NCBI GenBank assembly: GCA_022824225.1
Contig: JAJEAH010000076.1
Coordinates: 1 to 64,000 of the forward strand
DNA length: 64,000 bases
Reading direction: 5' to 3'
DNA from: Chloroflexota bacterium
GTDB lineage: Bacteria > Chloroflexota > UBA11872 > VXOZ01
Part shown: positions 1-64,000 of the stretch, piece by piece
How positions within the stretch are numbered: the first letter of the stretch is position 1
How the letters are laid out: the number at the start of each line of letters is the position of its first letter
The notes under the pieces: model-generated
The model's input: the letters and a program-made list of their open reading frames with translations, nothing else
Told to the model about the DNA's origin: nothing
Database searches by the model: none
Made by a program: the position numbers and the translations under genes

Positions 1-2
1 CC

Positions 3-42
3 GCTGTCATAGGGGCACGACATGTCGTGCCCCTATGACAGC
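3..42. repeat. 40-bp perfect palindrome (TAGGGGCACGA family, copy 1)
   Basis: Each half reads GCTGTCATAGGGGCACGACA or its exact reverse complement, with no loop. The inner core TAGGGGCACGACATGTCG is shared with copies at 12818, 31953 and 60677. The outermost seven bases of each arm (GCTGTCA) are not shared with the other copies, although they are still perfectly symmetric. It lies in a spacer with no recognisable gene. Confidence 0.95.
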
Positions 43-567
43 TTGACAAACCAAGCGGCAACTGTCAATCGCTTGCTCTCGACTTTGATGCGACACCACT
101 GGGAGCTACGCCCCTCTATACCTTCGACCGCAAACTTTCCCGGATGGAGGGAGCCGTGTTGGTAGGAGACGAGAGAGACAACGCCCCGTCGTGAGGGATT
201 CGCAGAAGTCCACTCACGCGGGCCTCGCCAACAATGTCTGCCGCTTGCGCGAGGGCTGTCTTTCACCGCCAGACTTTCGGCGCGGACTAGCATTGGAGCC
301 AGGGGACACCGTTGAGCCTATGCGCTCGATCCTCCCTGGCTACCGTATAGGCAGCCACCCACAGTGCGAAGGCCGGAAGGAGAGTTGCGCGGCACGCTTC
401 TGTAAGCCCAGCCATGCTCTCGAAGGTGGAGATGCCCGCACGGCATGCCCGTTAAATGACCAGTAGCGTCTGGCAACTCCGCAATCTATAGTTGGGTGGA
501 AAGTAAAGTCACAACCAACGCGCACGTGCGGCCGCACGTGCGCGACAAGCGCGGGGAGGAAGAGCCG
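43..567. other. Spacer with no recognisable gene
   Basis: Short open frames exist on both strands (for example 191-466 plus, 340-537 minus), but none has a ribosome binding site, a recognisable domain or convincing codon use. I see no transfer RNA or other structured RNA that I can name. The last part carries the ribosome binding site of the following hydrolase gene. Confidence 0.5.
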
Positions 568-1284
568 ATGGCAGTAGATAGCCTAGCGATTACCTGGCTG
601 GGACACGCCGCGTTCAGCATCACGACACCGGGAGGAAAGACGCTGCTCATCGACCCGTTCCTCACCGGCAATCCCGCTTGTCCCGATGACGGCAAGAGCC
701 CCGACGACGTCGACGTCATTCTCGTCACCCACGGCCACGCCGACCATCTGGGCGACACGGTGGACATCGCCGCCCGCACCGAGCCGGAAGCGGTGGTGGC
801 GACCGCCGACATGTCCTACTGGCTGGAAGGCAAGGGTGTCGGCAATCTGGTCGGCATGAACAAAGGCGGCACCGTGCGCGTGGCCGACGTGGACGTGATG
901 ATGGTGCACGCTGAGCATACGAGCACCATCATGGACGACGGCGCGCTCGTGCCGGGCGGTGAGAGCGTCGGCTACGTCATCACGTTTGCCAACGGCCACA
1001 GGCTCTACGCGGCGGGCGATACCGCGCTGTTTGGCGACATGGCGCTGATCGGCCGCCGCTACCGGCCCGACACCGGGCTTCTCCCCATCGGCGACCACTT
1101 CACCATGGGGCCCGACGACGCCGCGGAAGCCTGCCGCATGCTGGGCATCAGGCGGGTTATCCCGTGTCACTACGGCACGTTTCACTTGCTCACGGGCACT
1201 CCCGACGCGCTGCGCGCGGCGGCCCAGGATATCGACGGCCTGGAAATCTGCGCCGTACAGCCGGGGGAAACGGTCCGTATCTAG
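568..1284 (+). CDS. Metallo-beta-lactamase-fold hydrolase, UPF0173 group
   Basis: Predicted cytoplasmic metal-dependent hydrolase of unknown substrate, 238 aa, a normal length for the UPF0173 group. The metal-binding signature THGHADHLGD spans residues 54-63, a bridging aspartate lies in AGDTALFGD (Asp151), and a late histidine in CHYGTF (His201). The N-terminal GHAAF segment is also typical. The start chosen is the ATG preceded by GGGAGGAAGAGCC; the frame stays open 24 codons further upstream without a ribosome site. The gene stands alone and converges with the solute-binding protein gene, the two separated by a perfect hairpin. Family assignment is firm; physiological role is not known. Confidence 0.9.
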   Translation: MAVDSLAITWLGHAAFSITTPGGKTLLIDPFLTGNPACPDDGKSPDDVDVILVTHGHADHLGDTVDIAARTEPEAVVATADMSYWLEGKGVGNLVGMNKGGTVRVADVDVMMVHAEHTSTIMDDGALVPGGESVGYVITFANGHRLYAAGDTALFGDMALIGRRYRPDTGLLPIGDHFTMGPDDAAEACRMLGIRRVIPCHYGTFHLLTGTPDALRAAAQDIDGLEICAVQPGETVRI

Positions 1285-1346
1285 GCGTGCGGCAACAGCG
1301 GCTGTTTGGCCGGGAGAGGGCCTACGGGACGCTTGGCACAGTAGCA

Positions 1347-1378
1347 AATGGGGGGCGCGAATTCTCGCGCCCCCCATT
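1347..1378. terminator. Bidirectional hairpin between convergent genes
   Basis: A perfect 14-bp stem (AATGGGGGGCGCGA with its reverse complement) closes a four-base ATTC loop between the stops of two convergent genes. The arms begin with AAT and end with ATT rather than a long T-run, so it is a plausible but not classical bidirectional terminator. Confidence 0.7.
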
Positions 1379-1412
1379 CGCCTTTTGCGCTCAGAGCCTC
1401 TTGGCAGCAGGA

Positions 1413-2798
1413 CTAGGAGCGGTTCTTATACTCTTCCAGGATCGCATCCATGCGCTGGGCCGCGTCGTCGAGGGTGGACTTCACCTCGCCGGGCGACTCG
1501 CCAAAGATGGACTGATGCGCCTCGCTCATGATGCCGCTGCAATCGCCGTACGTCGGCCAGTACTGGAAGTTGAAGGCCAGGCCGCCGTACATGCGCTCGA
1601 GCATGAAGTCGGTCTGCGCCGCGGCCTTGTCGGCGGGCAGGAAGTCGTAATACTGCTCCCACAGCCCGCGGTCGGCTACCGGCAGCGGTTGGCCCTGGCC
1701 CAGGCTCACCCACTGGCGCCAACCCTCGATGCCGCCCGCCCACTCGGCCAGCACCCACGCCACGTCCGGATTCTCGTGGGCTGCCGCCAACGACCAGAGG
1801 TGCCCTTGGGAGAAGTGCTTCTGGTCCATGGGGCCCGCGGGATACGTCTGAAACTTCCAATCGAAGGGCACGTTGCCCTCGTGCACCCGGTTGAGATGGA
1901 ACGGTTCGTTGCCCCAGGCATCCCAGATGGCATAGTAGCCTTCGCGGAAGGTCTGGCCCTCGCCTTGCGGCTCCGCCGGCGACGGCACGCTGCGGTCGGC
2001 GTACGCCATATCCTGGAAGGTATTATACATTTCGACGCTGGCCGGACTGTTCACCAGCGACTTGGACTGCTCATCGTCCACCCAGAAGTGCTGCCCGTAG
2101 TTCCACATCACGGCAAAGTTGTCCGAGCCGGTGGTGTTGACGAGGTTGCGGGAGCCGAAAATGCCGTTATCCCGATCGACCAGGCGCTTCGCCGTATCGC
2201 GATACTCATCCATCGACCAGTTTTCCGACGGCGCATCCATGCCGGCATTCTGGAAGATGGACAGGTTGAGATAGATCACCGTGCCGTTGAAGTCCTGGGC
2301 CGTGCCCCACAGGCGGCCTTTATAGGCCATGGCGTCCTGCATGGGCTGCAGGAAGTGGTCGAGGTTCGCCGTCTCGCTCGCCTTGATGCGGTCGGTCACG
2401 TCCAGCACGATGCCGCGCTCGACATAATCGGACTTGAACTGGGCCCACATGTTGAAGACGTCCGGCGGGACGTCGGCCGCAAGCTGCGAGAGCAGCTTCG
2501 GGTTGTACTCGGCGAAGGCGGTGATGACCGGGGATGCTTCATACTCACCGGCAAACTGCTCGTTGAACGCGGTCAACGTGGTCTCGTACCGCTCGACGAT
2601 GGCGGGGCCGCCGTAGCTATGGATGGAGAGTTTCTGCAACTCCTTGGCGGGAGCCTCCTCGGCTGCCGCCTGCGGCGCTTCCTTCTCCTCCATCTCCGGC
2701 TCGTCTGTTGGCATGGTCTGGGCCGTGCCGCACGCGGCGGCGATCACCGCAGTGGCCGCCACACCGCTGAACCGCAGGAAATTCCGTCGTGTAACCAT
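1413..2798 (-). CDS. ABC-type extracellular solute-binding protein (family 1), Tat lipoprotein
   Basis: Periplasmic/cell-surface binding protein for an ABC importer, most likely for a sugar or related solute, 461 aa. The N-terminus carries a twin-arginine motif (TRRNFLRF, residues 3-10) followed by a hydrophobic run and lipobox ending at Cys23, then an acidic low-complexity linker (residues about 30-50). The remaining sequence has the family-1 pattern, including LAADVPPDVFNMW and the late WVLAEWAGG segment. The ATG chosen has GGGAGG eight bases upstream; the frame extends 17 codons further without support. No permease or ATPase gene lies next to it, so it is an orphan binding protein here. 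Substrate cannot be told from sequence. Confidence 0.88.
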   Translation of the reverse strand: MVTRRNFLRFSGVAATAVIAAACGTAQTMPTDEPEMEEKEAPQAAAEEAPAKELQKLSIHSYGGPAIVERYETTLTAFNEQFAGEYEASPVITAFAEYNPKLLSQLAADVPPDVFNMWAQFKSDYVERGIVLDVTDRIKASETANLDHFLQPMQDAMAYKGRLWGTAQDFNGTVIYLNLSIFQNAGMDAPSENWSMDEYRDTAKRLVDRDNGIFGSRNLVNTTGSDNFAVMWNYGQHFWVDDEQSKSLVNSPASVEMYNTFQDMAYADRSVPSPAEPQGEGQTFREGYYAIWDAWGNEPFHLNRVHEGNVPFDWKFQTYPAGPMDQKHFSQGHLWSLAAAHENPDVAWVLAEWAGGIEGWRQWVSLGQGQPLPVADRGLWEQYYDFLPADKAAAQTDFMLERMYGGLAFNFQYWPTYGDCSGIMSEAHQSIFGESPGEVKSTLDDAAQRMDAILEEYKNRS

Positions 2799-3048
2799 TA
2801 CTGACCTCCCGAGTGGCCTGTATGAATCCCGCACACTACTCTTGGTCAAGGATTCTATGGGGTATGACGGCGTGTGTCAATGGAAACAGCGGCGCACACG
2901 CCGGCAGTATGAGCGCGTGGCTGGGAAGTGCGCGGCGCTCGCTCTGCGTACTTTCGAAATCACGCCGACTTGTCGCTATGGTTGCCAGCCCGGGGCCTGG
3001 TGTTCCAGCAAGGACTAGATGCGAGCCCGGGTGCTATTCCCCGGCCGC

Positions 3049-4629
3049 CTAGCGCCGGAGCAACGGCAGGCGTCGCCACACGGTGCGCGCTTCCGGCACG
3101 CCGAGCAGCAGCGCGGAGAGGGCGTAGACGCCGGAGAACACTGCGCCGTAGAAGACCAGGCGGACGCTGGCGGGTGTGCCGGCAAGGGGAACGAACCACT
3201 GCAGTCCGCCGCCGGCCGCCGCGGCCAGGAGCGTGCAGAGCGCCAAGGGCGGCAGGCCGGTGAGAAAGCGAAACTCCGGCACCCGCCGCGCCAGCAGCAG
3301 CCACAGCCACACGGCCTCCAGCAGCACCGCCAGGGAGATGCCGAGGGCTAGACCGCCCTGCGCCAGAGGACGCATGAGGACATAGGCGAGGGCGATGCCC
3401 AGGCCCATGCTCACGATGCCGATGAGCACCGGCGTGCGCGTATCCTTGAGCGCAAAGAAACCCCGGTTGAGCACCTCCACCGCGCCGTGCCCGGCCAGGC
3501 CGACGCCAAAGAAGAGCAGCGCCCAGGCGGTGAGGTCGGTGGACGCGGCATCGAACGCGCCGCGCTCGAACAGCGTGGCGACGACCAGGGGGGCAAAGAG
3601 CATGAGTCCCGCCGCCGACGGCAGCAGGAAGAAGAGCACCGCGCGCATGGCCGCCGCAAGCTGCCGGGCCAGCAGCGGCGTGGGGCCGTCCACGGCGGCA
3701 GTGGCGAAATGCGGGAACCACGCCCGCGCCACCGACATGCCGAAAACACCCAGCGGCAGCATCATGATGGTCCAGGCGTAATGCAGCGCCGCGACGACGC
3801 CTTCGCCCTGCCCGGAGGCGAGCGTAACCATGATGAACAGCAGGGAGAGGTGGATCGTTACCAACCCCGCCATGCGCGGTGCGGTGCGTTGGATGAGCTG
3901 TTTGAGTTCCGGTAGGGGTGGGTCGAGGGTTAGTCCGTAGCCCGGGCCCAAAGCGCGAAAGGCCGGAATCTGCACGAGCAGGTGCAACCCCGCGCCGATG
4001 ACGACGCCGGCCGCCACGCCGTAAATGCCCCACCGCAGCGCCAGCGCCACCGCGCCGAACAGAATGGCCGCGTTGTAGAGCAGCGGCGCCAGCGCGGGCA
4101 CCAGGAAGTGCCCCCGCGTGTGAAGCGTAGCCGTGAAGACTTCGCTTATGGCGAGCAACAAGGGCGAAAACGCGACGATACCGAGCAGCGCGACGGTAAG
4201 GGTGCGGGTTTCGCTCGCGAACCCATGGGTAAAGAGCGGCACGATCCACGGGGCGAGCAGGATGATGGCGGAAACGAAAAATCCCACCGCCACGATGACG
4301 ATGTTGAGGGTTGAGCTGGTAAAGGCGCGGGCGGTGGCGGGATCGTCGCGTGCCAGCACCTCGCGGTAGAGTGGGATGTAGGCGGAACTCAAGGCACCCC
4401 CCGCAAAGAGCAGAAACGCCAGGTCCGGCAGCCGGAACGCCGCAATGTAGGCGTCAAGCTCACTGGATGTCCCGAACCGCGCACTGATGGCAATCTCCCG
4501 CCCCAAACCCAGCGCCCGCGAGAGCACGAAGCTCACCATCAGAATCGTCGCGCCGCCGGCCACCGTGCCGCCGCCAGACCGCAGCCATGAAAACCGGCCG
4601 GAAGAGGTCGGACTGTGAGGCTCAGGCAT
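3049..4629 (-). CDS. murJ: Lipid II flippase MurJ (MviN family)
   Basis: Polytopic inner-membrane protein, 526 aa, predicted to move lipid II across the membrane for peptidoglycan assembly. It has the expected hydrophobic segments along its whole length, the early family motif SRALGLGREIAISARFG, and the FAGGALSSAYIPL segment of the third helix region. Length fits the 500-550 aa MurJ norm. The ATG is chosen over an in-frame TTG two codons upstream; neither has a clear ribosome binding site. It ends 414 bases before the preceding minus-strand reading frame and is apparently monocistronic. If the host is a Chloroflexota member, MurJ supports a peptidoglycan-containing wall. Confidence 0.92.
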   Translation of the reverse strand: MPEPHSPTSSGRFSWLRSGGGTVAGGATILMVSFVLSRALGLGREIAISARFGTSSELDAYIAAFRLPDLAFLLFAGGALSSAYIPLYREVLARDDPATARAFTSSTLNIVIVAVGFFVSAIILLAPWIVPLFTHGFASETRTLTVALLGIVAFSPLLLAISEVFTATLHTRGHFLVPALAPLLYNAAILFGAVALALRWGIYGVAAGVVIGAGLHLLVQIPAFRALGPGYGLTLDPPLPELKQLIQRTAPRMAGLVTIHLSLLFIMVTLASGQGEGVVAALHYAWTIMMLPLGVFGMSVARAWFPHFATAAVDGPTPLLARQLAAAMRAVLFFLLPSAAGLMLFAPLVVATLFERGAFDAASTDLTAWALLFFGVGLAGHGAVEVLNRGFFALKDTRTPVLIGIVSMGLGIALAYVLMRPLAQGGLALGISLAVLLEAVWLWLLLARRVPEFRFLTGLPPLALCTLLAAAAGGGLQWFVPLAGTPASVRLVFYGAVFSGVYALSALLLGVPEARTVWRRLPLLRR

Positions 4630-5036
4630 TGTCAAGACGAAGCATACACGACATTGCTTGGGAATTAGAACAGTGGATCCTTAGAGTAACCTACGAGAAG
4701 AATAACCCGTTCGCCCTGAGCCTGTCGAAGGGTGAACAGACTGCAACCCAACCAATCTCCGCCCGGGGTAGTTGCGGATTTCAAGCCTTGCCTTGTAGGG
4801 GCTTGTGAAGGGCCCAACAAGAGTCTACGGCGAACCTAAATCCATTAAAACGCGTTCACGTAGGTGGGTCGAGGGAGGAAACTCACCAAACCTAGGCTTA
4901 AACCGACAGGATCAAGGAGTCCCCTCTATCTGCCTGAGGCCCAGCGATGTTCAGGTTTGCCCGTTGCGACTTCGCAGTTGCGGTCGGGTGTGAGCGGAGG
5001 TGTTGCCGAAACAAAGGTCGGAGAGAGTGGATGGCA
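4630..5036. other. Spacer with one dispersed repeat
   Basis: Contains one copy of the GCCCTGAGCCTGTCGAAGG palindrome family near 4709-4737, with arms GTTCGCCCT/AGGGTGAAC. Otherwise I see only short, unsupported frames. Confidence 0.6.
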
Positions 5037-6212
5037 CTACGGCCAGTGACTGGCGTACATCAAGAGGTGATCGAAGCGAGGATCGTCCCGCAAAGGGTCG
5101 AAGACGTGAGAGGTCAGGAGGAAGAGGAGGGTCTTACCAAGGTCGACGCTTGAGACTTTGTCGCTCAAGGAAGCCTCCAAGTATTGAAATGTGCTGTCAA
5201 AATCGCCTCTCTCCAGACAGCATTTTGCCTGCTGATAGTTCAACAGGAAGTTCTCACCGTTCTCGCCAAGACACTCTTGCAGCGCCTTCTCAACCTCGAC
5301 GTCACCGGCCATGGGTTCGAGCGTGCCCGCCAGCTCTCCGTAGGCGCGTTGTACAAGCGTGCTAAAGCGTGGATCTTTGCGCGCTGGGTCATACGTATCC
5401 GTGCTCAATACGAGCAGGACGGTCTCACCACGATCGAACTTGCCGACGACTGTTGTAGGATCATTCAGAGATACTTCGAGATGGTCCAACGCTTCACTAA
5501 TGTAGCCGCGCTCTACCAGGAATCTCGCCTGCTGGAGATTCAACATCGAGCTCCTGCCGTCCGCGACAAGCCCGGAGCGTACCGCCGACATGGCCTCGTC
5601 ACGTCTGCCCAATCTATCAAGGACTCCTGCCAGAGAGCTATAGGCGATTGACAGCCCGAAGTCGCGATCTTCTGGGGATGATTTCGGCTTCGCATGCACT
5701 TTACACAAATCCACCGCCGCCTGCAGGTGTGTCAGCGCGCGCTCGTAATCGCCACTGGCGTTGTAGGCCAAACCAAGTTCGTGGTGAATGTCGTCATTCG
5801 GCCCGCGCGCAGCAAGTTCACGTTCCAAGCGGGGGATAATTTCGTCATAGCGGCCCTCCGCATATTGATGGGAATACTTACTGGTATGCTTCCAGATCAT
5901 GAACTTTGGACGCAATTGGATGTGCCACAATTCAGGCAGCCACCAACTGAGTTTGGAATAGAGGTAGTGAAGCAGCCACTTTCTGCCAAAGTGGGCACGA
6001 AGTAGGCCGCGGTTTAGCGCCGCTGCATCCCCAATAGCATCCACGGCTTCCTGTTCCGCAACCGTGGGTGCGCTGCCCTGCGCTACCCGGTGCTCGATAC
6101 CGTCTTTGATATGCGTGCGCAGTTCGTCTATGGCTTCACTGCGTTTCAGGAACGGCAGTCCCGCCACGGCCTTGCGGAGAAAGCGTTCCGTTTCCGGCGT
6201 CAAGCGCGCCAT
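5037..6212 (-). CDS. HAAS-like N-terminal domain fused to a tetratricopeptide-repeat region
   Basis: 391 aa, cytoplasmic or membrane-peripheral, function unknown. Residues about 1-70 (RSEAIDELRTHIKDGIEHR and AIGDAAALNRGLL) resemble the helical HAAS/permease-prefix domain that commonly follows PadR regulators. A tryptophan-rich stretch near residues 80-100 could be membrane-associating. The rest is helical repeats of TPR type, with GLAYNASGDYERALTHLQAAV as the clearest unit (about residues 148-168), and two similar repeats carry FLVERGYISEALDHLE and CLERGDFDSTFQYLE. The start has GGTGGAGG six bases upstream, inside the end of the PadR gene, and the two genes overlap by 77 bases. This supports co-expression. 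The HAAS call is by pattern, not search. Confidence 0.72.
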   Translation of the reverse strand: MARLTPETERFLRKAVAGLPFLKRSEAIDELRTHIKDGIEHRVAQGSAPTVAEQEAVDAIGDAAALNRGLLRAHFGRKWLLHYLYSKLSWWLPELWHIQLRPKFMIWKHTSKYSHQYAEGRYDEIIPRLERELAARGPNDDIHHELGLAYNASGDYERALTHLQAAVDLCKVHAKPKSSPEDRDFGLSIAYSSLAGVLDRLGRRDEAMSAVRSGLVADGRSSMLNLQQARFLVERGYISEALDHLEVSLNDPTTVVGKFDRGETVLLVLSTDTYDPARKDPRFSTLVQRAYGELAGTLEPMAGDVEVEKALQECLGENGENFLLNYQQAKCCLERGDFDSTFQYLEASLSDKVSSVDLGKTLLFLLTSHVFDPLRDDPRFDHLLMYASHWP

Positions 6213-6513
6213 TGATAGCCTCCACCAGGGTGTGCCAGTGCTCGCGGCGTTCGGCCAGCGCCTTGCGGCCTTTCGCTGTCAGGCGGTAGTAGCGGCGGCG
6301 CGGCCCGCGCGGGCTGTCTTGCCAGAAAGGCTTTACCAACCCCTCCGCTTCCAAGCGGTGCAGCGCGGGGTAGAGCGTGCCCTCCTTGAAGGTGAGCACG
6401 CCGTTCGTGCGCTGCCGCAGCGCCTCGGCGAGTTCGAACCCGTACATGGGCCGCGCTGCCAGCAGGTCGAGCAGGAGCAAGCCGGCAGTGCCTTTGCGTA
6501 GTTCGCGTAACAT
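6136..6513 (-). CDS. PadR-family transcriptional regulator
   Basis: 125-aa winged-helix DNA-binding repressor of the short PadR group. The hallmark segments are all present: YGFELAEALRQRT, then KEGTLYPALHRLEAEGLV (recognition helix and turn), and RRYYRLTAKGRKAL of the wing. The ATG at the MLRELRKG residues is chosen because the PadR fold begins there, although the frame continues 33 codons upstream. The ATG sits directly downstream of a -10-like hexamer, so translation from a leaderless transcript is likely. It overlaps the following HAAS-TPR gene, the usual partner arrangement in which PadR controls its own operon. Inducer is unknown. Confidence 0.92.
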   Translation of the reverse strand: MLRELRKGTAGLLLLDLLAARPMYGFELAEALRQRTNGVLTFKEGTLYPALHRLEAEGLVKPFWQDSPRGPRRRYYRLTAKGRKALAERREHWHTLVEAINGALDAGNGTLSPQGRGGTAVPETQ

Positions 6514-6519
6514 GTATAT

Positions 6520-6548
6520 AGAATATCTAAGTAGCCGGTTGAGCGCAA
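6520..6548 (-). promoter_or_regulatory. Promoter of the padR-HAAS operon, probably leaderless
   Basis: On the minus strand TTGCGC is followed after 17 bases by TATTCT, and six bases later by the ATG of padR. This spacing puts the predicted transcription start on the A of the start codon. No ribosome binding site exists upstream of that ATG, which agrees with leaderless initiation. Confidence 0.6.
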
Positions 6549-6604
6549 TACTTTCGCGGGGTTTTTCGCGCGCGAAATGGAGGAAAGGTACCGGCTTCAC
6601 CGCT

Positions 6605-7003
6605 CCGTTCACCTTTCGACAAGCTCAAGGCGAACGGAAGAGGGGTGTGGCCTGGATCCGGGCGCATGGCGTCTGTCGAATTGCGGAAGGCAGGGCGTGC
6701 GGGTGGTTGCCGTTTGCACTGAGCACGCCGAAGTGCCGGAGGGAGGAAGTGTGGGGCCGTTTCCGTTCGCACTGAGCTAGTCGAAGTGCCGGAAGGAAGA
6801 GACGTTGGGCCGTTTCCGTTCGCACTGAGCCAGTCGAAGTGCGGGAGGGAGGAGCTGCGGGTCTGATTCCGTTCGCACTGAGCTTGTCGAAGTGCGGGAG
6901 GCGGGATAGGCCCAGGCCCCGTTCGTGCTGAGCTTGTCGAAGCATGGTGATTGAGGGGGGGCGCCAGTGTGCGTTCACCTTTCGACAAGCTCAAGGCGAA
7001 CGG
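6605..7003. repeat. Array of about seven GCTGAGCTTGTCGAAG repeats, five with 53-bp period
   Basis: Copies of CCGTTCGCACTGAGC-TGTCGAAGTGC begin near 6710, 6763, 6816, 6869 and 6919, with spacings of 53, 53, 53 and 50 bases and G/T/A-rich filler between them. Opposite-orientation copies (CGTTCACCTTTCGACAAGC) flank the array near 6605 and 6971. Open frames running through the region are repeat artefacts. Confidence 0.85.
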
Positions 7004-7622
7004 AAGAGGGGTAAGACCGTTTCCGATTTTGACAATCTCAAGGCGAGCGGGACCCCACTGGGCCAAGCCGGAAGGCAAGAGTTGTGGAAGGCATTTGACG
7101 AGTGGCGGCCCTTCGACAAGCAATGGGCGAACGGAGCGGCTGGTGGGGCAGTTGAGTGGCCGTGCCGGAGAAACGGTATCTGGGCCAGGACCAATGACGC
7201 GCCTGCTGGTCGAGTGGCGTCCGGCGCCGGGGAATACGGAAACGGTGCGTAGCCGTTGCGTTGCGTGTCTAAGCCATTCGTTCGGACCGGGCAATGGGCA
7301 GGTGAGTGTACGGTAAGAGGTGCGGGCCGAGGGCAAGCGTTGCGGACACAGCAAGAATCAGACACGCGTGGGAGGGCATTGCGCAAGACAAGCGGAACGC
7401 AGGCCATGCGCGGCGGGCTTGCGGGATATTCTAGTCACTGCGGCAGGGCATTGTACGACTTTGGCAGTGTTGCAGTCGCGAGAGCCAGAGGTATGGGCGG
7501 GCCGCACGCCGTGCGGTTCTTGGGCGCTCTTGCGGCCCGTGAGTCAACAGTCGGGCGGGCCACGCCGCGCGGCAACTATAGTCGAAGTCTGGGCAAAATG
7601 CGCTGACAAGCCCGCAATTCTA
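7004..7622. other. Spacer upstream of guaB
   Basis: No gene is recognisable. Frames on the plus strand that run into guaB have no start signals and lie upstream of its promoter. A degraded half copy of the TCGACAAGC repeat occurs near 7111. Confidence 0.5.
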
Positions 7623-7652
7623 CTGACGTGCTCAACTGTCCTACCCTATAAT
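7623..7652 (+). promoter_or_regulatory. Promoter of guaB
   Basis: CTGACG is followed after 18 bases by a perfect TATAAT (7647-7652). A start of transcription near 7659 would leave a leader of about 50 bases before the GTG start codon. Confidence 0.65.
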
Positions 7653-7709
7653 GGGAGCAAGAGAATACAGCGAGCGTCAGCGTTTCTCGCAGCAGAGGAG
7701 GGACTGCCG

Positions 7710-9251
7710 GTGATACGGAATGATACCGCCGGGAGCGAGGGCATACCCGCCACACTTGAGCCTCTCGCTCCGACCAGCGACCCCATGTCCGTGGAAAAGT
7801 TGGTGAAGCACGGCCTTACGTTCGACGACGTTGTACTCATTCCCGATTATTCCGCCGTTTTGCCCAAAGACGCCGACACCCGCACCTGGCTGACCCCGAC
7901 CATCGCCCTCAATATCCCCCTCATTTCCGCCGCCATGGATACCGTAACCGAGGCGCGCCTGGCCATCGCTCTGGCGCGAGAGGGCGGCATTGGCATCATG
8001 CACCGCAACCTGGAAGTAGACGTGCAGGCCGCCGAGGTGGATAAAGTCAAGCGCTCGGAAGCCGGCATGATCGTTGACCCCATCACGTTGGGCCCCATCG
8101 CCACCGTGCGCCAGGCCGTAGGGTTGATGGAACGCTTCCATATTTCCGGCGTGCCCATCACCGAGAACGGCAAGCTGGTCGGCATTCTCACCAACCGCGA
8201 CATCCGCTTCGAGGAAAATCTCGATCAACCCGTCCAAAACGTGATGACCAAAGAGAACCTCGTCACGGTTCCCGTGGGCACCACGTTGGAGGAAGCCAAG
8301 GAAGTCTTGCGCCGCCACCGCATCGAAAAAGTGCCGGTGGTGGACGGCAACTTCATGCTGAAGGGGCTCATAACCGTAAAGGACATTGCCAAGAAGATCC
8401 AGTTCCCGCTGGCGACCAAGGACGAGAAAGGCCGCCTGCGCGTGGGGGCGGCCGTCGGCACCAGCGTCGAGGGCATCAAGCGCGCCCAAGAGGTGGTGGC
8501 GGCGGGTGTGGATGTGCTGGTGCTGGATAGCGCCCACGGCCATTCGGCGGGCGTGATCGAAACGCTGCGCAAGTTCAAGACCCTCTTCGACGTGCCGGTG
8601 ATTGCCGGCAACATCGCCACGGCTGCCGCGGCCGAAGACCTCATCAAGGCCGGCGCCGACGCGCTCAAGGTCGGCGTGGGTCCCGCTTCCATCTGCACCA
8701 CGCGGGTGGTGACCGGCACGGGTGTTCCCCAGATTACTGCCATTGCCGACGTGGCCGCTGTGGCCACGCAGTACGGCATTCCCGTCATCGCCGACGGCGG
8801 CATCCAGTATTCCGGCGACGTGGCCAAGGCCATTGCCGCCGGGGCCGACACGGTGATGATCGGCTCGCTCTTCGCCGGCGTGGAAGAGAGTCCCGGCGAG
8901 GTGGTGCTCTATCAGGGCGAGCAGTTCAAGGAGTACCGCGGCATGGGCTCGCTGGGCGCCATGAAGGCCCGCACCGCCAGCCGCGACCGGTATTTCCAGG
9001 ACTACATCGGCGAAGAATCGAAGCTGGTGCCGGAAGGCATTGAAGGGCGCGTGCAGTACAAGGGACCGCTTTCGGCCCTGGTGACCCAACTGGTCGGCGG
9101 CCTCCGCCAGGCCATGGGCTACTGCGGCGCCGCCACAATCCAGGAAATGAAAGCGCATGCCCGCTTCGTGCGCATGACCCCCGCCGGCCTCCGCGAAGCC
9201 CACCCCCACGACGTGGTCCTGACCAAGGAAGCGCCAAACTACTCGCGGTAG
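7710..9251 (+). CDS. guaB: Inosine-5'-monophosphate dehydrogenase
   Basis: Cytoplasmic enzyme that oxidises IMP to XMP with NAD, the committed step of guanine nucleotide synthesis. The N- and C-terminal halves form the TIM barrel, with an inserted CBS pair at about residues 115-232. The catalytic loop reads [11 protein letters not shown] with Cys329; most family members have Gly where this one has Ala before Ser. The flap [10 protein letters not shown] is intact. The GTG start is chosen because GAGGAGGGA lies six bases upstream, giving 513 aa. Starting instead at the in-frame ATG at 7785 would give 488 aa, the usual family length, but that codon lacks a ribosome site. Monocistronic. Confidence 0.96.
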
Positions 9252-9389
9252 CAAAGCCAGCCACTCTTGAGTCGTTGACCACAATCGCGGCGCTAGAGGG
9301 TTGCGTGTGGCTGCGCCTGCTGCATTATCTACATGTGCGCCATGGTCCCTTGGCAGTTCGCGAAAGCCGTTTGAGATAGGACTGCGGAC

Positions 9390-10148
9390 ATGCCCTCCGC
9401 AATCGAATGGACTGATGAAACGTGGAACCCGGTAACGGGCTGTACGCGGGTTTCGCCTGGGTGTGACAACTGCTACATGTATGCTATGTATCCTCGCCTT
9501 AAGGGCATGGGCGTAAGTGGCTACGAAACTACTCCTAGTGATGTTCAGTTGCTACCTGAGCGACTGAATTTGCCTTTGACTTGGAAGAAACCGAGACGTG
9601 TCTTTGTAAACAGCATGTCTGACCTCTTTCATCCTCGTGTCCCGTATGAGTTTGTCTATGAGGTTTTTGAGGTGATGCAGCGTTCGGCCGCGAAGCACGG
9701 TCACGTATTCCAGGTGCTGACCAAGAGACCGGGCAGGGCCGTAGGTTGGTGGATGAAATATGCAGGGCATTTTCCCCATGGCTGGCCCTCCAATATTTGG
9801 ATTGGCACGTCCGTAGAGAACCAGAAGTACGCTCCGCGCCTCACCGTCTTAGGGCGGCTGCCTGCTCACGTTCGCTTTGTATCTGCCGAACCTTTGTTGG
9901 AACAGGTCGAACTAACGCCCTGGCTGAAAGACGGAACGCTTCAGTGGGTAATCGCCGGTGGCGAAAGTGGCTTCGGCGCTAGGCCTATGGACTTGGACTG
10001 GGTGCGAAGCCTGCGGGACCAAACCGTGCACTACGAAGTTGCATTCTTCCTTAAGCAGCTTGGAGGCGTACGCAATAAGCGGGGTGGAGACGCTGCGGTA
10101 ATTGATGGTCGCCAGTGGCGGCAAATGCCCGTAGCTGGTCAGGAATAG
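9390..10148 (+). CDS. Three-Cys-motif protein, phage Gp37/Gp68-like (DUF5131)
   Basis: 252-aa cytoplasmic protein of the Gp37/Gp68 group, found in phages, plasmids and accessory regions; biochemical role not established. The defining cysteine cluster CTRVSPGCDNCY (CX6CX2C) is at about residues 18-29, preceded by the family start IEWTDETWNPVTG. Further conserved segments are VNSMSDLFH, FQVLTKRPGRA, WIGTSVENQ, RFVSAEPLL and VIAGGESG. The cysteines invite comparison with radical-SAM-like iron-sulfur proteins, but the CX3CX2C pattern is absent. It is followed eight bases later by its known partner type, TcmP. The two genes look less GC-rich than guaB, which suggests horizontal acquisition. Confidence 0.9.
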   Translation: MPSAIEWTDETWNPVTGCTRVSPGCDNCYMYAMYPRLKGMGVSGYETTPSDVQLLPERLNLPLTWKKPRRVFVNSMSDLFHPRVPYEFVYEVFEVMQRSAAKHGHVFQVLTKRPGRAVGWWMKYAGHFPHGWPSNIWIGTSVENQKYAPRLTVLGRLPAHVRFVSAEPLLEQVELTPWLKDGTLQWVIAGGESGFGARPMDLDWVRSLRDQTVHYEVAFFLKQLGGVRNKRGGDAAVIDGRQWRQMPVAGQE

Positions 10149-10156
10149 CAGAGACT

Positions 10157-11005
10157 ATGGCAGCTTCTTTTGGCGGTGAATGGACTCATCAGAAACTTGA
10201 AATCCTCAATCGGTACTTGGATGCTTACACTACTGCCTTGAAGGACCGGCCCTTCCACTTGATCTACTTTGACGCCTTTGCAGGAGGTGTATCGAATCCA
10301 GTCGACTCGGCCTATGCGTCGGAGGACTACGGTGAGCTTCGGGAACTGCGTGCCGGCTCACCGCTCATTGCCTTGAAGGTTAAAGACAAACCTTTTGACA
10401 AGCTTGTATTTGTTGAAAAGGATGCCACTCGCTGCGCATCGCTGTGGTTGCTTCGTGAGAGCTACCCAGATCGAGACATCGAAATCCGTAACGAAGATGC
10501 GAACAGCGCATTGCCTGGCTTCTGTGAGACTCTTGGCAGCAATGACCGCGCCGTCGTTTTCCTTGATCCCTTCGCTACGCAAGTATCTTGGAGCACAGTC
10601 GAGATCCTTGCTCGAACCCAGAAGATCGATTGTTGGATACTCTTCCCGTTGATGGCAATTTCGCGCATGATGCCAACAGGTAGAGAGCCGCCACATGCAT
10701 TGGCAGCACACCTAGACAGGGTTTTTGGCGGACGCGAGTACTGGGAAAGCTTGTACAACGATTCTCCACAGCAGTTGTCTCTGTTGTCACCTGAACCGTC
10801 ACAACAGAGGCCTCGCGGCAGCGACCAGATTGCGGTTCGCTACCGTGAACGACTTGAAACAGTTTTCGCAAGAGTAGCGCCCACCTCTCGAACCTTCAGG
10901 AATTCAAGGAACTCTCCTCTGTTTGAGCTGTTATTCGCTGCCAGTAATCCGGCAGGCGCTAGGGTGGCGGTGCGCATAGCTGACTACATTCTGACGAACT
11001 GGTGA
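10157..11005 (+). CDS. tcmP: Three-Cys-motif partner protein TcmP
   Basis: 282 aa, of the family that co-occurs with Gp37/Gp68-type three-Cys proteins; function unknown. Characteristic segments are the start GGEWTHQKLEILNRYLDAYTT, the FHLIYFDAFAGG segment, LVFVEKD, VVFLDPFATQVSW and the C-terminal FELLFAASNPAGARVA. IYFDAFAG followed by an FVEKD and a FLDPF motif is reminiscent of Rossmann-like methyltransferases or nucleases (inference only). The ATG chosen starts just before the family homology; the frame extends 14 codons upstream into the previous gene. Expression is probably coupled to that gene. Confidence 0.88.
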   Translation: MAASFGGEWTHQKLEILNRYLDAYTTALKDRPFHLIYFDAFAGGVSNPVDSAYASEDYGELRELRAGSPLIALKVKDKPFDKLVFVEKDATRCASLWLLRESYPDRDIEIRNEDANSALPGFCETLGSNDRAVVFLDPFATQVSWSTVEILARTQKIDCWILFPLMAISRMMPTGREPPHALAAHLDRVFGGREYWESLYNDSPQQLSLLSPEPSQQRPRGSDQIAVRYRERLETVFARVAPTSRTFRNSRNSPLFELLFAASNPAGARVAVRIADYILTNW

Positions 11006-11015
11006 AATCGCAAAA

Positions 11016-12389
11016 ATGAGCAGTAAGAAATGTAAAGAGGCAGGGCCTCCAGAATGGTATGTTCCCCGAATTTCCGCGATTGGCCCCAGCGGACCGGAGA
11101 TTGCGCTGGCGGTCGGTGAGACCGTTGCGCTCAGCGTTGAGGTCGAGCCGTGGCAGACGGTGCCGGCGGAGCAGGCGTGGCAGCGGCGGGCGGAGCCGGT
11201 GCTTTCCACCACGAATACCACGCAGGACTGGGCTAAGGTGATGCTGTACATGCCGTGCGTCATTCGCGCCGACGGCGTATACAAGATGTGGTACGTGGGC
11301 ACGTCCGGCCCGCCGCGGCCCTCGCATTGCCACCTCGGGCTCGCCACCTCAACTGACGGCATCCATTGGGAGGAACATCCCGCCAACCCCATCGTCACCG
11401 ATCAGGCATTTCAAGACGCCGTTGGCTGGGGCTGGAACTTTCAGAGTCCGTTCGTGCTCTACGACCTGCGCGCCCGCATCTACCGCATGTGGTTTTCCGC
11501 CCTCACTCACTGGGAGCAGACCGCCGACGGCGAGCTTGTCGAAATGACCCAGCAGGTGGGGTACGCCGAGAGCCCGGACGGCATCGCCTGGGAGTTTCAC
11601 CCGGAGCCCGTCACCCGGAGCGGACGCTGCCCCGCGGTCATCCAGGAAGATGACGGCACATTCACCATGTGGGTGAACGCCCGCCCGGCAGGCGACCCCG
11701 ATCCCAGTTCGATCTACGGCCACATCATGCTCCTGCGTTCAGAAGACGGCATTCACTGGGAAGAAATCGCCGATGTCATTCAGCCGCAAGGAATCTACAA
11801 GTCGTGCGTCTATCCGTTCGTCATGCGCGACGGACCGGAACTCGTCATGTGGCACGGCGGCCACCGCGAGAGTCTGCGCGACGACGTGGATTTCACGCGC
11901 GGCCAGTTGGACGACGCCTACGGCGACTGGTTCGATGTGACCTTTGCCCGCTCCCCGGACGGCCGCGACTGGTCCGCGCGCGTGGGCCGACCCGTGTTCC
12001 CGCCCAACGACGATCCCGGCGCGTTCGACGCCCGCTACACGTCCACGCCGCACGTACTCAAAGAACCGGGCCGCTACGTCCTCTATTACTCCGCCCGCGA
12101 CATGCTGGAGGGCTGGCTGCAAGCCGACGGCACGCCAGGCCCCGGCCGCGGCTTCGCCTACCGCCACATCGGCTGCGCTACACTGCCTGCCAGAGAACAC
12201 ACGGACCCGACGCTGCGCTATTCGTGGACGCTAGATGGCGAGCCGTTTGACTCGCAGCGGACGGCTACTCTTCAATACCGCCCCCAGTTTCCAGGGACAC
12301 AATACGTTACCTGCCGCGTGCAAAACGCCAACGGCGAGACCTCATATACGTGGAAGCTCGTCGTACGAGCCTGTTTACGATCTTCTTAG
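11016..12389 (+). CDS. Beta-propeller glycosidase-like protein (GH43/GH32-type) with C-terminal Ig-like segment
   Basis: 457 aa. Successive blades carry the recurring loop S-x-DG-x2-W: STDGIHWEEHP, SPDGIAWEFHP, SEDGIHWEEI and SPDGRDWSARV, between about residues 105 and 330. This is the pattern of five-bladed GH43/GH32/GH130-like propellers acting on plant or polymer glycans. Catalytic acids cannot be assigned. The last 70 residues (YSWTLDGEPFD to YTWKLVV) look like a PKD/Ig-like beta sandwich. No signal peptide is visible with this start. The first 15 or so codons lie in the composition of the tcmP region, only ten bases after that gene, so the true N-terminus may have been altered by an insertion. 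A perfect hairpin follows the stop. Confidence 0.72.
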   Translation: MSSKKCKEAGPPEWYVPRISAIGPSGPEIALAVGETVALSVEVEPWQTVPAEQAWQRRAEPVLSTTNTTQDWAKVMLYMPCVIRADGVYKMWYVGTSGPPRPSHCHLGLATSTDGIHWEEHPANPIVTDQAFQDAVGWGWNFQSPFVLYDLRARIYRMWFSALTHWEQTADGELVEMTQQVGYAESPDGIAWEFHPEPVTRSGRCPAVIQEDDGTFTMWVNARPAGDPDPSSIYGHIMLLRSEDGIHWEEIADVIQPQGIYKSCVYPFVMRDGPELVMWHGGHRESLRDDVDFTRGQLDDAYGDWFDVTFARSPDGRDWSARVGRPVFPPNDDPGAFDARYTSTPHVLKEPGRYVLYYSARDMLEGWLQADGTPGPGRGFAYRHIGCATLPAREHTDPTLRYSWTLDGEPFDSQRTATLQYRPQFPGTQYVTCRVQNANGETSYTWKLVVRACLRSS

Positions 12390-12409
12390 AGGGGGTCTAC
12401 AAGGCTGAT

Positions 12410-12459
12410 GAAGACCGTTCGTGCTGAGCACTTCGACATGCTCAGTGCGAACGGTCTTC
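12410..12459. terminator. 21-bp-stem hairpin built on the GCTGAGC/TCGA repeat
   Basis: The arm GAAGACCGTTCGTGCTGAGCA pairs with TGCTCAGTGCGAACGGTCTTC through 21 positions including two G-T wobbles; the loop is CTTCGACA. It lies 20 bases after the stop of the propeller gene and may end its transcript. It also belongs to the dispersed GCTGAGCTTGTCGAAG family, with arm ends (GAAGAC) not seen in other copies. Confidence 0.75.
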
Positions 12460-12508
12460 GTGCAGACAAGATGATTGGAATCAGGCTCTGACCAACTAGC
12501 GGGATGGG

Positions 12509-12660
12509 TGGCCTCCTCACACTCGCTGGAACTGGCGTCCCGGAGACCGTATGCCGTTCACGCCGTTAGTGACCTCCTCACACTCGCTGGAATTGGCGCC
12601 CATTCTTCGCCTCTTGGACGCCAGTGCGGGTGACCTCTTCACACTCGTTGGGATTGGCCC
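12509..12660. repeat. Three spaced direct repeats, 61-bp period
   Basis: Three copies of a unit like CCTCCTCACACTCGCTGG followed by AATTGGCGCC begin at 12512, 12573 and 12634, exactly 61 bases apart. The repeated part is about 28-31 bases and the intervening 30-33 bases differ in the two gaps. The third copy has several changes. The spacing is CRISPR-like, but there are no cas genes and only two spacers. Confidence 0.8.
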
Positions 12661-12718
12661 TGCCGCGGACAGACCTTGAGACCCGGCCACCCGCCCTACG
12701 TGTGGATGAACTGAGGCC

Positions 12719-12744
12719 GTCATTCCGGCGGAAGCCGGAATCCA
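12719..12744. repeat. GTCATTCCGG palindromic repeat
   Basis: GTCATTCCGGCGGAAGCCGG plus AATCCA: the arms ATTCCGGC and GCCGGAAT close a four-base loop. Relatives occur at 41662, 52591, 52634, 54103 and 54361. Confidence 0.85.
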
Positions 12745-12817
12745 GTTCCGCTGGGGAGCATACCCGGACCACGAACTTCGCCTCAACTGCCATCCTGAAT
12801 ACTGGTCACACTGGCAC

Positions 12818-12851
12818 ATCGTAGGGGCACGACATGTCGTGCCCCTACGAT
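12818..12851. repeat. 34-bp perfect palindrome (TAGGGGCACGA family, copy 2)
   Basis: ATCGTAGGGGCACGACA is followed directly by its exact reverse complement. The core matches the copy at the left edge of the window, but the outer arm bases (ATC) differ while remaining symmetric. It lies 32 bases beyond the stop of the cytochrome gene. Confidence 0.95.
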
Positions 12852-12883
12852 AGGCGTTGCAGCGACAAGCAGACGGAAGATCC

Positions 12884-13387
12884 CTACTGCTGCCGCGTGT
12901 CCTCCAACTCAGACTGAATTTCCTGTATGTCCGGCGGCCAGGTGCTCTTGATGTAGGCGAGCGTGGCCCAGATTTCGGTGTCGGTCATGGATGCGGCAAA
13001 GCCGGGCATATTGCTCTTGTAGTCGCTGCCGATGACGGCGGTGGAGCCGTACTTGGTTACGTCGAAGAGCAGCGCGTCGCTGTGGTGCCAGGTATGGCCG
13101 GTGGCGTCGTGGGGCGGCGCGGGCAGCAAGCCGTTCTCGTCGCGCTCGCGCCAGTTCGGCTGCCCTTCCAAGTCCGCGCCGTGGCAACTGGCGCAATGAT
13201 CGCGGTAGAGAATCTCGCCGCGGGCGACCAGTTGACGATCGGATAGGTCCACCGGGGCCGGCTCCCCGCCGCCCCAAACGAAGAGCCACAGTCCTCCCAA
13301 GACCACTGCCAGCAGCGCCGCGCCCGCAACCACCGCCAGACCCAGCGGCGGCGGACGCTGGCGGCGCGATCTGCGAGACCTGCCCAT
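12884..13387 (-). CDS. Membrane-anchored c-type cytochrome
   Basis: 167-aa mono-haem electron carrier with its haem domain outside the cytoplasmic membrane. A basic stretch RSRRSRRQRP is followed by one hydrophobic anchor (LAVVAGAALLAVVLGGLWLF), then the haem-attachment motif CASCH in RDHCASCHGADLEG and a probable axial methionine in NMPGFAASMTD. The C-terminal YIKSTWPPDIQ is typical of class-I cytochrome c domains. The ATG has GGAAGGAGA about ten bases upstream; an in-frame ATG ten codons earlier is a fair alternative. No oxidase or dehydrogenase genes adjoin it, so its redox partner is unknown. Confidence 0.9.
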   Translation of the reverse strand: MGRSRRSRRQRPPPLGLAVVAGAALLAVVLGGLWLFVWGGGEPAPVDLSDRQLVARGEILYRDHCASCHGADLEGQPNWRERDENGLLPAPPHDATGHTWHHSDALLFDVTKYGSTAVIGSDYKSNMPGFAASMTDTEIWATLAYIKSTWPPDIQEIQSELEDTRQQ

Positions 13388-13800
13388 GGGGTGTCCGTCT
13401 CCTTCCAGCGTAGCCATGACCGGAGCTTCCCGGGCCTTGCAGAGCCGGTGAAAGGCAGTGCGCCGCTGCCGGCCCAGCCGCTGCCCCAGCCATAACACGC
13501 GCAGCGTTTGGGGATTATTGTACCTGGACGCAGCCCCAGGCGCTCAGCCGGCGCGTGGCGCCGCACCGCGCCTATGAGATGACAAGCGCCAAGGCCGCTG
13601 CCCGTCTGACACAGCATTCCCGCAGCGAGCCGTAGAGAAGCGGTTCGAACCTGCGGTCCGGCTCGCCGCCGCCAACTTAAGCCGGTGTGCCGACAACGTG
13701 GTTGAGCGCCGCGCGGTGTGGTAGACGCGAGCGCACCTAGCGTAACATACACACTATCGACACCACGTAGCAGCAAGTCACATGGAGGCAGCGAGCGACC
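13388..13800. other. Divergent intergenic region
   Basis: Lies between the divergently transcribed cytochrome and oxidoreductase genes and must hold both promoters. I cannot pick out a convincing -35/-10 pair. No gene is visible. Confidence 0.5.
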
Positions 13801-14964
13801 ATGGCAACCAACGGCGAACCGATTGGCGTAGCAGTTATCGGGTGCGGCAGCATTGCCAACCCGCACTTTGCAGGCTGGCAGCGGCTGGTGCGCGCCGGTG
13901 AAGCCCGCTTGGAAGTAGCCTGCGACAACCTGATGGAGCGAGCGGAATCGGCGGCGGAACGATACGGCGCGGCCGCGGCGGCCACCGATTTTGCCGAGGT
14001 GGTGCAGCGGCCGGAAGTGCAGGCCGTAGATATCTGCCTACCGCATCATCTGCACTTGCCCGCGATACAGGCCGCGGCCGCGGCCGGTGTACACATCCTC
14101 TGCGAAAAGCCGCTGGTGCTCAACATGGATGAAGCGGAAGCGGCCCTGCGCGCCTGCCGCGATGGCGGCGTGCTGCTGATGACGGCCGACCGCGACCGGT
14201 TCGAGCCCCACGCGCGGGTGGTCAAGCGCATCCTGGACGCCGGTCTCATCGGCGACATCTACCACGTGCTGGAACGCCACATGTTGCACAAGGACGTACT
14301 TACACAAGCCTCCAACGCAAACATGGGCTGGAAGCTGGGCAAAGCCACGGCCGGCGGGGGCGCGCTGCACCGCGACGGCTGCTACTACATCGACACCTTG
14401 CTCTACTGGGAAGGCAGCGGCGTGAAGCACATCGGGGGCGCTGAATTCGACAACTTTCTGTGGGAGACGGCTGAGATCGAGACCACGTCCCATGTGGTCT
14501 TTCGCTTCAATAGCGGCGCCATCGGCGTCTTCGAAATGGTCTGGTGCCTGCAAGGCCCCCACCACCGCCAAATCGTGATCAGCGGCAGTGAAGGCTACCT
14601 GGTCTTCGAGGGCGGCTTGGGCGGCAGCTACGACGGCAAGATCACGCTGCACAGCAATAAACTGCCCTGGCTTACATTCGACGATCCGGCGGTGGCGCAA
14701 TCCTTCGCCGACTGCCAATATGAAAAGCCGCACCGCAACCACCCCGACCGGGGCAGGGAATCCATGGTGCTGCACGTGCCGTATGCCGCCGGTTTCCACG
14801 CGCAGGAGAAAGAACTGCTGGCGGCCATTCGGGAAGGGCGCGAACCGGAGTCCAGCGGCCTGGAGGGCGTCCGCGCGCTGGAGGTGGTGGAAGGCGCGTA
14901 CTTGTCTGCCAGCGAGGGACGGCGGATCGAATTCCCGCTGCGGGACTGGGACTCGCTGCAATAG
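13801..14964 (+). CDS. Gfo/Idh/MocA-family oxidoreductase
   Basis: 387-aa cytoplasmic NAD(P)-dependent oxidoreductase, probably acting on a sugar, inositol or sugar-acid derivative. The N-terminal Rossmann domain has VAVIGCGSIANPHF, the family motif CEKPLVLN supplies the conserved lysine (EKP), and the second domain has the GGGALHRDGCYYIDTLLY segment with its histidine/aspartate pair. GGAGG lies about 12 bases before the ATG. It is followed on the opposite strand by a sugar-isomerase-type gene and a second family member, so the region looks like a sugar or polyol catabolic set. Exact substrate cannot be told. Confidence 0.93.
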   Translation: MATNGEPIGVAVIGCGSIANPHFAGWQRLVRAGEARLEVACDNLMERAESAAERYGAAAAATDFAEVVQRPEVQAVDICLPHHLHLPAIQAAAAAGVHILCEKPLVLNMDEAEAALRACRDGGVLLMTADRDRFEPHARVVKRILDAGLIGDIYHVLERHMLHKDVLTQASNANMGWKLGKATAGGGALHRDGCYYIDTLLYWEGSGVKHIGGAEFDNFLWETAEIETTSHVVFRFNSGAIGVFEMVWCLQGPHHRQIVISGSEGYLVFEGGLGGSYDGKITLHSNKLPWLTFDDPAVAQSFADCQYEKPHRNHPDRGRESMVLHVPYAAGFHAQEKELLAAIREGREPESSGLEGVRALEVVEGAYLSASEGRRIEFPLRDWDSLQ

Positions 14965-15192
14965 CTACCGTCTGCCGCGGAAGAAGACAACCGTAGTAGG
15001 AGTTAACGTCCGCTGGCGTAGCGCAGCGCCTCTGCTGCATGCAGCGCGCGCTGAGCAAAGAATCCCCGGGCTTGTGCCGGGCGGCAGCACGCGTGGGCAG
15101 GACTGGGATCACACCCAAGAATCGCCGCCCGGCGCAGGGCTCGCGCCGGCGAGGAAAAGGGCCGGTTCTTCTAGCGCACGCCTTGCCGGCGG

Positions 15193-16029
15193 TCAGTTGC
15201 CTTCTAGCTGCGCCGCGCACTCGCGCAGATGGCGGATGCCGTCGCGGGCTTGGTCGGCGGCGTGGGGCTCGAACTCGAAGATCTCGATGGACACGTAGCC
15301 GTCGTAGCCGGTCTCGTGCAGCGCGCGCATGATGGGCACGAAATCCGTATCGCCAAAACCGGGGGCTTTCAGGTTGAAGTCGTTGGCGTGAAAGTGGGGA
15401 TATTCGCCCACGTGCTTGCGGATGATGTCGGCGGACGGTTCGGCCTCCGCGGTCTCCATGGCTTTCACGTCCAGGTGCAGTTTGAAACTGGGGTGATTTA
15501 CCCGGCGCACCAGGTCGGCGCCCTGGGCCGCGGTGGTAATGAACTGGCACGACGGCGGCGCCAGCGGCTCGATGGCAATCACCGTGCCGGCCTGCTGCGC
15601 CTCGTCGCAGACGCTTTGAAAGACCTCGGTGGCATACGCCATGCCCTGCTCGTAGCTCACGCCTTCCGGCAGGTTGCGCTGGTTCGGCGAGCCAAACACA
15701 AGACAGGGCGAGTTCAGATCGTGGCCGAAGGCAATGAGGCCCCGCAGGTAGTCAGCCGTGCGCCGGCGCACCGCCGCGTCGGGATGCGTGAGGTGCAGGC
15801 CGTCGGGACCCACCAGCAGCCAGTGCAGCCCCACGATTTCGAGACCGGCAGCCGCCGCGGCCTGCCGCGCCGACGCCCGCTGCTCAGCCGTAATGTCGAA
15901 GACGGACTGTTCGAACGTAAACGGTGCCGCCTCGATGCCCTGATAGCCGTGCTCTGCTAGATAATCGCAGATGCGGGCGAATTCCCAGTCCTCGAACGCC
16001 TCATTGCAGAACGCATACCGAAATGCCAT
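15193..16029 (-). CDS. Sugar phosphate isomerase/epimerase-like TIM barrel
   Basis: 278 aa, AP-endonuclease-2/xylose-isomerase-like fold, likely to interconvert a keto-sugar or inosose metabolite in the cytoplasm. Family features are YQGIEAAPF near residue 32, GLHWLLVGPDGLHLT, the metal glutamate in VIAIEPL, FKLHLDVKAM, HFHANDFNLKAPGFG (His and Asp ligands) and the final glutamate in YVSIEIFEF. The ATG has AAGGAA ten bases upstream; an in-frame start three codons earlier is possible. It lies downstream of the Gfo/Idh gene that begins at 17566, with about 530 bases of repeat-filled DNA between, so joint transcription is uncertain. Confidence 0.9.
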   Translation of the reverse strand: MAFRYAFCNEAFEDWEFARICDYLAEHGYQGIEAAPFTFEQSVFDITAEQRASARQAAAAAGLEIVGLHWLLVGPDGLHLTHPDAAVRRRTADYLRGLIAFGHDLNSPCLVFGSPNQRNLPEGVSYEQGMAYATEVFQSVCDEAQQAGTVIAIEPLAPPSCQFITTAAQGADLVRRVNHPSFKLHLDVKAMETAEAEPSADIIRKHVGEYPHFHANDFNLKAPGFGDTDFVPIMRALHETGYDGYVSIEIFEFEPHAADQARDGIRHLRECAAQLEGN

Positions 16030-16158
16030 AGCACACAATTCCTTGACTTGCCGTCGCGTCTATTCTGGCGGCAATGGTACCACGTTGCCCCGGTAGCCGC
16101 AGGGCAACCGTGGGTGAGGAATCCCGCCATGGATGGTCATTGCAGGTCGGCACAGCGG

Positions 16159-16249
16159 GTAGGGGCGCCCCTCGTGGGCGCCGGGGCAGCGTGGCGGGGC
16201 AGGTTGGAATGGTGCAGCGGTAGGGGCGCCCCTCGTGGGCGCCCGGGGG
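16159..16249. repeat. Two direct copies of TAGGGGCGCCCCTCGTGGGCGCC
   Basis: Two nearly identical GC-rich segments begin at 16159 and 16220, about 61 bases apart, and each can fold (GGGGCGCCCC is itself a palindrome). A diverged third piece (CCCCCCGTGGGTGCCC) follows near 16291. Confidence 0.8.
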
Positions 16250-16558
16250 CAGCAACCGTACCCACAACGTGAAAGCGTTTACCTCTTGGGCCCCCCGTGG
16301 GTGCCCAGGGCGGCGTGGCCGCGGACTTTGTACCTTGCCACACCACGCGGCGCGACCGGGCGTGCGCCCCGTACCGACGCGGCGGCGCTTGCCTGCCAGC
16401 GATTGCCGCACTGAACCGCCTCAGCGCCGGGGCCAATCTTCCGCTCTGCGGCCCAGTAACGCACAGGATGCGGCGATATCTGCGGCCGGCTGTGGCCGTT
16501 GGCCCTGCCGGCTGTGCCCCGGCCAAACCCCGTGCCGTGGCGGGCTGCGCCGGCCGGC
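16250..16558. other. GC-rich spacer
   Basis: No gene is recognisable. Open frames on both strands reflect high GC and lack start signals. Confidence 0.5.
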
Positions 16559-17566
16559 CTAGAGCGTGACTTCCCGGTCCTCCCGCGCCGACGTATACAT
16601 TGCCTCCAGCAATTCAACCGACTTGCGCCCTTCGGGGCCGGTGCAGGCGACCGGCTTGCCGTGGAGGAGCGCGCCGACCATGTCCTCGATGATGTTCTTG
16701 GGTCCGGGGGGCAGGTCGGCGGGGTCCGGCATGCCGCCGTCCGGGTCGTCGGCGAACTCCCACGTGGTGATGTCTTCCTGCCGCATCTGGATCGTGCCGT
16801 CGGTGCCGTGAATCTCGTGCTCGTGTCCCAGGCCGCCGTAGACGGTGGTCGTCGTTTGGATGATACCCCACGCGCCGGAGGCGTAGGTGACCAAGGCTTC
16901 CAGCGCGTCTTCGGTCTCGATGTCGTGATTGAAGATGTTGATGCGCGCGCGCACGCTCTGCACCGGCCCCATGAACCAGAGGGTCTGGTCGATGCCGTGG
17001 ATGCCCTGGTTGGCCGCCGAGCCGCCGCCGTCGTACTGCCACGTGCCGCGCCAGCCGGGCGGGTTGCCGCCGGAAAAGTAGCTATCGGCGCGGAACCACT
17101 TCAGCCGGAAGTCGCCAAAGATGGGGCGGCCGATCCGGCCCGCGTCCAGCGCCTGCTTGATGAGGCGCGTGCTCAACTCGTAACGGCGCTGGAAGTCCAC
17201 TGCCAGCAATTGACCGCTCTCTTCCGCCGCGGCAAGTACCTGGTCGATCTTCGCCGTGGTGACGTCCATCGGCTTCGTCGTAAACGTGTGCTTGCCCGCT
17301 TGCAGACTCTCGATGGCCAGATCGCCATGGGTGCCGCTGGGCGTGAAGATGCCCACCGCGTCGATGTCCTGCCGCTCCAGCAAGGCGCGATGGTCGGTGT
17401 GCCAGTCGCACCCATATTCCGCCGCCTGCGCCGTGGCAAGCTCTTCCTGCAAGTCACAAACCGCCACCAACTCTGCCCCCGCCGTCGTCGCCGCCTGCTT
17501 CACCCGCGACTTGCCGACACCGAGACCGATAATGCCAAACCGGATCGGATCTTGCTGAGATGCCAT
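16559..17566 (-). CDS. Gfo/Idh/MocA-family oxidoreductase (TKP variant)
   Basis: 335-aa NAD(P)-dependent oxidoreductase. The Rossmann start FGIIGLGVGKSRV and acidic VAVCDLQ segment are clear. The family EKP motif reads TKPMDVT, so the lysine is kept but the glutamate is lost. The substrate domain has the conserved NQGIHGIDQTLWFMG and the late GTDGTIQM. GGAGG stands nine bases before the ATG. It shares only general family similarity with the plus-strand paralogue at 13801. Together with the isomerase it probably handles a sugar or cyclitol substrate, which is inference from context. Confidence 0.93.
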   Translation of the reverse strand: MASQQDPIRFGIIGLGVGKSRVKQAATTAGAELVAVCDLQEELATAQAAEYGCDWHTDHRALLERQDIDAVGIFTPSGTHGDLAIESLQAGKHTFTTKPMDVTTAKIDQVLAAAEESGQLLAVDFQRRYELSTRLIKQALDAGRIGRPIFGDFRLKWFRADSYFSGGNPPGWRGTWQYDGGGSAANQGIHGIDQTLWFMGPVQSVRARINIFNHDIETEDALEALVTYASGAWGIIQTTTTVYGGLGHEHEIHGTDGTIQMRQEDITTWEFADDPDGGMPDPADLPPGPKNIIEDMVGALLHGKPVACTGPEGRKSVELLEAMYTSAREDREVTL

Positions 17567-17884
17567 AGAACTAGACCTCCAGTGTTTGGGTACTGCGTGT
17601 GACTCTAGCCAGGACTGGACTTACACGTGACTAGAGTGTTTCACTTTATTCCGCATTGGAAAGATACTACCATAGAGGCATTGAGTGCATTCAGATTGAC
17701 GCAAGACTGCTGGCCACCCTTTGCGCCAAGCCACCTTGGTTGAGTAAACAACGGATTCTGCGAGCTGAAGCGGTGAACGGGTGCTAGACGTGTGCTGGCT
17801 CTATGCGCGCTTTGCGATCGTCCATAGTGTGTGATCTCCCAAATTTCGTATCTCTGGTCGCGGAGTTTGGTAAGGAGTAGATCA
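17567..17884. other. Divergent intergenic region before the ATPase pair
   Basis: Base composition becomes visibly richer in A+T from here on. There is a loose dyad (GTGACTCTAG at 17599 with CTAGAGTG near 17633). No gene is seen. Confidence 0.45.
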
Positions 17885-19099
17885 GTGTACGGCAGAAGGT
17901 ACATCCAGACGATTCGGTTGGACAACATCCTGTCCTACGGCCCAAATACAAAGGCGTTCCATTTGGAGCCGTTGAACGTCCTTATCGGCCGAAACGCGTC
18001 CGGAAAATCAAACTTCCTCGAAACGCTATCTATTCTCTCCAATGCGCCTAAGGACATTCAAGCACCGTTCCGTGAAGGCGGAGGAATATACGAATGGTTT
18101 TGGAAAGGCCCTGCCAGAAACCCATTTGCGACTATCGAGGTAACGATAGAGAACCAGCTAAAGCTGTCGCCTCCAGTACCGCTTAGATATCGATTGACAT
18201 TTGGCCATCTCTCTGGACAGTTCACGGTTAACGATGAAGTAGTTGAAGATGAGCATTACAGCACCAGCGGCTGTCAGCCGAAACCCCATTATTCTCGCAC
18301 GCATGGTGAGTCTGTCTTCAACCAGAGACTTAGTGAGTCTCCTGACCCCTATACTTTAGTTGACCCAAACATTAAGGCAGATCAGTCTATTCTGTCCCAG
18401 CGAATTGAGCCACGGCTCTATCCGGAACTAGGCTACCTAGGAGAGGTTTTTCGCCACATCCGCTTTTTTGACGAAATACATCCGGGCCCACAGTCTCCAT
18501 TGCGAATTCCGCAGCAAACGGACCTTCCTACAGAATACTTGCTGCAGGATGGCTCAAACCTCTTTTTGGTTTTGAAGACACTGCTAAACCAACCAGACCA
18601 AAAGGAATGGATCTTTAGAAACTTGCAGGAGTTTTTTCCTGAGTTTCAGGATATTCGAACTGAAAGTGTGGGCCAAAGAGAGCAAGTGTTCTTTCAGGAA
18701 CAAGGGTTGAGCGCCAACATATCCACCGCTCGACTATCGGACGGGACTCTGCGCTTCCTGTGCCTTCTTGCAGTACTATGCAGTACTAGGCGTAGTCCTA
18801 CACCGCCGCTGCTATTCTGCATTGAAGAGCCGGAAATGGGTTTACACCCAGACGTGATCCCGAAATTGGCAAAGCTACTAGTCGAAGCCTCAGAACGAAG
18901 CCAAATCTTTGTTACAACGCACTCCGACATTCTCGTGGACGCGCTTTCGGATACACCGGAGGCCGTGGTAATTTGCGAAAAGGTCGATGGGGCGACGCAA
19001 CTCCGCCGTCTCAATGCCGACGATCTCAAAGTCTGGCTAGACAAATACCGTCTTGGCGAACTCTGGTCGAGCGGCCATCTCGGAGGGAACCTCTATTGA
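17885..19099 (+). CDS. OLD/RecF-like AAA family ATPase
   Basis: 404-aa SMC/ABC-type ATPase of the kind found in OLD-like nuclease and anti-phage systems. Walker A is GRNASGKS (residues 35-42), the ABC signature lies in RLSDGTLRFL, Walker B with catalytic acids is CIEEPEMGLHPD (314-323) and the H-loop histidine is His346 in TTHSDIL. The middle is a helical insertion with no recognisable motif. No TOPRIM nuclease domain is fused at the C-terminus; the next gene may supply that role. A GTG start is chosen because AAGGAG lies seven bases upstream. The gene is A+T-richer than its surroundings, consistent with transfer. It overlaps the DUF4276 gene by four bases. Confidence 0.88.
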   Translation: MYGRRYIQTIRLDNILSYGPNTKAFHLEPLNVLIGRNASGKSNFLETLSILSNAPKDIQAPFREGGGIYEWFWKGPARNPFATIEVTIENQLKLSPPVPLRYRLTFGHLSGQFTVNDEVVEDEHYSTSGCQPKPHYSRTHGESVFNQRLSESPDPYTLVDPNIKADQSILSQRIEPRLYPELGYLGEVFRHIRFFDEIHPGPQSPLRIPQQTDLPTEYLLQDGSNLFLVLKTLLNQPDQKEWIFRNLQEFFPEFQDIRTESVGQREQVFFQEQGLSANISTARLSDGTLRFLCLLAVLCSTRRSPTPPLLFCIEEPEMGLHPDVIPKLAKLLVEASERSQIFVTTHSDILVDALSDTPEAVVICEKVDGATQLRRLNADDLKVWLDKYRLGELWSSGHLGGNLY

Positions 19100-19707
19100 G
19101 TGTTCTCGTATTTGTGGAAGGCGGAGGCGACCGCAGTGCGCTAAAGAGAGCGTGCCGCGCGGGCTTTAGCGAGTTTCTGAGGAAAGCGGGTTTTGTGGGC
19201 ACTATGCCTCGTATTGTCGCGTGTGGTAGTCGCCAGGATGCGTTGGATGACTTCAAGACTGCACTCAGTAGAGGTGAGCACACCGTTCTGCTGCTGGTTG
19301 ACGCGGAAGGACCGGTAAGGGCGCCGGTTTCTCGTGCCAGCCCGTGGCAGCACCTCAAGGATAGTGACGGGTGGATTCGACCTAATCAAGCGTCAGATGA
19401 TCAATGTCATTTGATGGTGCAAGCGATGGAGTCGTGGTTCCTTGCCGATAGAACCACACTCAGGACTTATTTTGGCAAGGGATTTCAAGACGGAGCGCTG
19501 CCACAGAATCCGAACATCGAGGGAGTGCCCATAAGAGATGTCGAAAGTAGACTGAGGCAGGCAACCCGCGAGACGCGCAAAGGCGATTATTCAAGAGCAA
19601 AGCACAGCTTCGAGATTCTGGCAGCTATAGATCCGGCAAGAGTCAGAGAGCAACTGCCGTACGCCGACCGTTTCCTCTCTGCTCTGGAGCAAGTGTGCCG
19701 AAAGTGA
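19096..19707 (+). CDS. DUF4276 protein, TOPRIM-like partner of the ATPase
   Basis: 203 aa. DUF4276 features are VFVEGGGDRSALK at the N-terminus, a LLLVDAEGPV strand end, the highly typical MESWFLADRTTL segment, and a lysine/arginine-rich C-terminus (KGDYSRAKHSFEIL). The early VEGG glutamate and later DAE resemble the acidic positions of TOPRIM nucleases, so a nuclease or nucleotide-cleaving role is inferred, not shown. The start is a TTG that overlaps the ATPase stop as TTGA, with CGGAGGGA eight bases upstream, so expression is tightly coupled. ATPase plus DUF4276 pairs recur in accessory DNA, which makes an anti-phage role likely. Confidence 0.85.
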   Translation: MSVLVFVEGGGDRSALKRACRAGFSEFLRKAGFVGTMPRIVACGSRQDALDDFKTALSRGEHTVLLLVDAEGPVRAPVSRASPWQHLKDSDGWIRPNQASDDQCHLMVQAMESWFLADRTTLRTYFGKGFQDGALPQNPNIEGVPIRDVESRLRQATRETRKGDYSRAKHSFEILAAIDPARVREQLPYADRFLSALEQVCRK

Positions 19708-19847
19708 AGGCAGTTATACTCGACAAGGACACTTTCGCGAACCTCAATTGGCTGGCAGAGCACCGCATCTTTGGAATGACCTATGCTAGTCTGCTAGCGA
19801 CCTACGCTAGTCCGCTAGCGGCGCGGCGGTGTCGGCGTCGGCGGTGA
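19704..19847 (+). pseudogene. Possible truncated hydroxyacid-dehydrogenase start
   Basis: A short frame of 47 codons begins with a GTG that overlaps the previous stop as GTGA. Its opening VKAVILDKDTFANLNWLAEH resembles the N-terminus of D-isomer-specific 2-hydroxyacid dehydrogenases, but the frame ends in an arginine-rich tail antisense to the NagB-like gene. It may be a remnant cut off when neighbouring DNA was rearranged. The end contains a 21-bp tandem duplication (19779-19820). Confidence 0.3.
19779..19820. repeat. 21-bp tandem duplication
   Basis: ACCTATGCTAGTCTGCTAGC and ACCTACGCTAGTCCGCTAGC are adjacent copies differing at two places. The second copy supplies the stop codon and last residues of the NagB-like gene on the minus strand. 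Confidence 0.85.
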
Positions 19848-20655
19848 TCAGCGCATCCGGGTGTTCTTGGAGCAGCGTTGCCGGATAGTGGGTGGAGACT
19901 TCGCCCAGGAGAGATATACGCAGGATGGCTTTCTGCCAGTCGCCGCCGTCGCAATAGAGGCGGATGCGGCGGGATTCCAGGATGTCCTTCATGCCGAGGG
20001 TGATCGCCATGGGCGGGAAGGTGTAGAAATTGCCGCCCGCGCGGCGGATGGAGTTCATCACCATGGTTTCCGGGGCCAGGGGCAGAATGCGGGTCCGGGA
20101 GTTGCGGAACTCCTCCAGCGACACCTGGTAGAAGCGGCTGATGGGCGGTTCGTTGAAGGCCACGTGGCCGTGGACGCCGATGCCGCCGTAGCAGGAGTCG
20201 ATGCCGCCCAATTCGGCAATCTTCTCGCTCACCTCGTCGATGCGCTCCGGCCGCGGGAAGAACACGTGGTTGTCCGGTATGCGCAGATCGGGGTCGAGCC
20301 GCGCAAAGAACTCACCGCGCATATAGCCCTCGAAGCTGAGCGGATGGTCCAGCGGAATCGAGCGTCCTTCCCAATCGCAATACTCGTCCATATTGAACGT
20401 CCACACGTTTTGCCAGGAGATGCGCTCGCGGTTGCAGATCTCGGCAAGCAGCGGGAATTGGCCGATCGGGCCTACCGGCAGAATGAGCCGCGTCGGTTCG
20501 CCGGCGGCATTGCGCGCCTTGATCTCGTCGGCGATTTCGCGGGCAAAGGCCGCATAGAGCGCCGTCTTGTCCGGCGTCACCCGCACGGGCGTCTTTGCCT
20601 CTCGTTCCAGCGTTGCCGTTGGCAGTCGCAGCCAAGCGTCGAATGATGGGTTCAT
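19807..20655 (-). CDS. Glucosamine-6-phosphate deaminase-like protein (NagB family)
   Basis: 282-aa cytoplasmic sugar-phosphate isomerase/deaminase relative. The family signatures are ILPVGPIGQFPLL, TFNMDEYCDW (keeping the Asp-Glu pair) and GGIGVHGHVAFNEPP. In characterised NagB enzymes the last motif reads GxDGHxAFNEP; here the catalytic-loop aspartate is replaced by histidine while the next histidine and the glutamate are kept. The substrate or rate of ring opening may therefore differ. The start is the ATG before NPSFDAW, with AAAGGAA 13 bases upstream; longer in-frame extensions are arginine-rich and unlikely. It is monocistronic. Confidence 0.85.
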   Translation of the reverse strand: MNPSFDAWLRLPTATLEREAKTPVRVTPDKTALYAAFAREIADEIKARNAAGEPTRLILPVGPIGQFPLLAEICNRERISWQNVWTFNMDEYCDWEGRSIPLDHPLSFEGYMRGEFFARLDPDLRIPDNHVFFPRPERIDEVSEKIAELGGIDSCYGGIGVHGHVAFNEPPISRFYQVSLEEFRNSRTRILPLAPETMVMNSIRRAGGNFYTFPPMAITLGMKDILESRRIRLYCDGGDWQKAILRISLLGEVSTHYPATLLQEHPDALITADADTAAPLAD

Positions 20656-21092
20656 GGCGGTGGTGCGTTCCTTTCTTGCTCTCGCGCGAGCCTTTCGTGC
20701 CAGTCCTTTGCCGAGCGCTGGACCCCTTATTCCCACGCATCGCGCTCGCGGCGTCCCCAACGCCTCGCTGACGAGAGGCATGATACAGGTCTCGTTGCGC
20801 CATGCGGTAATCTTCTTATGGAAAATCGCTCGCAATTGAGTTTTTTTGGCGTGGGCGCAGCCGGCCGCGGCGAGAGCGAGGGCCGGAGCCGGTACCGCAG
20901 CGACCGGTCCCGCACGGTGAATCTGCGCAGGTTTTGGCCTCCGGGAACGCCGCTGACACACGATTAGGCGCCGAGTCGCGCGCCAAATGCCCGCGGCAGG
21001 ACAACAACGCGCTTGTTTTCGCGGGCCGCGCGTAGTCTGCCTGCGGCGTGCCCCGTGCTCTTGCGGGCGCCCAGTCTGTCAGCCCCGTCCTG
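20656..21092. other. Divergent spacer between nagB-like and rodZ-like genes
   Basis: No gene is recognisable; alternative upstream frames are arginine-rich and lack start signals. The minus-strand promoter for the nagB-like gene should lie in the first 200 bases. Confidence 0.45.
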
Positions 21093-21098
21093 TATAAT
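21093..21098 (+). promoter_or_regulatory. TATAAT -10 element of the rodZ-like/pgsA operon
   Basis: A perfect TATAAT lies 244 bases before the start codon, without a good -35 box at standard spacing. Transcription from here would give a leader of about 235 bases. A hairpin GCCGGTGG...CCACCGGC (21296-21320) sits shortly before the ribosome binding site. Confidence 0.45.
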
Positions 21099-21341
21099 GA
21101 TTGTATACGTAACCGCACCACTCGTTTAGCGGGGGGGCGAACGGCAATGCGCTAATCGCCGCTGAAGCCCTGCAATTCAGTGGTGTGAGTGTTTTGTCTG
21201 TGCAGTACGCGGCGTACCTATGCGGCTATGCTGAATGCGTAGCAAACCGTAGTGATTTTTGGCGCGTGGGGCAGTGAAGCAGGTGGACGACCGTAGCCGG
21301 TGGCGCAACAGCCCACCGGCGGCTCAAAGGAGAGTAGGTAC

Positions 21342-22190
21342 ATGCAAGAGCGCCGGCGGCTTGGGGAAACGCTGCGCGCGGCTCGGTTGGCAAAGGGAGT
21401 TTCGCTGGATGAAGCTGCGGCGGCGACACGCATTGGCCGCCCGGCGCTGCGCGCGCTCGAGTCTGAAGAGTTTGACGAGCTTCCAGCTCCAGTCTATACG
21501 CGCGGCCTCCTGGTAAACTACGCGCGCTATTTGGGTCTGGACCCAAACGCAGTCCTGGAAGAGTACGAACGCCAGCAGGGCACGCAGGCGGAGCCGGCGG
21601 AGCCGCCTCCAGCCGAGGAATCGCCCCGGGATTCGCCGCTTCCCATTCTCAAGTTCCTGTTTTGGCTTGGCTTGGCGCTGACGCTTGGCGTCATTTCGGT
21701 CTTTGTCTGGCGCGAATTCCTCTCCGCGGGCCCGGCGTCCCCCATCGTGGATGTCGAACCGACAGTGTCACCCACCGCCGTGCGGACACCACGGGTGGAA
21801 TTGCCGCCTCTCCCCACCGCCACACCGGTTCCCACCCCGTCGCCTGTTCCCTCTCCCACGCCTACCGCGGCTACCGGCGTCACCGTGGCGCTCAGCGCGA
21901 CGACCCAGCGCGTGTGGATCCAAGTGAGCGCGGACGGCAGCATCGTCTTCCTGGGTACCATCGGTCCTGAGACCGAACAGGGCACGAATACGCTGACATG
22001 GAACGCCGCTGACAGCATTGAAATCCTGTTTGGCCGCACCGGCGGCGTCGAAATTGCATTGAATGGGCGTGACCTTGAGCCCCTGGTCGTAAGCCAGAAT
22101 CCAGTCACGTTCCAGGCAGCGCGGACTGAGACGGGTGAAATCGAGACGACCGTGAGCATCAACGGCACACCGGTACCGGCTGAGGAATAG
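21342..22190 (+). CDS. RodZ-like helix-turn-helix membrane protein
   Basis: 282 aa. Residues about 5-75 form the HTH_25 domain (LGETLRAARLAKGVSLDEAA, VYTRGLLVNYARYLGL), followed by an acidic/proline linker, one membrane helix (FLFWLGLALTLGVISVFVW, near residue 108), a Pro/Thr-rich spacer and a C-terminal DUF4115 beta domain (VWIQVSADGSIVFLG, GVEIALNGRDL). This is the architecture of RodZ, which links the MreB cytoskeleton to wall synthesis. AAGGAGA stands eight bases before the ATG. It is followed by pgsA after about 200 bases of partly repeated GCGACCGGCGGCGTGCC sequence. Confidence 0.88.
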   Translation: MQERRRLGETLRAARLAKGVSLDEAAAATRIGRPALRALESEEFDELPAPVYTRGLLVNYARYLGLDPNAVLEEYERQQGTQAEPAEPPPAEESPRDSPLPILKFLFWLGLALTLGVISVFVWREFLSAGPASPIVDVEPTVSPTAVRTPRVELPPLPTATPVPTPSPVPSPTPTAATGVTVALSATTQRVWIQVSADGSIVFLGTIGPETEQGTNTLTWNAADSIEILFGRTGGVEIALNGRDLEPLVVSQNPVTFQAARTETGEIETTVSINGTPVPAEE

Positions 22191-22389
22191 TCGCCGCTGC
22201 GACCGGCGGCGTGCCGCTGCGACCGGCGGCGTGCCGTTGCGGTCGGTGAGGCGCCACAGTGCCCGGCGTCTATTTGGCGGAGCGGGCGGCCGGCGGGTTG
22301 CCGTGTCGCGCCGATACCGGTATCGTGAGAAGCCAGGATTGTCCCGCTGGGCATTCGGCACGGCGCACCCGCGCCTTAAGGAACCCACC

Positions 22390-22980
22390 ATGCCTGTCGG
22401 CTTCGCCAACCAGCTCACGCTTGCCCGCATTGTGCTTGCCCCCCTCATCATGTTTCTCATCGTGTGGGGCAAGGGCGACGTAGCGTGGTATTGGCTGGCG
22501 GCCGGATTGCTCTTGGCGGCGGGGGCGACGGACTGGTTGGATGGCTATGTCGCGCGCCGCAGCGATACGGTTTCGGCGCTGGGCGCGTCGCTCGATTTGG
22601 TCGCCGACAAAGTGCTCGTGGCGGTTGTCTTGATCGCTTTGGTGCAGGTGGGCCTGCTGCCTGGTTGGTGGGCGGCGGTGGTCGTCAGCCGCGAGATGGC
22701 CGTAACCGGCCTGCGCGTGCAAGCCGCCGAGAAGGGCGTCTCGATTCCGGCGGGCCGCGCCGGCAAGCTCAAGACCGCCGTCACGTTCCTCGCCCTTGTC
22801 GTCCTAATCCTGTGGCAGAGCATCGTCAGCGAAATACTGCTGTGGCTTGCCTTGGTCCTTACAGTCTATTCCGGCGTAGAGTACGTATACACTGGCATTC
22901 GCAAAGTCCGCGAGGTGAACAACCCGCAAACGCGAAAACCGCAATCGCGAACGGCGCAAGAGGAGGTACACGCGAAATGA
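22390..22980 (+). CDS. pgsA: CDP-diacylglycerol-glycerol-3-phosphate 3-phosphatidyltransferase
   Basis: 196-aa integral membrane enzyme that makes phosphatidylglycerol phosphate, the precursor of PG and cardiolipin. It carries the complete CDP-alcohol phosphotransferase motif, D-x2-DG-x2-AR-x8-G-x3-D-x3-D, at about residues 54-79, and the first family segment FANQLTLARI. Several hydrophobic helices cover the rest; VSREMAVTGLRVQAAEKG is typical of PgsA rather than of other family members. The ATG follows AAGGAACCCACC. Its stop overlaps the start of the next gene as ATGA, so the dehydrogenase downstream is translationally coupled to it. Confidence 0.94.
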   Translation: MPVGFANQLTLARIVLAPLIMFLIVWGKGDVAWYWLAAGLLLAAGATDWLDGYVARRSDTVSALGASLDLVADKVLVAVVLIALVQVGLLPGWWAAVVVSREMAVTGLRVQAAEKGVSIPAGRAGKLKTAVTFLALVVLILWQSIVSEILLWLALVLTVYSGVEYVYTGIRKVREVNNPQTRKPQSRTAQEEVHAK

Positions 22981-23867
22981 AGGTTGCCTTTATCGGTCTC
23001 GGCACTATGGGCATGCACATGGCGGTCAATCTGCGCGCGGCAGACCACGACGTCTACGTCTTCAACCGCACACGCAGCAAAGCGGAAGCGTTCGTGACTG
23101 CCGGCGGCACACTGGTGGAAAGCCCGCGGGAGGCGGCGGAGCGCGCGGACTTCGTGCTTTCGTGCGTCTCCATGCCCGAAGACGTGGAAGAGGTCTTCTT
23201 GGGCGACGCCGGAGCAATCCATGGCTCGCGTCCCGGCCAGGTCTTCGTAGACCATAGCACCATCGATTCGGCAACCGCGCAGCGCGTTGGCGCTGTGCTC
23301 GGCGAGAAAGGCGTGAGCTTCATCGACGCCCCCATCAGCGGCGGCCCCATGGGCGCGGAGGCCGGCACGCTGGCCATCATGGCCGGCGGCGCGGACGACG
23401 CCTTTGCCCGGGCCGAGCCCCTCTTTCAGGCCATGGGCGAGAACATATTTCACGTGGGCCCCCTGGGCGCCGGCTCGGTGGTGAAACTGCAGAACCAATT
23501 GCTTGTGGGCATCAATCTGGCGGGCATTGTCGAAGCCATGGTGCTGGGGGCCAAGAACGGCGTAGACCCCGAAATGTCGTACCAGGTGCTCAGCACGGCC
23601 ATGGGCGACAGCCGCATGCTGCACCGCGCCATGCCGGACTTCATTCTCAAGCGCAACTTCGACCCGGCGTTTGCCATCAAGCTGCTCGTGAAAGACCTGC
23701 GGCTGGCGACGGATCTGGCCCAGGATGCCGGTGTGCGCCTGCTGCTTAGCAACGTCACGCAACTCGTCTACGAGGAAGCCATGTCCCAAGGGCTGGCGGA
23801 TGAAGACCAGACGGCTGTGGTCAAGCCGCTGGAAGCGCTGGCCAAGGTGGAGGTGGCAAAGGCGTGA
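22977..23867 (+). CDS. Beta-hydroxyacid dehydrogenase (3-hydroxyisobutyrate dehydrogenase family)
   Basis: 296-aa NAD(P)-dependent cytoplasmic enzyme of the group that includes 3-hydroxyisobutyrate dehydrogenase and tartronate semialdehyde reductase. It has the dinucleotide motif FIGLGTMGMHMA at residues 5-16, the substrate loop DAPISGGPMGAEAGTL and the catalytic-lysine segment GAGSVVKLQNQLLVG. AGGAGGT lies ten bases before an ATG that overlaps the pgsA stop. The next gene, an Ldh2-type dehydrogenase, is joined in the same manner. This pairing suggests a shared hydroxyacid pathway, but the substrate is unknown. Confidence 0.93.
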   Translation: MKVAFIGLGTMGMHMAVNLRAADHDVYVFNRTRSKAEAFVTAGGTLVESPREAAERADFVLSCVSMPEDVEEVFLGDAGAIHGSRPGQVFVDHSTIDSATAQRVGAVLGEKGVSFIDAPISGGPMGAEAGTLAIMAGGADDAFARAEPLFQAMGENIFHVGPLGAGSVVKLQNQLLVGINLAGIVEAMVLGAKNGVDPEMSYQVLSTAMGDSRMLHRAMPDFILKRNFDPAFAIKLLVKDLRLATDLAQDAGVRLLLSNVTQLVYEEAMSQGLADEDQTAVVKPLEALAKVEVAKA

Positions 23868-24934
23868 GCACGTCGCAGGCTTCACCTGCCGCGGCGCAGC
23901 GCATTCCCGCGCCGCATCTGGAGCAGTTCGCCCAGGACGTGTTGGCTCACGAGGGCATCCCGCCGGAACACGCGGCACAGTCGGCCCGCCACCTGGTGCT
24001 CTGCGACCTGCGCGGTGTCGAGACCCACGGCATCACCCGCCTTTCGGCGCTGGCGCAGCGCATCCGCAACGGCGTCGTGAACGCCAACGCGAATATCCAC
24101 GTGGAACGCCGCCGGGCGGCCTCCGCGCTGGTGAACGGGGATAACGGGCTGGGCGTGCCGGTGAGCACGTTTGCCACGCGCTTGGCCGTACGCTTGGCCG
24201 GCGAGCAGGGCATTGCCACGGTAGGCGTGCGCAATAGCAACCACTTTGGCATGGCCGCCGACTATGCATTGCAGATGGCGGAGGCCGGCTGCCTCGGCAT
24301 CGTGACCACGAATTCAAGCCCGGCGATGGTGCCCTGGGGCGCGGCCAAGAAATTCCTTGGCACGAACCCCATCTGCTTTGGCGCGCCCACCAACGACGAG
24401 CCGCTCATCCTGGACATGGCGACCAGCGTGGTTGCCATGGGTCACGTGGTGCTGGCGGAAAAGCGCGGCCAACCCATACCCGACACGTGGGCGGTGGGCC
24501 CCGACGGCTTGCCCACCACCGACCCGACTCTGGCCCGGCAGGGCGGCGCGCGGCCCCTGGCCGACTACAAAGGCTCCGGTCTCGCCTTGATGGTCGAGAT
24601 CTTTACGTCCCTGCTAACGGGCGCCACGCTGGGCGTCCATTCCGCCGGGTTCTTCAGCGATATGAGTCGTCCCGCCGACGTGGCCCACCTCTTCATTGCC
24701 ATCGACATAGGGGCGTTCGTGGAACCCGATTCGTTCAAGGAGCGGCTCCACGGGCTTATGGCGGAGATGCGCGCCTTGCCCCTGGCGCCCGGATTCGACC
24801 GGGTCACGTTGCCGGGGGAGATCGAGGCGGAGCGCCTGCGGGACCGCCGGGCCAACGGCGTGCCGCTTGACCCCGCAGTGCTTGCCGATCTCCGGCAGCT
24901 AGCCAAGCAAACGGGGGTGCCGCTCAGAACGTAG
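23864..24934 (+). CDS. Malate/L-lactate/ureidoglycolate dehydrogenase family (Ldh2)
   Basis: 356-aa NAD(P)-dependent 2-hydroxyacid dehydrogenase of the non-Rossmann Ldh2/YlbC family, likely cytoplasmic. Family landmarks include CDLRGVETHGITRL (conserved His), VRNSNHFGMAADYA (second His), GIVTTNSSPAMVPWG and LGTNPICFGAP. It starts with a GTG overlapping the previous stop as GTGA and has GGAGGTGGC upstream. Length fits the family. Whether it oxidises malate, lactate, ureidoglycolate or sulfolactate cannot be judged by sequence alone. Confidence 0.93.
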   Translation: MSTSQASPAAAQRIPAPHLEQFAQDVLAHEGIPPEHAAQSARHLVLCDLRGVETHGITRLSALAQRIRNGVVNANANIHVERRRAASALVNGDNGLGVPVSTFATRLAVRLAGEQGIATVGVRNSNHFGMAADYALQMAEAGCLGIVTTNSSPAMVPWGAAKKFLGTNPICFGAPTNDEPLILDMATSVVAMGHVVLAEKRGQPIPDTWAVGPDGLPTTDPTLARQGGARPLADYKGSGLALMVEIFTSLLTGATLGVHSAGFFSDMSRPADVAHLFIAIDIGAFVEPDSFKERLHGLMAEMRALPLAPGFDRVTLPGEIEAERLRDRRANGVPLDPAVLADLRQLAKQTGVPLRT

Positions 24935-24986
24935 ACGCGGCGCCGTCTTCTCGTATTCGCCGGTACAGGGTGTAGAGTTACCAAGC

Positions 24987-26825
24987 ATGTCCCTCCCAGC
25001 TTTCGAACGCCAGGTCCTCGTCGAGCGCGCCCACGGAATCTTGGCGGAGAACCGGAGCGAGATGAGTATCGGTGCGCTCGCCAGCGCCGCGATGCAGATG
25101 AATGGCGAGCTTCCCACACCGTTGCTGCGCCTCATCGAGGAGCGTTTGGTTGCCGACGGCCGCTTCACCCAGGACCCCGCGGGGCAGTGGGGACTCTTGC
25201 AGTGGCAACAGGATGTCGCCGAGGCGCTGGCAGCGCAGGTCTTCGTGGTGGTGGACGTGGAGACCACCGGCGGCATAGCGGGCCGCCACCGCATGATCGA
25301 ATTGGCCGCGCTCCGGGTGTGCAATGGCGAGGAAATCGCGCGTTTCCACACGTTGGTCAATCCCGGACAACGCGTGAGCAAGCGCATTTGGCATCTGACC
25401 GGCATCAGCGACGACATGCTGTGCGATGCGCCGGCGGCCGGGCCGGTGCTGGATGAATTCTACGCGTTTGTAGCCCACGTGCCGGTGGTGGGGCACAATG
25501 TCGCGTCCGACTTCAATTTTCTGCGCAACGAGGCGCTCTGGACGAAACGCCGGCCGTTGACGAACACCACAATCGATACGGTGCTGCTCAGCGCGCGCCT
25601 CTTTCCGGACCTCAAGCGGCCGAGTTTAGAGCGGCTGGCGCGCCATTTCGGCCTGAATGATGCCCCAAAGCACCGTGCTCTCACCGATGCGCGGGTAACG
25701 GCCCAGTGTTTTGCCCGGTTGCTGGGCGCCGTGCCGCCTGCGCATGGCACGGACTTGCAGGCCTTCCTGGCCTGGATGGATAGCGGCGTCGGACAGCGGC
25801 GCTCCGTCCCTCGCGCCGGGCTCCAGGCACAGATACGGCTTATCCCTTCTCTGCCCGGTATCTATATCTTTCGCGATAGCGAGGGAGTGGTACTCTACGT
25901 CGGCAAATCGAAGTCGTTGCAGCGCCGGGTGCGCAGCCATCTGTCGAACCCGGACCGGCTCTTTGACGGCATGATCGAACGGCTGGAACGCATTGACGTG
26001 GAGGTCACCGGGTCGGAGTTCGAGGCGCTCTTGCGGGAGGCCCAGGTCATTCAGGAGTTGCAGCCGGCCTACAACGTGCAGCAGCAGTATCGTCCCATGC
26101 AGCCCTACGTCCGCGTCTGGCGCAGCCAGAAGGCGGGCATCAAGGTGCAAACCAGCAGCCGCCTGCGCAGCGATGATTCAGCGTACTTCGGCCCCTATCA
26201 AAACCGCGCGGCTGCGGCTTGGAATGCCCGCGTCGCCCGCCGGCTGCTGACGGCTGCCGCCGATCTTGCCCCGCAGGACCAGGCAAATCTCGTGTTCCAG
26301 TTCTTGTCCGACGGTCCGGAGGCCGTGCTCGACGGCTGGCAAGACCGCTGTCTGCCCGCGGCGGAGGCCGCGCTACAGTTGGTGCGCCGCCTGCGGGCGC
26401 GCCACCGCCCGCTGTCGGGCGGTTTCGCGGGACACACCATCGTGCTGATCTATCCGGCGGACCCCCCGGGCGAGGTGCGCCTCTTCTTCGTCCGCAACGG
26501 CCAAATTCTCGGGCAGGAGACAATGGCTCCCATGCCGGAGGAGGCCTGTGAGGAGAAGCTGCGGGGGTTCTTCGCTCACTACCTGTCGCTGCCCGACAGC
26601 GCGGGTTCCGCGGACACCATCCGGCACTTTGTGCTGCAGTGGGTGTACCAGCACCGCGACGATCCCGCGGTCATCCCCATCGACCCCGCCGACGTCGGCA
26701 ACGCCGTGGCGGACGCCAGCAATCGCCTGCGGCGCATTGGCATCAGCGAGACCGCGAGAGGACCTCGCGCGCCTGCCGCGCAGGATTTGCCGGTGCCCCG
26801 GCGGGAAGTTGCTGAAGGGCAATAG
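24987..26825 (+). CDS. DnaQ-type exonuclease fused to UvrC-type GIY-YIG nuclease
   Basis: 612 aa. Residues about 20-72 look like a winged-helix segment. A DEDDh 3'-5' exonuclease follows, with ExoI VVVDVETTG (Asp90, Glu92), ExoII GHNVASDFNFL (Asp175) and ExoIII HRALTDAR (His229, Asp234). A GIY-YIG nuclease begins near residue 288 (LPGIYIF, LYVGKSKSLQRRVRSH) with its catalytic glutamate near 346 in EALLREAQVIQELQPAYN. The C-terminal 200 residues resemble the part that follows the nuclease in UvrC/Cho. Similar fusions are known in Actinobacteria (Rv2191 type). A DNA-repair role is likely. It is cytoplasmic and 52 bases downstream of the dehydrogenase gene. Confidence 0.93.
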   Translation: MSLPAFERQVLVERAHGILAENRSEMSIGALASAAMQMNGELPTPLLRLIEERLVADGRFTQDPAGQWGLLQWQQDVAEALAAQVFVVVDVETTGGIAGRHRMIELAALRVCNGEEIARFHTLVNPGQRVSKRIWHLTGISDDMLCDAPAAGPVLDEFYAFVAHVPVVGHNVASDFNFLRNEALWTKRRPLTNTTIDTVLLSARLFPDLKRPSLERLARHFGLNDAPKHRALTDARVTAQCFARLLGAVPPAHGTDLQAFLAWMDSGVGQRRSVPRAGLQAQIRLIPSLPGIYIFRDSEGVVLYVGKSKSLQRRVRSHLSNPDRLFDGMIERLERIDVEVTGSEFEALLREAQVIQELQPAYNVQQQYRPMQPYVRVWRSQKAGIKVQTSSRLRSDDSAYFGPYQNRAAAAWNARVARRLLTAAADLAPQDQANLVFQFLSDGPEAVLDGWQDRCLPAAEAALQLVRRLRARHRPLSGGFAGHTIVLIYPADPPGEVRLFFVRNGQILGQETMAPMPEEACEEKLRGFFAHYLSLPDSAGSADTIRHFVLQWVYQHRDDPAVIPIDPADVGNAVADASNRLRRIGISETARGPRAPAAQDLPVPRREVAEGQ

Positions 26826-26951
26826 GCCCGTACTCACCGCTTGGCGGTAGGGCGGCTTCGCGTGGCTACCCAGGCACACGGCAACGCGATGGTACCGATT
26901 TCGCCGTTGCTTTGCTCCTGCACTCCCGCGCAGCGTCTCAAATCCCGCGTC

Positions 26952-27365
26952 TTAGCGCCTGCGCCGCTGCACGGCGTCGCGTTCTTCCGGCGTGAGATTT
27001 GAGATCAGGAGCACACCCGTGATAAGCGCCGGCAACGCGGCGGCGCACCACACCACAATATCCGCTACGCTCTGCAGGCGCACCACCAGAAGCGACGACA
27101 GCAAGAAGCCGGCTACCAGCCAGTAGACGCCGCCCGCCAGCGGATGGCGCCGGGTCGCGATGCCGCCGGCAATGCCGATGCCGACCGGTATCAAGCGTAT
27201 GGCGGGGCTATCCTGCGGCAAGTCGGGTATGCCCAGCCAAGGCCCCACCCCCACCAGACCCCAGAGGCACATCCAGACCAGCATGAGGGCCCAGGCTAGA
27301 CGGCGCCAGTGTGTGGTGCGCCCCGGCGCGGGGGCCGCGGCCTGCTTCCGCTTCGCTTTCGGCAT
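26952..27365 (-). CDS. Small integral membrane protein of unknown function
   Basis: 137 aa. A basic N-terminus (PKAKRKQ, then HWRR) precedes about four hydrophobic helices: LAWALMLVWMCLWGLVGVG, LIPVGIGIAGGIA, GVYWLVAGFLLSSLLVV and VVWCAAALPALITGVLLI. The charged tail TPEERDAVQRRRR should face the cytoplasm. No family was recognised. The ATG before PKAKRK is preferred over longer frames; GGAAAGG lies about 11 bases upstream. It follows the SDR gene on the same strand by 164 bases. Confidence 0.65.
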   Translation of the reverse strand: MPKAKRKQAAAPAPGRTTHWRRLAWALMLVWMCLWGLVGVGPWLGIPDLPQDSPAIRLIPVGIGIAGGIATRRHPLAGGVYWLVAGFLLSSLLVVRLQSVADIVVWCAAALPALITGVLLISNLTPEERDAVQRRRR

Positions 27366-27529
27366 CGCTCGGATTGCCTTTCCGTTGATGTATCCATTCG
27401 CGGCGCGCGGGGAGTCTCGCAGGCTGCAAGTACCGGCCTGCGCCGGCACGGGCTCTGCGCTACCCGGCCGCAGGGCCTCGTCTGGGCGCGAGGAGGTCCT
27501 GCCCAACCATTGAGCCGGGCGACGGCGCG

Positions 27530-28303
27530 TCATTCAACCGGGTTCAGCGCCATGCGCGCGGTGGTGCCGCCGTCTACGTAGATCACCTGGCCGGTGACGA
27601 AATCAGCGCCGTCGGACGCCAGGAAGGCCGCCACGTGCGCAATGTCCGCCGGCCGCCCGACGCGTCCCCACGGCACTTGGCCGGCGCCCTTTTGGGTGGT
27701 GTACGCCGGATTGTCGAAATAGCGGGGCACCTCGATCAGGCCCGGCCCAATGGTATTGACCCGGACGTTCAGCGGCGCCAGTTCGATGGCGAGCGTGCGC
27801 GTCAACGCATTCACGGCACCCTTCGTGCCGGCGTACGCCACGTGGGACGGATAGCCCGCGTAGCCGTGCACGGATGAGATATTCACGATACTGCCGCCGC
27901 CGCGCGCCCGCATGTGCGGCAGCGCCTGTTGCGCACAGAAGAAGTAACCGCGCACGTTGAGATCGAACATGAGGTCGTAGTGCGCTTCCGTCGTTTCCTG
28001 GAACGGCCGCTCCACGGTCACGCCGGCGTTGTTGATGAGCACGTCCAGGCCGCCGAGACCGGCCACCGCCTCATCCACCGCCCGCCGGCAGGCTGCCACG
28101 TCCGTCAGGTCGGCCTCGATGCCGACGGCCGTGCCGCCGCTGGCGCGGATCTTCGCCACGGTCTCCTGGCCGCCCGCCACGGTGTCGGCGTAGTAATGTA
28201 CGGCTACCGCCGCCCCCTGCCGGGCGAACTCCAACGCGATGCCCTGGCCGATGCCTATGCCGGCGCCGGTCACCAACGCCCGCCGCCCCGCAAGTTCTCC
28301 CAT
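27530..28303 (-). CDS. Short-chain dehydrogenase/reductase (SDR), FabG-like
   Basis: 257-aa classical SDR using NAD(P)(H). The cofactor motif is [10 protein letters not shown] (residues 12-21), then LINNAG (89-94), the catalytic serine near 143 in NISSVHG, and YAGTK (Tyr157, Lys161). The C-terminal GQVIYVDGG is typical of glucose 1-dehydrogenase/FabG-like enzymes. Of three in-frame starts close together, the innermost ATG is chosen because GAGGG then lies at proper distance. Substrate is unknown; position next to a small membrane protein gives no hint. Confidence 0.93.
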
Positions 28304-28339
28304 GGTCATTTCCCTCATTTCGCTTTACGGATACGCGCC

Positions 28340-28625
28340 GCTCCACAGATCACACCGTGCCCGGTGCGCCTGTCGAACCGCTCCTCGGCCTGCGAGCCGG
28401 TTTCCGGAAACGCGTCCTGCTCCACAGACAGCACGCTGCGCCACGGATTGCCCGCTGTTCTACGGATTACACACCGTTCGCGGTGAGCCTGTCGAACCGC
28501 TCCTCGGCCTGCAGGCCTGTCTCAGGGAACGCGTGCCGCACCACAGACAGCGTGCCGCGACTCAGATTGCCCGCCGTTCTGCGGATTACACACCGTTCGC
28601 GGTGAGCCTGTCGAACCGCAGCCAG
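28340..28625. repeat. 119-bp tandem repeat, about 2.4 copies
   Basis: CCTGTCGAACCGCTCCTCGG begins at 28369, recurs at 28488 and, in shorter form, at 28607: two intervals of exactly 119 bases. Within each unit the order is the same (ACGCGT, CCACAGACAG, GATTGCCCG, TTCT-CGGATTACACACCG). Each unit includes a GTGAGCCTGTCGAACCGC piece of the dispersed TGTCGAA family. The frames through it are repeat artefacts. Confidence 0.9.
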
Positions 28626-28831
28626 GCGAGCGGCGGCGCCTGCCGGACTTTCCATTGATTCTAGCTGATTTCCCCGCGCTCCGGCAGCAGACGCCGCAGC
28701 CGCGCCTACCAAACGAATCACCGACCGTTGCTCGCGCGGATGGGGGACGGTGGCGCGGCGCGATGGCAAGTAGCGAGCATCAGTCATCGCTTACTTTGGC
28801 GCCGCTGGTTTTTCGTGTTGCTCCTACGAGC

Positions 28832-30217
28832 TTAGGGAGAGGGCGGCGGCGCAAGTTGCGCCAGCAGCGGACGCACGTCGGCGCTCTCGTCCAGCTTTTC
28901 GCACGCGGCGAAGGCAGCTTCCGCCGCCGCCTGCTTCAGCGGTCGGCTGGCGTATCCGGCGCACGCCAGAAATTTCTCCCGTCGCTCGGCTCGTGAAAGC
29001 GGCACACCCGGTTCGCCCTTGATGTCGCTGTGGCTGATGGCGGCGCGGCGGCCGTCGTCCATGCGGAGCACAAGCCGTTCGTGGGTGGTAGGCGCGGCAT
29101 CGGTCAGGCAGTGCACCTGAATCCGCGCGGCCAACGCCTGTACGTCCGCGGCGGCGCGCACGGCGGCGGGTTCGAAGTCCGGCAGTCCTGGCGCGCCGTG
29201 CAGGAGCGCAAAGGCTACCGTCCATTGCGCGCTGAATTGCGCGTCCACTTGGGGATTCTGCCGCAGCCGGAACGGCTGACCGATGAGCGCGTGGGCCCGA
29301 GGATGCAGCCAGACCTCCACGGCGGCTATGTCAGCGGGGGCAAATGGCCGCATCTGCGTCTTGGCCTCCAACGCCATGGCGATGGGCCGGTGCGCGGCCC
29401 GGCAGCATGGATACGGCTTGAGGGCGATGTCGTCCGCCGCGTAGCGCGCGCCGAGGCCGGTTGTGAGCGTTGCGGCATCCGGCTCGCCGCCGCCAAAGAG
29501 CGCAAAGAGGCCGTACGGGCCTGCCGTGAGTTCCCGAGGTCCCGTGACGCCAATTTCGGCAAGGGCCGCGGCGTGGACGCCCGCGTGGGCGCTGAACGCC
29601 GGTGTGAGTCGCTTGGCGATGGTTCCCTCCAGCAAGCCCTGGCGGTTCCCTTGCGATTGGGTGTAAGCCAGTCCGACGGCGTTGGCAGTTGCGTCCGGCG
29701 GCAGGCCGAGCAGCTTGGCGCTAGCCAGCGCCGCGCCCAAACCGCCGAATACCGACGTGGGCAGCCAGCCGACGTGCATGTGGGGCAGCGCGGCCAGGCC
29801 CAGGCGCACCTGAAACTCCGCCGCCGCTGCCAGCGCGGTGATGAGGTCTCGGCCCACAATTGGCTGGCCCCGGCTTTCCGCCGCGGCCAGCGCCGCGGGG
29901 AGCAGGGCCACGAACACGTGCTGATTCGCGGCGCGGTGGGAGTCGTCGAAGTCGTGGGCGTGCGCCATGGCCGCGTTGAGCCACGCCGCCGTCGGCGCGG
30001 GCAGACGGTTGCCGAACACGAGCACGCTCGCCTCCGGGCTGCCGCCCCAGCGGACGTGGCGTGCCACGATTTCCGCTGTGAGCGGGGCGGCCGATCCGGC
30101 CAGGGCGCACGCCAGTGTGTCGGCCGCGTGCTCCTTGACCGCCGCCACCGTACTCTCCGGCAGGTCCTCGTACCGCAGGTCGGCGGCAAACGCTAGTAGG
30201 TCTGCTACGGGGTCCAT
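28832..30217 (-). CDS. MmgE/PrpD family protein
   Basis: 461-aa member of the 2-methylcitrate dehydratase/cis-aconitate decarboxylase superfamily; the reaction cannot be assigned. Family features are HAADTLACALAGS near residue 35, NAAMAHAHDFDDSHR (the conserved His-Asp segment), GLAYTQSQGNRQGLLEGT, and LKPYPCCRAAHRPI. Cytoplasmic. The ATG is preferred over an in-frame GTG four codons upstream; neither has a good ribosome site. It lies 152 bases downstream of the DUF362 gene on the same strand. Confidence 0.9.
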   Translation of the reverse strand: MDPVADLLAFAADLRYEDLPESTVAAVKEHAADTLACALAGSAAPLTAEIVARHVRWGGSPEASVLVFGNRLPAPTAAWLNAAMAHAHDFDDSHRAANQHVFVALLPAALAAAESRGQPIVGRDLITALAAAAEFQVRLGLAALPHMHVGWLPTSVFGGLGAALASAKLLGLPPDATANAVGLAYTQSQGNRQGLLEGTIAKRLTPAFSAHAGVHAAALAEIGVTGPRELTAGPYGLFALFGGGEPDAATLTTGLGARYAADDIALKPYPCCRAAHRPIAMALEAKTQMRPFAPADIAAVEVWLHPRAHALIGQPFRLRQNPQVDAQFSAQWTVAFALLHGAPGLPDFEPAAVRAAADVQALAARIQVHCLTDAAPTTHERLVLRMDDGRRAAISHSDIKGEPGVPLSRAERREKFLACAGYASRPLKQAAAEAAFAACEKLDESADVRPLLAQLAPPPSP

Positions 30218-30369
30218 GGGGATGTCCACGTGTGCGCTAGCCGGTGGCGAATGCTCCCGCGAACGACAAGCGGCGGGCCAATACCGGCGCAGGCCCCCGC
30301 GCTACAGGGCGTCCGCCGTCTAACGCAAACCAAAATCGACGATGGCATGGCAGCGCCCGCGCTGCGGCG

Positions 30370-31590
30370 CTACTGCGCATACGCCTCGATCTTCTCGACG
30401 TCTTCACCGGGCGGCAGCACCTGCGTGGCGAAGCCGAAGCCGTGGGGATTGTTGAAGTAGTCGAGTTTTGCTGCCTCGGCGATCGTGTCCACACTCTCCA
30501 CCACCTTGCCATCCACCAGGAAGACGAACTTGCCGCGATGGGTCCGCAGCAATTCGTCGCGCTTTTCCAGATAGACCCGCGCTTGCGCCCGGGTGGCGTC
30601 GAGGATGGCGGCAGCCTTGGCATGGGAGAAGTTTGCTTCGGGCCGGGTCTCGAATTGCAGGCCGAATGACTCCGGCGGCTCGCCCACAACGTCAATCCGG
30701 TCGAGGTCCGTGGGGCCGAGTCCGGCCCGGGCGGCGAGCAGGATGTGGTTCTCCGAGATGAAGAAGGGCGGCGTGCCAAAGTTGGACTGCGGGTCAAAGC
30801 CCATCACCTGCATACCCACCGCGTCGGTGGCGACATGATTCGTGCCGGCCATGACCAGACCCGCCTCCAGGGGTTCGCCGCTCATGCCGTGGTTCGTGCC
30901 CACAATGCCGTCAATCACCTGGAAAGATTGGGGAAACGTCTGATTGATGGTCACGAACATGCGCATGAGCCGGTGGGCGTTCTGGTGCATGAAGCCGCGA
31001 TTGCCGGCACCGTAGTGCGCCCGCGGCAGCAAGCCGAACATGTTCTTGGTAGAAAGCGTGACGCCGGCGGTCTGGTGGCACTTGAGCTTTGCCAGTGACA
31101 CGTAGGTGTCGGCTTCTGCGATCTCGCGGCGCACCCACAGGTAGCGCACCATCACGCCGTTGGGCGCCGGTACCTGCACGAATTCACCCTCGTTGCAGTC
31201 CAATAGGGTCAGGTCGTACTGCTCGGCCAGGGCGGTCGCGCCCATGAAGTCGAAGATGTCCTCTTTGGTGCGGTGGCTATGCTGGATGTCCAAGCCGTCG
31301 CCGTAGTAGATGGTGGCGGAGGGATTGGCCTCGCGGATCAGCTTGATGGCGGCGGCGCAGACGGCTGGCTCGGTGTTGTGGGCGTGGCGCCCTTTGTGCA
31401 TGCGCACCTCGTCGTTGCTCGCCCGGAACATGATCCCCACGTAGTTGGGTTTGACCATGATGGTCTTGGCGTTGCGCACCGCCGGCGGGATGCCGCCAAT
31501 TGCGGCCACGGCTTGGGCAACCGCCGCGTCGACGTCAGCTTGGCTGGCGCTGACGGCGCAGCGCTCGATGGCTACTTTGGGCTTGGGCAT
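30370..31590 (-). CDS. DUF362 domain protein
   Basis: 406 aa, function unknown. DUF362 features include TIMVKPNYVG near residue 45, IYYGDGLDIQHSHRT, LAKLKCHQTAGVTLSTKNMFGLLPR, the IDGIVGTNHGMSGEP segment and LVMAGTNHVATDAVGMQVMG. Unlike many family members it has no ferredoxin-like CX2CX2CX3C domain. GTGGAG precedes the ATG at eight bases. DUF362 proteins often sit with oxidoreductases or sugar-catabolic genes; here the next gene is MmgE/PrpD. Confidence 0.9.
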   Translation of the reverse strand: MPKPKVAIERCAVSASQADVDAAVAQAVAAIGGIPPAVRNAKTIMVKPNYVGIMFRASNDEVRMHKGRHAHNTEPAVCAAAIKLIREANPSATIYYGDGLDIQHSHRTKEDIFDFMGATALAEQYDLTLLDCNEGEFVQVPAPNGVMVRYLWVRREIAEADTYVSLAKLKCHQTAGVTLSTKNMFGLLPRAHYGAGNRGFMHQNAHRLMRMFVTINQTFPQSFQVIDGIVGTNHGMSGEPLEAGLVMAGTNHVATDAVGMQVMGFDPQSNFGTPPFFISENHILLAARAGLGPTDLDRIDVVGEPPESFGLQFETRPEANFSHAKAAAILDATRAQARVYLEKRDELLRTHRGKFVFLVDGKVVESVDTIAEAAKLDYFNNPHGFGFATQVLPPGEDVEKIEAYAQ

Positions 31591-31952
31591 GGTGTTTCTC
31601 CACTGCTATAGGGTGCTACCGCCATTATATGCTTCGGCGCTCTGCGCCGCCGCTTTTGTCGCCGAACACAGAATCCGGCTGTGCATGGCTGAAGCGAACA
31701 GACGGCCCCGGTCGCACACGCTGCCAACGCGCGCTGCGCGGTGAGGCGCAGTCGCGGCGCCTGCGACGACGGATGCGGCATGCTGCCATCTGGTAGCGCA
31801 GGTCTACGACACGCGCCCATCTGGTAGCGCAGGTTTGCGGCCTGCGGGGAATTGGGGAGGGGCAGGGCGGAACTGCAATGCAGCCGCATTAGGCTCAGAC
31901 TGGGTCAAGTGCGGCGAAGCGGCCGTGCATACGAGATGGCAGCATTGTCTCG
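31591..31952. other. Spacer with short GTAGCGCAGGT repeats
   Basis: CCATCTGGTAGCGCAGGT occurs twice near 31787-31834, about 30 bases apart; a third relative (CCGGTAGCGCGGTTTACGGCC) is at 32106. No gene is recognisable. Confidence 0.6.
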
Positions 31953-31990
31953 ATGGTGTAGGGGCACGACATGTCGTGCCCCTACACCAT
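31953..31990. repeat. 38-bp perfect palindrome (TAGGGGCACGA family, copy 3)
   Basis: ATGGTGTAGGGGCACGACA is followed by its exact reverse complement. The core equals copies 1 and 2; the outer ATGGT/ACCAT is specific for this site. Confidence 0.95.
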
Positions 31991-32453
31991 TTCGCGCCAC
32001 TACCGTGGTTGACAGTCCGGGAAGCGGCAGTCTGATCTTGGCTCTCGACATAAATGTGAAACTACTGGGACAGAACTGGCGCAAGGAACGGGCAAACGCC
32101 GCACGTCCGGTAGCGCGGTTTACGGCCTGCGTGGAATGGGGAGATGCAGGCTAGGATGGGTGCCCTGGGCGGGCAGTCTTCGCACACGAGGCGGCAGCTT
32201 GCGTGACTAGCTGCTGCCCGTCACATGCAGTGGAGCCAAGGGCCGTCTCTCCTGGACTGCGACTACCCGTCTCGAAACCTGCCTGTTACGCGCAGCGAAA
32301 GATTGTCTCTCCCGCGCAGCGGAGATTTGTGCCGTAGGCGCTGGCAAGAGCCGTCCCAAGCCGGCGCTGGCAGTGCGCCGTTTCCGCAAAACGATCGCAT
32401 TGCTTTGCGTGAAACTATGCTAAGCTTGGCGTGCAAAGGGAGGAAGCGGGCAA
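31991..32453. other. Spacer before the TPR lipoprotein gene
   Basis: No gene is recognisable. It should contain the promoter of the lipoprotein gene, but I see no convincing hexamers. Confidence 0.45.
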
Positions 32454-33038
32454 ATGCGCAAGAGACTGACGTGTCTTCTGTGGTTCTTGCTGGCAATGCT
32501 TGTTGGCGCCGGGTGCGACGGCCTGGGTGGGACTGAGGCGGATGCCGAGCAGCCGGCTGTGGACTATAGCTGGGTGGCCACGACGCCCCGCGCGGAACTC
32601 CCCGCGTACTACGACCGCGCCAACGTTTTCATGGCTGCCGAATACTATCGCCGCCAACAGGGCTACGCCAGCGGGGAAATCCCGCAACTTCTCCCCAATG
32701 CCTACACCAGCCATCCGCTCGCGTACTACACGTTGCGCAACGTCCCGGTGACGACTGCTTCCCCGCGCGCCGAGAACTCCTCGGCATCGGAACTGGCGGC
32801 CCGGCACTTCGCCCGCGGGCTGAATTTCTATGACCTTGGCGACTTCTACAGCGCCATCGAGGAATTCAGCCGCGCGATCCAGTTCGATACGCGCCACGCC
32901 CGCGCGTATGCGTTCCGGGCGCTCGCCCATGGCTACACGGGCAACACCCCCATGGCCCAGGCGGACCTGCGCAGCGCAATTCGCCTCCAGGCCGACCCGG
33001 CCCTCATCGCCGAAGTGCGGCGGGCGCTGGCCGACTAA
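32454..33038 (+). CDS. Lipoprotein with tetratricopeptide repeats
   Basis: 194 aa, anchored at the outer face of the membrane. The signal peptide MRKRLTCLLWFLLAMLVGAGC ends in a lipobox with lipidated Cys21. The mature N-terminal part is rich in Tyr and Ala without a known fold; residues about 115-190 form TPR helices (ARHFARGLNFYDLGDFYSAIE, AYAFRALAHGYTGNTPMAQ, DLRSAIRL). GGGAGG lies eight bases before the ATG. It likely scaffolds protein-protein contacts at the cell surface. Neighbouring genes do not reveal its partner. Confidence 0.85.
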   Translation: MRKRLTCLLWFLLAMLVGAGCDGLGGTEADAEQPAVDYSWVATTPRAELPAYYDRANVFMAAEYYRRQQGYASGEIPQLLPNAYTSHPLAYYTLRNVPVTTASPRAENSSASELAARHFARGLNFYDLGDFYSAIEEFSRAIQFDTRHARAYAFRALAHGYTGNTPMAQADLRSAIRLQADPALIAEVRRALAD

Positions 33039-33119
33039 CCCGGAGTGGGCTGGACGCTGCCGGGACAGCGGGGACTGGCGGAAATACACGGGTGTGAGGA
33101 TTGCGTCCCGCCTGTGGTG

Positions 33120-33301
33120 GCCGTTCACGGTTCGACTTGCTCACCGCGAACGGAAGACTGACGCGCGTGAAACGGAGCGGTGGGAACACATGGGAGTGAG
33201 GGGGTGCGTCCCGCTTGTACTGGCTGTTCACGGTTCGACAAGCTCACCGCGAACGGAGGGAGGGGCCACTTGGAAACGGTTCGGCGGGCTCACCGCGAAC
33301 G
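33120..33301. repeat. Two copies of CGGTTCGACAAGCTCACCG repeat
   Basis: CCGTTCACGGTTCGACTTGC and GTTCACGGTTCGACAAGC, each continuing TCACCGCGAACGG, lie near 33121 and 33226 with similar flanking sequence (GAGGGGTGCGTCCCGC-TGT), so about 105 bases may be tandemly duplicated. A partial third copy ends near 33301. Confidence 0.75.
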
Positions 33302-33392
33302 GCCCGTGGCAGGTCAAACAAGAGCAGTAGACTGCCGGCATTGGCCGGGGTTCGTGGTCGAGCAGCCGCATGGGCACGTTGCCCGTCGGCAG

Positions 33393-33427
33393 GAACGACC
33401 GCCGTTCCGAGCGGGCGGCGGTCGTTC
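33393..33427. terminator. Hairpin after the DUF4872 gene
   Basis: GAACGACCGCCG pairs perfectly with CGGCGGTCGTTC around an 11-base loop, 16 bases beyond the stop of the minus-strand gene. There is no T-run, so termination strength is uncertain. Confidence 0.65.
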
Positions 33428-33443
33428 TCAACGTCGTCGCGGT

Positions 33444-34757
33444 CTATGCCAGCAACGCGCCCAGGGCCTCTTGAGCGGCGCACTCCTTGGCGTATATGTC
33501 CAGAATGCGGCCTTTCATTTGCTCGCGCAGCCGGTCGCTCTCCGCGTCAGACAGTGGGAAATCCGCGGACACCGCTTTCTCCAGGGCGCCAAGTTGGGTC
33601 CAGATGCCCTCGATCTCGGCGGTAGCGGCGGGGCCGTGAGCCAGGTAGAGTTGCTCCTTGCGGGCGAGCAGCGCCTTGGCGTCGCGCAAGGGCGCCACGT
33701 CGTCGGGCAGCGCCGCGTCGGCGAGCGCGCTCCAGTCCCTTCCCAGCTCCGCATACCGCTCTGCCAGCGGCGCAAACCCATCATCACCGAGCGCCGTCGC
33801 GGCTTCGCTGAAAAACGCGGCGTAGAGCGGTCGCATCAGGCCGCCGCCGGTGTGGTAGTGCTCGATGAAGTCGTAGACCGAGCGCAGGCCCTGCAGCAGG
33901 CGGTGTCCCGGCGGAAAGACCTGTTCCCAGCTTTCCTTGCCTTTGCTGCCGTGGATGCGGTCGGCCCACGTCTTGAACGCCTCCAGGGTAAAATTCTTCA
34001 TCCGCTGGTTCACCAGGCCGTCGCGGCAGGCCCGCACCCCCGCCAGCACGGCCGCACGCAGATCAAAGTCCGTTTGCGTACTGGCAAGCGTCATGACGCG
34101 GTTCTTTTGCTTCTTGATGCGGGCGCGGGCGTCGGCCAGCGCGGCCAGCGGAATCTCCACCGGCTCGGCGGCGAGGTCGCCCAGCAGGGCTTCGTCCTCT
34201 GAGACCCGGTAGACCGTGACTACGTGGTAACCGCCGCCTTCCATGCCCGGCGCCATGCCGCGATAGGGCAGGAGGCCCATGTCCACCCAGGCAATGGCGC
34301 AGCCACTCGCCGCCACCGCGTCGACCAGGTTGGTGGCGGCCTTCTTCTTACCGCCGGTTTCCAAGATGGTTGGCGTAACGCCAAAGCGCTCGCAGGCGTT
34401 GTGCAGATACACGTCGCTATCATGCCAACTGTTCCTGCCGGCCACGTAGAAGCTGGCAAAGTCCTCGGCGGCGTAATAGAAGTGAAACACCCCGGCCCCA
34501 ATGCCGCCGGCAATGCCGAAGACCATAGCCTCGGTAAAGGGCGCGCCGGTGTGGGGATCGGTCACGCCCGCGTGGGCCAGAGCCGTGCGCAGGGCAGCGG
34601 TCTCTGGATGAACGCCGGGAAAGTGGGGTGTCTCTGACAAGGTACTTTCACCTTTTGCTTGGGCTGCAAGTACGTGGCGGCGAGCGGTGGTGTAGCGCTC
34701 GCCGGTTTTCGCCATGCGCGCGCGGACGCGCTGCTTGAAGTGCTTCTGCGTTGTCAC
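33444..34757 (-). CDS. BtrH N-terminal/DUF4872 domain protein
   Basis: 437 aa. Residues about 1-32 (QKHFKQRVRARMAKTGERYT) form a basic arm found on several unrelated families. The next part resembles the BtrH N-terminal domain, related to an acyl-transfer protein of butirosin synthesis (AMVFGIAGGIGAGVFHFYY, then CAIAWVDMGLLPYRG and YHVVTVYRVSEDEALLGDL), and the C-terminal half the helical DUF4872 domain. The frame begins with GTG and AAAGGT lies about 11 bases upstream. No biosynthetic cluster surrounds it, so acyltransferase activity is only a possibility. Confidence 0.82.
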   Translation of the reverse strand: MTTQKHFKQRVRARMAKTGERYTTARRHVLAAQAKGESTLSETPHFPGVHPETAALRTALAHAGVTDPHTGAPFTEAMVFGIAGGIGAGVFHFYYAAEDFASFYVAGRNSWHDSDVYLHNACERFGVTPTILETGGKKKAATNLVDAVAASGCAIAWVDMGLLPYRGMAPGMEGGGYHVVTVYRVSEDEALLGDLAAEPVEIPLAALADARARIKKQKNRVMTLASTQTDFDLRAAVLAGVRACRDGLVNQRMKNFTLEAFKTWADRIHGSKGKESWEQVFPPGHRLLQGLRSVYDFIEHYHTGGGLMRPLYAAFFSEAATALGDDGFAPLAERYAELGRDWSALADAALPDDVAPLRDAKALLARKEQLYLAHGPAATAEIEGIWTQLGALEKAVSADFPLSDAESDRLREQMKGRILDIYAKECAAQEALGALLA

Positions 34758-35148
34758 GATCGCTAAGACCTTTCCTCATTAGGAGAGCAGCCGCGGCCCT
34801 GCGCCCGCCGGCCCCTCTCCCCCGAGAAACATCCCAACGACTGAGCAACTCCAAGACGGTAGCCCCAGAGCCACAGCCCCAAAGCTGCGACAGCAGGCAA
34901 GGCTGCCCTGGTTCCCGAGGACATCGATCCCCTTTGCTCTTTCAACTGCCGGCTGGCGCAGGCAACCGGTCAAAGAGTCCGGCGCGGGACTCGCCTCAAT
35001 TCGATACTAACGCAGCGGCTGAACCGATACAACCGTCGGCTTGCAAAACTGCCTCGAGCAATCTTGCCCCGCGCCAAGTCCGGCTACCCCTCATTTCCTC
35101 TCCAGGGCTGCCGAGCGAATGTATACCATTGTCGAGGTCGCGTGTTGT
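34758..35148. other. Spacer without recognisable genes
   Basis: No supported reading frame. It holds the promoter of the minus-strand DUF4872 gene but no clear hexamers. Confidence 0.45.
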
Positions 35149-35340
35149 TCCGAAGGAAGCGTAGCGGAGCGTTGCATTCCGTCATTCCGAACGCAGCGGA
35201 GCATTGCACTCTGTCATACCGAGCGCAGAGGAGCATTGCGAACTGTCGATCCGAGCGCAGCGGAGCATTACAATCTGCCATGCCGAGCGCAGCGGGGCAC
35301 TGTGATCTGTCATTCCGAGCGCAGCGAGGAATCTAGAGAT
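35149..35340. repeat. 32-bp tandem array, five to six units
   Basis: Units like GTCATTCCGAGCGCAGCGGA plus GCATTGCAATCT begin at 35181, 35213, 35245, 35277 and 35309, each exactly 32 bases long, with a diverged unit before them. The last unit continues as GAGGAATCTAGAGAT, the ending of the widespread GTCATTCCGAGCGCAGCGAG repeat. Confidence 0.92.
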
Positions 35341-35371
35341 TTCCGCACACGAGATTATTCGCCGCGGAGAG

Positions 35372-35402
35372 TATCCTGAGCCTTTCGGCAGGCTCAGGAC
35401 TG
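35372..35402. repeat. CTGAGCCTTTCGGCAGGCTCAG hairpin
   Basis: CCTGAGCCTTTCGGCAGGCT followed by CAGGA: arms CCTGAGCC/GGCTCAGG with a short loop. It is another member of the dispersed TCGA-loop palindrome family. Confidence 0.75.
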
Positions 35403-35634
35403 GCTTGCCGAAAGACTCCACGGAAAGACAGAGAGAGACGTCGCCTTGGGTGGGTCGGCGTGTGCCCCATGTACGGTTCCAGGCGATCGTGTGGGGCGGC
35501 CTGCCCCATACTCGACGCGGGGCGCGCGCAGGGAACGTCTCAGGCGGGATGAATCTACCGTCACGCACCAGCCGCCACGTGGCACGCGACCGGTACCGAG
35601 AATGTCGCTGGCGGTGGCATGGCCGACCGGGTGG

Positions 35635-36309
35635 TCAGAACAAGCTGAGTTGATCTTCGCCGGGTTCGTTCGCGGCGGCTGTGTTGTCGGCGTCGGCGCC
35701 GGCCTCTTGCCGGTCGAAGTAGCCTGCCGCGTGCAATTCCTTTAGCCGTTTGGCGATGGCGGGCAGCGCCTGGATGTCCTCGAAGAGCGACTGCTTGACC
35801 GAAGTGGCGCGGAGACCGGCGGCGGGATGGTAGAATGGCACGTAGGCGCGGCCGTCGGCGTATTTCGGCTCGCCGTGAATGGCCGAAATCTTGGCGCCGG
35901 GGAAGAAGCGCGCCATGGAAAAGCGGCCCAACGTGACGATGATGCGGGGGTCGATGGCGGCGATTTGGCGTTCCAGATAGTCGGCGCAAGCGGCGATTTC
36001 GTCCGGCTGCGGATCGCGGTTGCCCGGCGGCCGGCACTTCACCACGTTGGTGATAAACACCTGGTTGCGATGCAAACCGACCGCGGCGAGCAATTCCTCC
36101 AGCAGCTTGCCCGCCGGACCCACGAACGGCCGCCCCTGCCGGTCTTCATGGAACCCCGGCCCCTCGCCAATGAACATAATACCGCTCTTGAGCGCGCCCT
36201 CACCCGGCACGGCCTTGGTGCGCTGCGCACACAACCCACACGCCGTGCACTCCCGCACCTCCGCGCCGATCTGCTCAAGGACTTGCTCAGGGGTTGTATC
36301 CGCCGCCAT
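35635..36309 (-). CDS. Uracil-DNA glycosylase, family 4 (iron-sulfur)
   Basis: 224-aa base-excision-repair enzyme that removes uracil from DNA. The four cluster cysteines are visible as CTACGLC (Cys21, Cys24) and KCRPPGNRDPQ...AAC with CX15C spacing. The glycosylase motifs are GEGPGFHEDRQGRPFVGPAG and FYHPAAGLR. The protein ends in EDQLSLF, which matches the QLxLF motif used to bind the DNA-polymerase sliding clamp, so it probably acts at replication forks. The ATG is chosen at MAADTT with CGGAG upstream; the frame extends 17 codons further. Stand-alone gene. Confidence 0.94.
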   Translation of the reverse strand: MAADTTPEQVLEQIGAEVRECTACGLCAQRTKAVPGEGALKSGIMFIGEGPGFHEDRQGRPFVGPAGKLLEELLAAVGLHRNQVFITNVVKCRPPGNRDPQPDEIAACADYLERQIAAIDPRIIVTLGRFSMARFFPGAKISAIHGEPKYADGRAYVPFYHPAAGLRATSVKQSLFEDIQALPAIAKRLKELHAAGYFDRQEAGADADNTAAANEPGEDQLSLF

Positions 36310-36362
36310 CAGGCAACTCCGCCGCACTAGGACGCATGCGTTCATTAGGATATTCTGCACTT

Positions 36363-36427
36363 ACAGTACAGAATCACGACGGAGGTGGGCAAGAGTATTG
36401 AGTGACCTCAATGTACTGTGGTACTCT
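36363..36427 (+). promoter_or_regulatory. Promoter and possible operator of the DUF5678-like/retropepsin pair
   Basis: TTGAGT (36398-36403) and TACTCT (36422-36427) are 18 bases apart, 30 bases before the first start codon. An inverted repeat, ACAGTACA at 36363 and TGTACTGT at 36412, brackets the -35 box and may be an operator. Confidence 0.5.
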
Positions 36428-36457
36428 AGTTAGAGACTTGCTAGGAGGTGCCTTGCA

Positions 36458-36709
36458 ATGACCCCAGAGAGCCAACAAGAAAGTATCGCCCGCTTTCAGC
36501 AGGACGTTGATTACTATGAGTCTTGCTACGAGGAGCTTCTCCAACAGTATCCTGAACAGTGGGTAGCAATACTAAACCAGACCGTCGTGGGGAGCGACAC
36601 GGATCTTGATCGGCTGCTCAGCCGGCTCAATTCAGAAGGAATACCTATAGAGAAAGCCCTGATTGAGCACGTAACCGCCGAGGAAGAGGTCCTCATTCTC
36701 CCTGCATGA
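36458..36709 (+). CDS. Small conserved protein (DUF5678-like) paired with an aspartic protease-like gene
   Basis: 83-aa acidic cytoplasmic protein. The sequence YYESCYEELLQQYPEQWVAI near residues 19-38 resembles DUF5678-type small proteins, which are of unknown function. The C-terminus (IEKALIEHVTAEEEVLILPA) also recurs in such proteins. CTAGGAGGT lies eight bases before the ATG. The stop overlaps the start of the retropepsin-like gene as ATGA. The constant pairing suggests that the two products act together. Confidence 0.75.
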   Translation: MTPESQQESIARFQQDVDYYESCYEELLQQYPEQWVAILNQTVVGSDTDLDRLLSRLNSEGIPIEKALIEHVTAEEEVLILPA

Positions 36710-37164
36710 TACGTGGCTACTTCTTTGCCCGGGGCGGGATAAGCCGCCCGTATGTGACAGCCCGCTTCCAGTTTCCTTCGCTTGAGAACCGGACGCTAGA
36801 GACACGTCTGCTGGTCGATACCGGCGCTGACCGCACCCTTCTTGCTCCTCGGGATTGTAAGCGGCTGATAAGACGATTTGGGCTTGACTTTAGCACTTTG
36901 GCCACGTCAAAGCCGGGGGCAGGCATCGGCGGAAGAGTCAAGATGCGCACGCTAGAGGCTATCATGACCATCCTGCCCTACTCGACACCGCTGACTCTGA
37001 CCCTGTTGGAGCCAGAACCGGGAAACATATCACCGCTCCCTTCCTTGCTGGGGCGCGACATACTCTCCCACTTTGCCCTTTTCATGGAAGAACGAACCGG
37101 GCAACTTCTCTTGCTCGAACCACACGAGGTAAGCCAGGTTGACTCAATTGTCCGTGCCTCCTGA
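36706..37164 (+). CDS. Retropepsin-like aspartic protease domain protein
   Basis: 152 aa. The active-site signature LLVDTGADRTLLAPRD (residues about 35-50) is that of single-domain retropepsin-like proteases, which act as dimers, and LLGRDIL near residue 110 is the second hydrophobic-glycine element. No signal peptide or membrane segment. It has no ribosome site of its own and is coupled to the upstream small gene. Substrate unknown; a role in processing its partner or in stress control is inference. The pair is A+T-richer than the flanking genes. Confidence 0.85.
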   Translation: MIRGYFFARGGISRPYVTARFQFPSLENRTLETRLLVDTGADRTLLAPRDCKRLIRRFGLDFSTLATSKPGAGIGGRVKMRTLEAIMTILPYSTPLTLTLLEPEPGNISPLPSLLGRDILSHFALFMEERTGQLLLLEPHEVSQVDSIVRAS

Positions 37165-37313
37165 TGACCGCAACCTCGTAACCTAGGGTCACGCTGCAGT
37201 GCCTTGAATTTGCGCTTTCTGATTTCACATAGAAAGTGAACGTGGTATTCCTATGCCCCTACTGCCAGCTACCCGCAAGGGCTAGGGTAAGAATGTGTGC
37301 CACCATAGGCAAT

Positions 37314-38225
37314 TTAGGTGATGTCTCCCGTTTCTCGTGGAGGCCACGGATTGGGAAGCCCCAATACCTCATTTAGCGTACACATCGGTTCAATCTCGTT
37401 GAATCCTCCCAATTCCAGTATCCATTCCTTAGCGAATGGGAACATTCCTCGCTTCATTGGGAACTTTGCCCGGGGATTGTGAACAAACTCCCAGGGTAAT
37501 TGGGGTCGGCATAAATCCCAGACACTGCCTTCAGCATCAAAAGACTTAAAGAGAACTCCTGAAACGTGGACGTTTTTAGGCTCCGTCGACGTACCAAAGA
37601 AACTCTTAGGGTCTCCAATGGTATTTCTCCCGAACAAGGCGTGAATAATCGCATGCTCATGCGAGAACCACCTGTGTCCTCCAACGACCAGGACAAGTGG
37701 GGAATTGACGTTTCGATATTTCCAAGACTTCTTCTTGGTAGCGTTGCTGAGTTGGAAGTCGACTCCTAGAACCCCGACTCTTATCGACACGCCTGGCTCA
37801 CGAGTACCTGTTCTGCTGGCATTCTCGCTCTGCGCCCTGTCAAAGTCTCGGTCAGATTCCTGGACAACTGTGCATTCCACGATAACTGTAGCGTCCTGGC
37901 ATGTCGCTGCATAGTCTGGTGTCTTGCCATGGACATTCGGATCTGCTTCTACTTTAAACCCAATAGCGCAAAGGGTTTCGTGAGTGACAAGCTCCAAGAG
38001 TGCCCCAGTATGTAGACGATCATCGTTGCGAAACATACCTCGAAGGCTATTCTTCTTGCATTGCGGAATCCTAGCAAACCAGGGATCAAGCGTTTTTCGG
38101 ACGCAATCCACTTTCGCCCATGCTGAACGATTAAGAAAATGGAAATGCGATTCGCCCTTGCTTGGGTAACCCGTATAGGTGCGCGTTTCACAATCAAAGA
38201 GACAATCCTTAGCGAGTTTTGTCAC
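37314..38225 (-). CDS. Unknown protein with a possible PD-(D/E)XK-like nuclease core
   Basis: 303 aa, no confident family. Residues about 75-125 contain HTGALLELVTHETLCAIGF, then KTPDYAAT and, after 8 residues, VIVECTVV. This is the helix-PD-x-ECx arrangement of PD-(D/E)XK nucleases, except that the lysine position is threonine. A further WFSHEHAIIHALFG and a conserved-looking C-terminus follow. The gene is clearly lower in GC than its neighbours, begins with GTG and has only a weak AGAG ribosome site. It could be an orphan restriction-type nuclease acquired horizontally; this is inference. Confidence 0.6.
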   Translation of the reverse strand: MTKLAKDCLFDCETRTYTGYPSKGESHFHFLNRSAWAKVDCVRKTLDPWFARIPQCKKNSLRGMFRNDDRLHTGALLELVTHETLCAIGFKVEADPNVHGKTPDYAATCQDATVIVECTVVQESDRDFDRAQSENASRTGTREPGVSIRVGVLGVDFQLSNATKKKSWKYRNVNSPLVLVVGGHRWFSHEHAIIHALFGRNTIGDPKSFFGTSTEPKNVHVSGVLFKSFDAEGSVWDLCRPQLPWEFVHNPRAKFPMKRGMFPFAKEWILELGGFNEIEPMCTLNEVLGLPNPWPPRETGDIT

Positions 38226-38398
38226 TATATTCTCTTTCTATCCACTGTCAATGCGCCCACACGCCACACCGTGCCCGACACACTTTGGCGTGTTGGCGCA
38301 GATCAAGTGCACACGGTATGGGAAAGTGACGGAGCACAGCAGCCTGAGACACAACTAATGCAGGTAGCCACGGTTGCTGTGATGCTCCGCGACCATCC

Positions 38399-39751
38399 TC
38401 ACTCTACTACGCCGCCTAGGCATTGATACTGATAGCTCTCACTGAGCAACACCCACTCTCGCAAATTATCATTGAACCACGCCCACATGACGTTATTCAT
38501 TGAACGCTCCACGCTGTTGGGGCTTCGTTTGCCGTAGCGGCCGTAGCGGTCATACCACCAGGAAGCCTGCAGCCGGAATGCGTCCACCTCCTCTTGGAGG
38601 CACTCCGCGGCTGTGGCTTGTGGTCGCCCTCCTCTAAAACGGTGTGACTCAACGTGATATGTCTCATGGATGAGCACGGCGGCGAGCACTTGTCCGCTGT
38701 ACCCTCTCAAGGACTCGCTGATGGTGATGCGATTGCGCGAGGGAGAGTAAGCGCCCCATCCGTTGATGCGCCCAAACACCACCTCGGTCCCTGCATCAAC
38801 GACCACGTCCACCGCCGCCTGGCCGAGTTCGGATTGGCCCTGCATCGCCGTCACATAGGCTCGCGCAAGGTCAGGATCGATATATGGCCCCAGTTCAACA
38901 TCGTTACATTCATCCCTCCAATAGGAGTCCATCCAAACATGTTTTATGTTTCCAACATTAAGCCAAGCTGCAGCATTGTTCGCCGATTGCTCCAATAGAG
39001 TAGGATTCCGTTTGCCGTCCGCGCCAAACACCTCTAGCCAATATTGGGCGGCGAAACCCTCTCTGACGCCTTCTCTAAGCATGCACTCTTCCCAGGATTG
39101 CGCAGGGCCATCTTCAACCTCGAGCATCAGCGCAATCGTCGGCCAAATTAGCGCAAAGGCGAGCGCCTCATTGCTCTCATATCGATGCGCTTCACTGATG
39201 GTGATGCGGCGCGGAGAAGTTTCGTATTGGGACTGGTAATCTCCTATGTGACCAAACACTGCGCTCATGCCCAATTGCACAAACTTATCCGCGATTTTAT
39301 TCCCGGTCGGCGTATTGCGCATGACGTGATATGCGTGCGCAAGGGTTGGGTCCACAGTCGGGCGCAGCGCGGCGGTGGGGGCGGGTGGTGGAGCCGGACC
39401 AGGCGTCGGCGGCGGGGTGTGGATGTGGTCGGCCTCCCATGGAAAACGCTCGGTATTGAGGCGCTGCACGAGTCCGTTAGGGCCGTTTATCCACGTGCGG
39501 TAGCCGTCGGTAAAGGCTGTCCAATTATCGGCCTTGCGCCAGGCCATGAGGCCGCCGGTGGTGCGTTGATTGCTATCGCCTATGGCGTTGTAGTACTCGT
39601 TCTCCAGACACTCGCCCACGATGCCGTGGCCAATGAGATCGCGGAGTGTCTTGAATCCCAGGCGAAACTCACAGTTTGCGGCATGCAAGGATCCACCGCA
39701 AAGAGCTGTCAAAGCAATGGCCAGCGCAATTCCCGCAATCAGCCGCCTCAT
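38399..39751 (-). CDS. Secreted protein with duplicated metalloprotease-like domain, one copy inactive
   Basis: 450 aa. A signal peptide covers residues 1-25. Residues 27-106 form a Cys/Trp-rich module (TTGGLMAWRKADNWTAFTDG), followed by a Pro/Ala linker. Two homologous repeats follow, about 133-273 and 290-433. Shared landmarks are RITISE, a Cys-containing acidic helix, GKRxPxxxExSxNN and the final hydrophobic helix. Repeat 2 has the zinc motif HETYH (362-366) and acidic AECLQEEVDAF behind it; repeat 1 has WPTIA at the same place, so its zinc site is lost. The ATG follows GGAGAGGGTGG. It is probably an extracellular protease or hydrolase with a regulatory pseudo-domain. Confidence 0.78.
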   Translation of the reverse strand: MRRLIAGIALAIALTALCGGSLHAANCEFRLGFKTLRDLIGHGIVGECLENEYYNAIGDSNQRTTGGLMAWRKADNWTAFTDGYRTWINGPNGLVQRLNTERFPWEADHIHTPPPTPGPAPPPAPTAALRPTVDPTLAHAYHVMRNTPTGNKIADKFVQLGMSAVFGHIGDYQSQYETSPRRITISEAHRYESNEALAFALIWPTIALMLEVEDGPAQSWEECMLREGVREGFAAQYWLEVFGADGKRNPTLLEQSANNAAAWLNVGNIKHVWMDSYWRDECNDVELGPYIDPDLARAYVTAMQGQSELGQAAVDVVVDAGTEVVFGRINGWGAYSPSRNRITISESLRGYSGQVLAAVLIHETYHVESHRFRGGRPQATAAECLQEEVDAFRLQASWWYDRYGRYGKRSPNSVERSMNNVMWAWFNDNLREWVLLSESYQYQCLGGVVE

Positions 39752-40086
39752 CTTTCCACCCTCTCCTCGACCCAAGACTTGCGAACCCTTGCCAACTTTG
39801 TAGATAGCTACAGACTATTAAATGTTCAGTGTGCATCGTATATTAGCACACCTACTATCGATACTAATTCAAGCTGCACAATGGTTCGCGCCGGGCCTAT
39901 CGGTGAATCGTCCGACCACAATATGTTCTCTCTTGGACTGCAAGGACACCTTGGCCGGTGAGCGCAAAGTGGGCGCAGACAGTTTGCAGCCAGTTAGACG
40001 ATCCGATTGCGGCGCAATCACTATGCTCCACATGATAGAATTGAGCCATGAGCACAGATGGATAATGACACTAGAGAGAGTGGCAA
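39752..40086. other. Divergent intergenic region
   Basis: Lies between the secreted protein gene and the small coiled-coil gene. A+T-richer; no gene is recognisable. TTGAGC (40041) and GATAAT (40061) are suggestive but only 14 bases apart. Confidence 0.4.
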
Positions 40087-40329
40087 ATGGCGACGGCTGA
40101 GGAGCGGTTGGCCCGTATAGAGGGCGGCTATGAGCACATGGCAACGAAGGCGGACATTGCCGCAACGAAGGCCGACATTGCCGAAACCAAAGCCGCAATT
40201 GCGGTTCTTGCCGAGAAACTGGAAGCAGTGGGCGGCGAACTGCGCCTGCACAGGTGGGCGCTGGGGATCGTAATCGTGGCTCAACTCGCCATTCTCGGCC
40301 GGGTTTTCGAGATTATACCCCCTGGCTAG
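40087..40329 (+). CDS. Small coiled-coil protein with C-terminal membrane anchor
   Basis: 80 aa. The N-terminal half has 7-residue repeats (MATKADIAATKADIAETKAA) that form a short coiled coil, followed by a helix (LAEKLEAVGGELRLHRW) and one membrane segment (ALGIVIVAQLAILGRVF). Comparable short repeat proteins with KADI units are common in bacteria and have no assigned role. GAGAGAGTGG precedes the ATG. It ends at a hairpin shared with dapA, which converges on it. Confidence 0.75.
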   Translation: MATAEERLARIEGGYEHMATKADIAATKADIAETKAAIAVLAEKLEAVGGELRLHRWALGIVIVAQLAILGRVFEIIPPG

Positions 40330-40412
40330 GTTGTCAAGGTGGGAAGAGCGCCACGCTGAGAACACGCGCCGTTTTGGTCTTTACGTAGAGCCGTATCCAG
40401 AGAAAAAGCTGA

Positions 40413-40445
40413 GGCGCTCGTGCCGCGAGGTCCGGTACGAGCGCC
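40413..40445 (-). terminator. Intrinsic terminator of dapA
   Basis: A 13-bp stem (GGCGCTCGTACCG with CGGCACGAGCGCC, one wobble) is followed on the minus strand by TCAGCTTTTTCT. It lies 36 bases beyond the dapA stop and could also stop plus-strand transcription from the small coiled-coil gene. Confidence 0.8.
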
Positions 40446-40480
40446 CTTCTGCATGCCCCTCAATTGCGCCGCGTTGTTGA

Positions 40481-41407
40481 CTACGCCGTTGCCAGCACCG
40501 ACAAGTTCGGGTCCAACTGATACGTTCCCAGCAGTTCGCGAAGGGTGTGTTCGAACGACTCGGGGACGGGGGTGAGGGGCAGGCGGTGGCCGCCGGCGTT
40601 GAAGCCGGACAGGTTGAGGCAGGCCTTGATGGCGGCCGGGCTGGCGACCGGTGAGATGGGCGGGAAGATGCTGGTGAAGAGCGGCATCAGGTGCTGGTGA
40701 AGCGCGCCGGCCGTGGGAATATCGGAATCAAGGGTGGCGTTAATCATCTTCTTGATCTGCAGGCCGATGACGTGGCTCGCCACGCTGATGATGCCGTAGC
40801 CGCCCATGCACATGATGTGATACGTATCGGAATCGTTGCCGCTCCACACGCGGAAGTCGTCGGGCGCCAGGCGCAGCACCTCGGAAATCTGCCCCATGTC
40901 GCCGGAGGCTTCTTTCACGCCCACGATGTTGTCGACTTCAGCGAGGCGCGCCGTGGTCGCCGCTTCCATGTTGCGCACCGTGCGGGTGGGCACGTTGTAG
41001 ACGATGCACGGCAGCGAGGTGCTCTCGGCAATCGTCCGGAAGTGCTGGTAGAGGCCCTCTTGGGGCGGGTTGTTGTAATAGGGCACCACGAGGAGCAGGG
41101 CGTCCACACCCAGGTCTTCCGCCTCCCGCGAGAACGCCGCGCTTTCGCCCGTGCTGTAATTGCCGGTGCCCGCGACTACAGGCACTTGGCCGTCCGCCGC
41201 CGCCATGACGGTACGGTAGCACTCCAGCTTCTCCTCATGCGAAAGCGTCGGCGATTCGCCGGTGGTGCCGGTGACGAGCAGCGCGTCCGAGCCGCCCTCA
41301 ATTAGTTGCCGCGCCAGATTGCCGAGTTGGTCGTAGTTTACGGCGCCATCGCTCGTAAAAGGCGTGACCATCGCCGTGATGAGTCTGCCCAGTTCTTGGC
41401 CTGCCAT
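40481..41407 (-). CDS. dapA: 4-hydroxy-tetrahydrodipicolinate synthase
   Basis: 308-aa cytoplasmic enzyme that condenses pyruvate with aspartate semialdehyde in the diaminopimelate/lysine pathway. It keeps GTTGESPTLS (residues 47-56), catalytic Tyr137 in YNVPTRT and Schiff-base Lys165 in GVKEASGD. Relatives in the DapA superfamily include sialic acid and sugar-acid lyases, but neighbouring asd and dapB genes support the lysine role. AAGGAG lies seven bases before the ATG; the frame extends ten codons upstream. It is the last gene of the minus-strand block pnp-dapB-uma2-asd-nudix-dapA, but separated from nudix by 501 bases. Confidence 0.95.
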   Translation of the reverse strand: MAGQELGRLITAMVTPFTSDGAVNYDQLGNLARQLIEGGSDALLVTGTTGESPTLSHEEKLECYRTVMAAADGQVPVVAGTGNYSTGESAAFSREAEDLGVDALLLVVPYYNNPPQEGLYQHFRTIAESTSLPCIVYNVPTRTVRNMEAATTARLAEVDNIVGVKEASGDMGQISEVLRLAPDDFRVWSGNDSDTYHIMCMGGYGIISVASHVIGLQIKKMINATLDSDIPTAGALHQHLMPLFTSIFPPISPVASPAAIKACLNLSGFNAGGHRLPLTPVPESFEHTLRELLGTYQLDPNLSVLATA

Positions 41408-41661
41408 GGGTGCGCTCCTTCTATTGTCAATTGGCATATTATAGTAGGCGGTTATTTGCCTCAGTTTACCGTACGCTTAGGGCATTGTCACACACTGGGA
41501 CAATAATAGATCGCTATTGCTGAGGGCGGATCAGGGGTATCCCTGTGAATTCAGGCACAGGCAGACTGCGAGTGGCGGGCAGCTAGCAGAATGTCGCACT
41601 GCGGGAGCCGGTGTACTGGGGCAGGCAAGGAGAAGGTGAATCCGGCGTTTGCCGGAGAAGA
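41408..41661. other. Spacer upstream of dapA
   Basis: No gene. A distance of 501 bases from the previous gene implies that dapA has a promoter of its own, not identified by eye. Confidence 0.45.
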
Positions 41662-41690
41662 TGGATTCCGGCTTTCGCCGGAATGACGGA
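41662..41690. repeat. ATTCCGGCTTTCGCCGGAAT palindromic repeat
   Basis: An eight-base stem with TTTC loop, followed by GACGGA. A degenerate inverted relative (TCCGGCGTTTGCCGGA) lies directly before it at 41641. Same family as 12719 and 52634. Confidence 0.88.
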
Positions 41691-41908
41691 GTAGGGTGCG
41701 TCTTGCCTTCCGTGCTCTCCGTGGCGAACCCCAATAGATCAAGACGCGAGCACGGTTCTCTCACGTGCACTCGCGCAAATGCAGTGTCCCCGCAGTTTCC
41801 TCGCGCGAATACGCTGTCTCTTAGCGTCCGCGCGTGAAGTCAGTACTCCCAGGAGTCCTAGTGCGAGTACGCTACTCCCACGTGTCCTTGGGATTCGACG
41901 ATCAGGCC

Positions 41909-42424
41909 CTATTTTCCGCTCGTCTCCCAATCGCGAAGCGCCTCGCGGTGGGCTTGGAACGCGATCCGTGGTAGTGCGCTGGGCGCAAAGAAGGCCGCCG
42001 CTTTGGCGTCGTCGCCGGCCCGCAACTCCCCGCCGGAGACTTCTGCCCCGTATACGAGCAGGATTCCGGCAGTGCGCGGATCGTCACCGACAAAATACGC
42101 ACCGGCCAGTCCGGTTAGCCGTACGTACAGACCGACCTCTTCCAGGGCCTCACGCACGGCGGTTGCATCGGGGCTCTCGCCGTATTCCACAAAACCGGCC
42201 GGGAGTTGCCACTGGTCCTGATAGGGGTCGTCCCGGCGCTGGACCAGCAGTACGCGGTCTTCATCCGTCAGGAGCACGCCGGCGCCGACGGCGTTCTTGC
42301 CGTAGTACACCCAGCCGCACGCCGCGCAGACCGGCCGGTTCACGCCCCCGTCTTCCCGCTCGCCCAGAGGCGCGGCGCAGCGGCCGCAGAACCGAGGTCG
42401 GCTGGGATCGGGAATCGGCGTCAT
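41909..42424 (-). CDS. Nudix hydrolase with zinc ribbon
   Basis: 171 aa. A zinc ribbon (Cys13, Cys16, Cys33, Cys36; FCGRCAAPL and CAACGW) precedes a Nudix domain with the full GX5EX7REUXEEXGU box at about residues 77-98 (GFVEYGESP...REALEEVG). This resembles the C-terminal half of NADH pyrophosphatases, though the SQPWPFPxS signature of NudC is absent. It probably hydrolyses a nucleotide diphosphate derivative in the cytoplasm. AGGA lies nine bases before the ATG. It sits between asd and dapA, with no known link to lysine synthesis. Confidence 0.93.
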   Translation of the reverse strand: MTPIPDPSRPRFCGRCAAPLGEREDGGVNRPVCAACGWVYYGKNAVGAGVLLTDEDRVLLVQRRDDPYQDQWQLPAGFVEYGESPDATAVREALEEVGLYVRLTGLAGAYFVGDDPRTAGILLVYGAEVSGGELRAGDDAKAAAFFAPSALPRIAFQAHREALRDWETSGK

Positions 42425-42677
42425 TTGGGAGTGTCCTCGGGCCTTGCGGCGTTGTGCGTGATCGGCGCGCCCGTTCGCCCATGGTGGTCCTGCGGGGGCG
42501 AAGCAGGGTGGCGGGCGTGCCATCGCCGTGGCAGTGTCGCTTGGGTGCGGGCTCGATGCCTACCGGCGCCATAGTGACCGTGCGGCGCCCGGCAAGAATG
42601 GGCGCGCGGCTAAGCAAATGCGTACGCCCAAGCCCTAACCGCGCGGCGGCAAGGCGCGGCGGCCGGCGCAGTTGTCC

Positions 42678-43745
42678 TCAGTCCGATCTCCGGCTGGCGG
42701 CAGGCGCAGCCGCGCCGCGCAGCAGATCGCGCTGGACGAGCAGTTCGGCGGTGCGTACGGCATTGGTGGCCGCGCCGCAGCGCAAGTTGTCGGCCACAAT
42801 CCACAGGGCCACGCCGTTGTCGTGGGAGACGTCGCTGCGGATGCGGCCCACCAGCACGTCGTCGGTGCCGGCGGCGTCGGTGGCGACCGGATAGAGGCCC
42901 TGGCTGGGATCGTCCACCACGCGCACGTCCGGCGCGCCCGTCAGCACTTCCCGGACCTCCGCGGCGGACATGGGCCGCGCAAGCTCCAGGTGCACCGCCT
43001 CCGAGTGGCTGACGACCACCGGCACCCGCACCGCCGTGCACGTAATGCGCAGCTCCGGCGCGTGCATGATCCGGCGGGTCTCGTGGATGACCTTCCACTC
43101 CTCTTTGGTGTAGCCGTCGTCCAGGAACGCATCGACCTCCGGCAGCACGTTGCCCAGGATGTCGTGGCGGAAGATTTCACGCGGCAGCGCGTCGCCGTTG
43201 CCGGCGGCCTTGGCCTTGATCTGCTCGTCCAATTCCACCACGGCGTCGCGGCCCCAGCCGGACACTGCTTGGTAGGTATCCACCACCATGCGTTGAATGG
43301 GGTTCACCCGATGAATGGGAGCGATGGCGATGACAAGCTGCATGGTGGTGCAGTTCGGCCCGGCGATGATGCCGTTGTGCCAGTTCAGGTCGTCGTCGTT
43401 CACGCCCGCGATGACCAGCGGCACGTCAGGGTCCATGCGAAAGGCGGAGGAGTCATCCACCACCGTCACGCCCGCGCGGGCGGCGATTGGCGAGAAGTGG
43501 CGGTTGGCGTCGGTGGCGGCTGAAGCAAAGAGAATGTCCAGGCCCGCAAACGACTCGTCTGTGGTCTCCTGGACCGGGTACTCGTTGCCGGCAAACGCCA
43601 CGGTCTTGCCCAGCGAGTTTGCCGAGGCCAGCGGGCGCAGTTCTTTCACGGGGAAGGCCCGCTCTGCGAGAATATCCAGCAGGAGACGCCCCACCACGCC
43701 GGTGGCGCCGAGAACACCTATGTTGTAGCCGCCGCTGCTTGCCAT
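42678..43745 (-). CDS. asd: Aspartate-semialdehyde dehydrogenase
   Basis: 355-aa NADPH-dependent cytoplasmic enzyme of the aspartate family pathway, converting aspartyl phosphate to aspartate semialdehyde, the substrate of DapA. It has GVLGATGVVGRLLLDIL at the N-terminus, the active-site cysteine in GPNCTTMQL, and the conserved YQAVSGWGRDAVVEL and HSEAVHLE segments. The ATG follows GGGACAGAGGA closely. The gene lies 243 bases downstream of uma2 and 253 upstream of nudix on the same strand. Confidence 0.95.
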   Translation of the reverse strand: MASSGGYNIGVLGATGVVGRLLLDILAERAFPVKELRPLASANSLGKTVAFAGNEYPVQETTDESFAGLDILFASAATDANRHFSPIAARAGVTVVDDSSAFRMDPDVPLVIAGVNDDDLNWHNGIIAGPNCTTMQLVIAIAPIHRVNPIQRMVVDTYQAVSGWGRDAVVELDEQIKAKAAGNGDALPREIFRHDILGNVLPEVDAFLDDGYTKEEWKVIHETRRIMHAPELRITCTAVRVPVVVSHSEAVHLELARPMSAAEVREVLTGAPDVRVVDDPSQGLYPVATDAAGTDDVLVGRIRSDVSHDNGVALWIVADNLRCGAATNAVRTAELLVQRDLLRGAAAPAASRRSD

Positions 43746-43988
43746 TCCTCTGTCCCTAGTCTTGTGCTTGCTTGTTCCGAGCTACTGCGCCGCGCGATGA
43801 CGGTCATACCATTATACCAACGGCGGATTTGAGTCGGGCCCTCCGGCAATGAGAATTAGGCAAACCCAACCATAGTGGGTTTGTCAGGTTCCCCACAGAG
43901 TCACGGTGTGGCCGCCGCTCGCCGAATGTTGCCAGTTGCCTTCTTTGAGCATGCGGCATGGCGCACAGTGTGTGGAGAGCAACTCCCG

Positions 43989-44600
43989 CTAGTCGCGCTT
44001 AGCGGGCAGGAGGTCTGCTACCGCAAGCGCACAATCGGGGAATTGCGCCGGGTGAAGCGTATCCTCTGCGGAATACCGCAAGTTCTGATGGTAGTACGGT
44101 GCGCCCTCGGTTGGGACTACTGGCTCTCGATACACTTCGATACGGTCGTCGCGAAGGTTTACAATCCAGCACTCCGCGATTCCCGTCGCCGCATAGAGCG
44201 GAACCTTCACGCGCCGGTCTTCTTCCAAGCTGGAAGCGGCAACTTCAACTACCAGGAAGACCTCCGCGGGCACCGGGTGCCGGCCGCTGTAGCAGTCATC
44301 CCGCTTTTGGGCGAGCACAAGGTCAGGCTCCGGCTCTGAGTTACTGTCAGGCAGCGAGATAGGATGTTGGACGCGCACCTGTGTCCGGTCCCTTAACGTA
44401 TCGAAGAAGTGATTGAGCAGCCGGTCAATTGCAGCCACGTGGCGAGGACCTTCCGGACTCATCTGATGCAAAACTCCCCGGATAAGTTCCACGTGCTCAT
44501 CTTCATGGAAGAACCCGTGTTCGATCAGCCAGTGGTATTCGTCTAGGCTCAAGGGCCGTATCGTCATCAGGCTAACGGTTGGTTCCACAAGCGTCGCCAT
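43989..44600 (-). CDS. Uma2-family PD-(D/E)XK protein (DUF820)
   Basis: 203-aa putative endonuclease. The fold signature is EPEPDLVLAQ (near residue 95) and, after the next strand, FLVVEVAASSLEEDR, which gives the PD...ExV/K pattern of the Uma2 family; residues 15-45 (PLSLDEYHWLIEHGF, VELIRGVLHQMSPEGPRH) are also typical. Such genes are very abundant in Cyanobacteria and Chloroflexota and their role is unproven. AGAGGAG lies eight bases before the ATG. It is inserted between dapB and asd and may have its own promoter. Confidence 0.92.
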   Translation of the reverse strand: MATLVEPTVSLMTIRPLSLDEYHWLIEHGFFHEDEHVELIRGVLHQMSPEGPRHVAAIDRLLNHFFDTLRDRTQVRVQHPISLPDSNSEPEPDLVLAQKRDDCYSGRHPVPAEVFLVVEVAASSLEEDRRVKVPLYAATGIAECWIVNLRDDRIEVYREPVVPTEGAPYYHQNLRYSAEDTLHPAQFPDCALAVADLLPAKRD

Positions 44601-44761
44601 GTCCGCGCTCCTCTGTGATCCTTGCTCTGTACCAGGTGTCTGCCAGAGCGGGACGCACTCATTTAGTGGGTAAGAAATCGGCTGCGGCGCTTGCCCTTAC
44701 TACCATGGGGAATGCGCTGAGAAGCCAACCCTCTGCCCAAGTGTGCGCTGTCAAGAGCACA

Positions 44762-44788
44762 GTAGCACAGGCTGTAAACCTGTGCTAC
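44762..44788. repeat. GTAGCACAGG hairpin
   Basis: GTAGCACAGG and CCTGTGCTAC form a perfect ten-base stem with a seven-base loop, 25 bases after the dapB stop. It is of the same type as the GGTAGCGCAGG repeats near 31790 and may end the pnp-dapB transcript. Confidence 0.8.
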
Positions 44789-44812
44789 CAGTAAATGCGA
44801 CAAAAGATGTCC

Positions 44813-45625
44813 CTATTCGAGGCCGAGCAGCGCATCCAGTCCATGGGTGAGACCACGCAACTCCGGCGCCGCGCGCACGGCCATGAGCACGCCGGGCACG
44901 AAGGATTCGGTGCTGGTGGAGTCCTGGCGGATGGTGAGGGTTTGGCCCAGGCCGCCAAACACGATCTGTTGGTGCGCCACCATGCCCGGCAGCCGCACGG
45001 CATGGACGTTGATGCCCCCGTGCTCGCCGCCGCGGGTGCCGACCAGCGTCTCTTTCTCCGTGGGCACGGAGATGAAGTCGCTGCCCCGGGCTTCCCGAAT
45101 ATCGATGGCGCTCTGCAGGGCCGTGCCGGACGGGGCGTCGATCTTGCGCTCGTGGTGGTATTCCACGATGTCGCAGTAGTCCATATGCTTGCCGATGAGC
45201 TTGCTCACGTGCATCATCAGCACCGCGGTGAGGGCAAAGTTTGGCGCCACCACTAGCCCAAGGCCGTTGGCGGCGGCAAGCTCACCCAGTTCCTCAATTT
45301 CTGAGAACTCCATGCCGGTGGTGCCGACCACGGCATGGACGCCGTGTTCCAGCGCCGCGCGCACGTTCACCCGCGCCGCGTCGGCCCGGGTGAAATCGAC
45401 GATAACGTCCGTCTTGGCGCGCGCCAGCAACGTAGGCAAGTCCGTGTCGGTGGCTACGGTACTGCCGTCAGCCGTGGTAAAGCCGCCAGCGGAGGCGATG
45501 ACATCCACGCCGCCGACGAGCGCGAGATCGTCTTCACGCGCCACCGCGTGCGCGACAGTCGTGCCCACGCGGCCATAGATGCCGCAAACGGCTACGCCGA
45601 TGGGATTCGCACTCGTCGCAGACAT
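44813..45625 (-). CDS. dapB: 4-hydroxy-tetrahydrodipicolinate reductase
   Basis: 270-aa NAD(P)H-dependent cytoplasmic enzyme of the diaminopimelate pathway, acting after DapA. The cofactor motif is VAVCGIYGRVGTTV, the family loop VGTTGM and the catalytic EYHHERKIDAPSGTA (His-His, Lys) are intact. The start is the ATG at MSATSANP, seven bases after the pnp stop and with only GGGAAAA as ribosome site, so translation is presumably coupled to pnp. In-frame sequence upstream belongs to the pnp 3' end read in another frame. Confidence 0.95.
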   Translation of the reverse strand: MSATSANPIGVAVCGIYGRVGTTVAHAVAREDDLALVGGVDVIASAGGFTTADGSTVATDTDLPTLLARAKTDVIVDFTRADAARVNVRAALEHGVHAVVGTTGMEFSEIEELGELAAANGLGLVVAPNFALTAVLMMHVSKLIGKHMDYCDIVEYHHERKIDAPSGTALQSAIDIREARGSDFISVPTEKETLVGTRGGEHGGINVHAVRLPGMVAHQQIVFGGLGQTLTIRQDSTSTESFVPGVLMAVRAAPELRGLTHGLDALLGLE

Positions 45626-45632
45626 GTTTTCC

Positions 45633-47990
45633 CTACCACTTTCTTCCGGAACTACCGGAGGAATCGCGGTTGCCGTCGTCTTGTGACGACTCACGGTCGC
45701 CGCGATTGCCGTCGTTCTGTGGTGCCTCACGGTCGCCGCGGTTGCGGTCCGCTCCTGCGGGCGCGCGTTCACGATCATAGCGTCGCGGGCCTCGTCCGCC
45801 GCGCGGCGGGCCGCGCCGGTCGGATGAATAGCCCCGGCCGCGATCACCGCCGCGACTTCCGCCGCGGTCACCCCCGCGGTCGCCCCGAGCGGAGGGTGGG
45901 CGTTCGGAGGGATGCGTGCCTTCCAAGACCGCGCGGCGCGAGAGATTCACCCGGCCCTGGTAGTCGATTTCGATTACCATCACCATGATCTCATCGCCAA
46001 TGTCGGCAACGTCTTCGGCGCGCTCCACGTAGTCTTCAGACAATTCGCCCATGCGCACCAGGCCTTCGCGCCGTCCGTCCGGCAGGCTAACGAACACGCC
46101 GGCGTTCATGATGCGCGACACCGTGCCCGTGAAGATGGCGCCCACTTCCAGCTCGGTGGTCATGTTGCGGATGGTCTCCGCCGCTTGGTCCACACCTGCC
46201 TGGGACTCGCCGGTGATGACGATGGTGCCGTCTTCCGCGATGTCGATCTTGGACTCGGTATCTTCCTGGATCTTGCGGATGGTCTTGCCGCCCGGGCCGA
46301 TCACCTCGCCAATCTTCTCGGGGTTGATCTTGACGGACACCAGCTTCGGCGCATACTCGGAAAGCGCCGTGCGCGGCTCGGGCAGGGCTTCCGTCATAGC
46401 GTCGAGCACCGCCATGCGGGCGTCGCGGGCCTGCGTCAGCGCCTGTTCCATGATGGCGAACGTAATGCCCGTGACCTTGATGTCCATCTGCAGGGCGGTT
46501 ACCCCCGTACTGGTGCCGGCCACCTTGAAGTCCATGTCGCCCAGGGCGTCCTCGATGCCCTGAATGTCGGTCAGGATGGCATATTCGCCCTCGTCGCCCA
46601 TCACCAAGCCCATGGCAATGCCGCCCACCGGCGCCTTGATAGGCACGCCGGCGTCCATGAGCGCCAGCGAACTGCCGCACGTGGAGGCCATGCTGGTGGA
46701 ACCGTTGGAGGAGAGCACCTCGGAGACTACCCGGATGGTGTAGGGAAACTCTTCCTGGGTGGGCAGAACTTGCGCGACCGCCCGCTCGGCCAAGCGTCCG
46801 TGGCCGATTTCACGGCGGCGGGGCGAACCCAACCGGCCCGCTTCGCCGGTGCTGAAGGGCGGGAAGTTGTAGTGGTGCATGAACGGTTTGGAATCGTCAA
46901 GTTCGAGCCCATACAGCGGCTGGGCGTCGCCGACGGAACCGAGCGTCGTGATGCTCAGCACCTGTGTCTGCCCGCGCTGGAAGAGGCCCGTGCCGTGGGT
47001 GCGGGGCAGAACCCCGACCTCGGCTGAAAGCGCGCGGATTTCCGCGGGGCCGCGTCCGTCGGGGCGCTTGCCTTCATGGAGAATTTCGCTGCGCACGTGC
47101 TTCTTGACGGCGGACTGCACCGCGTCCTTTACGTGTTCCGGATCGTTTTCCTCGCCCAGGGCTGCCACGGTATCGGCGGTGACCGCCGCAAGCTGCTCTT
47201 CGCGGGCGGCTTTGTCCGGCTGGCCGAACGCCGCCGCGATCTTGTCCGCCACCTGCGCCTGCACTTGCTCCACCAGTTCGTCCGGCGGCCCGTGGGGGAC
47301 GTAGTCGTGCTTCGCCTTGCTCACCTGGCTGATGAGTTCTTCCTGCATGGCGATGGTCTCTTGCAGGGCCTCTTGGCCGCGTTCCAGGGCGGCGAGCATT
47401 TCCGTTTCCGGCAACTGACCGGCTTCGGCCTCGACCATCATCACCGCGTCACGTGTGCCCGCGATGACCAGGTCCAGATCGCTCTCCTCAAACTGGGACA
47501 TGAGCGGGTTGATGACGAACTCGCCGTTGATGCGTCCTACGCGCACCGCGCCCACCGGCCCGCCAAACGGGATATCCGAAATGCAGAGCGCCGCGGACGC
47601 GCCGACAATGCCCATCACGTCGGTGGCGTTCTCTTGGTCCGCGCTGAGGATAGTGATGATCACCTGCACCTCGTTGCGGTAGTCCTTGGGAAAGAGCGGC
47701 CGCAACGGACGGTCGCACAGCCGCGCCGCCAGCACGCAATCGTCACTGGGCCGGCCTTCGCGCCGCAAGTACCCGCCGGGAATGCGTCCTACGGCGTAGT
47801 ACTTTTCTTCGACGTCTACGGAGAGCGGGAAGAAATCGATGCCCTCGCGGGGCTTGTCGCCGACAACCGTAACCAGCAGTATCGCGTCACCGCACTGGAT
47901 GGTGACGCTGCCGCTCGCCTGCTCGGCAAACCGACCGGTCTCGATGCTGAGCGTGCGACCGGCGTGGTCCGCCTCTACCTTGTGAATCAT
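45633..47990 (-). CDS. pnp: Polyribonucleotide nucleotidyltransferase (PNPase) with RGG-like tail
   Basis: 785 aa, phosphorolytic 3'-5' exoribonuclease of RNA turnover. Two RNase PH domains (about 10-140 and 320-550; GRPSDDCVLAARLCDRPLRP, GRGPAEIRAL and SNGSTSMASTCG), then a KH domain (GPGGKTIRKIQEDT) and an S1 domain (VGAIFTGTVSRIMNAGVFV). The last ~85 residues are an Arg/Gly/Asp-rich tail (SRGGDRGRGYSSDRRGPPRG) with repeated GDRE units; most bacterial PNPases lack it. The coding DNA of the tail is itself imperfectly repetitive. AAGGA lies about 15 bases from the ATG. It heads the minus-strand block with dapB. Confidence 0.96.
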   Translation of the reverse strand: MIHKVEADHAGRTLSIETGRFAEQASGSVTIQCGDAILLVTVVGDKPREGIDFFPLSVDVEEKYYAVGRIPGGYLRREGRPSDDCVLAARLCDRPLRPLFPKDYRNEVQVIITILSADQENATDVMGIVGASAALCISDIPFGGPVGAVRVGRINGEFVINPLMSQFEESDLDLVIAGTRDAVMMVEAEAGQLPETEMLAALERGQEALQETIAMQEELISQVSKAKHDYVPHGPPDELVEQVQAQVADKIAAAFGQPDKAAREEQLAAVTADTVAALGEENDPEHVKDAVQSAVKKHVRSEILHEGKRPDGRGPAEIRALSAEVGVLPRTHGTGLFQRGQTQVLSITTLGSVGDAQPLYGLELDDSKPFMHHYNFPPFSTGEAGRLGSPRRREIGHGRLAERAVAQVLPTQEEFPYTIRVVSEVLSSNGSTSMASTCGSSLALMDAGVPIKAPVGGIAMGLVMGDEGEYAILTDIQGIEDALGDMDFKVAGTSTGVTALQMDIKVTGITFAIMEQALTQARDARMAVLDAMTEALPEPRTALSEYAPKLVSVKINPEKIGEVIGPGGKTIRKIQEDTESKIDIAEDGTIVITGESQAGVDQAAETIRNMTTELEVGAIFTGTVSRIMNAGVFVSLPDGRREGLVRMGELSEDYVERAEDVADIGDEIMVMVIEIDYQGRVNLSRRAVLEGTHPSERPPSARGDRGGDRGGSRGGDRGRGYSSDRRGPPRGGRGPRRYDRERAPAGADRNRGDREAPQNDGNRGDRESSQDDGNRDSSGSSGRKW

Positions 47991-48582
47991 ACGGAGGATG
48001 AATCCTTCCCGTGCCCCGCCTCAGCTCCGGGTGTGGTTAGTGACTAGCAGATGCCGTCTATCTGAAACGAACCCGCTGCTTCGCAAAGTCGCTGCTTCGC
48101 AAAGTCGTTGTTTCTCGGAAACTAAGTCGTCGTTTCGCTGAAACTGAGTCGCCGTTTCCCACAGATTCCGCTATGCCCAAATGGGGCACGAGACCTGCGG
48201 AAACGCCGTCTCCCCAAAACAGCATGTGCTAGTCACCAAATACTAACCCTGTCCCGTACGTGTAATGTGGACAAGCCGGTAGCCGGCGCTTGGCACGCAA
48301 TTGAGAAAAGTATTGGAGAAGATCACGTTTTCTTCCACTCTTCACTATAGCCGAGCGGATGATGCTAATTCAAGAAGAGGGAATTCACAAACTTGAGCAA
48401 CAGATCGCTCCAGTTTGCGAATAGATACGCCCTACCCAGTCACCGGGCGGTTTTACAGTGTAAAATCTAAAGTGTACTCTCTTCACACGGGCACACTAAA
48501 TGAAACACAGTAGTATTTGGAGGTACCACAGTGAGATTCCACGCAGTTTCCTCCCTGGGATTCGAAAGTGGAGTGAGGGGGT
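47991..48582. repeat. Intergenic region with short tandem repeats
   Basis: Between the divergent pnp and coiled-coil genes. GCTGCTTCGCAAAGTC occurs twice in tandem (48075-48106), then GTTGTTTCTCGGAAACTAAGTC and GTCGTTTCGCTGAAACTGAGTC (22 bases each) follow to 48150, each able to form a small hairpin. The second half is A+T-richer and holds the plus-strand promoter region. No gene or RNA was recognised. Confidence 0.7.
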
Positions 48583-49134
48583 ATGGCTGAATGGCTAAGC
48601 GATGGGCGCGTGATCACTGGTCTACTTAGTGCAGGGGCAATACTCTTTGTAGCCATTTGTGGTGGGCTAATTGCTCTTGGTCGCTTCATAGGCAGTACTA
48701 GCAAAGAGGTGAAGAACCTAGACAAGTCTGCCGAAAGAGACCGTTCCACTTTCAATAGGGTTGCCGAAGGAATCAAGAACGATGTTGACGTAATCAGAGA
48801 AGACATCAAGAAAATCCTCAATAGACTACCGTCAACATCTCCTCTAGTCGAAAGTGGCAGTCCTCTCCGGTTGACCGAATTTGGGAAGAAAATCTCAGCA
48901 TCGATAAGAGCTGAGGCTTGGGCCGAAGAACTAGCGCCCACACTACTGCATGAAGTCAAAGGAAAAGAGCCCTTTGAGATCGACGAGTATTGCCAGGAAT
49001 ACGTCCACGAAAAGCTCACACCGGATTGGGAAAGGCGCATTGCGCGTAGTGCTTACGAGTTTGGCACTGATCAAAATGGCATCAAGAAAGCGATGGCAGT
49101 CGTCCTCCGAGAAAAGCTGCTTTCGTACCGATAG
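48583..49134 (+). CDS. Membrane-anchored coiled-coil protein of unknown function
   Basis: 183 aa. Residues about 10-36 form a membrane helix (ITGLLSAGAILFVAICGGLIALG), followed by a charged coiled coil (TSKEVKNLDKSAERDRSTF and VDVIREDIKKILNRL). The C-terminal part, about 100-183, has a compact globular look (LTEFGKKISASIRAEAWAEEL, then DEYCQEYVHEKL and GIKKAMAVVLREKLL). I know this pattern only from unnamed proteins in accessory DNA. GAGGGGGT stands immediately before the ATG. The gene is markedly A+T-richer than its neighbours and is followed by its own terminator, so recent acquisition is likely. Confidence 0.75.
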   Translation: MAEWLSDGRVITGLLSAGAILFVAICGGLIALGRFIGSTSKEVKNLDKSAERDRSTFNRVAEGIKNDVDVIREDIKKILNRLPSTSPLVESGSPLRLTEFGKKISASIRAEAWAEELAPTLLHEVKGKEPFEIDEYCQEYVHEKLTPDWERRIARSAYEFGTDQNGIKKAMAVVLREKLLSYR

Positions 49135-49154
49135 CCCACCGAGCAGTGCAAATC

Positions 49155-49188
49155 AAGACCCCTGCATCACTATGTGTGCGGGGGTCTT
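49155..49188 (+). terminator. Hairpin terminator after the coiled-coil gene
   Basis: AAGACCCCTGCA pairs with TGCGGGGGTCTT (12 pairs, one wobble) around a ten-base loop, 20 bases after the stop codon. The downstream T content is weak (TTGCGATTT). On the minus strand the A-run at the start offers some symmetry. Confidence 0.75.
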
Positions 49189-49463
49189 GCGATTTCACCC
49201 ACTAGGCCTATACCCGGGCAAGGCCGATAGGCAACCCTCGCATATTCTTCAGATCGGCATCCTTCAATGAACAGTGCCGGAATACGCCGTCCCTAGAGCG
49301 CGCATACCTACTGGCAGCCGGTGGCAGTTAGCAGCCGGTCTAGGGTAGAATTCGATCACCTCTCTATCTTGGCCCTTGGCTAGCTTGCTATGCCCAATTT
49401 GCCATCCATATTGAGTTGGCATTGCCGTGAAAAGATGCTTGTGAAGGAGACTTTAAATTCATC
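49189..49463. other. Spacer before the DUF3604 gene
   Basis: No gene recognised. GAAGGAG lies about 17 bases before the next start, rather far for a ribosome site. Confidence 0.4.
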
Positions 49464-51665
49464 ATGCCACCGGAATATGATGCAGCGACGTTGCGGGAGT
49501 ACTGCGGCACGGTCTCACTGGAGCCGACCGCCGACGTGGCGGCCGGGTCATGGGGCACGTGGACGTTTACCTTTACGGTGGGCGCGTACGGTATGGACGA
49601 CCGCTCCAACTTACGCCTGGTGATGCGGGGCGTCTGCGACTGGGGCAAGCCGAACTTCGACGATCCATCCGCGCCAAACTACTGCCGCATCTCTACCGAC
49701 GGCAACGCACAGTTGCAGGTGCACTTCGATCCCGAAAACCACGTGCGGCCCTGGCGGCGCACCATCCACGTGCACGTGCACGACGGCACGTTGAAAGCAG
49801 GCGAGCACATCTGGATCGTGCTGGGCGATACGTCGGGCGGCAGTCCCGGCAGCCAGGCGCAGACGTTTGTGGAAAGCACGTTCGAGTTCAAGTTCTTCGC
49901 CGATAACTTCGGCACCATGCAGTTCCGCGAGCTGCCGGACGCGCCGGTGGTGCGCATCGTGGCGGGACCGGCGGCGAGTTTGGTGGCGCAGGCGCCGAGC
50001 ATGGTGGCTGTGGATGAAACGTTCGACGTGCTCGTGCGCGCCGACGATGCCTGGGGCAACACGGCGACCGGTTTTTGCGGCGAGGTGGGCCTCTACCTGC
50101 CGCAACAAGCTGAGCCGCTGGCGAGCCATACTTTCAACGCACACGACGGCGGCGTCCACCGCTTCACCGGCCTGCGCCTTGACGAGACCGGCATCTTCCG
50201 CCTCCAGGCCCGCTGCGCGGACCCCGCCTTTGCCGTTTGCAGCAACCCCATCAACGTAGAAAAAGAAAAACCCGACCTGCGCCTCTTCTGGGGCGACATG
50301 CACGCCCAGACCGAAGAGACCGTGGGCACGGGCAGTCCGGACGAGTACTTCACCTATGCCCGCGACCACGCCGGGGTGGACTTCCTGGGCATCCAGGGCA
50401 ATGATTTTCAGGTCACGGCTGAATTCTGGTATGAGCTGCAAGAGATCGTGAAGCGCTACAACGAGCCCGGCCGCTTCCTGACGCTGCTGGGCTACGAGTG
50501 GTCGGGCAACCATCCGGCCGGCGGTGACCATAACGTGCACTTTCTCGGCGACGAAGGCCCGCTGCACCGCTCATCCCACTGGCAGGTTCCGGGCAATCCC
50601 GGCCCGTGGGAGGATATGTGCCCGGTTTCGAAACTCGTTGACCGCTATCGCGGCCTGGACGACGTGTTTCTGATTCCCCACATCGGCGGGCGGCGCGCCA
50701 ACCTCGACTACTTTGACTCCGAGGTGATGCCCCTTATCGAAATCGCGTCAGCCCACGGCTGGTTCGAGTGGGTCTGGCAGGAAGCGCTGGAGCGCGGCTA
50801 CATCACCGGGTTCGCGGCCGGCAGCGACGACCATACCGGCCGCCCGGGCACAAGCCGCCCGACCAACGGCGGCATGTTCGGCGTCCATGGCGGCTTGCTC
50901 GGCGCCTATGCGCCGGACTTGCAGCGCCGCTCGATCTGGGACGCCATTCGCGCCCGCCATACCTTCGCCTCCACCGGCGCCCGCATGCTCGTGCACATGA
51001 CCGCCGACGGGCACCTGATGGGCGACATTTTCGAATCAGCTAAACCGCCCGCGCTCCGCGTACACGTGGCGGGCACGGCTCCGCTGGAGAAGGTGGAAGT
51101 GCTGCGCGGCACAGAAGTGGTGTACTCGCATCCCTTAATAGAATCCGTGAGCGGCCCGCCCCGCAAGATTCGCGTCGGCTGGCGCGGCGCGCGGATTAAG
51201 GACCGCACCCGCCGCTTGCGCTGGGACGGCAGCCTGCGCGTGAACAATGGTCGCATTATTGCGGCCAAAGGGTGGGCGTTTGACGATCCCACGGAAGGCA
51301 TCGTGGAATGGAACGAAGAAAGCGTGCGTTGGACCTCCCAGACCTCCGGCGACTGGGACGGCATTGCGCTGGAAATCGCGGGCGATGCCGACACGACGCT
51401 CTCCTTCGCCTCCGCGCCGGCCACGTTTTCAGTTCGTCTGGACGAATTAGCCGACGGCAACGAGATCGTGCACCCCGGCGCCACCGGCGTGAGCAGCGAG
51501 GTCCGCATCAGCCGCGACGACGAGGAACGCGCGCCCTACGACGCGGACTTTATGTACCAAGATCCCGAGCCGCTGCAGCAAGACACTACGCCCTATTTCG
51601 TCCGCGTTACCCAGTACGACGGCGAAATGGCGTGGTGTAGCCCGGTATTCGTGAAGAGAACGTAA
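49464..51665 (+). CDS. DUF3604/PHP-type metal-dependent hydrolase
   Basis: 733 aa. The first 270 residues are beta-rich, with Ig-like regions (SLEPTADVAAGSWGTWTF, then DETFDVLVRADDAWGN). The DUF3604 core begins at LRLFWGDMHAQTEET and continues with SPDEYFTYARDHAGVDFLG, LLGYEWSGNHPAGGDHNVHFLG, FLIPHIGG and GSDDHTGRPG; the His/Asp positions match the PHP metallo-hydrolase superfamily. A beta-rich C-terminal domain follows. No signal peptide is seen. Substrate is unknown; family members often accompany sulfated-polymer or phosphonate utilisation genes, not seen here. A GC-rich hairpin at 51722 lies after the stop. Confidence 0.88.
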   Translation: MPPEYDAATLREYCGTVSLEPTADVAAGSWGTWTFTFTVGAYGMDDRSNLRLVMRGVCDWGKPNFDDPSAPNYCRISTDGNAQLQVHFDPENHVRPWRRTIHVHVHDGTLKAGEHIWIVLGDTSGGSPGSQAQTFVESTFEFKFFADNFGTMQFRELPDAPVVRIVAGPAASLVAQAPSMVAVDETFDVLVRADDAWGNTATGFCGEVGLYLPQQAEPLASHTFNAHDGGVHRFTGLRLDETGIFRLQARCADPAFAVCSNPINVEKEKPDLRLFWGDMHAQTEETVGTGSPDEYFTYARDHAGVDFLGIQGNDFQVTAEFWYELQEIVKRYNEPGRFLTLLGYEWSGNHPAGGDHNVHFLGDEGPLHRSSHWQVPGNPGPWEDMCPVSKLVDRYRGLDDVFLIPHIGGRRANLDYFDSEVMPLIEIASAHGWFEWVWQEALERGYITGFAAGSDDHTGRPGTSRPTNGGMFGVHGGLLGAYAPDLQRRSIWDAIRARHTFASTGARMLVHMTADGHLMGDIFESAKPPALRVHVAGTAPLEKVEVLRGTEVVYSHPLIESVSGPPRKIRVGWRGARIKDRTRRLRWDGSLRVNNGRIIAAKGWAFDDPTEGIVEWNEESVRWTSQTSGDWDGIALEIAGDADTTLSFASAPATFSVRLDELADGNEIVHPGATGVSSEVRISRDDEERAPYDADFMYQDPEPLQQDTTPYFVRVTQYDGEMAWCSPVFVKRT

Positions 51666-51721
51666 TCGCACCGTGCGCGCGAAATGAAGCGCCAAGGTCT
51701 TCGCGTGGCACGACCGAAGAG

Positions 51722-51740
51722 GCGGGGGACAAGCCCCCGC
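51722..51740. terminator. Short GC-rich hairpin
   Basis: GCGGGGG and CCCCCGC close a five-base ACAAG loop, 56 bases after the DUF3604 stop. The sequence GACAAGCCCCCGCGCTAC recurs at 54219, so it is also a dispersed repeat. Confidence 0.55.
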
Positions 51741-51776
51741 GCTACAGAATCAGAAGATGACAGTTAGCCAAAAACC

Positions 51777-52556
51777 ATGCCGTACCCAACCTTCCCTAAG
51801 AAGCACCGCGAAAAGGCGTTTATCACGCCGGAAGCCGCTGTGGACCACTTTGTGACAGAGGCGCCGCCCCTGCCGTTACCGGACGCCGTGATCTTCTGCT
51901 ATCAGTCAACCTTGTTGGCTCACATCTTGGAGCAACATCAGACGACAGGCGTCGAGCGGGGAACCTACCGCCATTTACACTGGCTGCACGAATCGGAAAA
52001 CCGGGTGGCCGTTGCCGGTGGCTTTGGCGTCGGCGCGCCCGCAGTAGTCTTGGTGATGGAGGCGCTGATAGTGCAAGGCGTTCGGCGCTTCCTCTCAATC
52101 GGCACGGCGGGCAGCCTACAACAAGACCTCTCAATCGGCGACATCGTCGTCTGTGACCGGGCGATCCGGGATGAGGGCGCTTCTCACCACTACCTGCCGC
52201 CGGAAAAGTACGCCCATGCCTCATCGGCTATGACCGGCCGGCTGGCAGGGGCGTTGCAAGGAGCGGGCACGCCGTACAGCATCGGCACGAGTTGGACCAT
52301 CGACGCGCCGTACCGCGAGACTGTCGCGGAAGTGCGGCAATACCAGTCAGAGGGCGTGCTCACCGTCGAGATGGAGGCCGCGGCGCTCTTTGCGGTAGCG
52401 GCGTACCGCGGCGTGGAGATGGGTTCGCTCCTCACCATCAGTGACTCCCTGGCAGACCGAGAGTGGGACCCGCAATTCCGCTCCGACACGACACGGGAGG
52501 GTCTGGAGACCCTCTATCGAGTTGCGCTCAAGGCCTTGGTACCGGAAGCGACGTAG
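51777..52556 (+). CDS. Nucleoside phosphorylase (PNP/UDP family)
   Basis: 259-aa cytoplasmic enzyme that phosphorolyses nucleosides for base salvage. It has the phosphate and base-binding landmarks RFLSIGTAGSLQQDLSIGD, the TVEMEAAALFAVA segment that binds the ribose, and SDSLADREWD with the catalytic aspartate. The length and the VEMEAA motif suit uridine or purine nucleoside phosphorylase; the two cannot be separated here. No clear ribosome site precedes the ATG. Its neighbours are unrelated. Confidence 0.92.
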   Translation: MPYPTFPKKHREKAFITPEAAVDHFVTEAPPLPLPDAVIFCYQSTLLAHILEQHQTTGVERGTYRHLHWLHESENRVAVAGGFGVGAPAVVLVMEALIVQGVRRFLSIGTAGSLQQDLSIGDIVVCDRAIRDEGASHHYLPPEKYAHASSAMTGRLAGALQGAGTPYSIGTSWTIDAPYRETVAEVRQYQSEGVLTVEMEAAALFAVAAYRGVEMGSLLTISDSLADREWDPQFRSDTTREGLETLYRVALKALVPEAT

Positions 52557-52590
52557 GAGAGCTTACCGGTAGCCTGCTTACCACGAGTGA

Positions 52591-52662
52591 CGTCACTCCG
52601 GCGCAAGCCGGAGTCCAGGAGGTGCGTTGAAGGTGGATACCGGCTTTCGCCGGTGTGACGGA
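52591..52662. repeat. Inverted pair of CCGGCTTTCGCCGG-type repeats
   Basis: CGTCACTCCGGCGCAAGCCGG plus AGTCC at 52591 and TGGATACCGGCTTTCGCCGG plus TGTGACGGA at 52634 are members of the same palindrome family in opposite orientation, so the pair also forms a larger inverted repeat downstream of the phosphorylase gene. Confidence 0.85.
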
Positions 52663-52856
52663 CGAGGCGTGTTTCTTGCTAGTCGGCAACGGCTGACACG
52701 CAAGGTGACGGCTATCAATCTGCGCAGACTTACATGGAAGACAACACGTGAGTATGCAGCGGGTTCTCAAGCAGTAGAGGACTTCCTGCCGATCAAGAGG
52801 CCACGAGTGCATGTGCCGGCGATGCCAACTCCCAACCACTCACACCTATCACGCCG

Positions 52857-54065
52857 CTACAGCCACTGCGCCGCCGGCCACCAGACTCCTAACCGGCTGA
52901 TCGGCACCTCCAGCAGTTCCCGGCTGCCGGCGATTGGGTGGTGCCCGTACGTCTCAATGAACATGCGTTCGATGCGCTCCGAGAGTTCCGTGGGACCCGG
53001 CAGCGGCACGTCCACCCACGTGTTCCCCAGCCGCTGGCTTTCGGCCATGACGAACGAGAGTTCCAGGTCCGCGCGGGCGCCCGCCGGCCCGTACTGCACC
53101 GGGGTGCCGTCCACAATCGCCCGGTGCGTATTCGTGAGGATTTCCGCTTTGGCTACGTCGTCCAGGTTGCCGACGCGGTATTGCTTGTACGGATTCTCCC
53201 AACGCAGGTCGGGCGCGCCGTCTAGATACACGTAGTCCAGCACCTGCTCACCCTCGTTATTGAGGTACTGCTCCCGTATCGTCTGCGGCTGGTCGGGCTC
53301 ACCGGCGAGCAGGACCACGTCACGCCCGGAGAGGTGCCCGCTTGACCCTTCGATTTCCCAGTGGTTGGGCCGGGAGTGCTGATTAAACGGCCGCGGCGCG
53401 CGCTCGTAGAGGCACATCGTCCCGCGTAGATACTCAATCCACATGGCCTCCCAGACCACCGTGGTCGATTGCTCGCCGCCGTAGGTCAGGTACTCGTCAG
53501 TTTCCGATTCAGCGACATACGCCTGCACGCGCTGCACCGAGTCCCGCAGGATCATGCGCACGGCATTGAAGCCGTGATAGGCGCCGCTCGCATACCAGAG
53601 ACGGGACATGGCGACCGTGCCGATGTAGCCGGATTCCACGATCTTGGCCTTGAGTTGCTCCTGCGGCCAGAGCCAGACCTGCTCGGCAATCTCCCAGACC
53701 ACGCCGTGCTCCTGGCAGACGTCGCGGATGGCGTCGCCGACTTCCAGGGTGATGCCGTACGGAATCTCGGTGATGATATTGATGCCGCGTTTCGCCGCCT
53801 CCACCGCCACTGCCGACTGGCCGTCGGTGGGCACGAGGACTAGCGCCAGATCGGGTTTGGCCTCATCCAACGTGGCCGCCACGCTGGTGAAATGCTGCTT
53901 GACGCCGTGCTTGGCCGAAATCTCCTCGGCCACCGCCGGGTTGATGTCGCAAATGGCGCAGAGATCGAAATGGTCGGTCAGTCTCGCCACGGTCTCGATC
54001 CATCCCCGCGCCCGCGCGCCGGGCCCCGACCCCGCGCCAATGACGGCAATGCGTAGCTTTTTCAT
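52857..54065 (-). CDS. Gfo/Idh/MocA-like protein lacking the conserved lysine
   Basis: 402-aa oxidoreductase relative. The N-terminal LRIAVIGAGSGPGARARGW and CAICDINPAVAEEI segments fit a dinucleotide-binding fold, and the length is normal. At the place of the family EKP motif, however, the sequence is TEIPYGIT, without the lysine that normally contacts the substrate. The C-terminal domain has GFNAVRMILRD, the EIEGSSGHLSGRDVV segment and other family-like blocks. Either activity differs or the protein acts on another class of substrate. AAGGACG lies shortly before the ATG. Monocistronic. Confidence 0.88.
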   Translation of the reverse strand: MKKLRIAVIGAGSGPGARARGWIETVARLTDHFDLCAICDINPAVAEEISAKHGVKQHFTSVAATLDEAKPDLALVLVPTDGQSAVAVEAAKRGINIITEIPYGITLEVGDAIRDVCQEHGVVWEIAEQVWLWPQEQLKAKIVESGYIGTVAMSRLWYASGAYHGFNAVRMILRDSVQRVQAYVAESETDEYLTYGGEQSTTVVWEAMWIEYLRGTMCLYERAPRPFNQHSRPNHWEIEGSSGHLSGRDVVLLAGEPDQPQTIREQYLNNEGEQVLDYVYLDGAPDLRWENPYKQYRVGNLDDVAKAEILTNTHRAIVDGTPVQYGPAGARADLELSFVMAESQRLGNTWVDVPLPGPTELSERIERMFIETYGHHPIAGSRELLEVPISRLGVWWPAAQWL

Positions 54066-54102
54066 CTCATGTCGTCCTTACGTTGAAGAAAGAGCCGAGT
54101 TC

Positions 54103-54131
54103 CGTCATTCCCGCGAAAGCGGGAATCCATC
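54103..54131. repeat. CATTCCCGCGAAAGCGGGAATCC repeat
   Basis: The perfect arms ATTCCCGC/GCGGGAAT close a four-base GAAA loop. It lies 38 bases upstream of the oxidoreductase gene. The same sequence recurs at 54361. Confidence 0.92.
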
Positions 54132-54277
54132 TTCTCTTTACGGCCTGGCCAGCGGCACGCTGCCTGTCTCCCGTTTCCTTCCCTTACCTAGAGCCACAAG
54201 CCCGCCCAAGAGCGGTGGACAAGCCCCCGCGCTACGAAGAACACAGCCCGTCAATCCGCCACTCCTGCGATGTATTC

Positions 54278-54390
54278 CGTTACTCCCGAAATCTGTATCG
54301 TCATTCCCGCGACTAATTCCGTCATTCCCGCGGCCATGCCGTCATTCCCGTGACATTTTCCGTCATTCCCGCGAAAGCGGGAATCCATCT
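54278..54390. repeat. Tandem CGTCATTCCCGCG units, ~21-bp period
   Basis: CGTTACTCCCGAA at 54278, then CGTCATTCCCGCG-type units at 54299, 54320, 54340 and 54361 (spacings 21, 21, 20, 21). The last one is completed by the inverse arm (CGGGAATCC) into the full palindrome, as if half-units had been added at one end. Confidence 0.9.
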
Positions 54391-54531
54391 TCCATCTTGA
54401 CACGAATGCCCCATACTGTAATAAGTCTGGGCAAGACCATTCGAGGGGAGTTTCAGTCGAGTGGTCTGTAACCAATCTCACATTCTAGTCAGCGCGAAGT
54501 GAGGGTGCTTTCCCTTGACACTCTCAAACCA

Positions 54532-55440
54532 TCACCCCACATCCTCCAAGAACTCTCGATACAGCGCCAGCGGCTGCGACATAGCGTCGTCCAGCGCCGT
54601 AATCGCCAGCCGCACGTGGGCGGTGCGCACCGTCCCCGGCACAAAGTCGTTCCCAAACAAAGACAGATAAAGCGGGTTCTGTACCTTCCACGCGTCTTCC
54701 GGGTCGTCGGTGTTGTAGCCGCTGGTGACGGCAAAGCAGTCCTCAGGCCGCGACATCAGCACCGCCGCCACGCGCCGCTCCATATCGGCCTGGAACGCCA
54801 CGGGCACGGCATACTCGCGCTGGGGGCGGAACTGCGCCGTGGGGTGCCCCATCTCCTTGCGTTCCCAGCGGCCGTCCACGCAGCGCCGCGCCGCGTGCGC
54901 GTCCCGCGTGTACACCAGCCCCATGCCCTTGAAGACCGGGTTTTCGTGCGGCGCGATCAGCTCTTCCGACCCCGGCTCGCGCGTGTAGCGATCAGTCGCC
55001 ACGTAAACGTGTGCCAGCAGCGGCGGATCGAAGTAGTTCGACAAGAAAATCTCGTAGCTTTCGTACGTCGCCTCGGCGCTCACCGTGATCGTGAGGTCAA
55101 TGAGGTTCGGTTCCTTGACCTGATAGACCGCCTCGATGCTGGCGAAGTGCTCGTCGGCCGGGCCCCAGTTGATCGTCAGCGTATCGCCCGCCACGTCGAC
55201 AGTGCGCTCAAACAAGCGCGGCTCGCCCAGACCCGAATGCGTCGCGAACAGCCGAAAGAGATTGAGCGCCGAATACTTGGGATGAATAATCGATACCCCA
55301 CTCGGCTTATGCACAAGCTCGCTGATCCCATGCCGGATATCCACCTGCGGGTCCGGCGACTGCGCCCGCAGGGAGCCTTTCAATTCAGACGTCTCAAGAT
55401 CGTACACGCTGTTCTCGGCATTGAAAGCTAGAGAGACCAT
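54532..55440 (-). CDS. Unknown beta-rich protein
   Basis: 302-aa cytoplasmic protein, no family recognised. It is rich in alternating hydrophobic strands (LTINWGPADEHF, EPNLIDLTITVSAEATYESYE, FLSNYFDPPLLAHVY), in the manner of a beta-sandwich of the galactose-mutarotase-like or heparinase-like kind, but no signature could be confirmed. The last part (QNPLYLSLFGNDFVPGTVRTA) is also strand-like. GAGGATGATCGACA precedes the ATG. It is followed by a spacer filled with CATTCCCG repeats. Confidence 0.7.
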   Translation of the reverse strand: MVSLAFNAENSVYDLETSELKGSLRAQSPDPQVDIRHGISELVHKPSGVSIIHPKYSALNLFRLFATHSGLGEPRLFERTVDVAGDTLTINWGPADEHFASIEAVYQVKEPNLIDLTITVSAEATYESYEIFLSNYFDPPLLAHVYVATDRYTREPGSEELIAPHENPVFKGMGLVYTRDAHAARRCVDGRWERKEMGHPTAQFRPQREYAVPVAFQADMERRVAAVLMSRPEDCFAVTSGYNTDDPEDAWKVQNPLYLSLFGNDFVPGTVRTAHVRLAITALDDAMSQPLALYREFLEDVG

Positions 55441-55698
55441 TGTCGATCATCCTCTATTCAATCGTTATTAGGAGCTTTCGCTGGGCAAGACGCGGTATTC
55501 CAAACCGCATAGCGTTGCAAGGCTTCCGATACATCCATCGCAAAACCCACTGCATTGTTGCTCAAACACTCTCAGTTTGAGCGGTGCTGTTCTGTGCAGT
55601 ATAGACGAACGCCCATGTGGTGTGTTACCGCGCTTCCAATCCCCAATCGAGCGGCGACTCCCCCGGCTTCACCCCGTCTGTAAGTTATAATCATCCTC

Positions 55699-56421
55699 AT
55701 GAAGAATCTACCAAGAGCGCTTATTCTCGATCTCGACGACACGATCTTAGAATCGTACGGCAATCCCGATACTGCCTGGCTTCAGCTCTGCCGCGAGTTT
55801 GCCGGCAGTCTGGGAGACGTGACTGCAGAGGAACTCCAGGCTGCCGTCCTGCAAGCCCGGGACTGGTATTGGAGCGACGCGGAGCGTGCGCGCCGGGGTC
55901 GTCTCGAAGTGTTGCAGGCCAGACGGGATATTTTACTGAGGGCTTTCGCCGAATTCAATGTTCCCGATTCGCCGCTCGTTACCCGCATGGGTGAGCGTTA
56001 CAATCAGATCAGAGATGAGGCGATATGGCCGTTTCCGGGAGCCATCGCGACGCTGCGGCGGCTCCAGACGACAGACATCCGCCTGGGTCTCCTGACAAAC
56101 GGCAACGCCGAGATGCAGCGAGCGAAGATCGAGCGGTTCTCCGTGGCGGAATACTTCGACCACGTTCAGATCGAGGGCGAGTTTGGGATTGGCAAGCCGG
56201 ACGAGCGAGCATTCCGCCACGCCCTTGAAGCGCTAAGCGTGGAGCCTACCGAAGCCTGGATGGTCGGGGACAACCTGGATTTCGATATTCGCGGCGCGCA
56301 GCAGGTGGGCATTCATGCCATTTGGGTAGACACGCACGGCAACGGCCTGCCCGATGGGACTATAGTACAGCCGGATACGACCATCAAGTCGCTGCCAGAC
56401 ATTGTCAAGCTCATAAGCTAA
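55699..56421 (+). CDS. HAD-superfamily hydrolase
   Basis: 240-aa phosphatase-type protein, cytoplasmic. HAD motif I is ILDLDDTI (Asp11, Asp13), motif II LLTNGN, motif III lysine in GIGKPDERAF, and motif IV MVGDNLDFDI. The alpha-helical cap between motifs I and II is that of subfamily I. This resembles YjjG/phosphoglycolate-phosphatase-like enzymes; the substrate cannot be called. It is followed by the creatininase-type gene after about 110 bases. Confidence 0.93.
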   Translation: MKNLPRALILDLDDTILESYGNPDTAWLQLCREFAGSLGDVTAEELQAAVLQARDWYWSDAERARRGRLEVLQARRDILLRAFAEFNVPDSPLVTRMGERYNQIRDEAIWPFPGAIATLRRLQTTDIRLGLLTNGNAEMQRAKIERFSVAEYFDHVQIEGEFGIGKPDERAFRHALEALSVEPTEAWMVGDNLDFDIRGAQQVGIHAIWVDTHGNGLPDGTIVQPDTTIKSLPDIVKLIS

Positions 56422-56530
56422 TGTGAATCGTTGCCAGGAGCTTTGTCTGGCCATTACACTCATAGCGGAGCGACTGACAAGAGAAACAAGTGGACAAGAT
56501 TGACTAGCACGCCCCAAGGAGCCCATGACC

Positions 56531-57424
56531 ATGCCAAAGCGAGAAGTACGTTGGGAATTGATGTTCCCGGATGAGTTGAATGCGGCGCTGGCGAAGTTTC
56601 CGGTGGTGTACATGCCCTATGGGTTGTGCGAGCCGCATGGGCCGCAGAACGTGCTGGGCTGTGATGCCTTGCGGCCCGAGGGGCACATGCGCTTGGCGGC
56701 GGAGGAGTACGGCGGCATCGTGATGCCGACCACGTACTGGCACTGCCATGAGGCGGGCACGTCCGCCAATTGGGGGCATCGCACCATTGGCAACCACCGC
56801 ACGTGGCTTACGTCCGTGCCGCCGTGGATGTTCTTCAAGAATATGGCTTACCACATCCGGGCCATGGAAGTGCTCGGGTTTCACGGCGCCATCATCTTTT
56901 CCGGCCACGCCGGACCCCACAGCCCGGACATACCGGTGTTTCTGGAGATAATGCAGCGCCACGTGGCGACACGGTTGCACTGCCATATGCCGATCGGCAT
57001 GGGCACGGCAGAGTCGCGCTTCGAGGACGATGCGGGCCTGGGCGGCCATGCGGGGCGCGGCGAAACGTCGCTGCTGTGGTCGGTGACGCCGGGCGGCGTG
57101 GACCTCACGCGCATCCCGCCCGCCGGCACCCCCGGGCCCCACTTTGCCATGGGCGACGATGCCGTGGATTCCGACCGCCGCGCCGGTGAACGCATGCACG
57201 CCGACATCGTGGCCAGCCTCGGCGCAAGCGCGCAAGAACTGCTGGCGGAATACGACCGCGTGCAACCCACCCGCAAGACCCTGACGTTCGCGGACGTGGA
57301 GGACATCTGGGAAGCCGACGTGCTGCCGGAGCTCAAGAAGTTCAGCTCCATGCAGCAGTCCCCGGAGCCGGTGCCGGAAGATTCCTACTGGCGCGCCAAC
57401 CAGCACATCCCCGACCGGGGGTAG
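56531..57424 (+). CDS. Creatininase-family amidohydrolase
   Basis: 297 aa. The family metal motif is seen in GLCEPHGPQNVLGCDAL (Glu, His, Asp ligands) and the late glutamate in HAGRGETSLLW. The usual GHGGN loop reads SGHAGPH, an uncommon variant, so substrate preference may differ from creatinine or mycofactocin-type maturation substrates. Two ATGs lie six bases apart; the inner is preferred since AAGGAG is then nine bases away. No transporter or mycofactocin gene adjoins it. Confidence 0.9.
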   Translation: MPKREVRWELMFPDELNAALAKFPVVYMPYGLCEPHGPQNVLGCDALRPEGHMRLAAEEYGGIVMPTTYWHCHEAGTSANWGHRTIGNHRTWLTSVPPWMFFKNMAYHIRAMEVLGFHGAIIFSGHAGPHSPDIPVFLEIMQRHVATRLHCHMPIGMGTAESRFEDDAGLGGHAGRGETSLLWSVTPGGVDLTRIPPAGTPGPHFAMGDDAVDSDRRAGERMHADIVASLGASAQELLAEYDRVQPTRKTLTFADVEDIWEADVLPELKKFSSMQQSPEPVPEDSYWRANQHIPDRG

Positions 57425-57472
57425 GGCACCGAAACCTGAAATCAGGCGAAGTTTGCGGGAGTACGCCTCGGC

Positions 57473-57868
57473 CTAGAGGCCAAGTTGCCTCGTTCGACCG
57501 CTGGCATACAGGTAGTAGGCGAAGGGCCGGGGCGTGGCTAAGTCTATCTCTTTCAGCCAATCCCACTTGCGGAGTAGCGCGCGCATCATTGGGAGCCGGC
57601 CGATTCGGCCGCTCGCCAAGAACACGATTCCAACACGGTGCGTCACAATCGCCTGCCGCTCAAATGCTACTTTGAGCATGCTCTTGTTGCATGAAACGAC
57701 CAGCCAACCCGCTCTCCATGCTTCCTCCAGCCAGCCAATGTCTTGCCGGCGCGGGTCACTTTCATTGGGAAAGCGCCCACGCAGCCAGAGTATCTCTACA
57801 TTGCCGTCAGCGCCCTTGAGGAATTTGGGGATTGAAGTACCCATGTCTTCATCGAAGAAGAGAATCAT
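57473..57868 (-). CDS. PIN-like (DUF5615/VapC45-type) putative toxin
   Basis: 131-aa putative ribonuclease of the PIN-like group. Acidic positions typical of the fold are visible: FFDEDMGTSI at the N-terminus, DIGWLEEAWRAGWLVVSCNK in the middle and GIVFLASGRIG later. It starts within the end of the upstream DUF433 gene as ATGA. Together they form a candidate toxin-antitoxin pair, in which this product would be the toxin. That role is inferred from arrangement and family; no activity is proven. Confidence 0.78.
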   Translation of the reverse strand: MILFFDEDMGTSIPKFLKGADGNVEILWLRGRFPNESDPRRQDIGWLEEAWRAGWLVVSCNKSMLKVAFERQAIVTHRVGIVFLASGRIGRLPMMRALLRKWDWLKEIDLATPRPFAYYLYASGRTRQLGL

Positions 57869-58557
57869 GCAGCAAGTGTTTGCATATTGCGAATTATGTC
57901 TTCAATGACATAAGGGTCAAGCTCAAAGTCCTCAGAAAGGGCCTCAATGCTCTCGCCGCCCTGAAAGAACCTCCTGAGTACAGTTTCGGCTCGGATACCC
58001 CTACCCTCTACTGAAGGTCTGCCTGCGGCGAAGCGAGGATCGACGACGATTGGCACATCGCGGCCGAGCGGAAACCACCGGGCAGCGAAGGCACTTGCCG
58101 GTACAAAGTTAAACTGACGGATACGCCGCAAGACCTCCATTGGCAAGGCTGCCTGCATACCTTCCGTGTCGACCGCGCGATAGAGTGGGGGTTCGCCGCT
58201 TGCTAACGAGAATTCATACATTACGTGGCCGCCAAGTACCTCGAATTCCTTGAAAGCAAAAGGATGCTCAACGGCAAAGTGCTTTCGCGCAAACTGATGA
58301 GCCCGCCGAATGGTGTCAAGCTTGACGCCGCTGCGGCGGAATTTAACGGCCACCACAACTTCTGCCAGCATGAGAAAGGAAATATCGGTGGGAGGTTCCG
58401 TGCGGGAGGTGCGTTCACCGAAAACGGGCGTGATCTCGTTGCCCCAGAACCAGCGGCGCACTGTTGGCGCCGTGGTGCCGGCGAGCTTAGCCGCCTCGCT
58501 TACTGTGTAGGCCGGCATCGTCAGCAGTTCATTCGGAATAGCGTCTACGTCGGGCAT
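57865..58557 (-). CDS. MerR-type HTH plus DUF433 putative antitoxin
   Basis: 230 aa. The N-terminal residues about 15-40 form a MerR-like helix-turn-helix (YTVSEAAKLAGTTAPTVRRW), the C-terminal 60 residues the DUF433 domain (VDPRFAAGRPSVEGRGIRAE, then FELDPYVIEDII). Between them lies a region seen in longer DUF433 antitoxins. It probably binds both DNA, repressing its operon, and the toxin encoded next. The ATG at MPDVDA has a weak GAAG site. The operon is transcribed opposite the hydrolase gene with a short divergent region of 127 bases. Confidence 0.83.
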   Translation of the reverse strand: MPDVDAIPNELLTMPAYTVSEAAKLAGTTAPTVRRWFWGNEITPVFGERTSRTEPPTDISFLMLAEVVVAVKFRRSGVKLDTIRRAHQFARKHFAVEHPFAFKEFEVLGGHVMYEFSLASGEPPLYRAVDTEGMQAALPMEVLRRIRQFNFVPASAFAARWFPLGRDVPIVVDPRFAAGRPSVEGRGIRAETVLRRFFQGGESIEALSEDFELDPYVIEDIIRNMQTLAA

Positions 58558-58684
58558 GGGGACTTCACAACCATCGCTGTCTATGGATTGCCGTTGGCAG
58601 GGACACACATCTCACCCTACAATTATACAGAGCGCAACAGTCCGTCAAACGTGGACCCCACGCGTTGCGGCCACCAGGATTTAG

Positions 58685-59554
58685 ATGCCCATGTCAAATG
58701 CCAAGGGTGGGATGCGCAAAGTGGCTGATTCCATAGTCGTGATCGGGCTACTGCTTATCGGTTTCGTCGTGGGTATCGTCGTGCTGGCGCGTATCCTGCG
58801 GCTGGAAGACTCCTTCATCTACTTTCCCGATCACGAGACTTACATGACGCCTGCGGAGTTCGGTCTGGCTTACGAGGAGGTCCGGTTTGGGGAAGGGGGG
58901 CGCTTGCACGGGTGGTTCGTGCCCGGCCGCACGGACGTGACCATCCTCTGGTTCCACGGCAACGCGAGCAACCTTTCGCATCCCGGGCGGGTGGAGTTCA
59001 TCAAGCTGCTGCACGAGCGGCTGGGCGTCGGGTTCTTCATCTTCGATTACCGGGGGTATGGGCAGAGCTCCGGCAAACCCTCTGAGGAAGGCCTCTACCA
59101 GGATGCGCGTGACGCGCTGGCGTGCTTACAAGGCCGCGACGACGTGAATCCCGACCGCATCGTCTACTACGGCAGGTCGCTGGGCGGCGCGGTGGCGTCC
59201 CATCTCGCCACTGAGAGTACGCCCTACCGACTGATCCTTGAGTCCACGTTTACCTCCACGCCGGACATGGCCCGCGTGGTCTTCCCGTTTCTGCCGCTGC
59301 GTCCCCTGCTCTACACGCGCTACAGCAGCCGTGACTATCTGGCCGCCGTCCACGCGCCCGTGCTCATCATCCACGGCGACCGCGACAATACCGTGCCGCC
59401 GCGCCACGCCGACGATCTCTACAACGCCGCCAACGAGCCGAAGCAACTCTATGTCGTCCGGGGCGCCGACCACAACGACGTGCACTACGCCGGCGGCGAG
59501 CGGTATCTGGAAGTGTTTGCAGAGTTTCTCGGTCTGCCGCTGGCGCCGGAGTGA
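58685..59554 (+). CDS. Membrane-anchored alpha/beta hydrolase (BEM46/YfhR-like)
   Basis: 289 aa. A membrane helix (SIVVIGLLLIGFVVGIVVLARIL, residues 16-38) anchors an alpha/beta hydrolase. The oxyanion segment is WFHGNASN, the nucleophile elbow GRSLGG, with an acidic residue in HGDRDNTVP and catalytic histidine in GADHNDVHY. This matches the BEM46/ABHD13-like group; a lipid or peptide ester may be the substrate. The first of two close ATG codons is used. Its stop lies four bases from a MITE-like element. Confidence 0.9.
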   Translation: MPMSNAKGGMRKVADSIVVIGLLLIGFVVGIVVLARILRLEDSFIYFPDHETYMTPAEFGLAYEEVRFGEGGRLHGWFVPGRTDVTILWFHGNASNLSHPGRVEFIKLLHERLGVGFFIFDYRGYGQSSGKPSEEGLYQDARDALACLQGRDDVNPDRIVYYGRSLGGAVASHLATESTPYRLILESTFTSTPDMARVVFPFLPLRPLLYTRYSSRDYLAAVHAPVLIIHGDRDNTVPPRHADDLYNAANEPKQLYVVRGADHNDVHYAGGERYLEVFAEFLGLPLAPE

Positions 59555-59558
59555 GCAA

Positions 59559-59854
59559 GTAAGGGCACGATATATCGCAATGCTGTCGCCTAAAACTGCT
59601 GAGCACCGTACTACCCGTTCGTGCTGAGCTTGTCGAAGTATGAACGGGTAGTACGGTGCGCCACAACCAACCCGCTATTCACCGTTCGGCCCTTCGGCAA
59701 GCTCAGGATCGGGATAGGCGGGCTCAAAGCCTGCCTTGTACGTGATACGGGGGCAAACGGCTGTGCGCACGCTCATCCGACTCTCAAGATTTGGTGGGAC
59801 AGCGGCATGCAATATAGTTTAATGCGACAACATTGCGCTATATCGCGCCCCTAC
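59559..59854. mobile_element. MITE-like element with ~36-bp imperfect terminal inverted repeats
   Basis: The left end GTAAGGGCACGATATATCGC and following bases to 59594 match, inverted, the right end (59818-59854; GCGACAACATTGCGCTATAT then CGCGCCCCTACG) at about four of five positions. Both ends start with the GTAGGGGCACGA core of the solo palindromes elsewhere. The interior is 220 bases, has no coding capacity and carries a separate hairpin at 59603. Confidence 0.65.
59603..59659. repeat. 18-bp perfect inverted repeat around GCTGAGCTTGTCGAAG
   Basis: GCACCGTACTACCCGTTC and its exact reverse complement flank a 21-base loop containing GTGCTGAGCTTGTCGAAG. Only the inner GTTC belongs to the dispersed repeat; the outer twelve bases of each arm are specific for this site. 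Confidence 0.93.
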
Positions 59855-59927
59855 GTTTTGGGCAAGGCGACCCTTACTGCGGCTAGTGGCGTTGCTTGGC
59901 CATCTCGTCCCTTGTTGGGTGTATGCC

Positions 59928-60656
59928 CTAGTCTTCCAGCAACTCCACGTCCGCGTACCACGCGGTGATCGTGCCGCCGCTACCGTCGTGGTGGCGGCTG
60001 ACCGGCCGGCCGACGATCGCGCCGGGTTGCGCGGCAATGGGCCGGCTGAACATGGGGCCGGCCACGACGCAGGTGTGAAACTCGCCATTCTCGCCTAGCG
60101 GGTCGGTGCCTGCGGGTAGGTCGTCCAGGAACGACTGATCGAACCAACGCCCGGCAAAGCTGCGGTCGAGCTTGGAAGTCGGGCTGACGGCGGTGACGAT
60201 GGCTTTTAGCCCTGAACGCAACATGGTTTGGGCAAGCTCCGCCGTCGGCATGCCCCAGACTGGGAAGATGGCCTCGAACCCGGTGCCCGCGAGCTTGGCT
60301 TCCCGATATGCGCGGATGTCCTCCAGGAAGAGATCGCCAAAGGCGAAGGTGTCTGCCGTTAGCTCCGGCGGCAGGCTGCGTACCATATCGAGAAAAGCGG
60401 CCATCGCCGCTTCGTATTCTTCGTTGGAGCACGGATAGGGAATGGGAATCTCGTAGAGCGGCAAGCCCAGCCGCTTCGCCTGCACACGCAGCACCGGCAC
60501 CGGCGTCGCCTGTATCGCTACGCGGTCAAAGTGCGGCGTCACCGTCGTGAAGATGCCGCGCACGTCGTACCGCTCCGGCTGCTGCCGCAGCACGTGCAAC
60601 GCCCACGCGGAGTCTTTGCCCGAGGACCAGGAAACGAGCACCGGTTGCGCTGTCAT
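59928..60656 (-). CDS. Adenine nucleotide alpha hydrolase, Dph6-like ATP-pyrophosphatase
   Basis: 242-aa PP-loop ATPase. The signature SWSSGKDSAWALHVL lies at residues 9-23. The conserved YEIPIPYPCSNEEYE and AFGDLFLEDIRAYRE segments and FPVWGMPTAEL are those of the diphthine-ammonia ligase (Dph6) group. Bacteria do not make diphthamide, so its amidation substrate must differ. The family assignment is firm, the function open. No clear ribosome site precedes the ATG; a palindromic repeat lies 21 bases upstream and so could affect its transcription. Confidence 0.87.
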   Translation of the reverse strand: MTAQPVLVSWSSGKDSAWALHVLRQQPERYDVRGIFTTVTPHFDRVAIQATPVPVLRVQAKRLGLPLYEIPIPYPCSNEEYEAAMAAFLDMVRSLPPELTADTFAFGDLFLEDIRAYREAKLAGTGFEAIFPVWGMPTAELAQTMLRSGLKAIVTAVSPTSKLDRSFAGRWFDQSFLDDLPAGTDPLGENGEFHTCVVAGPMFSRPIAAQPGAIVGRPVSRHHDGSGGTITAWYADVELLED

Positions 60657-60676
60657 TGTGGAATCACAATCGTAAC

Positions 60677-60712
60677 AACCGTAGGGGCACGATATATCGT
60701 GCCCCTACCGTT
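60677..60712. repeat. 36-bp near-perfect palindrome (TAGGGGCACGA family, copy 4)
   Basis: The core GTAGGGGCACGATA and its exact complement is extended by AAC/GTT with one mismatch. The centre is ATAT instead of CATG. It lies in the 76-base gap between the Dph6-like gene and the molybdenum-hydroxylase operon, inside the promoter region of the former. Confidence 0.93.
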
Positions 60713-60732
60713 ACTCTCAAATTCGGATACTG

Positions 60733-61605
60733 TCACCCGGCCCGCGACAGCGCCTCCTCTATTGCCCTTGCGGCGAAGACCGTCGTCAGGTGTTCGCGGT
60801 ATTCGGCAGAGGCGTGGAGGTCGTCGTTGAGGTCCTCGATGTTGGCGGCGGCGCGATTGGCGGCGCGGCGGATTACTGCCGCATCGACGTGCTTGCCCTT
60901 GAGGATGCGCTCGGTGTTGCGCGCCCGGACCGCCGTCGGTCCGGCGCCGGTCACGCCAATGCGCGCGTCCGTGCACACGCCGTCGTCGCCGACCGTAATC
61001 GCCGCCGCCACGCCCACCACAGCGTAGTGGGAGGCCTTATTCGGCAGCTTCTTGTAGGCAACGCCGGTGCCCGCAGCCAAAGCCGGCACGCGGATCTCGG
61101 TCAGAATCTCGTTGGGTCGCAGCGCCGTGGTCAGCAGATCGCGGAAGAAGCGGTCGATAGCAATGGTACGGCCGGAACGGGCCGTTGCCGTGACCAACTC
61201 AAAATTCAGCGCCAGCGCCAGAGCGGGAAAGTCGCCCGCCGGGTCGGCGTGGGCCAAGCTGCCGCCGATGGTGCCTTTGTTCTGCACCTGCACGTCGCCC
61301 ACCTCACCGGCGGCTGCCGCCAGGGCAGGCACACGCTCTTGCACGAGGGCCGAATTCTTGATGTCGTGGTAGGTTGACATAGCGCCAATGGCCAGGCCGC
61401 CGTCGTCGGCCTCACTGATGAAGCGCAGTTCGGAAATCCTGCCCAGGTCGATCAGGCACTGCGGTGTACTGAGCCGCAGTTTCATGATGGGCAGCAGGCT
61501 GTGGCCGCCGGCCAGCAATTTCGCCTCGTCCCCGTGCCGCCGCAGCAGCCGCAGGGCGTCGGCAACACTTGTCGGTGCGTAGTAGTCAAACGCTTGCGGG
61601 ATCAC
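60733..61605 (-). CDS. FAD-binding medium subunit of a xanthine-dehydrogenase-family enzyme
   Basis: 290-aa subunit (CoxM/CutM type) that carries electrons from the iron-sulfur subunit through FAD. The FAD-binding segments are LLAGGHSLLPIMKLR (residues about 30-44) and NKGTIGGSLAHADPAGD (109-125); the C-terminal CoxM domain has IGVTGAGPTAVRA. It starts with GTG, overlapping the large-subunit stop as GTGA, with GGAGG six bases upstream, so both subunits are coupled. Confidence 0.94.
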   Translation of the reverse strand: MIPQAFDYYAPTSVADALRLLRRHGDEAKLLAGGHSLLPIMKLRLSTPQCLIDLGRISELRFISEADDGGLAIGAMSTYHDIKNSALVQERVPALAAAAGEVGDVQVQNKGTIGGSLAHADPAGDFPALALALNFELVTATARSGRTIAIDRFFRDLLTTALRPNEILTEIRVPALAAGTGVAYKKLPNKASHYAVVGVAAAITVGDDGVCTDARIGVTGAGPTAVRARNTERILKGKHVDAAVIRRAANRAAANIEDLNDDLHASAEYREHLTTVFAARAIEEALSRAG

Positions 61606-63983
61606 GAGCGGCCTCCTCTCCGGCTACGGCCATGAGTTTGCAGCACCCGCCAGATGCGCTCGGCGGTCATGGGTATGTCCACGTGCGTCACGCCGAGATG
61701 CGAGAGCGCGTCCACCACCGCGTTGGCAACCGTCGGCGTGGCGGAAATGGTCGCCATCTCGCCGATGCCCTTGGCGCCCAGCGGGTTGACCGGGCTCGGC
61801 GTCACCGTGCGGTCTAATTCGAACATGGGGAACTCTTGAGCGAACGGCATGGCGTAGTCCATGAGCGAACCGGATACAAGCTGGCCTTCCTCGTCCCAGA
61901 CCGCCTGCTCCAGCAGCGCCTGGCCGATGCCTTGCGCCAAGCCGCCGTGGATTTGTCCCTCAACCAGTGTGGGATTGATGACGGTCCCGCAGTCGTCCAC
62001 GGACACATAGCGCTTCAATGAAACCTCGCCGGTGTCCTGGTCAATCTCGACCACAGCGATATGCGCGCTGAAGGGGAACGTGAGTCCCGGCGGCTCCCAG
62101 AACGAGACCGCCTCCAGGCCGGGCTGTTCATCCTCCGGCAGCAACTGACCGTCGTAGGCTTCAGACCCTACCTCGGCCCAGGTAACATATTGGTCCGGCA
62201 TGTCCTGCACGGAGAACAGGCCGTCTTCCAGCGTGACAAGCTGGGGGTCGAGCGTATCTTCGAGCTTGTTCTCCAGGAGCGCCGTCGCGATGCGCGTGGC
62301 CTTGTCTTTGATCTGCTCGTTGGCTTTCAGGATGGCCGTGCCGCCCACCACCAGCGTGCGGCTGCCAAAGGTGCCGACGCCGCGGGCGACGATGCTCGTA
62401 TCGCCGTGTATGACCTCCACGTCCTCAAAAGGCACGCCAAGGTCATCGGCTACAATCTGCGCGAATGACGTCTCCTCGCCCTGGCCGTGGGGCGATGCGC
62501 CGGTGAGCACTGTCACCTTGCCCATGGGGTCAACGCGGACGGTAGCGCTTTCGAAACCGCCCAGGCCGCCGGTGGAGGCGGCGGGACCGAATCCGCAGAC
62601 CTCGGTGGTCACAGTCACGCCGATGCCCATGAGCTTGCCGTCCTTGCGCGCGGCCTTTTGCTCGGCGCGCAGGTCGTCGTAGCCCGCGATTTCCAGCGCC
62701 TTGTCCAGGGCCGCGTCATAGTCGGCGGAGTCGTAGACCATGCCGGTAGGCGTTTCGTACGGGAAGGCGTCCTTGGGTATGAAGTTCTTGCGCCGTACGG
62801 CTACGGGGTCTTTGCCGGTGGCGTCGGCGATCAAGTCCATCACCCGTTCGATGATGTACGCCGCCTCTGGCCGTCCGGCGCCGCGATAGGCGTCGTAGGG
62901 GATCTTATTGGTGAAGACGCCAATGGTGGTCCAGCCGATGTCGCGGCACCCGTAGACTCCCGGCGCCAGCGACGGCGTCAGAGTGGGGATAACGTGGGAA
63001 ATCACCTGGGCGTAGGCCCCAAGATCGGCGTAGATCTTCAGCTTCATGCCGAGCAGCGTGCCGTCTTTCTTGTAGGCGGCCTGCACGTACTGCGCCTGGC
63101 CCCGCCCGTGGCTGGTTGAGACGAAGTGCTCGGTGCGGTCTTCCGCCCACTTGACCGGCCGGTTGACTTCCCGGGCAAGTATGACGGCGATGAGCGACTC
63201 GGAGTAGGTATTGATCTTGCAGCCGAAGCCGCCGCCCACGTCGATGGCGATGACGCGCAGCTTGTTCTCCGGCATGCCCAGCATCTTGGCCGCGACCATG
63301 CGCTCGATATGTGGGTTCTGGGTGGTGACCCAGAGGGTGGCGTTGCCGCTGCTGCGTTCGTATTCCGCCACCGTTGCCCGCGGCTCCATGGGATTGGGAA
63401 TGAGGCGCGGCTGCTCCATGCGCGCTTCCACCACGCCGTCGGCCTCGGCAAAGGCGCGGTCGGGGTCGCCCGCCTGATCGGAGGCTTCGTAGCAAAGATT
63501 GGAGCCCATTTCCGCGAAGATGACCGGTTGGTCGGCGTCCGCCGCCGTTTCCATATCCGTCACGACAGGCAAGGGTTCGTAATCGACTTCGATAAGGTCG
63601 AGGGCGTCCCGCGCCGCCGCCCGCGAGGTTGCGACCACTACGGCCACGGGCTCGCCGACGTAATTCGCTTTCGTCGCCGCCATCGGCCAGCGCTCGGGAT
63701 ACTGCATGCCCTCCAAGATGGCAAAGAGCGGAAACGGTTCGGCGCAGCGCTCGTTGATTTCCGCGCCGGTCAAGACTGCCAATACGTCGGGGCTGGCCGC
63801 CGCCGCAGACGTATCGATGCCGTCTATGCGCGCGTGGGCGTACGGACTGCGCAACACCGCGAAGTACGCCATGCCCGGCAGCATGACGTCGTCGGTATAC
63901 TTGCCCTCGCCGGTGATGAGACGAGGGTCCTCCTTGCGCTTCACGCGCGAACCGATTAGTTTCGATACTTGGCCCGCGATCAT
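61602..63983 (-). CDS. Molybdenum hydroxylase large subunit (form-II CODH-like)
   Basis: 793-aa catalytic subunit binding the molybdenum cofactor. The active-site loop reads AYRGAGR (residues 365-371). True aerobic CO dehydrogenases carry AYxCSFR, so this is the form-II type, whose substrates are usually N-heterocycles, aldehydes or unknown compounds. Other landmarks are GGGFGCKI, PHGQGEETSFAQI and the catalytic glutamate in AKGIGEMA near the C-terminus. AAAGGAG lies eight bases before the ATG. It is co-transcribed with the FAD subunit; the small iron-sulfur subunit is not visible and may lie upstream, beyond the right edge. Confidence 0.95.
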   Translation of the reverse strand: MIAGQVSKLIGSRVKRKEDPRLITGEGKYTDDVMLPGMAYFAVLRSPYAHARIDGIDTSAAAASPDVLAVLTGAEINERCAEPFPLFAILEGMQYPERWPMAATKANYVGEPVAVVVATSRAAARDALDLIEVDYEPLPVVTDMETAADADQPVIFAEMGSNLCYEASDQAGDPDRAFAEADGVVEARMEQPRLIPNPMEPRATVAEYERSSGNATLWVTTQNPHIERMVAAKMLGMPENKLRVIAIDVGGGFGCKINTYSESLIAVILAREVNRPVKWAEDRTEHFVSTSHGRGQAQYVQAAYKKDGTLLGMKLKIYADLGAYAQVISHVIPTLTPSLAPGVYGCRDIGWTTIGVFTNKIPYDAYRGAGRPEAAYIIERVMDLIADATGKDPVAVRRKNFIPKDAFPYETPTGMVYDSADYDAALDKALEIAGYDDLRAEQKAARKDGKLMGIGVTVTTEVCGFGPAASTGGLGGFESATVRVDPMGKVTVLTGASPHGQGEETSFAQIVADDLGVPFEDVEVIHGDTSIVARGVGTFGSRTLVVGGTAILKANEQIKDKATRIATALLENKLEDTLDPQLVTLEDGLFSVQDMPDQYVTWAEVGSEAYDGQLLPEDEQPGLEAVSFWEPPGLTFPFSAHIAVVEIDQDTGEVSLKRYVSVDDCGTVINPTLVEGQIHGGLAQGIGQALLEQAVWDEEGQLVSGSLMDYAMPFAQEFPMFELDRTVTPSPVNPLGAKGIGEMATISATPTVANAVVDALSHLGVTHVDIPMTAERIWRVLQTHGRSRRGGRS

Positions 63984-64000
63984 TGCCTCGCTCCTTTACT

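Follow-up and report, generated by a model that had tools for sequence, protein, structure and literature searches.

Two overlapping genes lie on the + strand at 17885–19707 of the window, the whole 64,000-nucleotide stretch of Chloroflexota DNA that we analysed; all features of the pair given below are on this strand. The upstream gene (17885..19099, GTG start) encodes HEC-01A, an OLD/AriA-like ABC ATPase of 404 aa (Pfam AAA_21, E 6.4e-32). The downstream gene (19096..19707) encodes HEC-01B, a DUF4276 protein of 203 aa (PF14103, E 3.4e-25) with a predicted OLD-type Toprim fold. As the preliminary description of this DNA had stated, the genes overlap by four bases, the DUF4276 gene begins with TTG (at 19096) and the ATPase carries no TOPRIM domain: its chain ends just after an invariant W..G..GG tail. 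The shared bases TTGA (19096..19099) hold both the ATPase stop and the DUF4276 start. NTGA is found likewise in most relatives, whose loci usually show an overlap of 4 or 7 bases, and we read the arrangement as predicted translational coupling. The GTG start of the ATPase gene is homologous in position to the ATG of same-genus alleles. In all 26 loci with this DUF4276 subfamily, two of which are broken, the ATPase gene lies directly upstream on the same strand; thus, the juxtaposition is not due to chance. Promoter and terminator scans gave nothing above chance. A short ORF past the DUF4276 stop (19704–19844) was considered as the remnant of another gene and rejected, as it has no relative elsewhere in the genome.

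The ATPase motifs are intact and strongly conserved across 17 relatives. Walker A (GRNASGKSN, residues 35–43, 17987..18013) contains the invariant residues G35, N37, G40, K41, S42 and N43, and Walker B (CIEEPE, 312–317, 18818..18835) the invariant E315, P316 and E317. The ABC signature S-D-G (285–287, 18737..18745), the H-loop T-H-S (345–347, 18917..18925) and the residues of the C-terminal tail W394..G397..G400-G401 (19064..19096) are invariant as well. The best PDB match of the AF2 model (pLDDT 86.7) was full-length TsOLD (6p74, E 1.6e-12), followed by SMC heads and PtuA, which bears out the earlier reading of the chain as an OLD-like ATPase. The middle of the protein (about residues 63–265, 18071..18679) is a beta-rich insertion with strands at 81–159 in the model. 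Here (alignment columns 62–265) the mean identity between same-genus alleles was 52% (43–66%) versus 82% in the C-terminal ATPase lobe. We propose that this variable middle is a recognition region and that the C-terminal tail is a docking tail for the DUF4276 protein. In mosaic alleles (see below), the tail groups with DUF4276 and not with the ATPase core.

The DUF4276 chain was modeled by AF2 with high confidence (pLDDT 95.1, pTM 0.91) and the model was compared to the PDB with Foldseek. Among the matches listed, the six best were all OLD proteins (structures 6njw, 6nk8, 6njv, 6njx and 6p74 among them), five as C-terminal (Toprim) regions and one as a full-length protein. These matches were modest but consistent: E values were 3.9e-3 to 0.14, and TM scores 0.38–0.52 (by query length) in five cases and 0.44 in the remaining one. 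GajA and retron Eco8 stood lower among the listed matches. At the profile-profile level, DUF4276 showed no similarity to single OLD, RloB and AriB-like sequences; this weak test was superseded by the fold search. Thus, structural prediction, which the preliminary description had suggested as a check, returned a Toprim-type fold with OLD nucleases as best PDB matches.

The motifs of the chain agree with this fold. Residues invariant across the 17 relatives include E8, G9, L67, D69, M111, E112, W114 and Y165. The predicted Toprim glutamate E8 (19117..19119) lies just after strand 1 (3–7), the glycine G44 (19225..19227, at least 90% conserved) follows strand 2 (39–42), and D69-A-E71 (19300..19308), a D-x-[DE] motif in which position 71 is E or D, is found at the end of strand 3. 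In the sequence and the model, this arrangement matches the published Toprim pattern of a glutamate, a glycine and DxD (PMC6755086). The TOPRIM-like character that had been claimed for DUF4276 is therefore borne out by these motifs and by the OLD matches of the model. Further along, in M111-E112-S-W114 (19426..19437), E112 starts a helix (112–117) and is a candidate that may be equivalent to E508, the metal-B ligand in the Bp OLD active site (PMC6755086). By motif spacing, D12 would be placed where Bp OLD has E404. This position (E+4, an OLD metal-B ligand) is not conserved and varies among relatives between D, E, N, S and V. The window protein has R at the position of the nearly invariant K167, possibly the counterpart of Bp OLD K562. 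The active site may therefore be tuned or partly degenerate.

We compared both chains to the PADLOC models. The ATPase matched HEC-01A (PDLC04177) with 468.8 bits (E 3.5e-141) over residues 5–402 of 404, and the adjacent DUF4276 protein matched HEC-01B (PDLC04201) with 256.7 bits (E 3.2e-77) over residues 2–200 of 203. PDLC04177/PDLC04201 is the close HEC-01 subfamily, and with both proteins present, adjacent and matched over nearly their full length, we found nothing that separates the pair from HEC-01. The minimal defence candidate of the preliminary description therefore belongs to an already catalogued PADLOC candidate. HEC stands for Hma-embedded candidate, from a guilt-by-embedding approach (PMC10855318), and another such candidate, HEC-06, has been reported to be antiviral (PMC12988326). 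In the open literature searched, we found no published test of HEC-01 and no mention of DUF4276, whose function Pfam gives as unknown. Relatives occur in many bacterial phyla, in records of Acidobacteriota, Gemmatimonadota, Planctomycetota, Myxococcota, Pseudomonadota, Desulfovibrionaceae, Cyanobacteria, Dehalococcoidia and Bacteroidota. The occurrence is patchy: within the phylum of the window, the HEC-01B profile matched 12 of 301 genomes. Phage, plasmid and viral-contig records yielded no close copy. The window pair is a further member of HEC-01, and what is fresh is its chromosomal slot and its reassortment.

How does the pair relate to known systems? The closest solved folds for both modeled chains are those of OLD (class 1/class 2: TsOLD, BpOLD, GajA), with which the pair shares the ATPase and Toprim folds and the E and DxD/E motifs. 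OLD classes 1–3 carry ATPase and Toprim in one polypeptide, whereas the window has two ORFs, with the Toprim E, G and DxD on a separate DUF4276 chain and E as the second acid. A PARIS-type split has been proposed as OLD class 4 (PMC10568477). Like PARIS (AriA/AriB), the window pair consists of two chains, an OLD-type ABC ATPase and a Toprim protein, and the family is found in defence islands. The AriA model matched the ATPase (E 4.7e-31) far more weakly than did HEC-01A. However, the PARIS effector is a DUF4435 protein. Only DUF4276 stood above the Pfam cut-off in the window effector, and AriB was absent from the PADLOC matches of the pair and from the PDB matches listed. The pair is not a PARIS member, because its effector is DUF4276 and no AriB model matches; the resemblance to split OLD and PARIS-type pairs that had been claimed stands as a description of the architecture.

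Besides AriA, the PADLOC models mad3 (E 2.8e-18) and Old (E 1.7e-15) matched the ATPase. MADS has been counted as an ATPase-Toprim system (PMC12409363), but we saw no other MADS gene at the window pair, and the mad3 model also matches UvrA. Matches of mad3 at two loci of the collection, L071 and L072, were considered as MADS relatives and rejected, the protein being UvrA; mad3 (PDLC04135) matches this ordinary UvrA at E <1e-90 (L071:8966–12214, L072:7634–10819), so MADS calls that rest on mad3 alone are unsafe. Gabija differs by its UvrD-like helicase GajB, which is missing beside the window pair, where the neighbours are metabolic genes. The AbiL pair (AbiLi/AbiLii, with an RloB-like effector) likewise combines an ATPase with a small effector, has a similar 'FE.W' motif after an acidic strand and shares an island with a HEC-01 pair at one locus (L012). 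However, Pfam treats RloB and DUF4276 as distinct families, no profile likeness emerged in the weak single-sequence test, and Pfam and PADLOC gave no RloB (AbiLii-type) match in the window DUF4276 protein.

In the window, the pair is flanked by genes for a Gfo/Idh/MocA oxidoreductase, a glucosamine-6-P isomerase-like protein, a RodZ-like protein and a CDP-alcohol phosphatidyltransferase. The isolation from other defence genes described earlier thus holds for the window but not for relatives, which often lie among defence genes. Next after the pair come a type IIG enzyme at L003, an Eco57I-type methylase/restriction protein and an AbiLi/RloB pair at L012, and PglX, another HEC-01A-like ATPase and PglZ at L010. 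A type IIG enzyme (L066) and a type I methylase (L060) lie close to the pair at two other loci. Neighbourhood statistics, also suggested earlier, revealed the defence-island association in relatives and not in the window itself: at E 1e-20, proteins flanking 16 loci matched 104 PADLOC models, as against 10 for the proteins of 16 control stretches, of which 12 came from the same genomes and contigs or genus, counts that are redundant in that one methylase matches many models and that include mad3 matches to UvrA. A second set of flanks held PglX, PglZ, BrxB, BrxC, BrxF, IIG and AbiLi. Two of the islands contain a further pair. At L012 (6769–14892), two parallel ATPase/effector pairs stand side by side, and at L010 (6775–15609), where a BREX-like operon embeds HEC-01, a single run brings together two ATPase/effector-like pairs, the second being the HEC-01A-like ATPase with an unidentified 211-aa ORF.

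We compared the slot of the pair across the genus. The genes bordering the pair on both sides were present in all six available genomes, and five of these six species carried the HEC-01 pair between them; the sixth (G003) had only ∼230 bases there. Between species of the genus, the flanking proteins were 83–94% identical, the ATPases 57–75% and the DUF4276 proteins 56–67%. At fourfold degenerate sites, the difference was 0.27–0.37 in the flanks versus 0.49–0.75 in the pair; codon bias somewhat lowers the flank values, yet the gap remains large. The HEC-01 slot thus varies far more between species than the surrounding genes, as expected of a defence locus. A similar situation was seen in a second genus, in which genomes G019 (L066) and G027 (L074) have one slot in common: their nearest long flank is 92% identical and the HEC-01 pair much less, and in G019 the type IIG enzyme lies beside the pair.

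The base composition of the slot is also distinct. GC3 in the window was 0.53–0.55 for the pair versus 0.81–0.85 for the flanking genes, and across the genus 0.51–0.56 versus 0.74–0.85. The preliminary description had taken the A+T-rich composition to indicate transfer. The lower GC is real and there are signs of exchange, but low GC alone is no proof that transfer was recent, since the genus has retained the pair in a single slot at an equally low GC3. Recent insertion in the window genome was rejected: five species have the pair in this slot and, for either gene, the genus forms a single clade. The only repeats found in a search for mobile-element ends were short (16–23 nt, 74–88% alike), and none marks the ends of a unit convincingly. 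Elsewhere in the window, a DUF5131 gene (PF07505, E 4.6e-82) overlaps a TcmP three-Cys-motif partner gene (TIGR04474, 182.5 bits) at 9390–11005, in a lower-GC dip; this pair looks mobile and is possibly defence-related. Two further low-GC stretches (0.50–0.56; 36706–39775 and 48483–49134) hold ORFs with no Pfam or NCBIfam match.

Trees of the two parts of the locus revealed a conflict. In the ATPase core tree, G004 grouped with G005 and G001 with G002, whereas in the tree of the ATPase tail plus DUF4276, G002 grouped with G005. An AU test rejected the forced alternative grouping both ways (p 1.4e-7 and 1.3e-3), values that are optimistic because the groups were picked after the first trees were seen. 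Only the inner branchings conflict. The core and the tail-plus-DUF4276 part thus reassort. Residue comparison placed the junction within the last 30–50 residues of the ATPase. The upstream spacer of G005 matched that of G004 (75% of 361 bases) and its downstream spacer that of G002 (83% of 102 bases), a pattern that fits one crossover. Tentatively, and with some doubt, HEC-01 could then be a two-chain OLD of modular build: at a fixed chromosomal slot, recombination would reshuffle sensor core and effector, joining a new ATPase core with its variable recognition part to an effector module formed by the last ∼40 residues of the ATPase and the DUF4276 nuclease. Because this module includes the ATPase tail, a docking tail would travel with its own nuclease.

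Taken together, these results suggest that the pair is probably a HEC-01-type two-gene anti-phage system whose action resembles that of an OLD nuclease divided over two chains. The computed support consists of the gene pair and its coupling, motif conservation, predicted folds, the defence-island context of relatives, slot occupancy and allelic exchange. In the proposed mechanism, the ATPase would assemble as an ABC ATPase, its variable middle would sense a product of infection and its conserved C-terminal tail would hold the DUF4276 Toprim protein. Sensing and ATP turnover would release or activate the putative nuclease, which would cut RNA such as tRNA (as for AriB) or DNA (as for OLD/GajA) and stop phage growth at the expense of the cell, probably by self-damage.

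RNA and DNA are about equally likely as substrates, and two versions of the mechanism follow. The ATPase might cage a Toprim toxin and, on the appearance of a phage anti-restriction protein, free it to act as a tRNase, as in a PARIS-like toxin-antitoxin. Among two-chain ATPase/Toprim pairs, AriA/AriB is understood best, and AriB is a two-metal tRNase (PMC12409363); AriA models match the ATPase, and BREX or RM beside relatives would suit a backup that responds when those systems are inhibited. However, the effector is DUF4276 and not DUF4435, OLD but no AriB is found among the 50 PDB matches listed, and no RM or BREX adjoins the window copy; we give this version a little less than an even chance. 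Alternatively, as in OLD or Gabija, the Toprim nuclease might act on DNA, nicking or degrading that of the phage or the host under the control of the ATPase. The best fold matches of DUF4276 are C-terminal regions of DNA-cleaving class 2 OLD proteins, with GajA and retron Eco8 lower, and TsOLD is the best match of the ATPase; yet there is no helicase partner as in Gabija, and Toprim fold likeness leaves the substrate unfixed. We hold this version neither more nor less plausible than the PARIS-like one.

A role outside defence appears improbable. A housekeeping or selfish ATPase/Toprim pair, acting for example in repair or the cell cycle, would agree with the retention of the pair in a single slot throughout the genus, and a cell-cycle role is reported for the archaeal OLD-family ATPase Cran1 (PMC12796447). 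Against such a role stand the patchy occurrence, the empty slot in one sister species, the low GC3, the divergence and reassortment of alleles and the location of relatives in defence islands. That the two genes are chance neighbours or a decayed locus is hardly credible: all that speaks for it is that both genes begin with a less common codon (GTG or TTG), and it is refuted by conservation, since the ATPase and core Toprim motifs are intact and the same pair recurs in 26/26 loci, mostly with the same overlap.

With the pair read as a two-chain OLD-like system, HEC-01 becomes a further two-chain ATPase/Toprim solution next to PARIS and OLD, and DUF4276 gains a testable fold and catalytic site. 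The strongly diverged, reassorting alleles of the slot are natural chimeras that could help to tell the phage-sensing part from the one that holds the nuclease.
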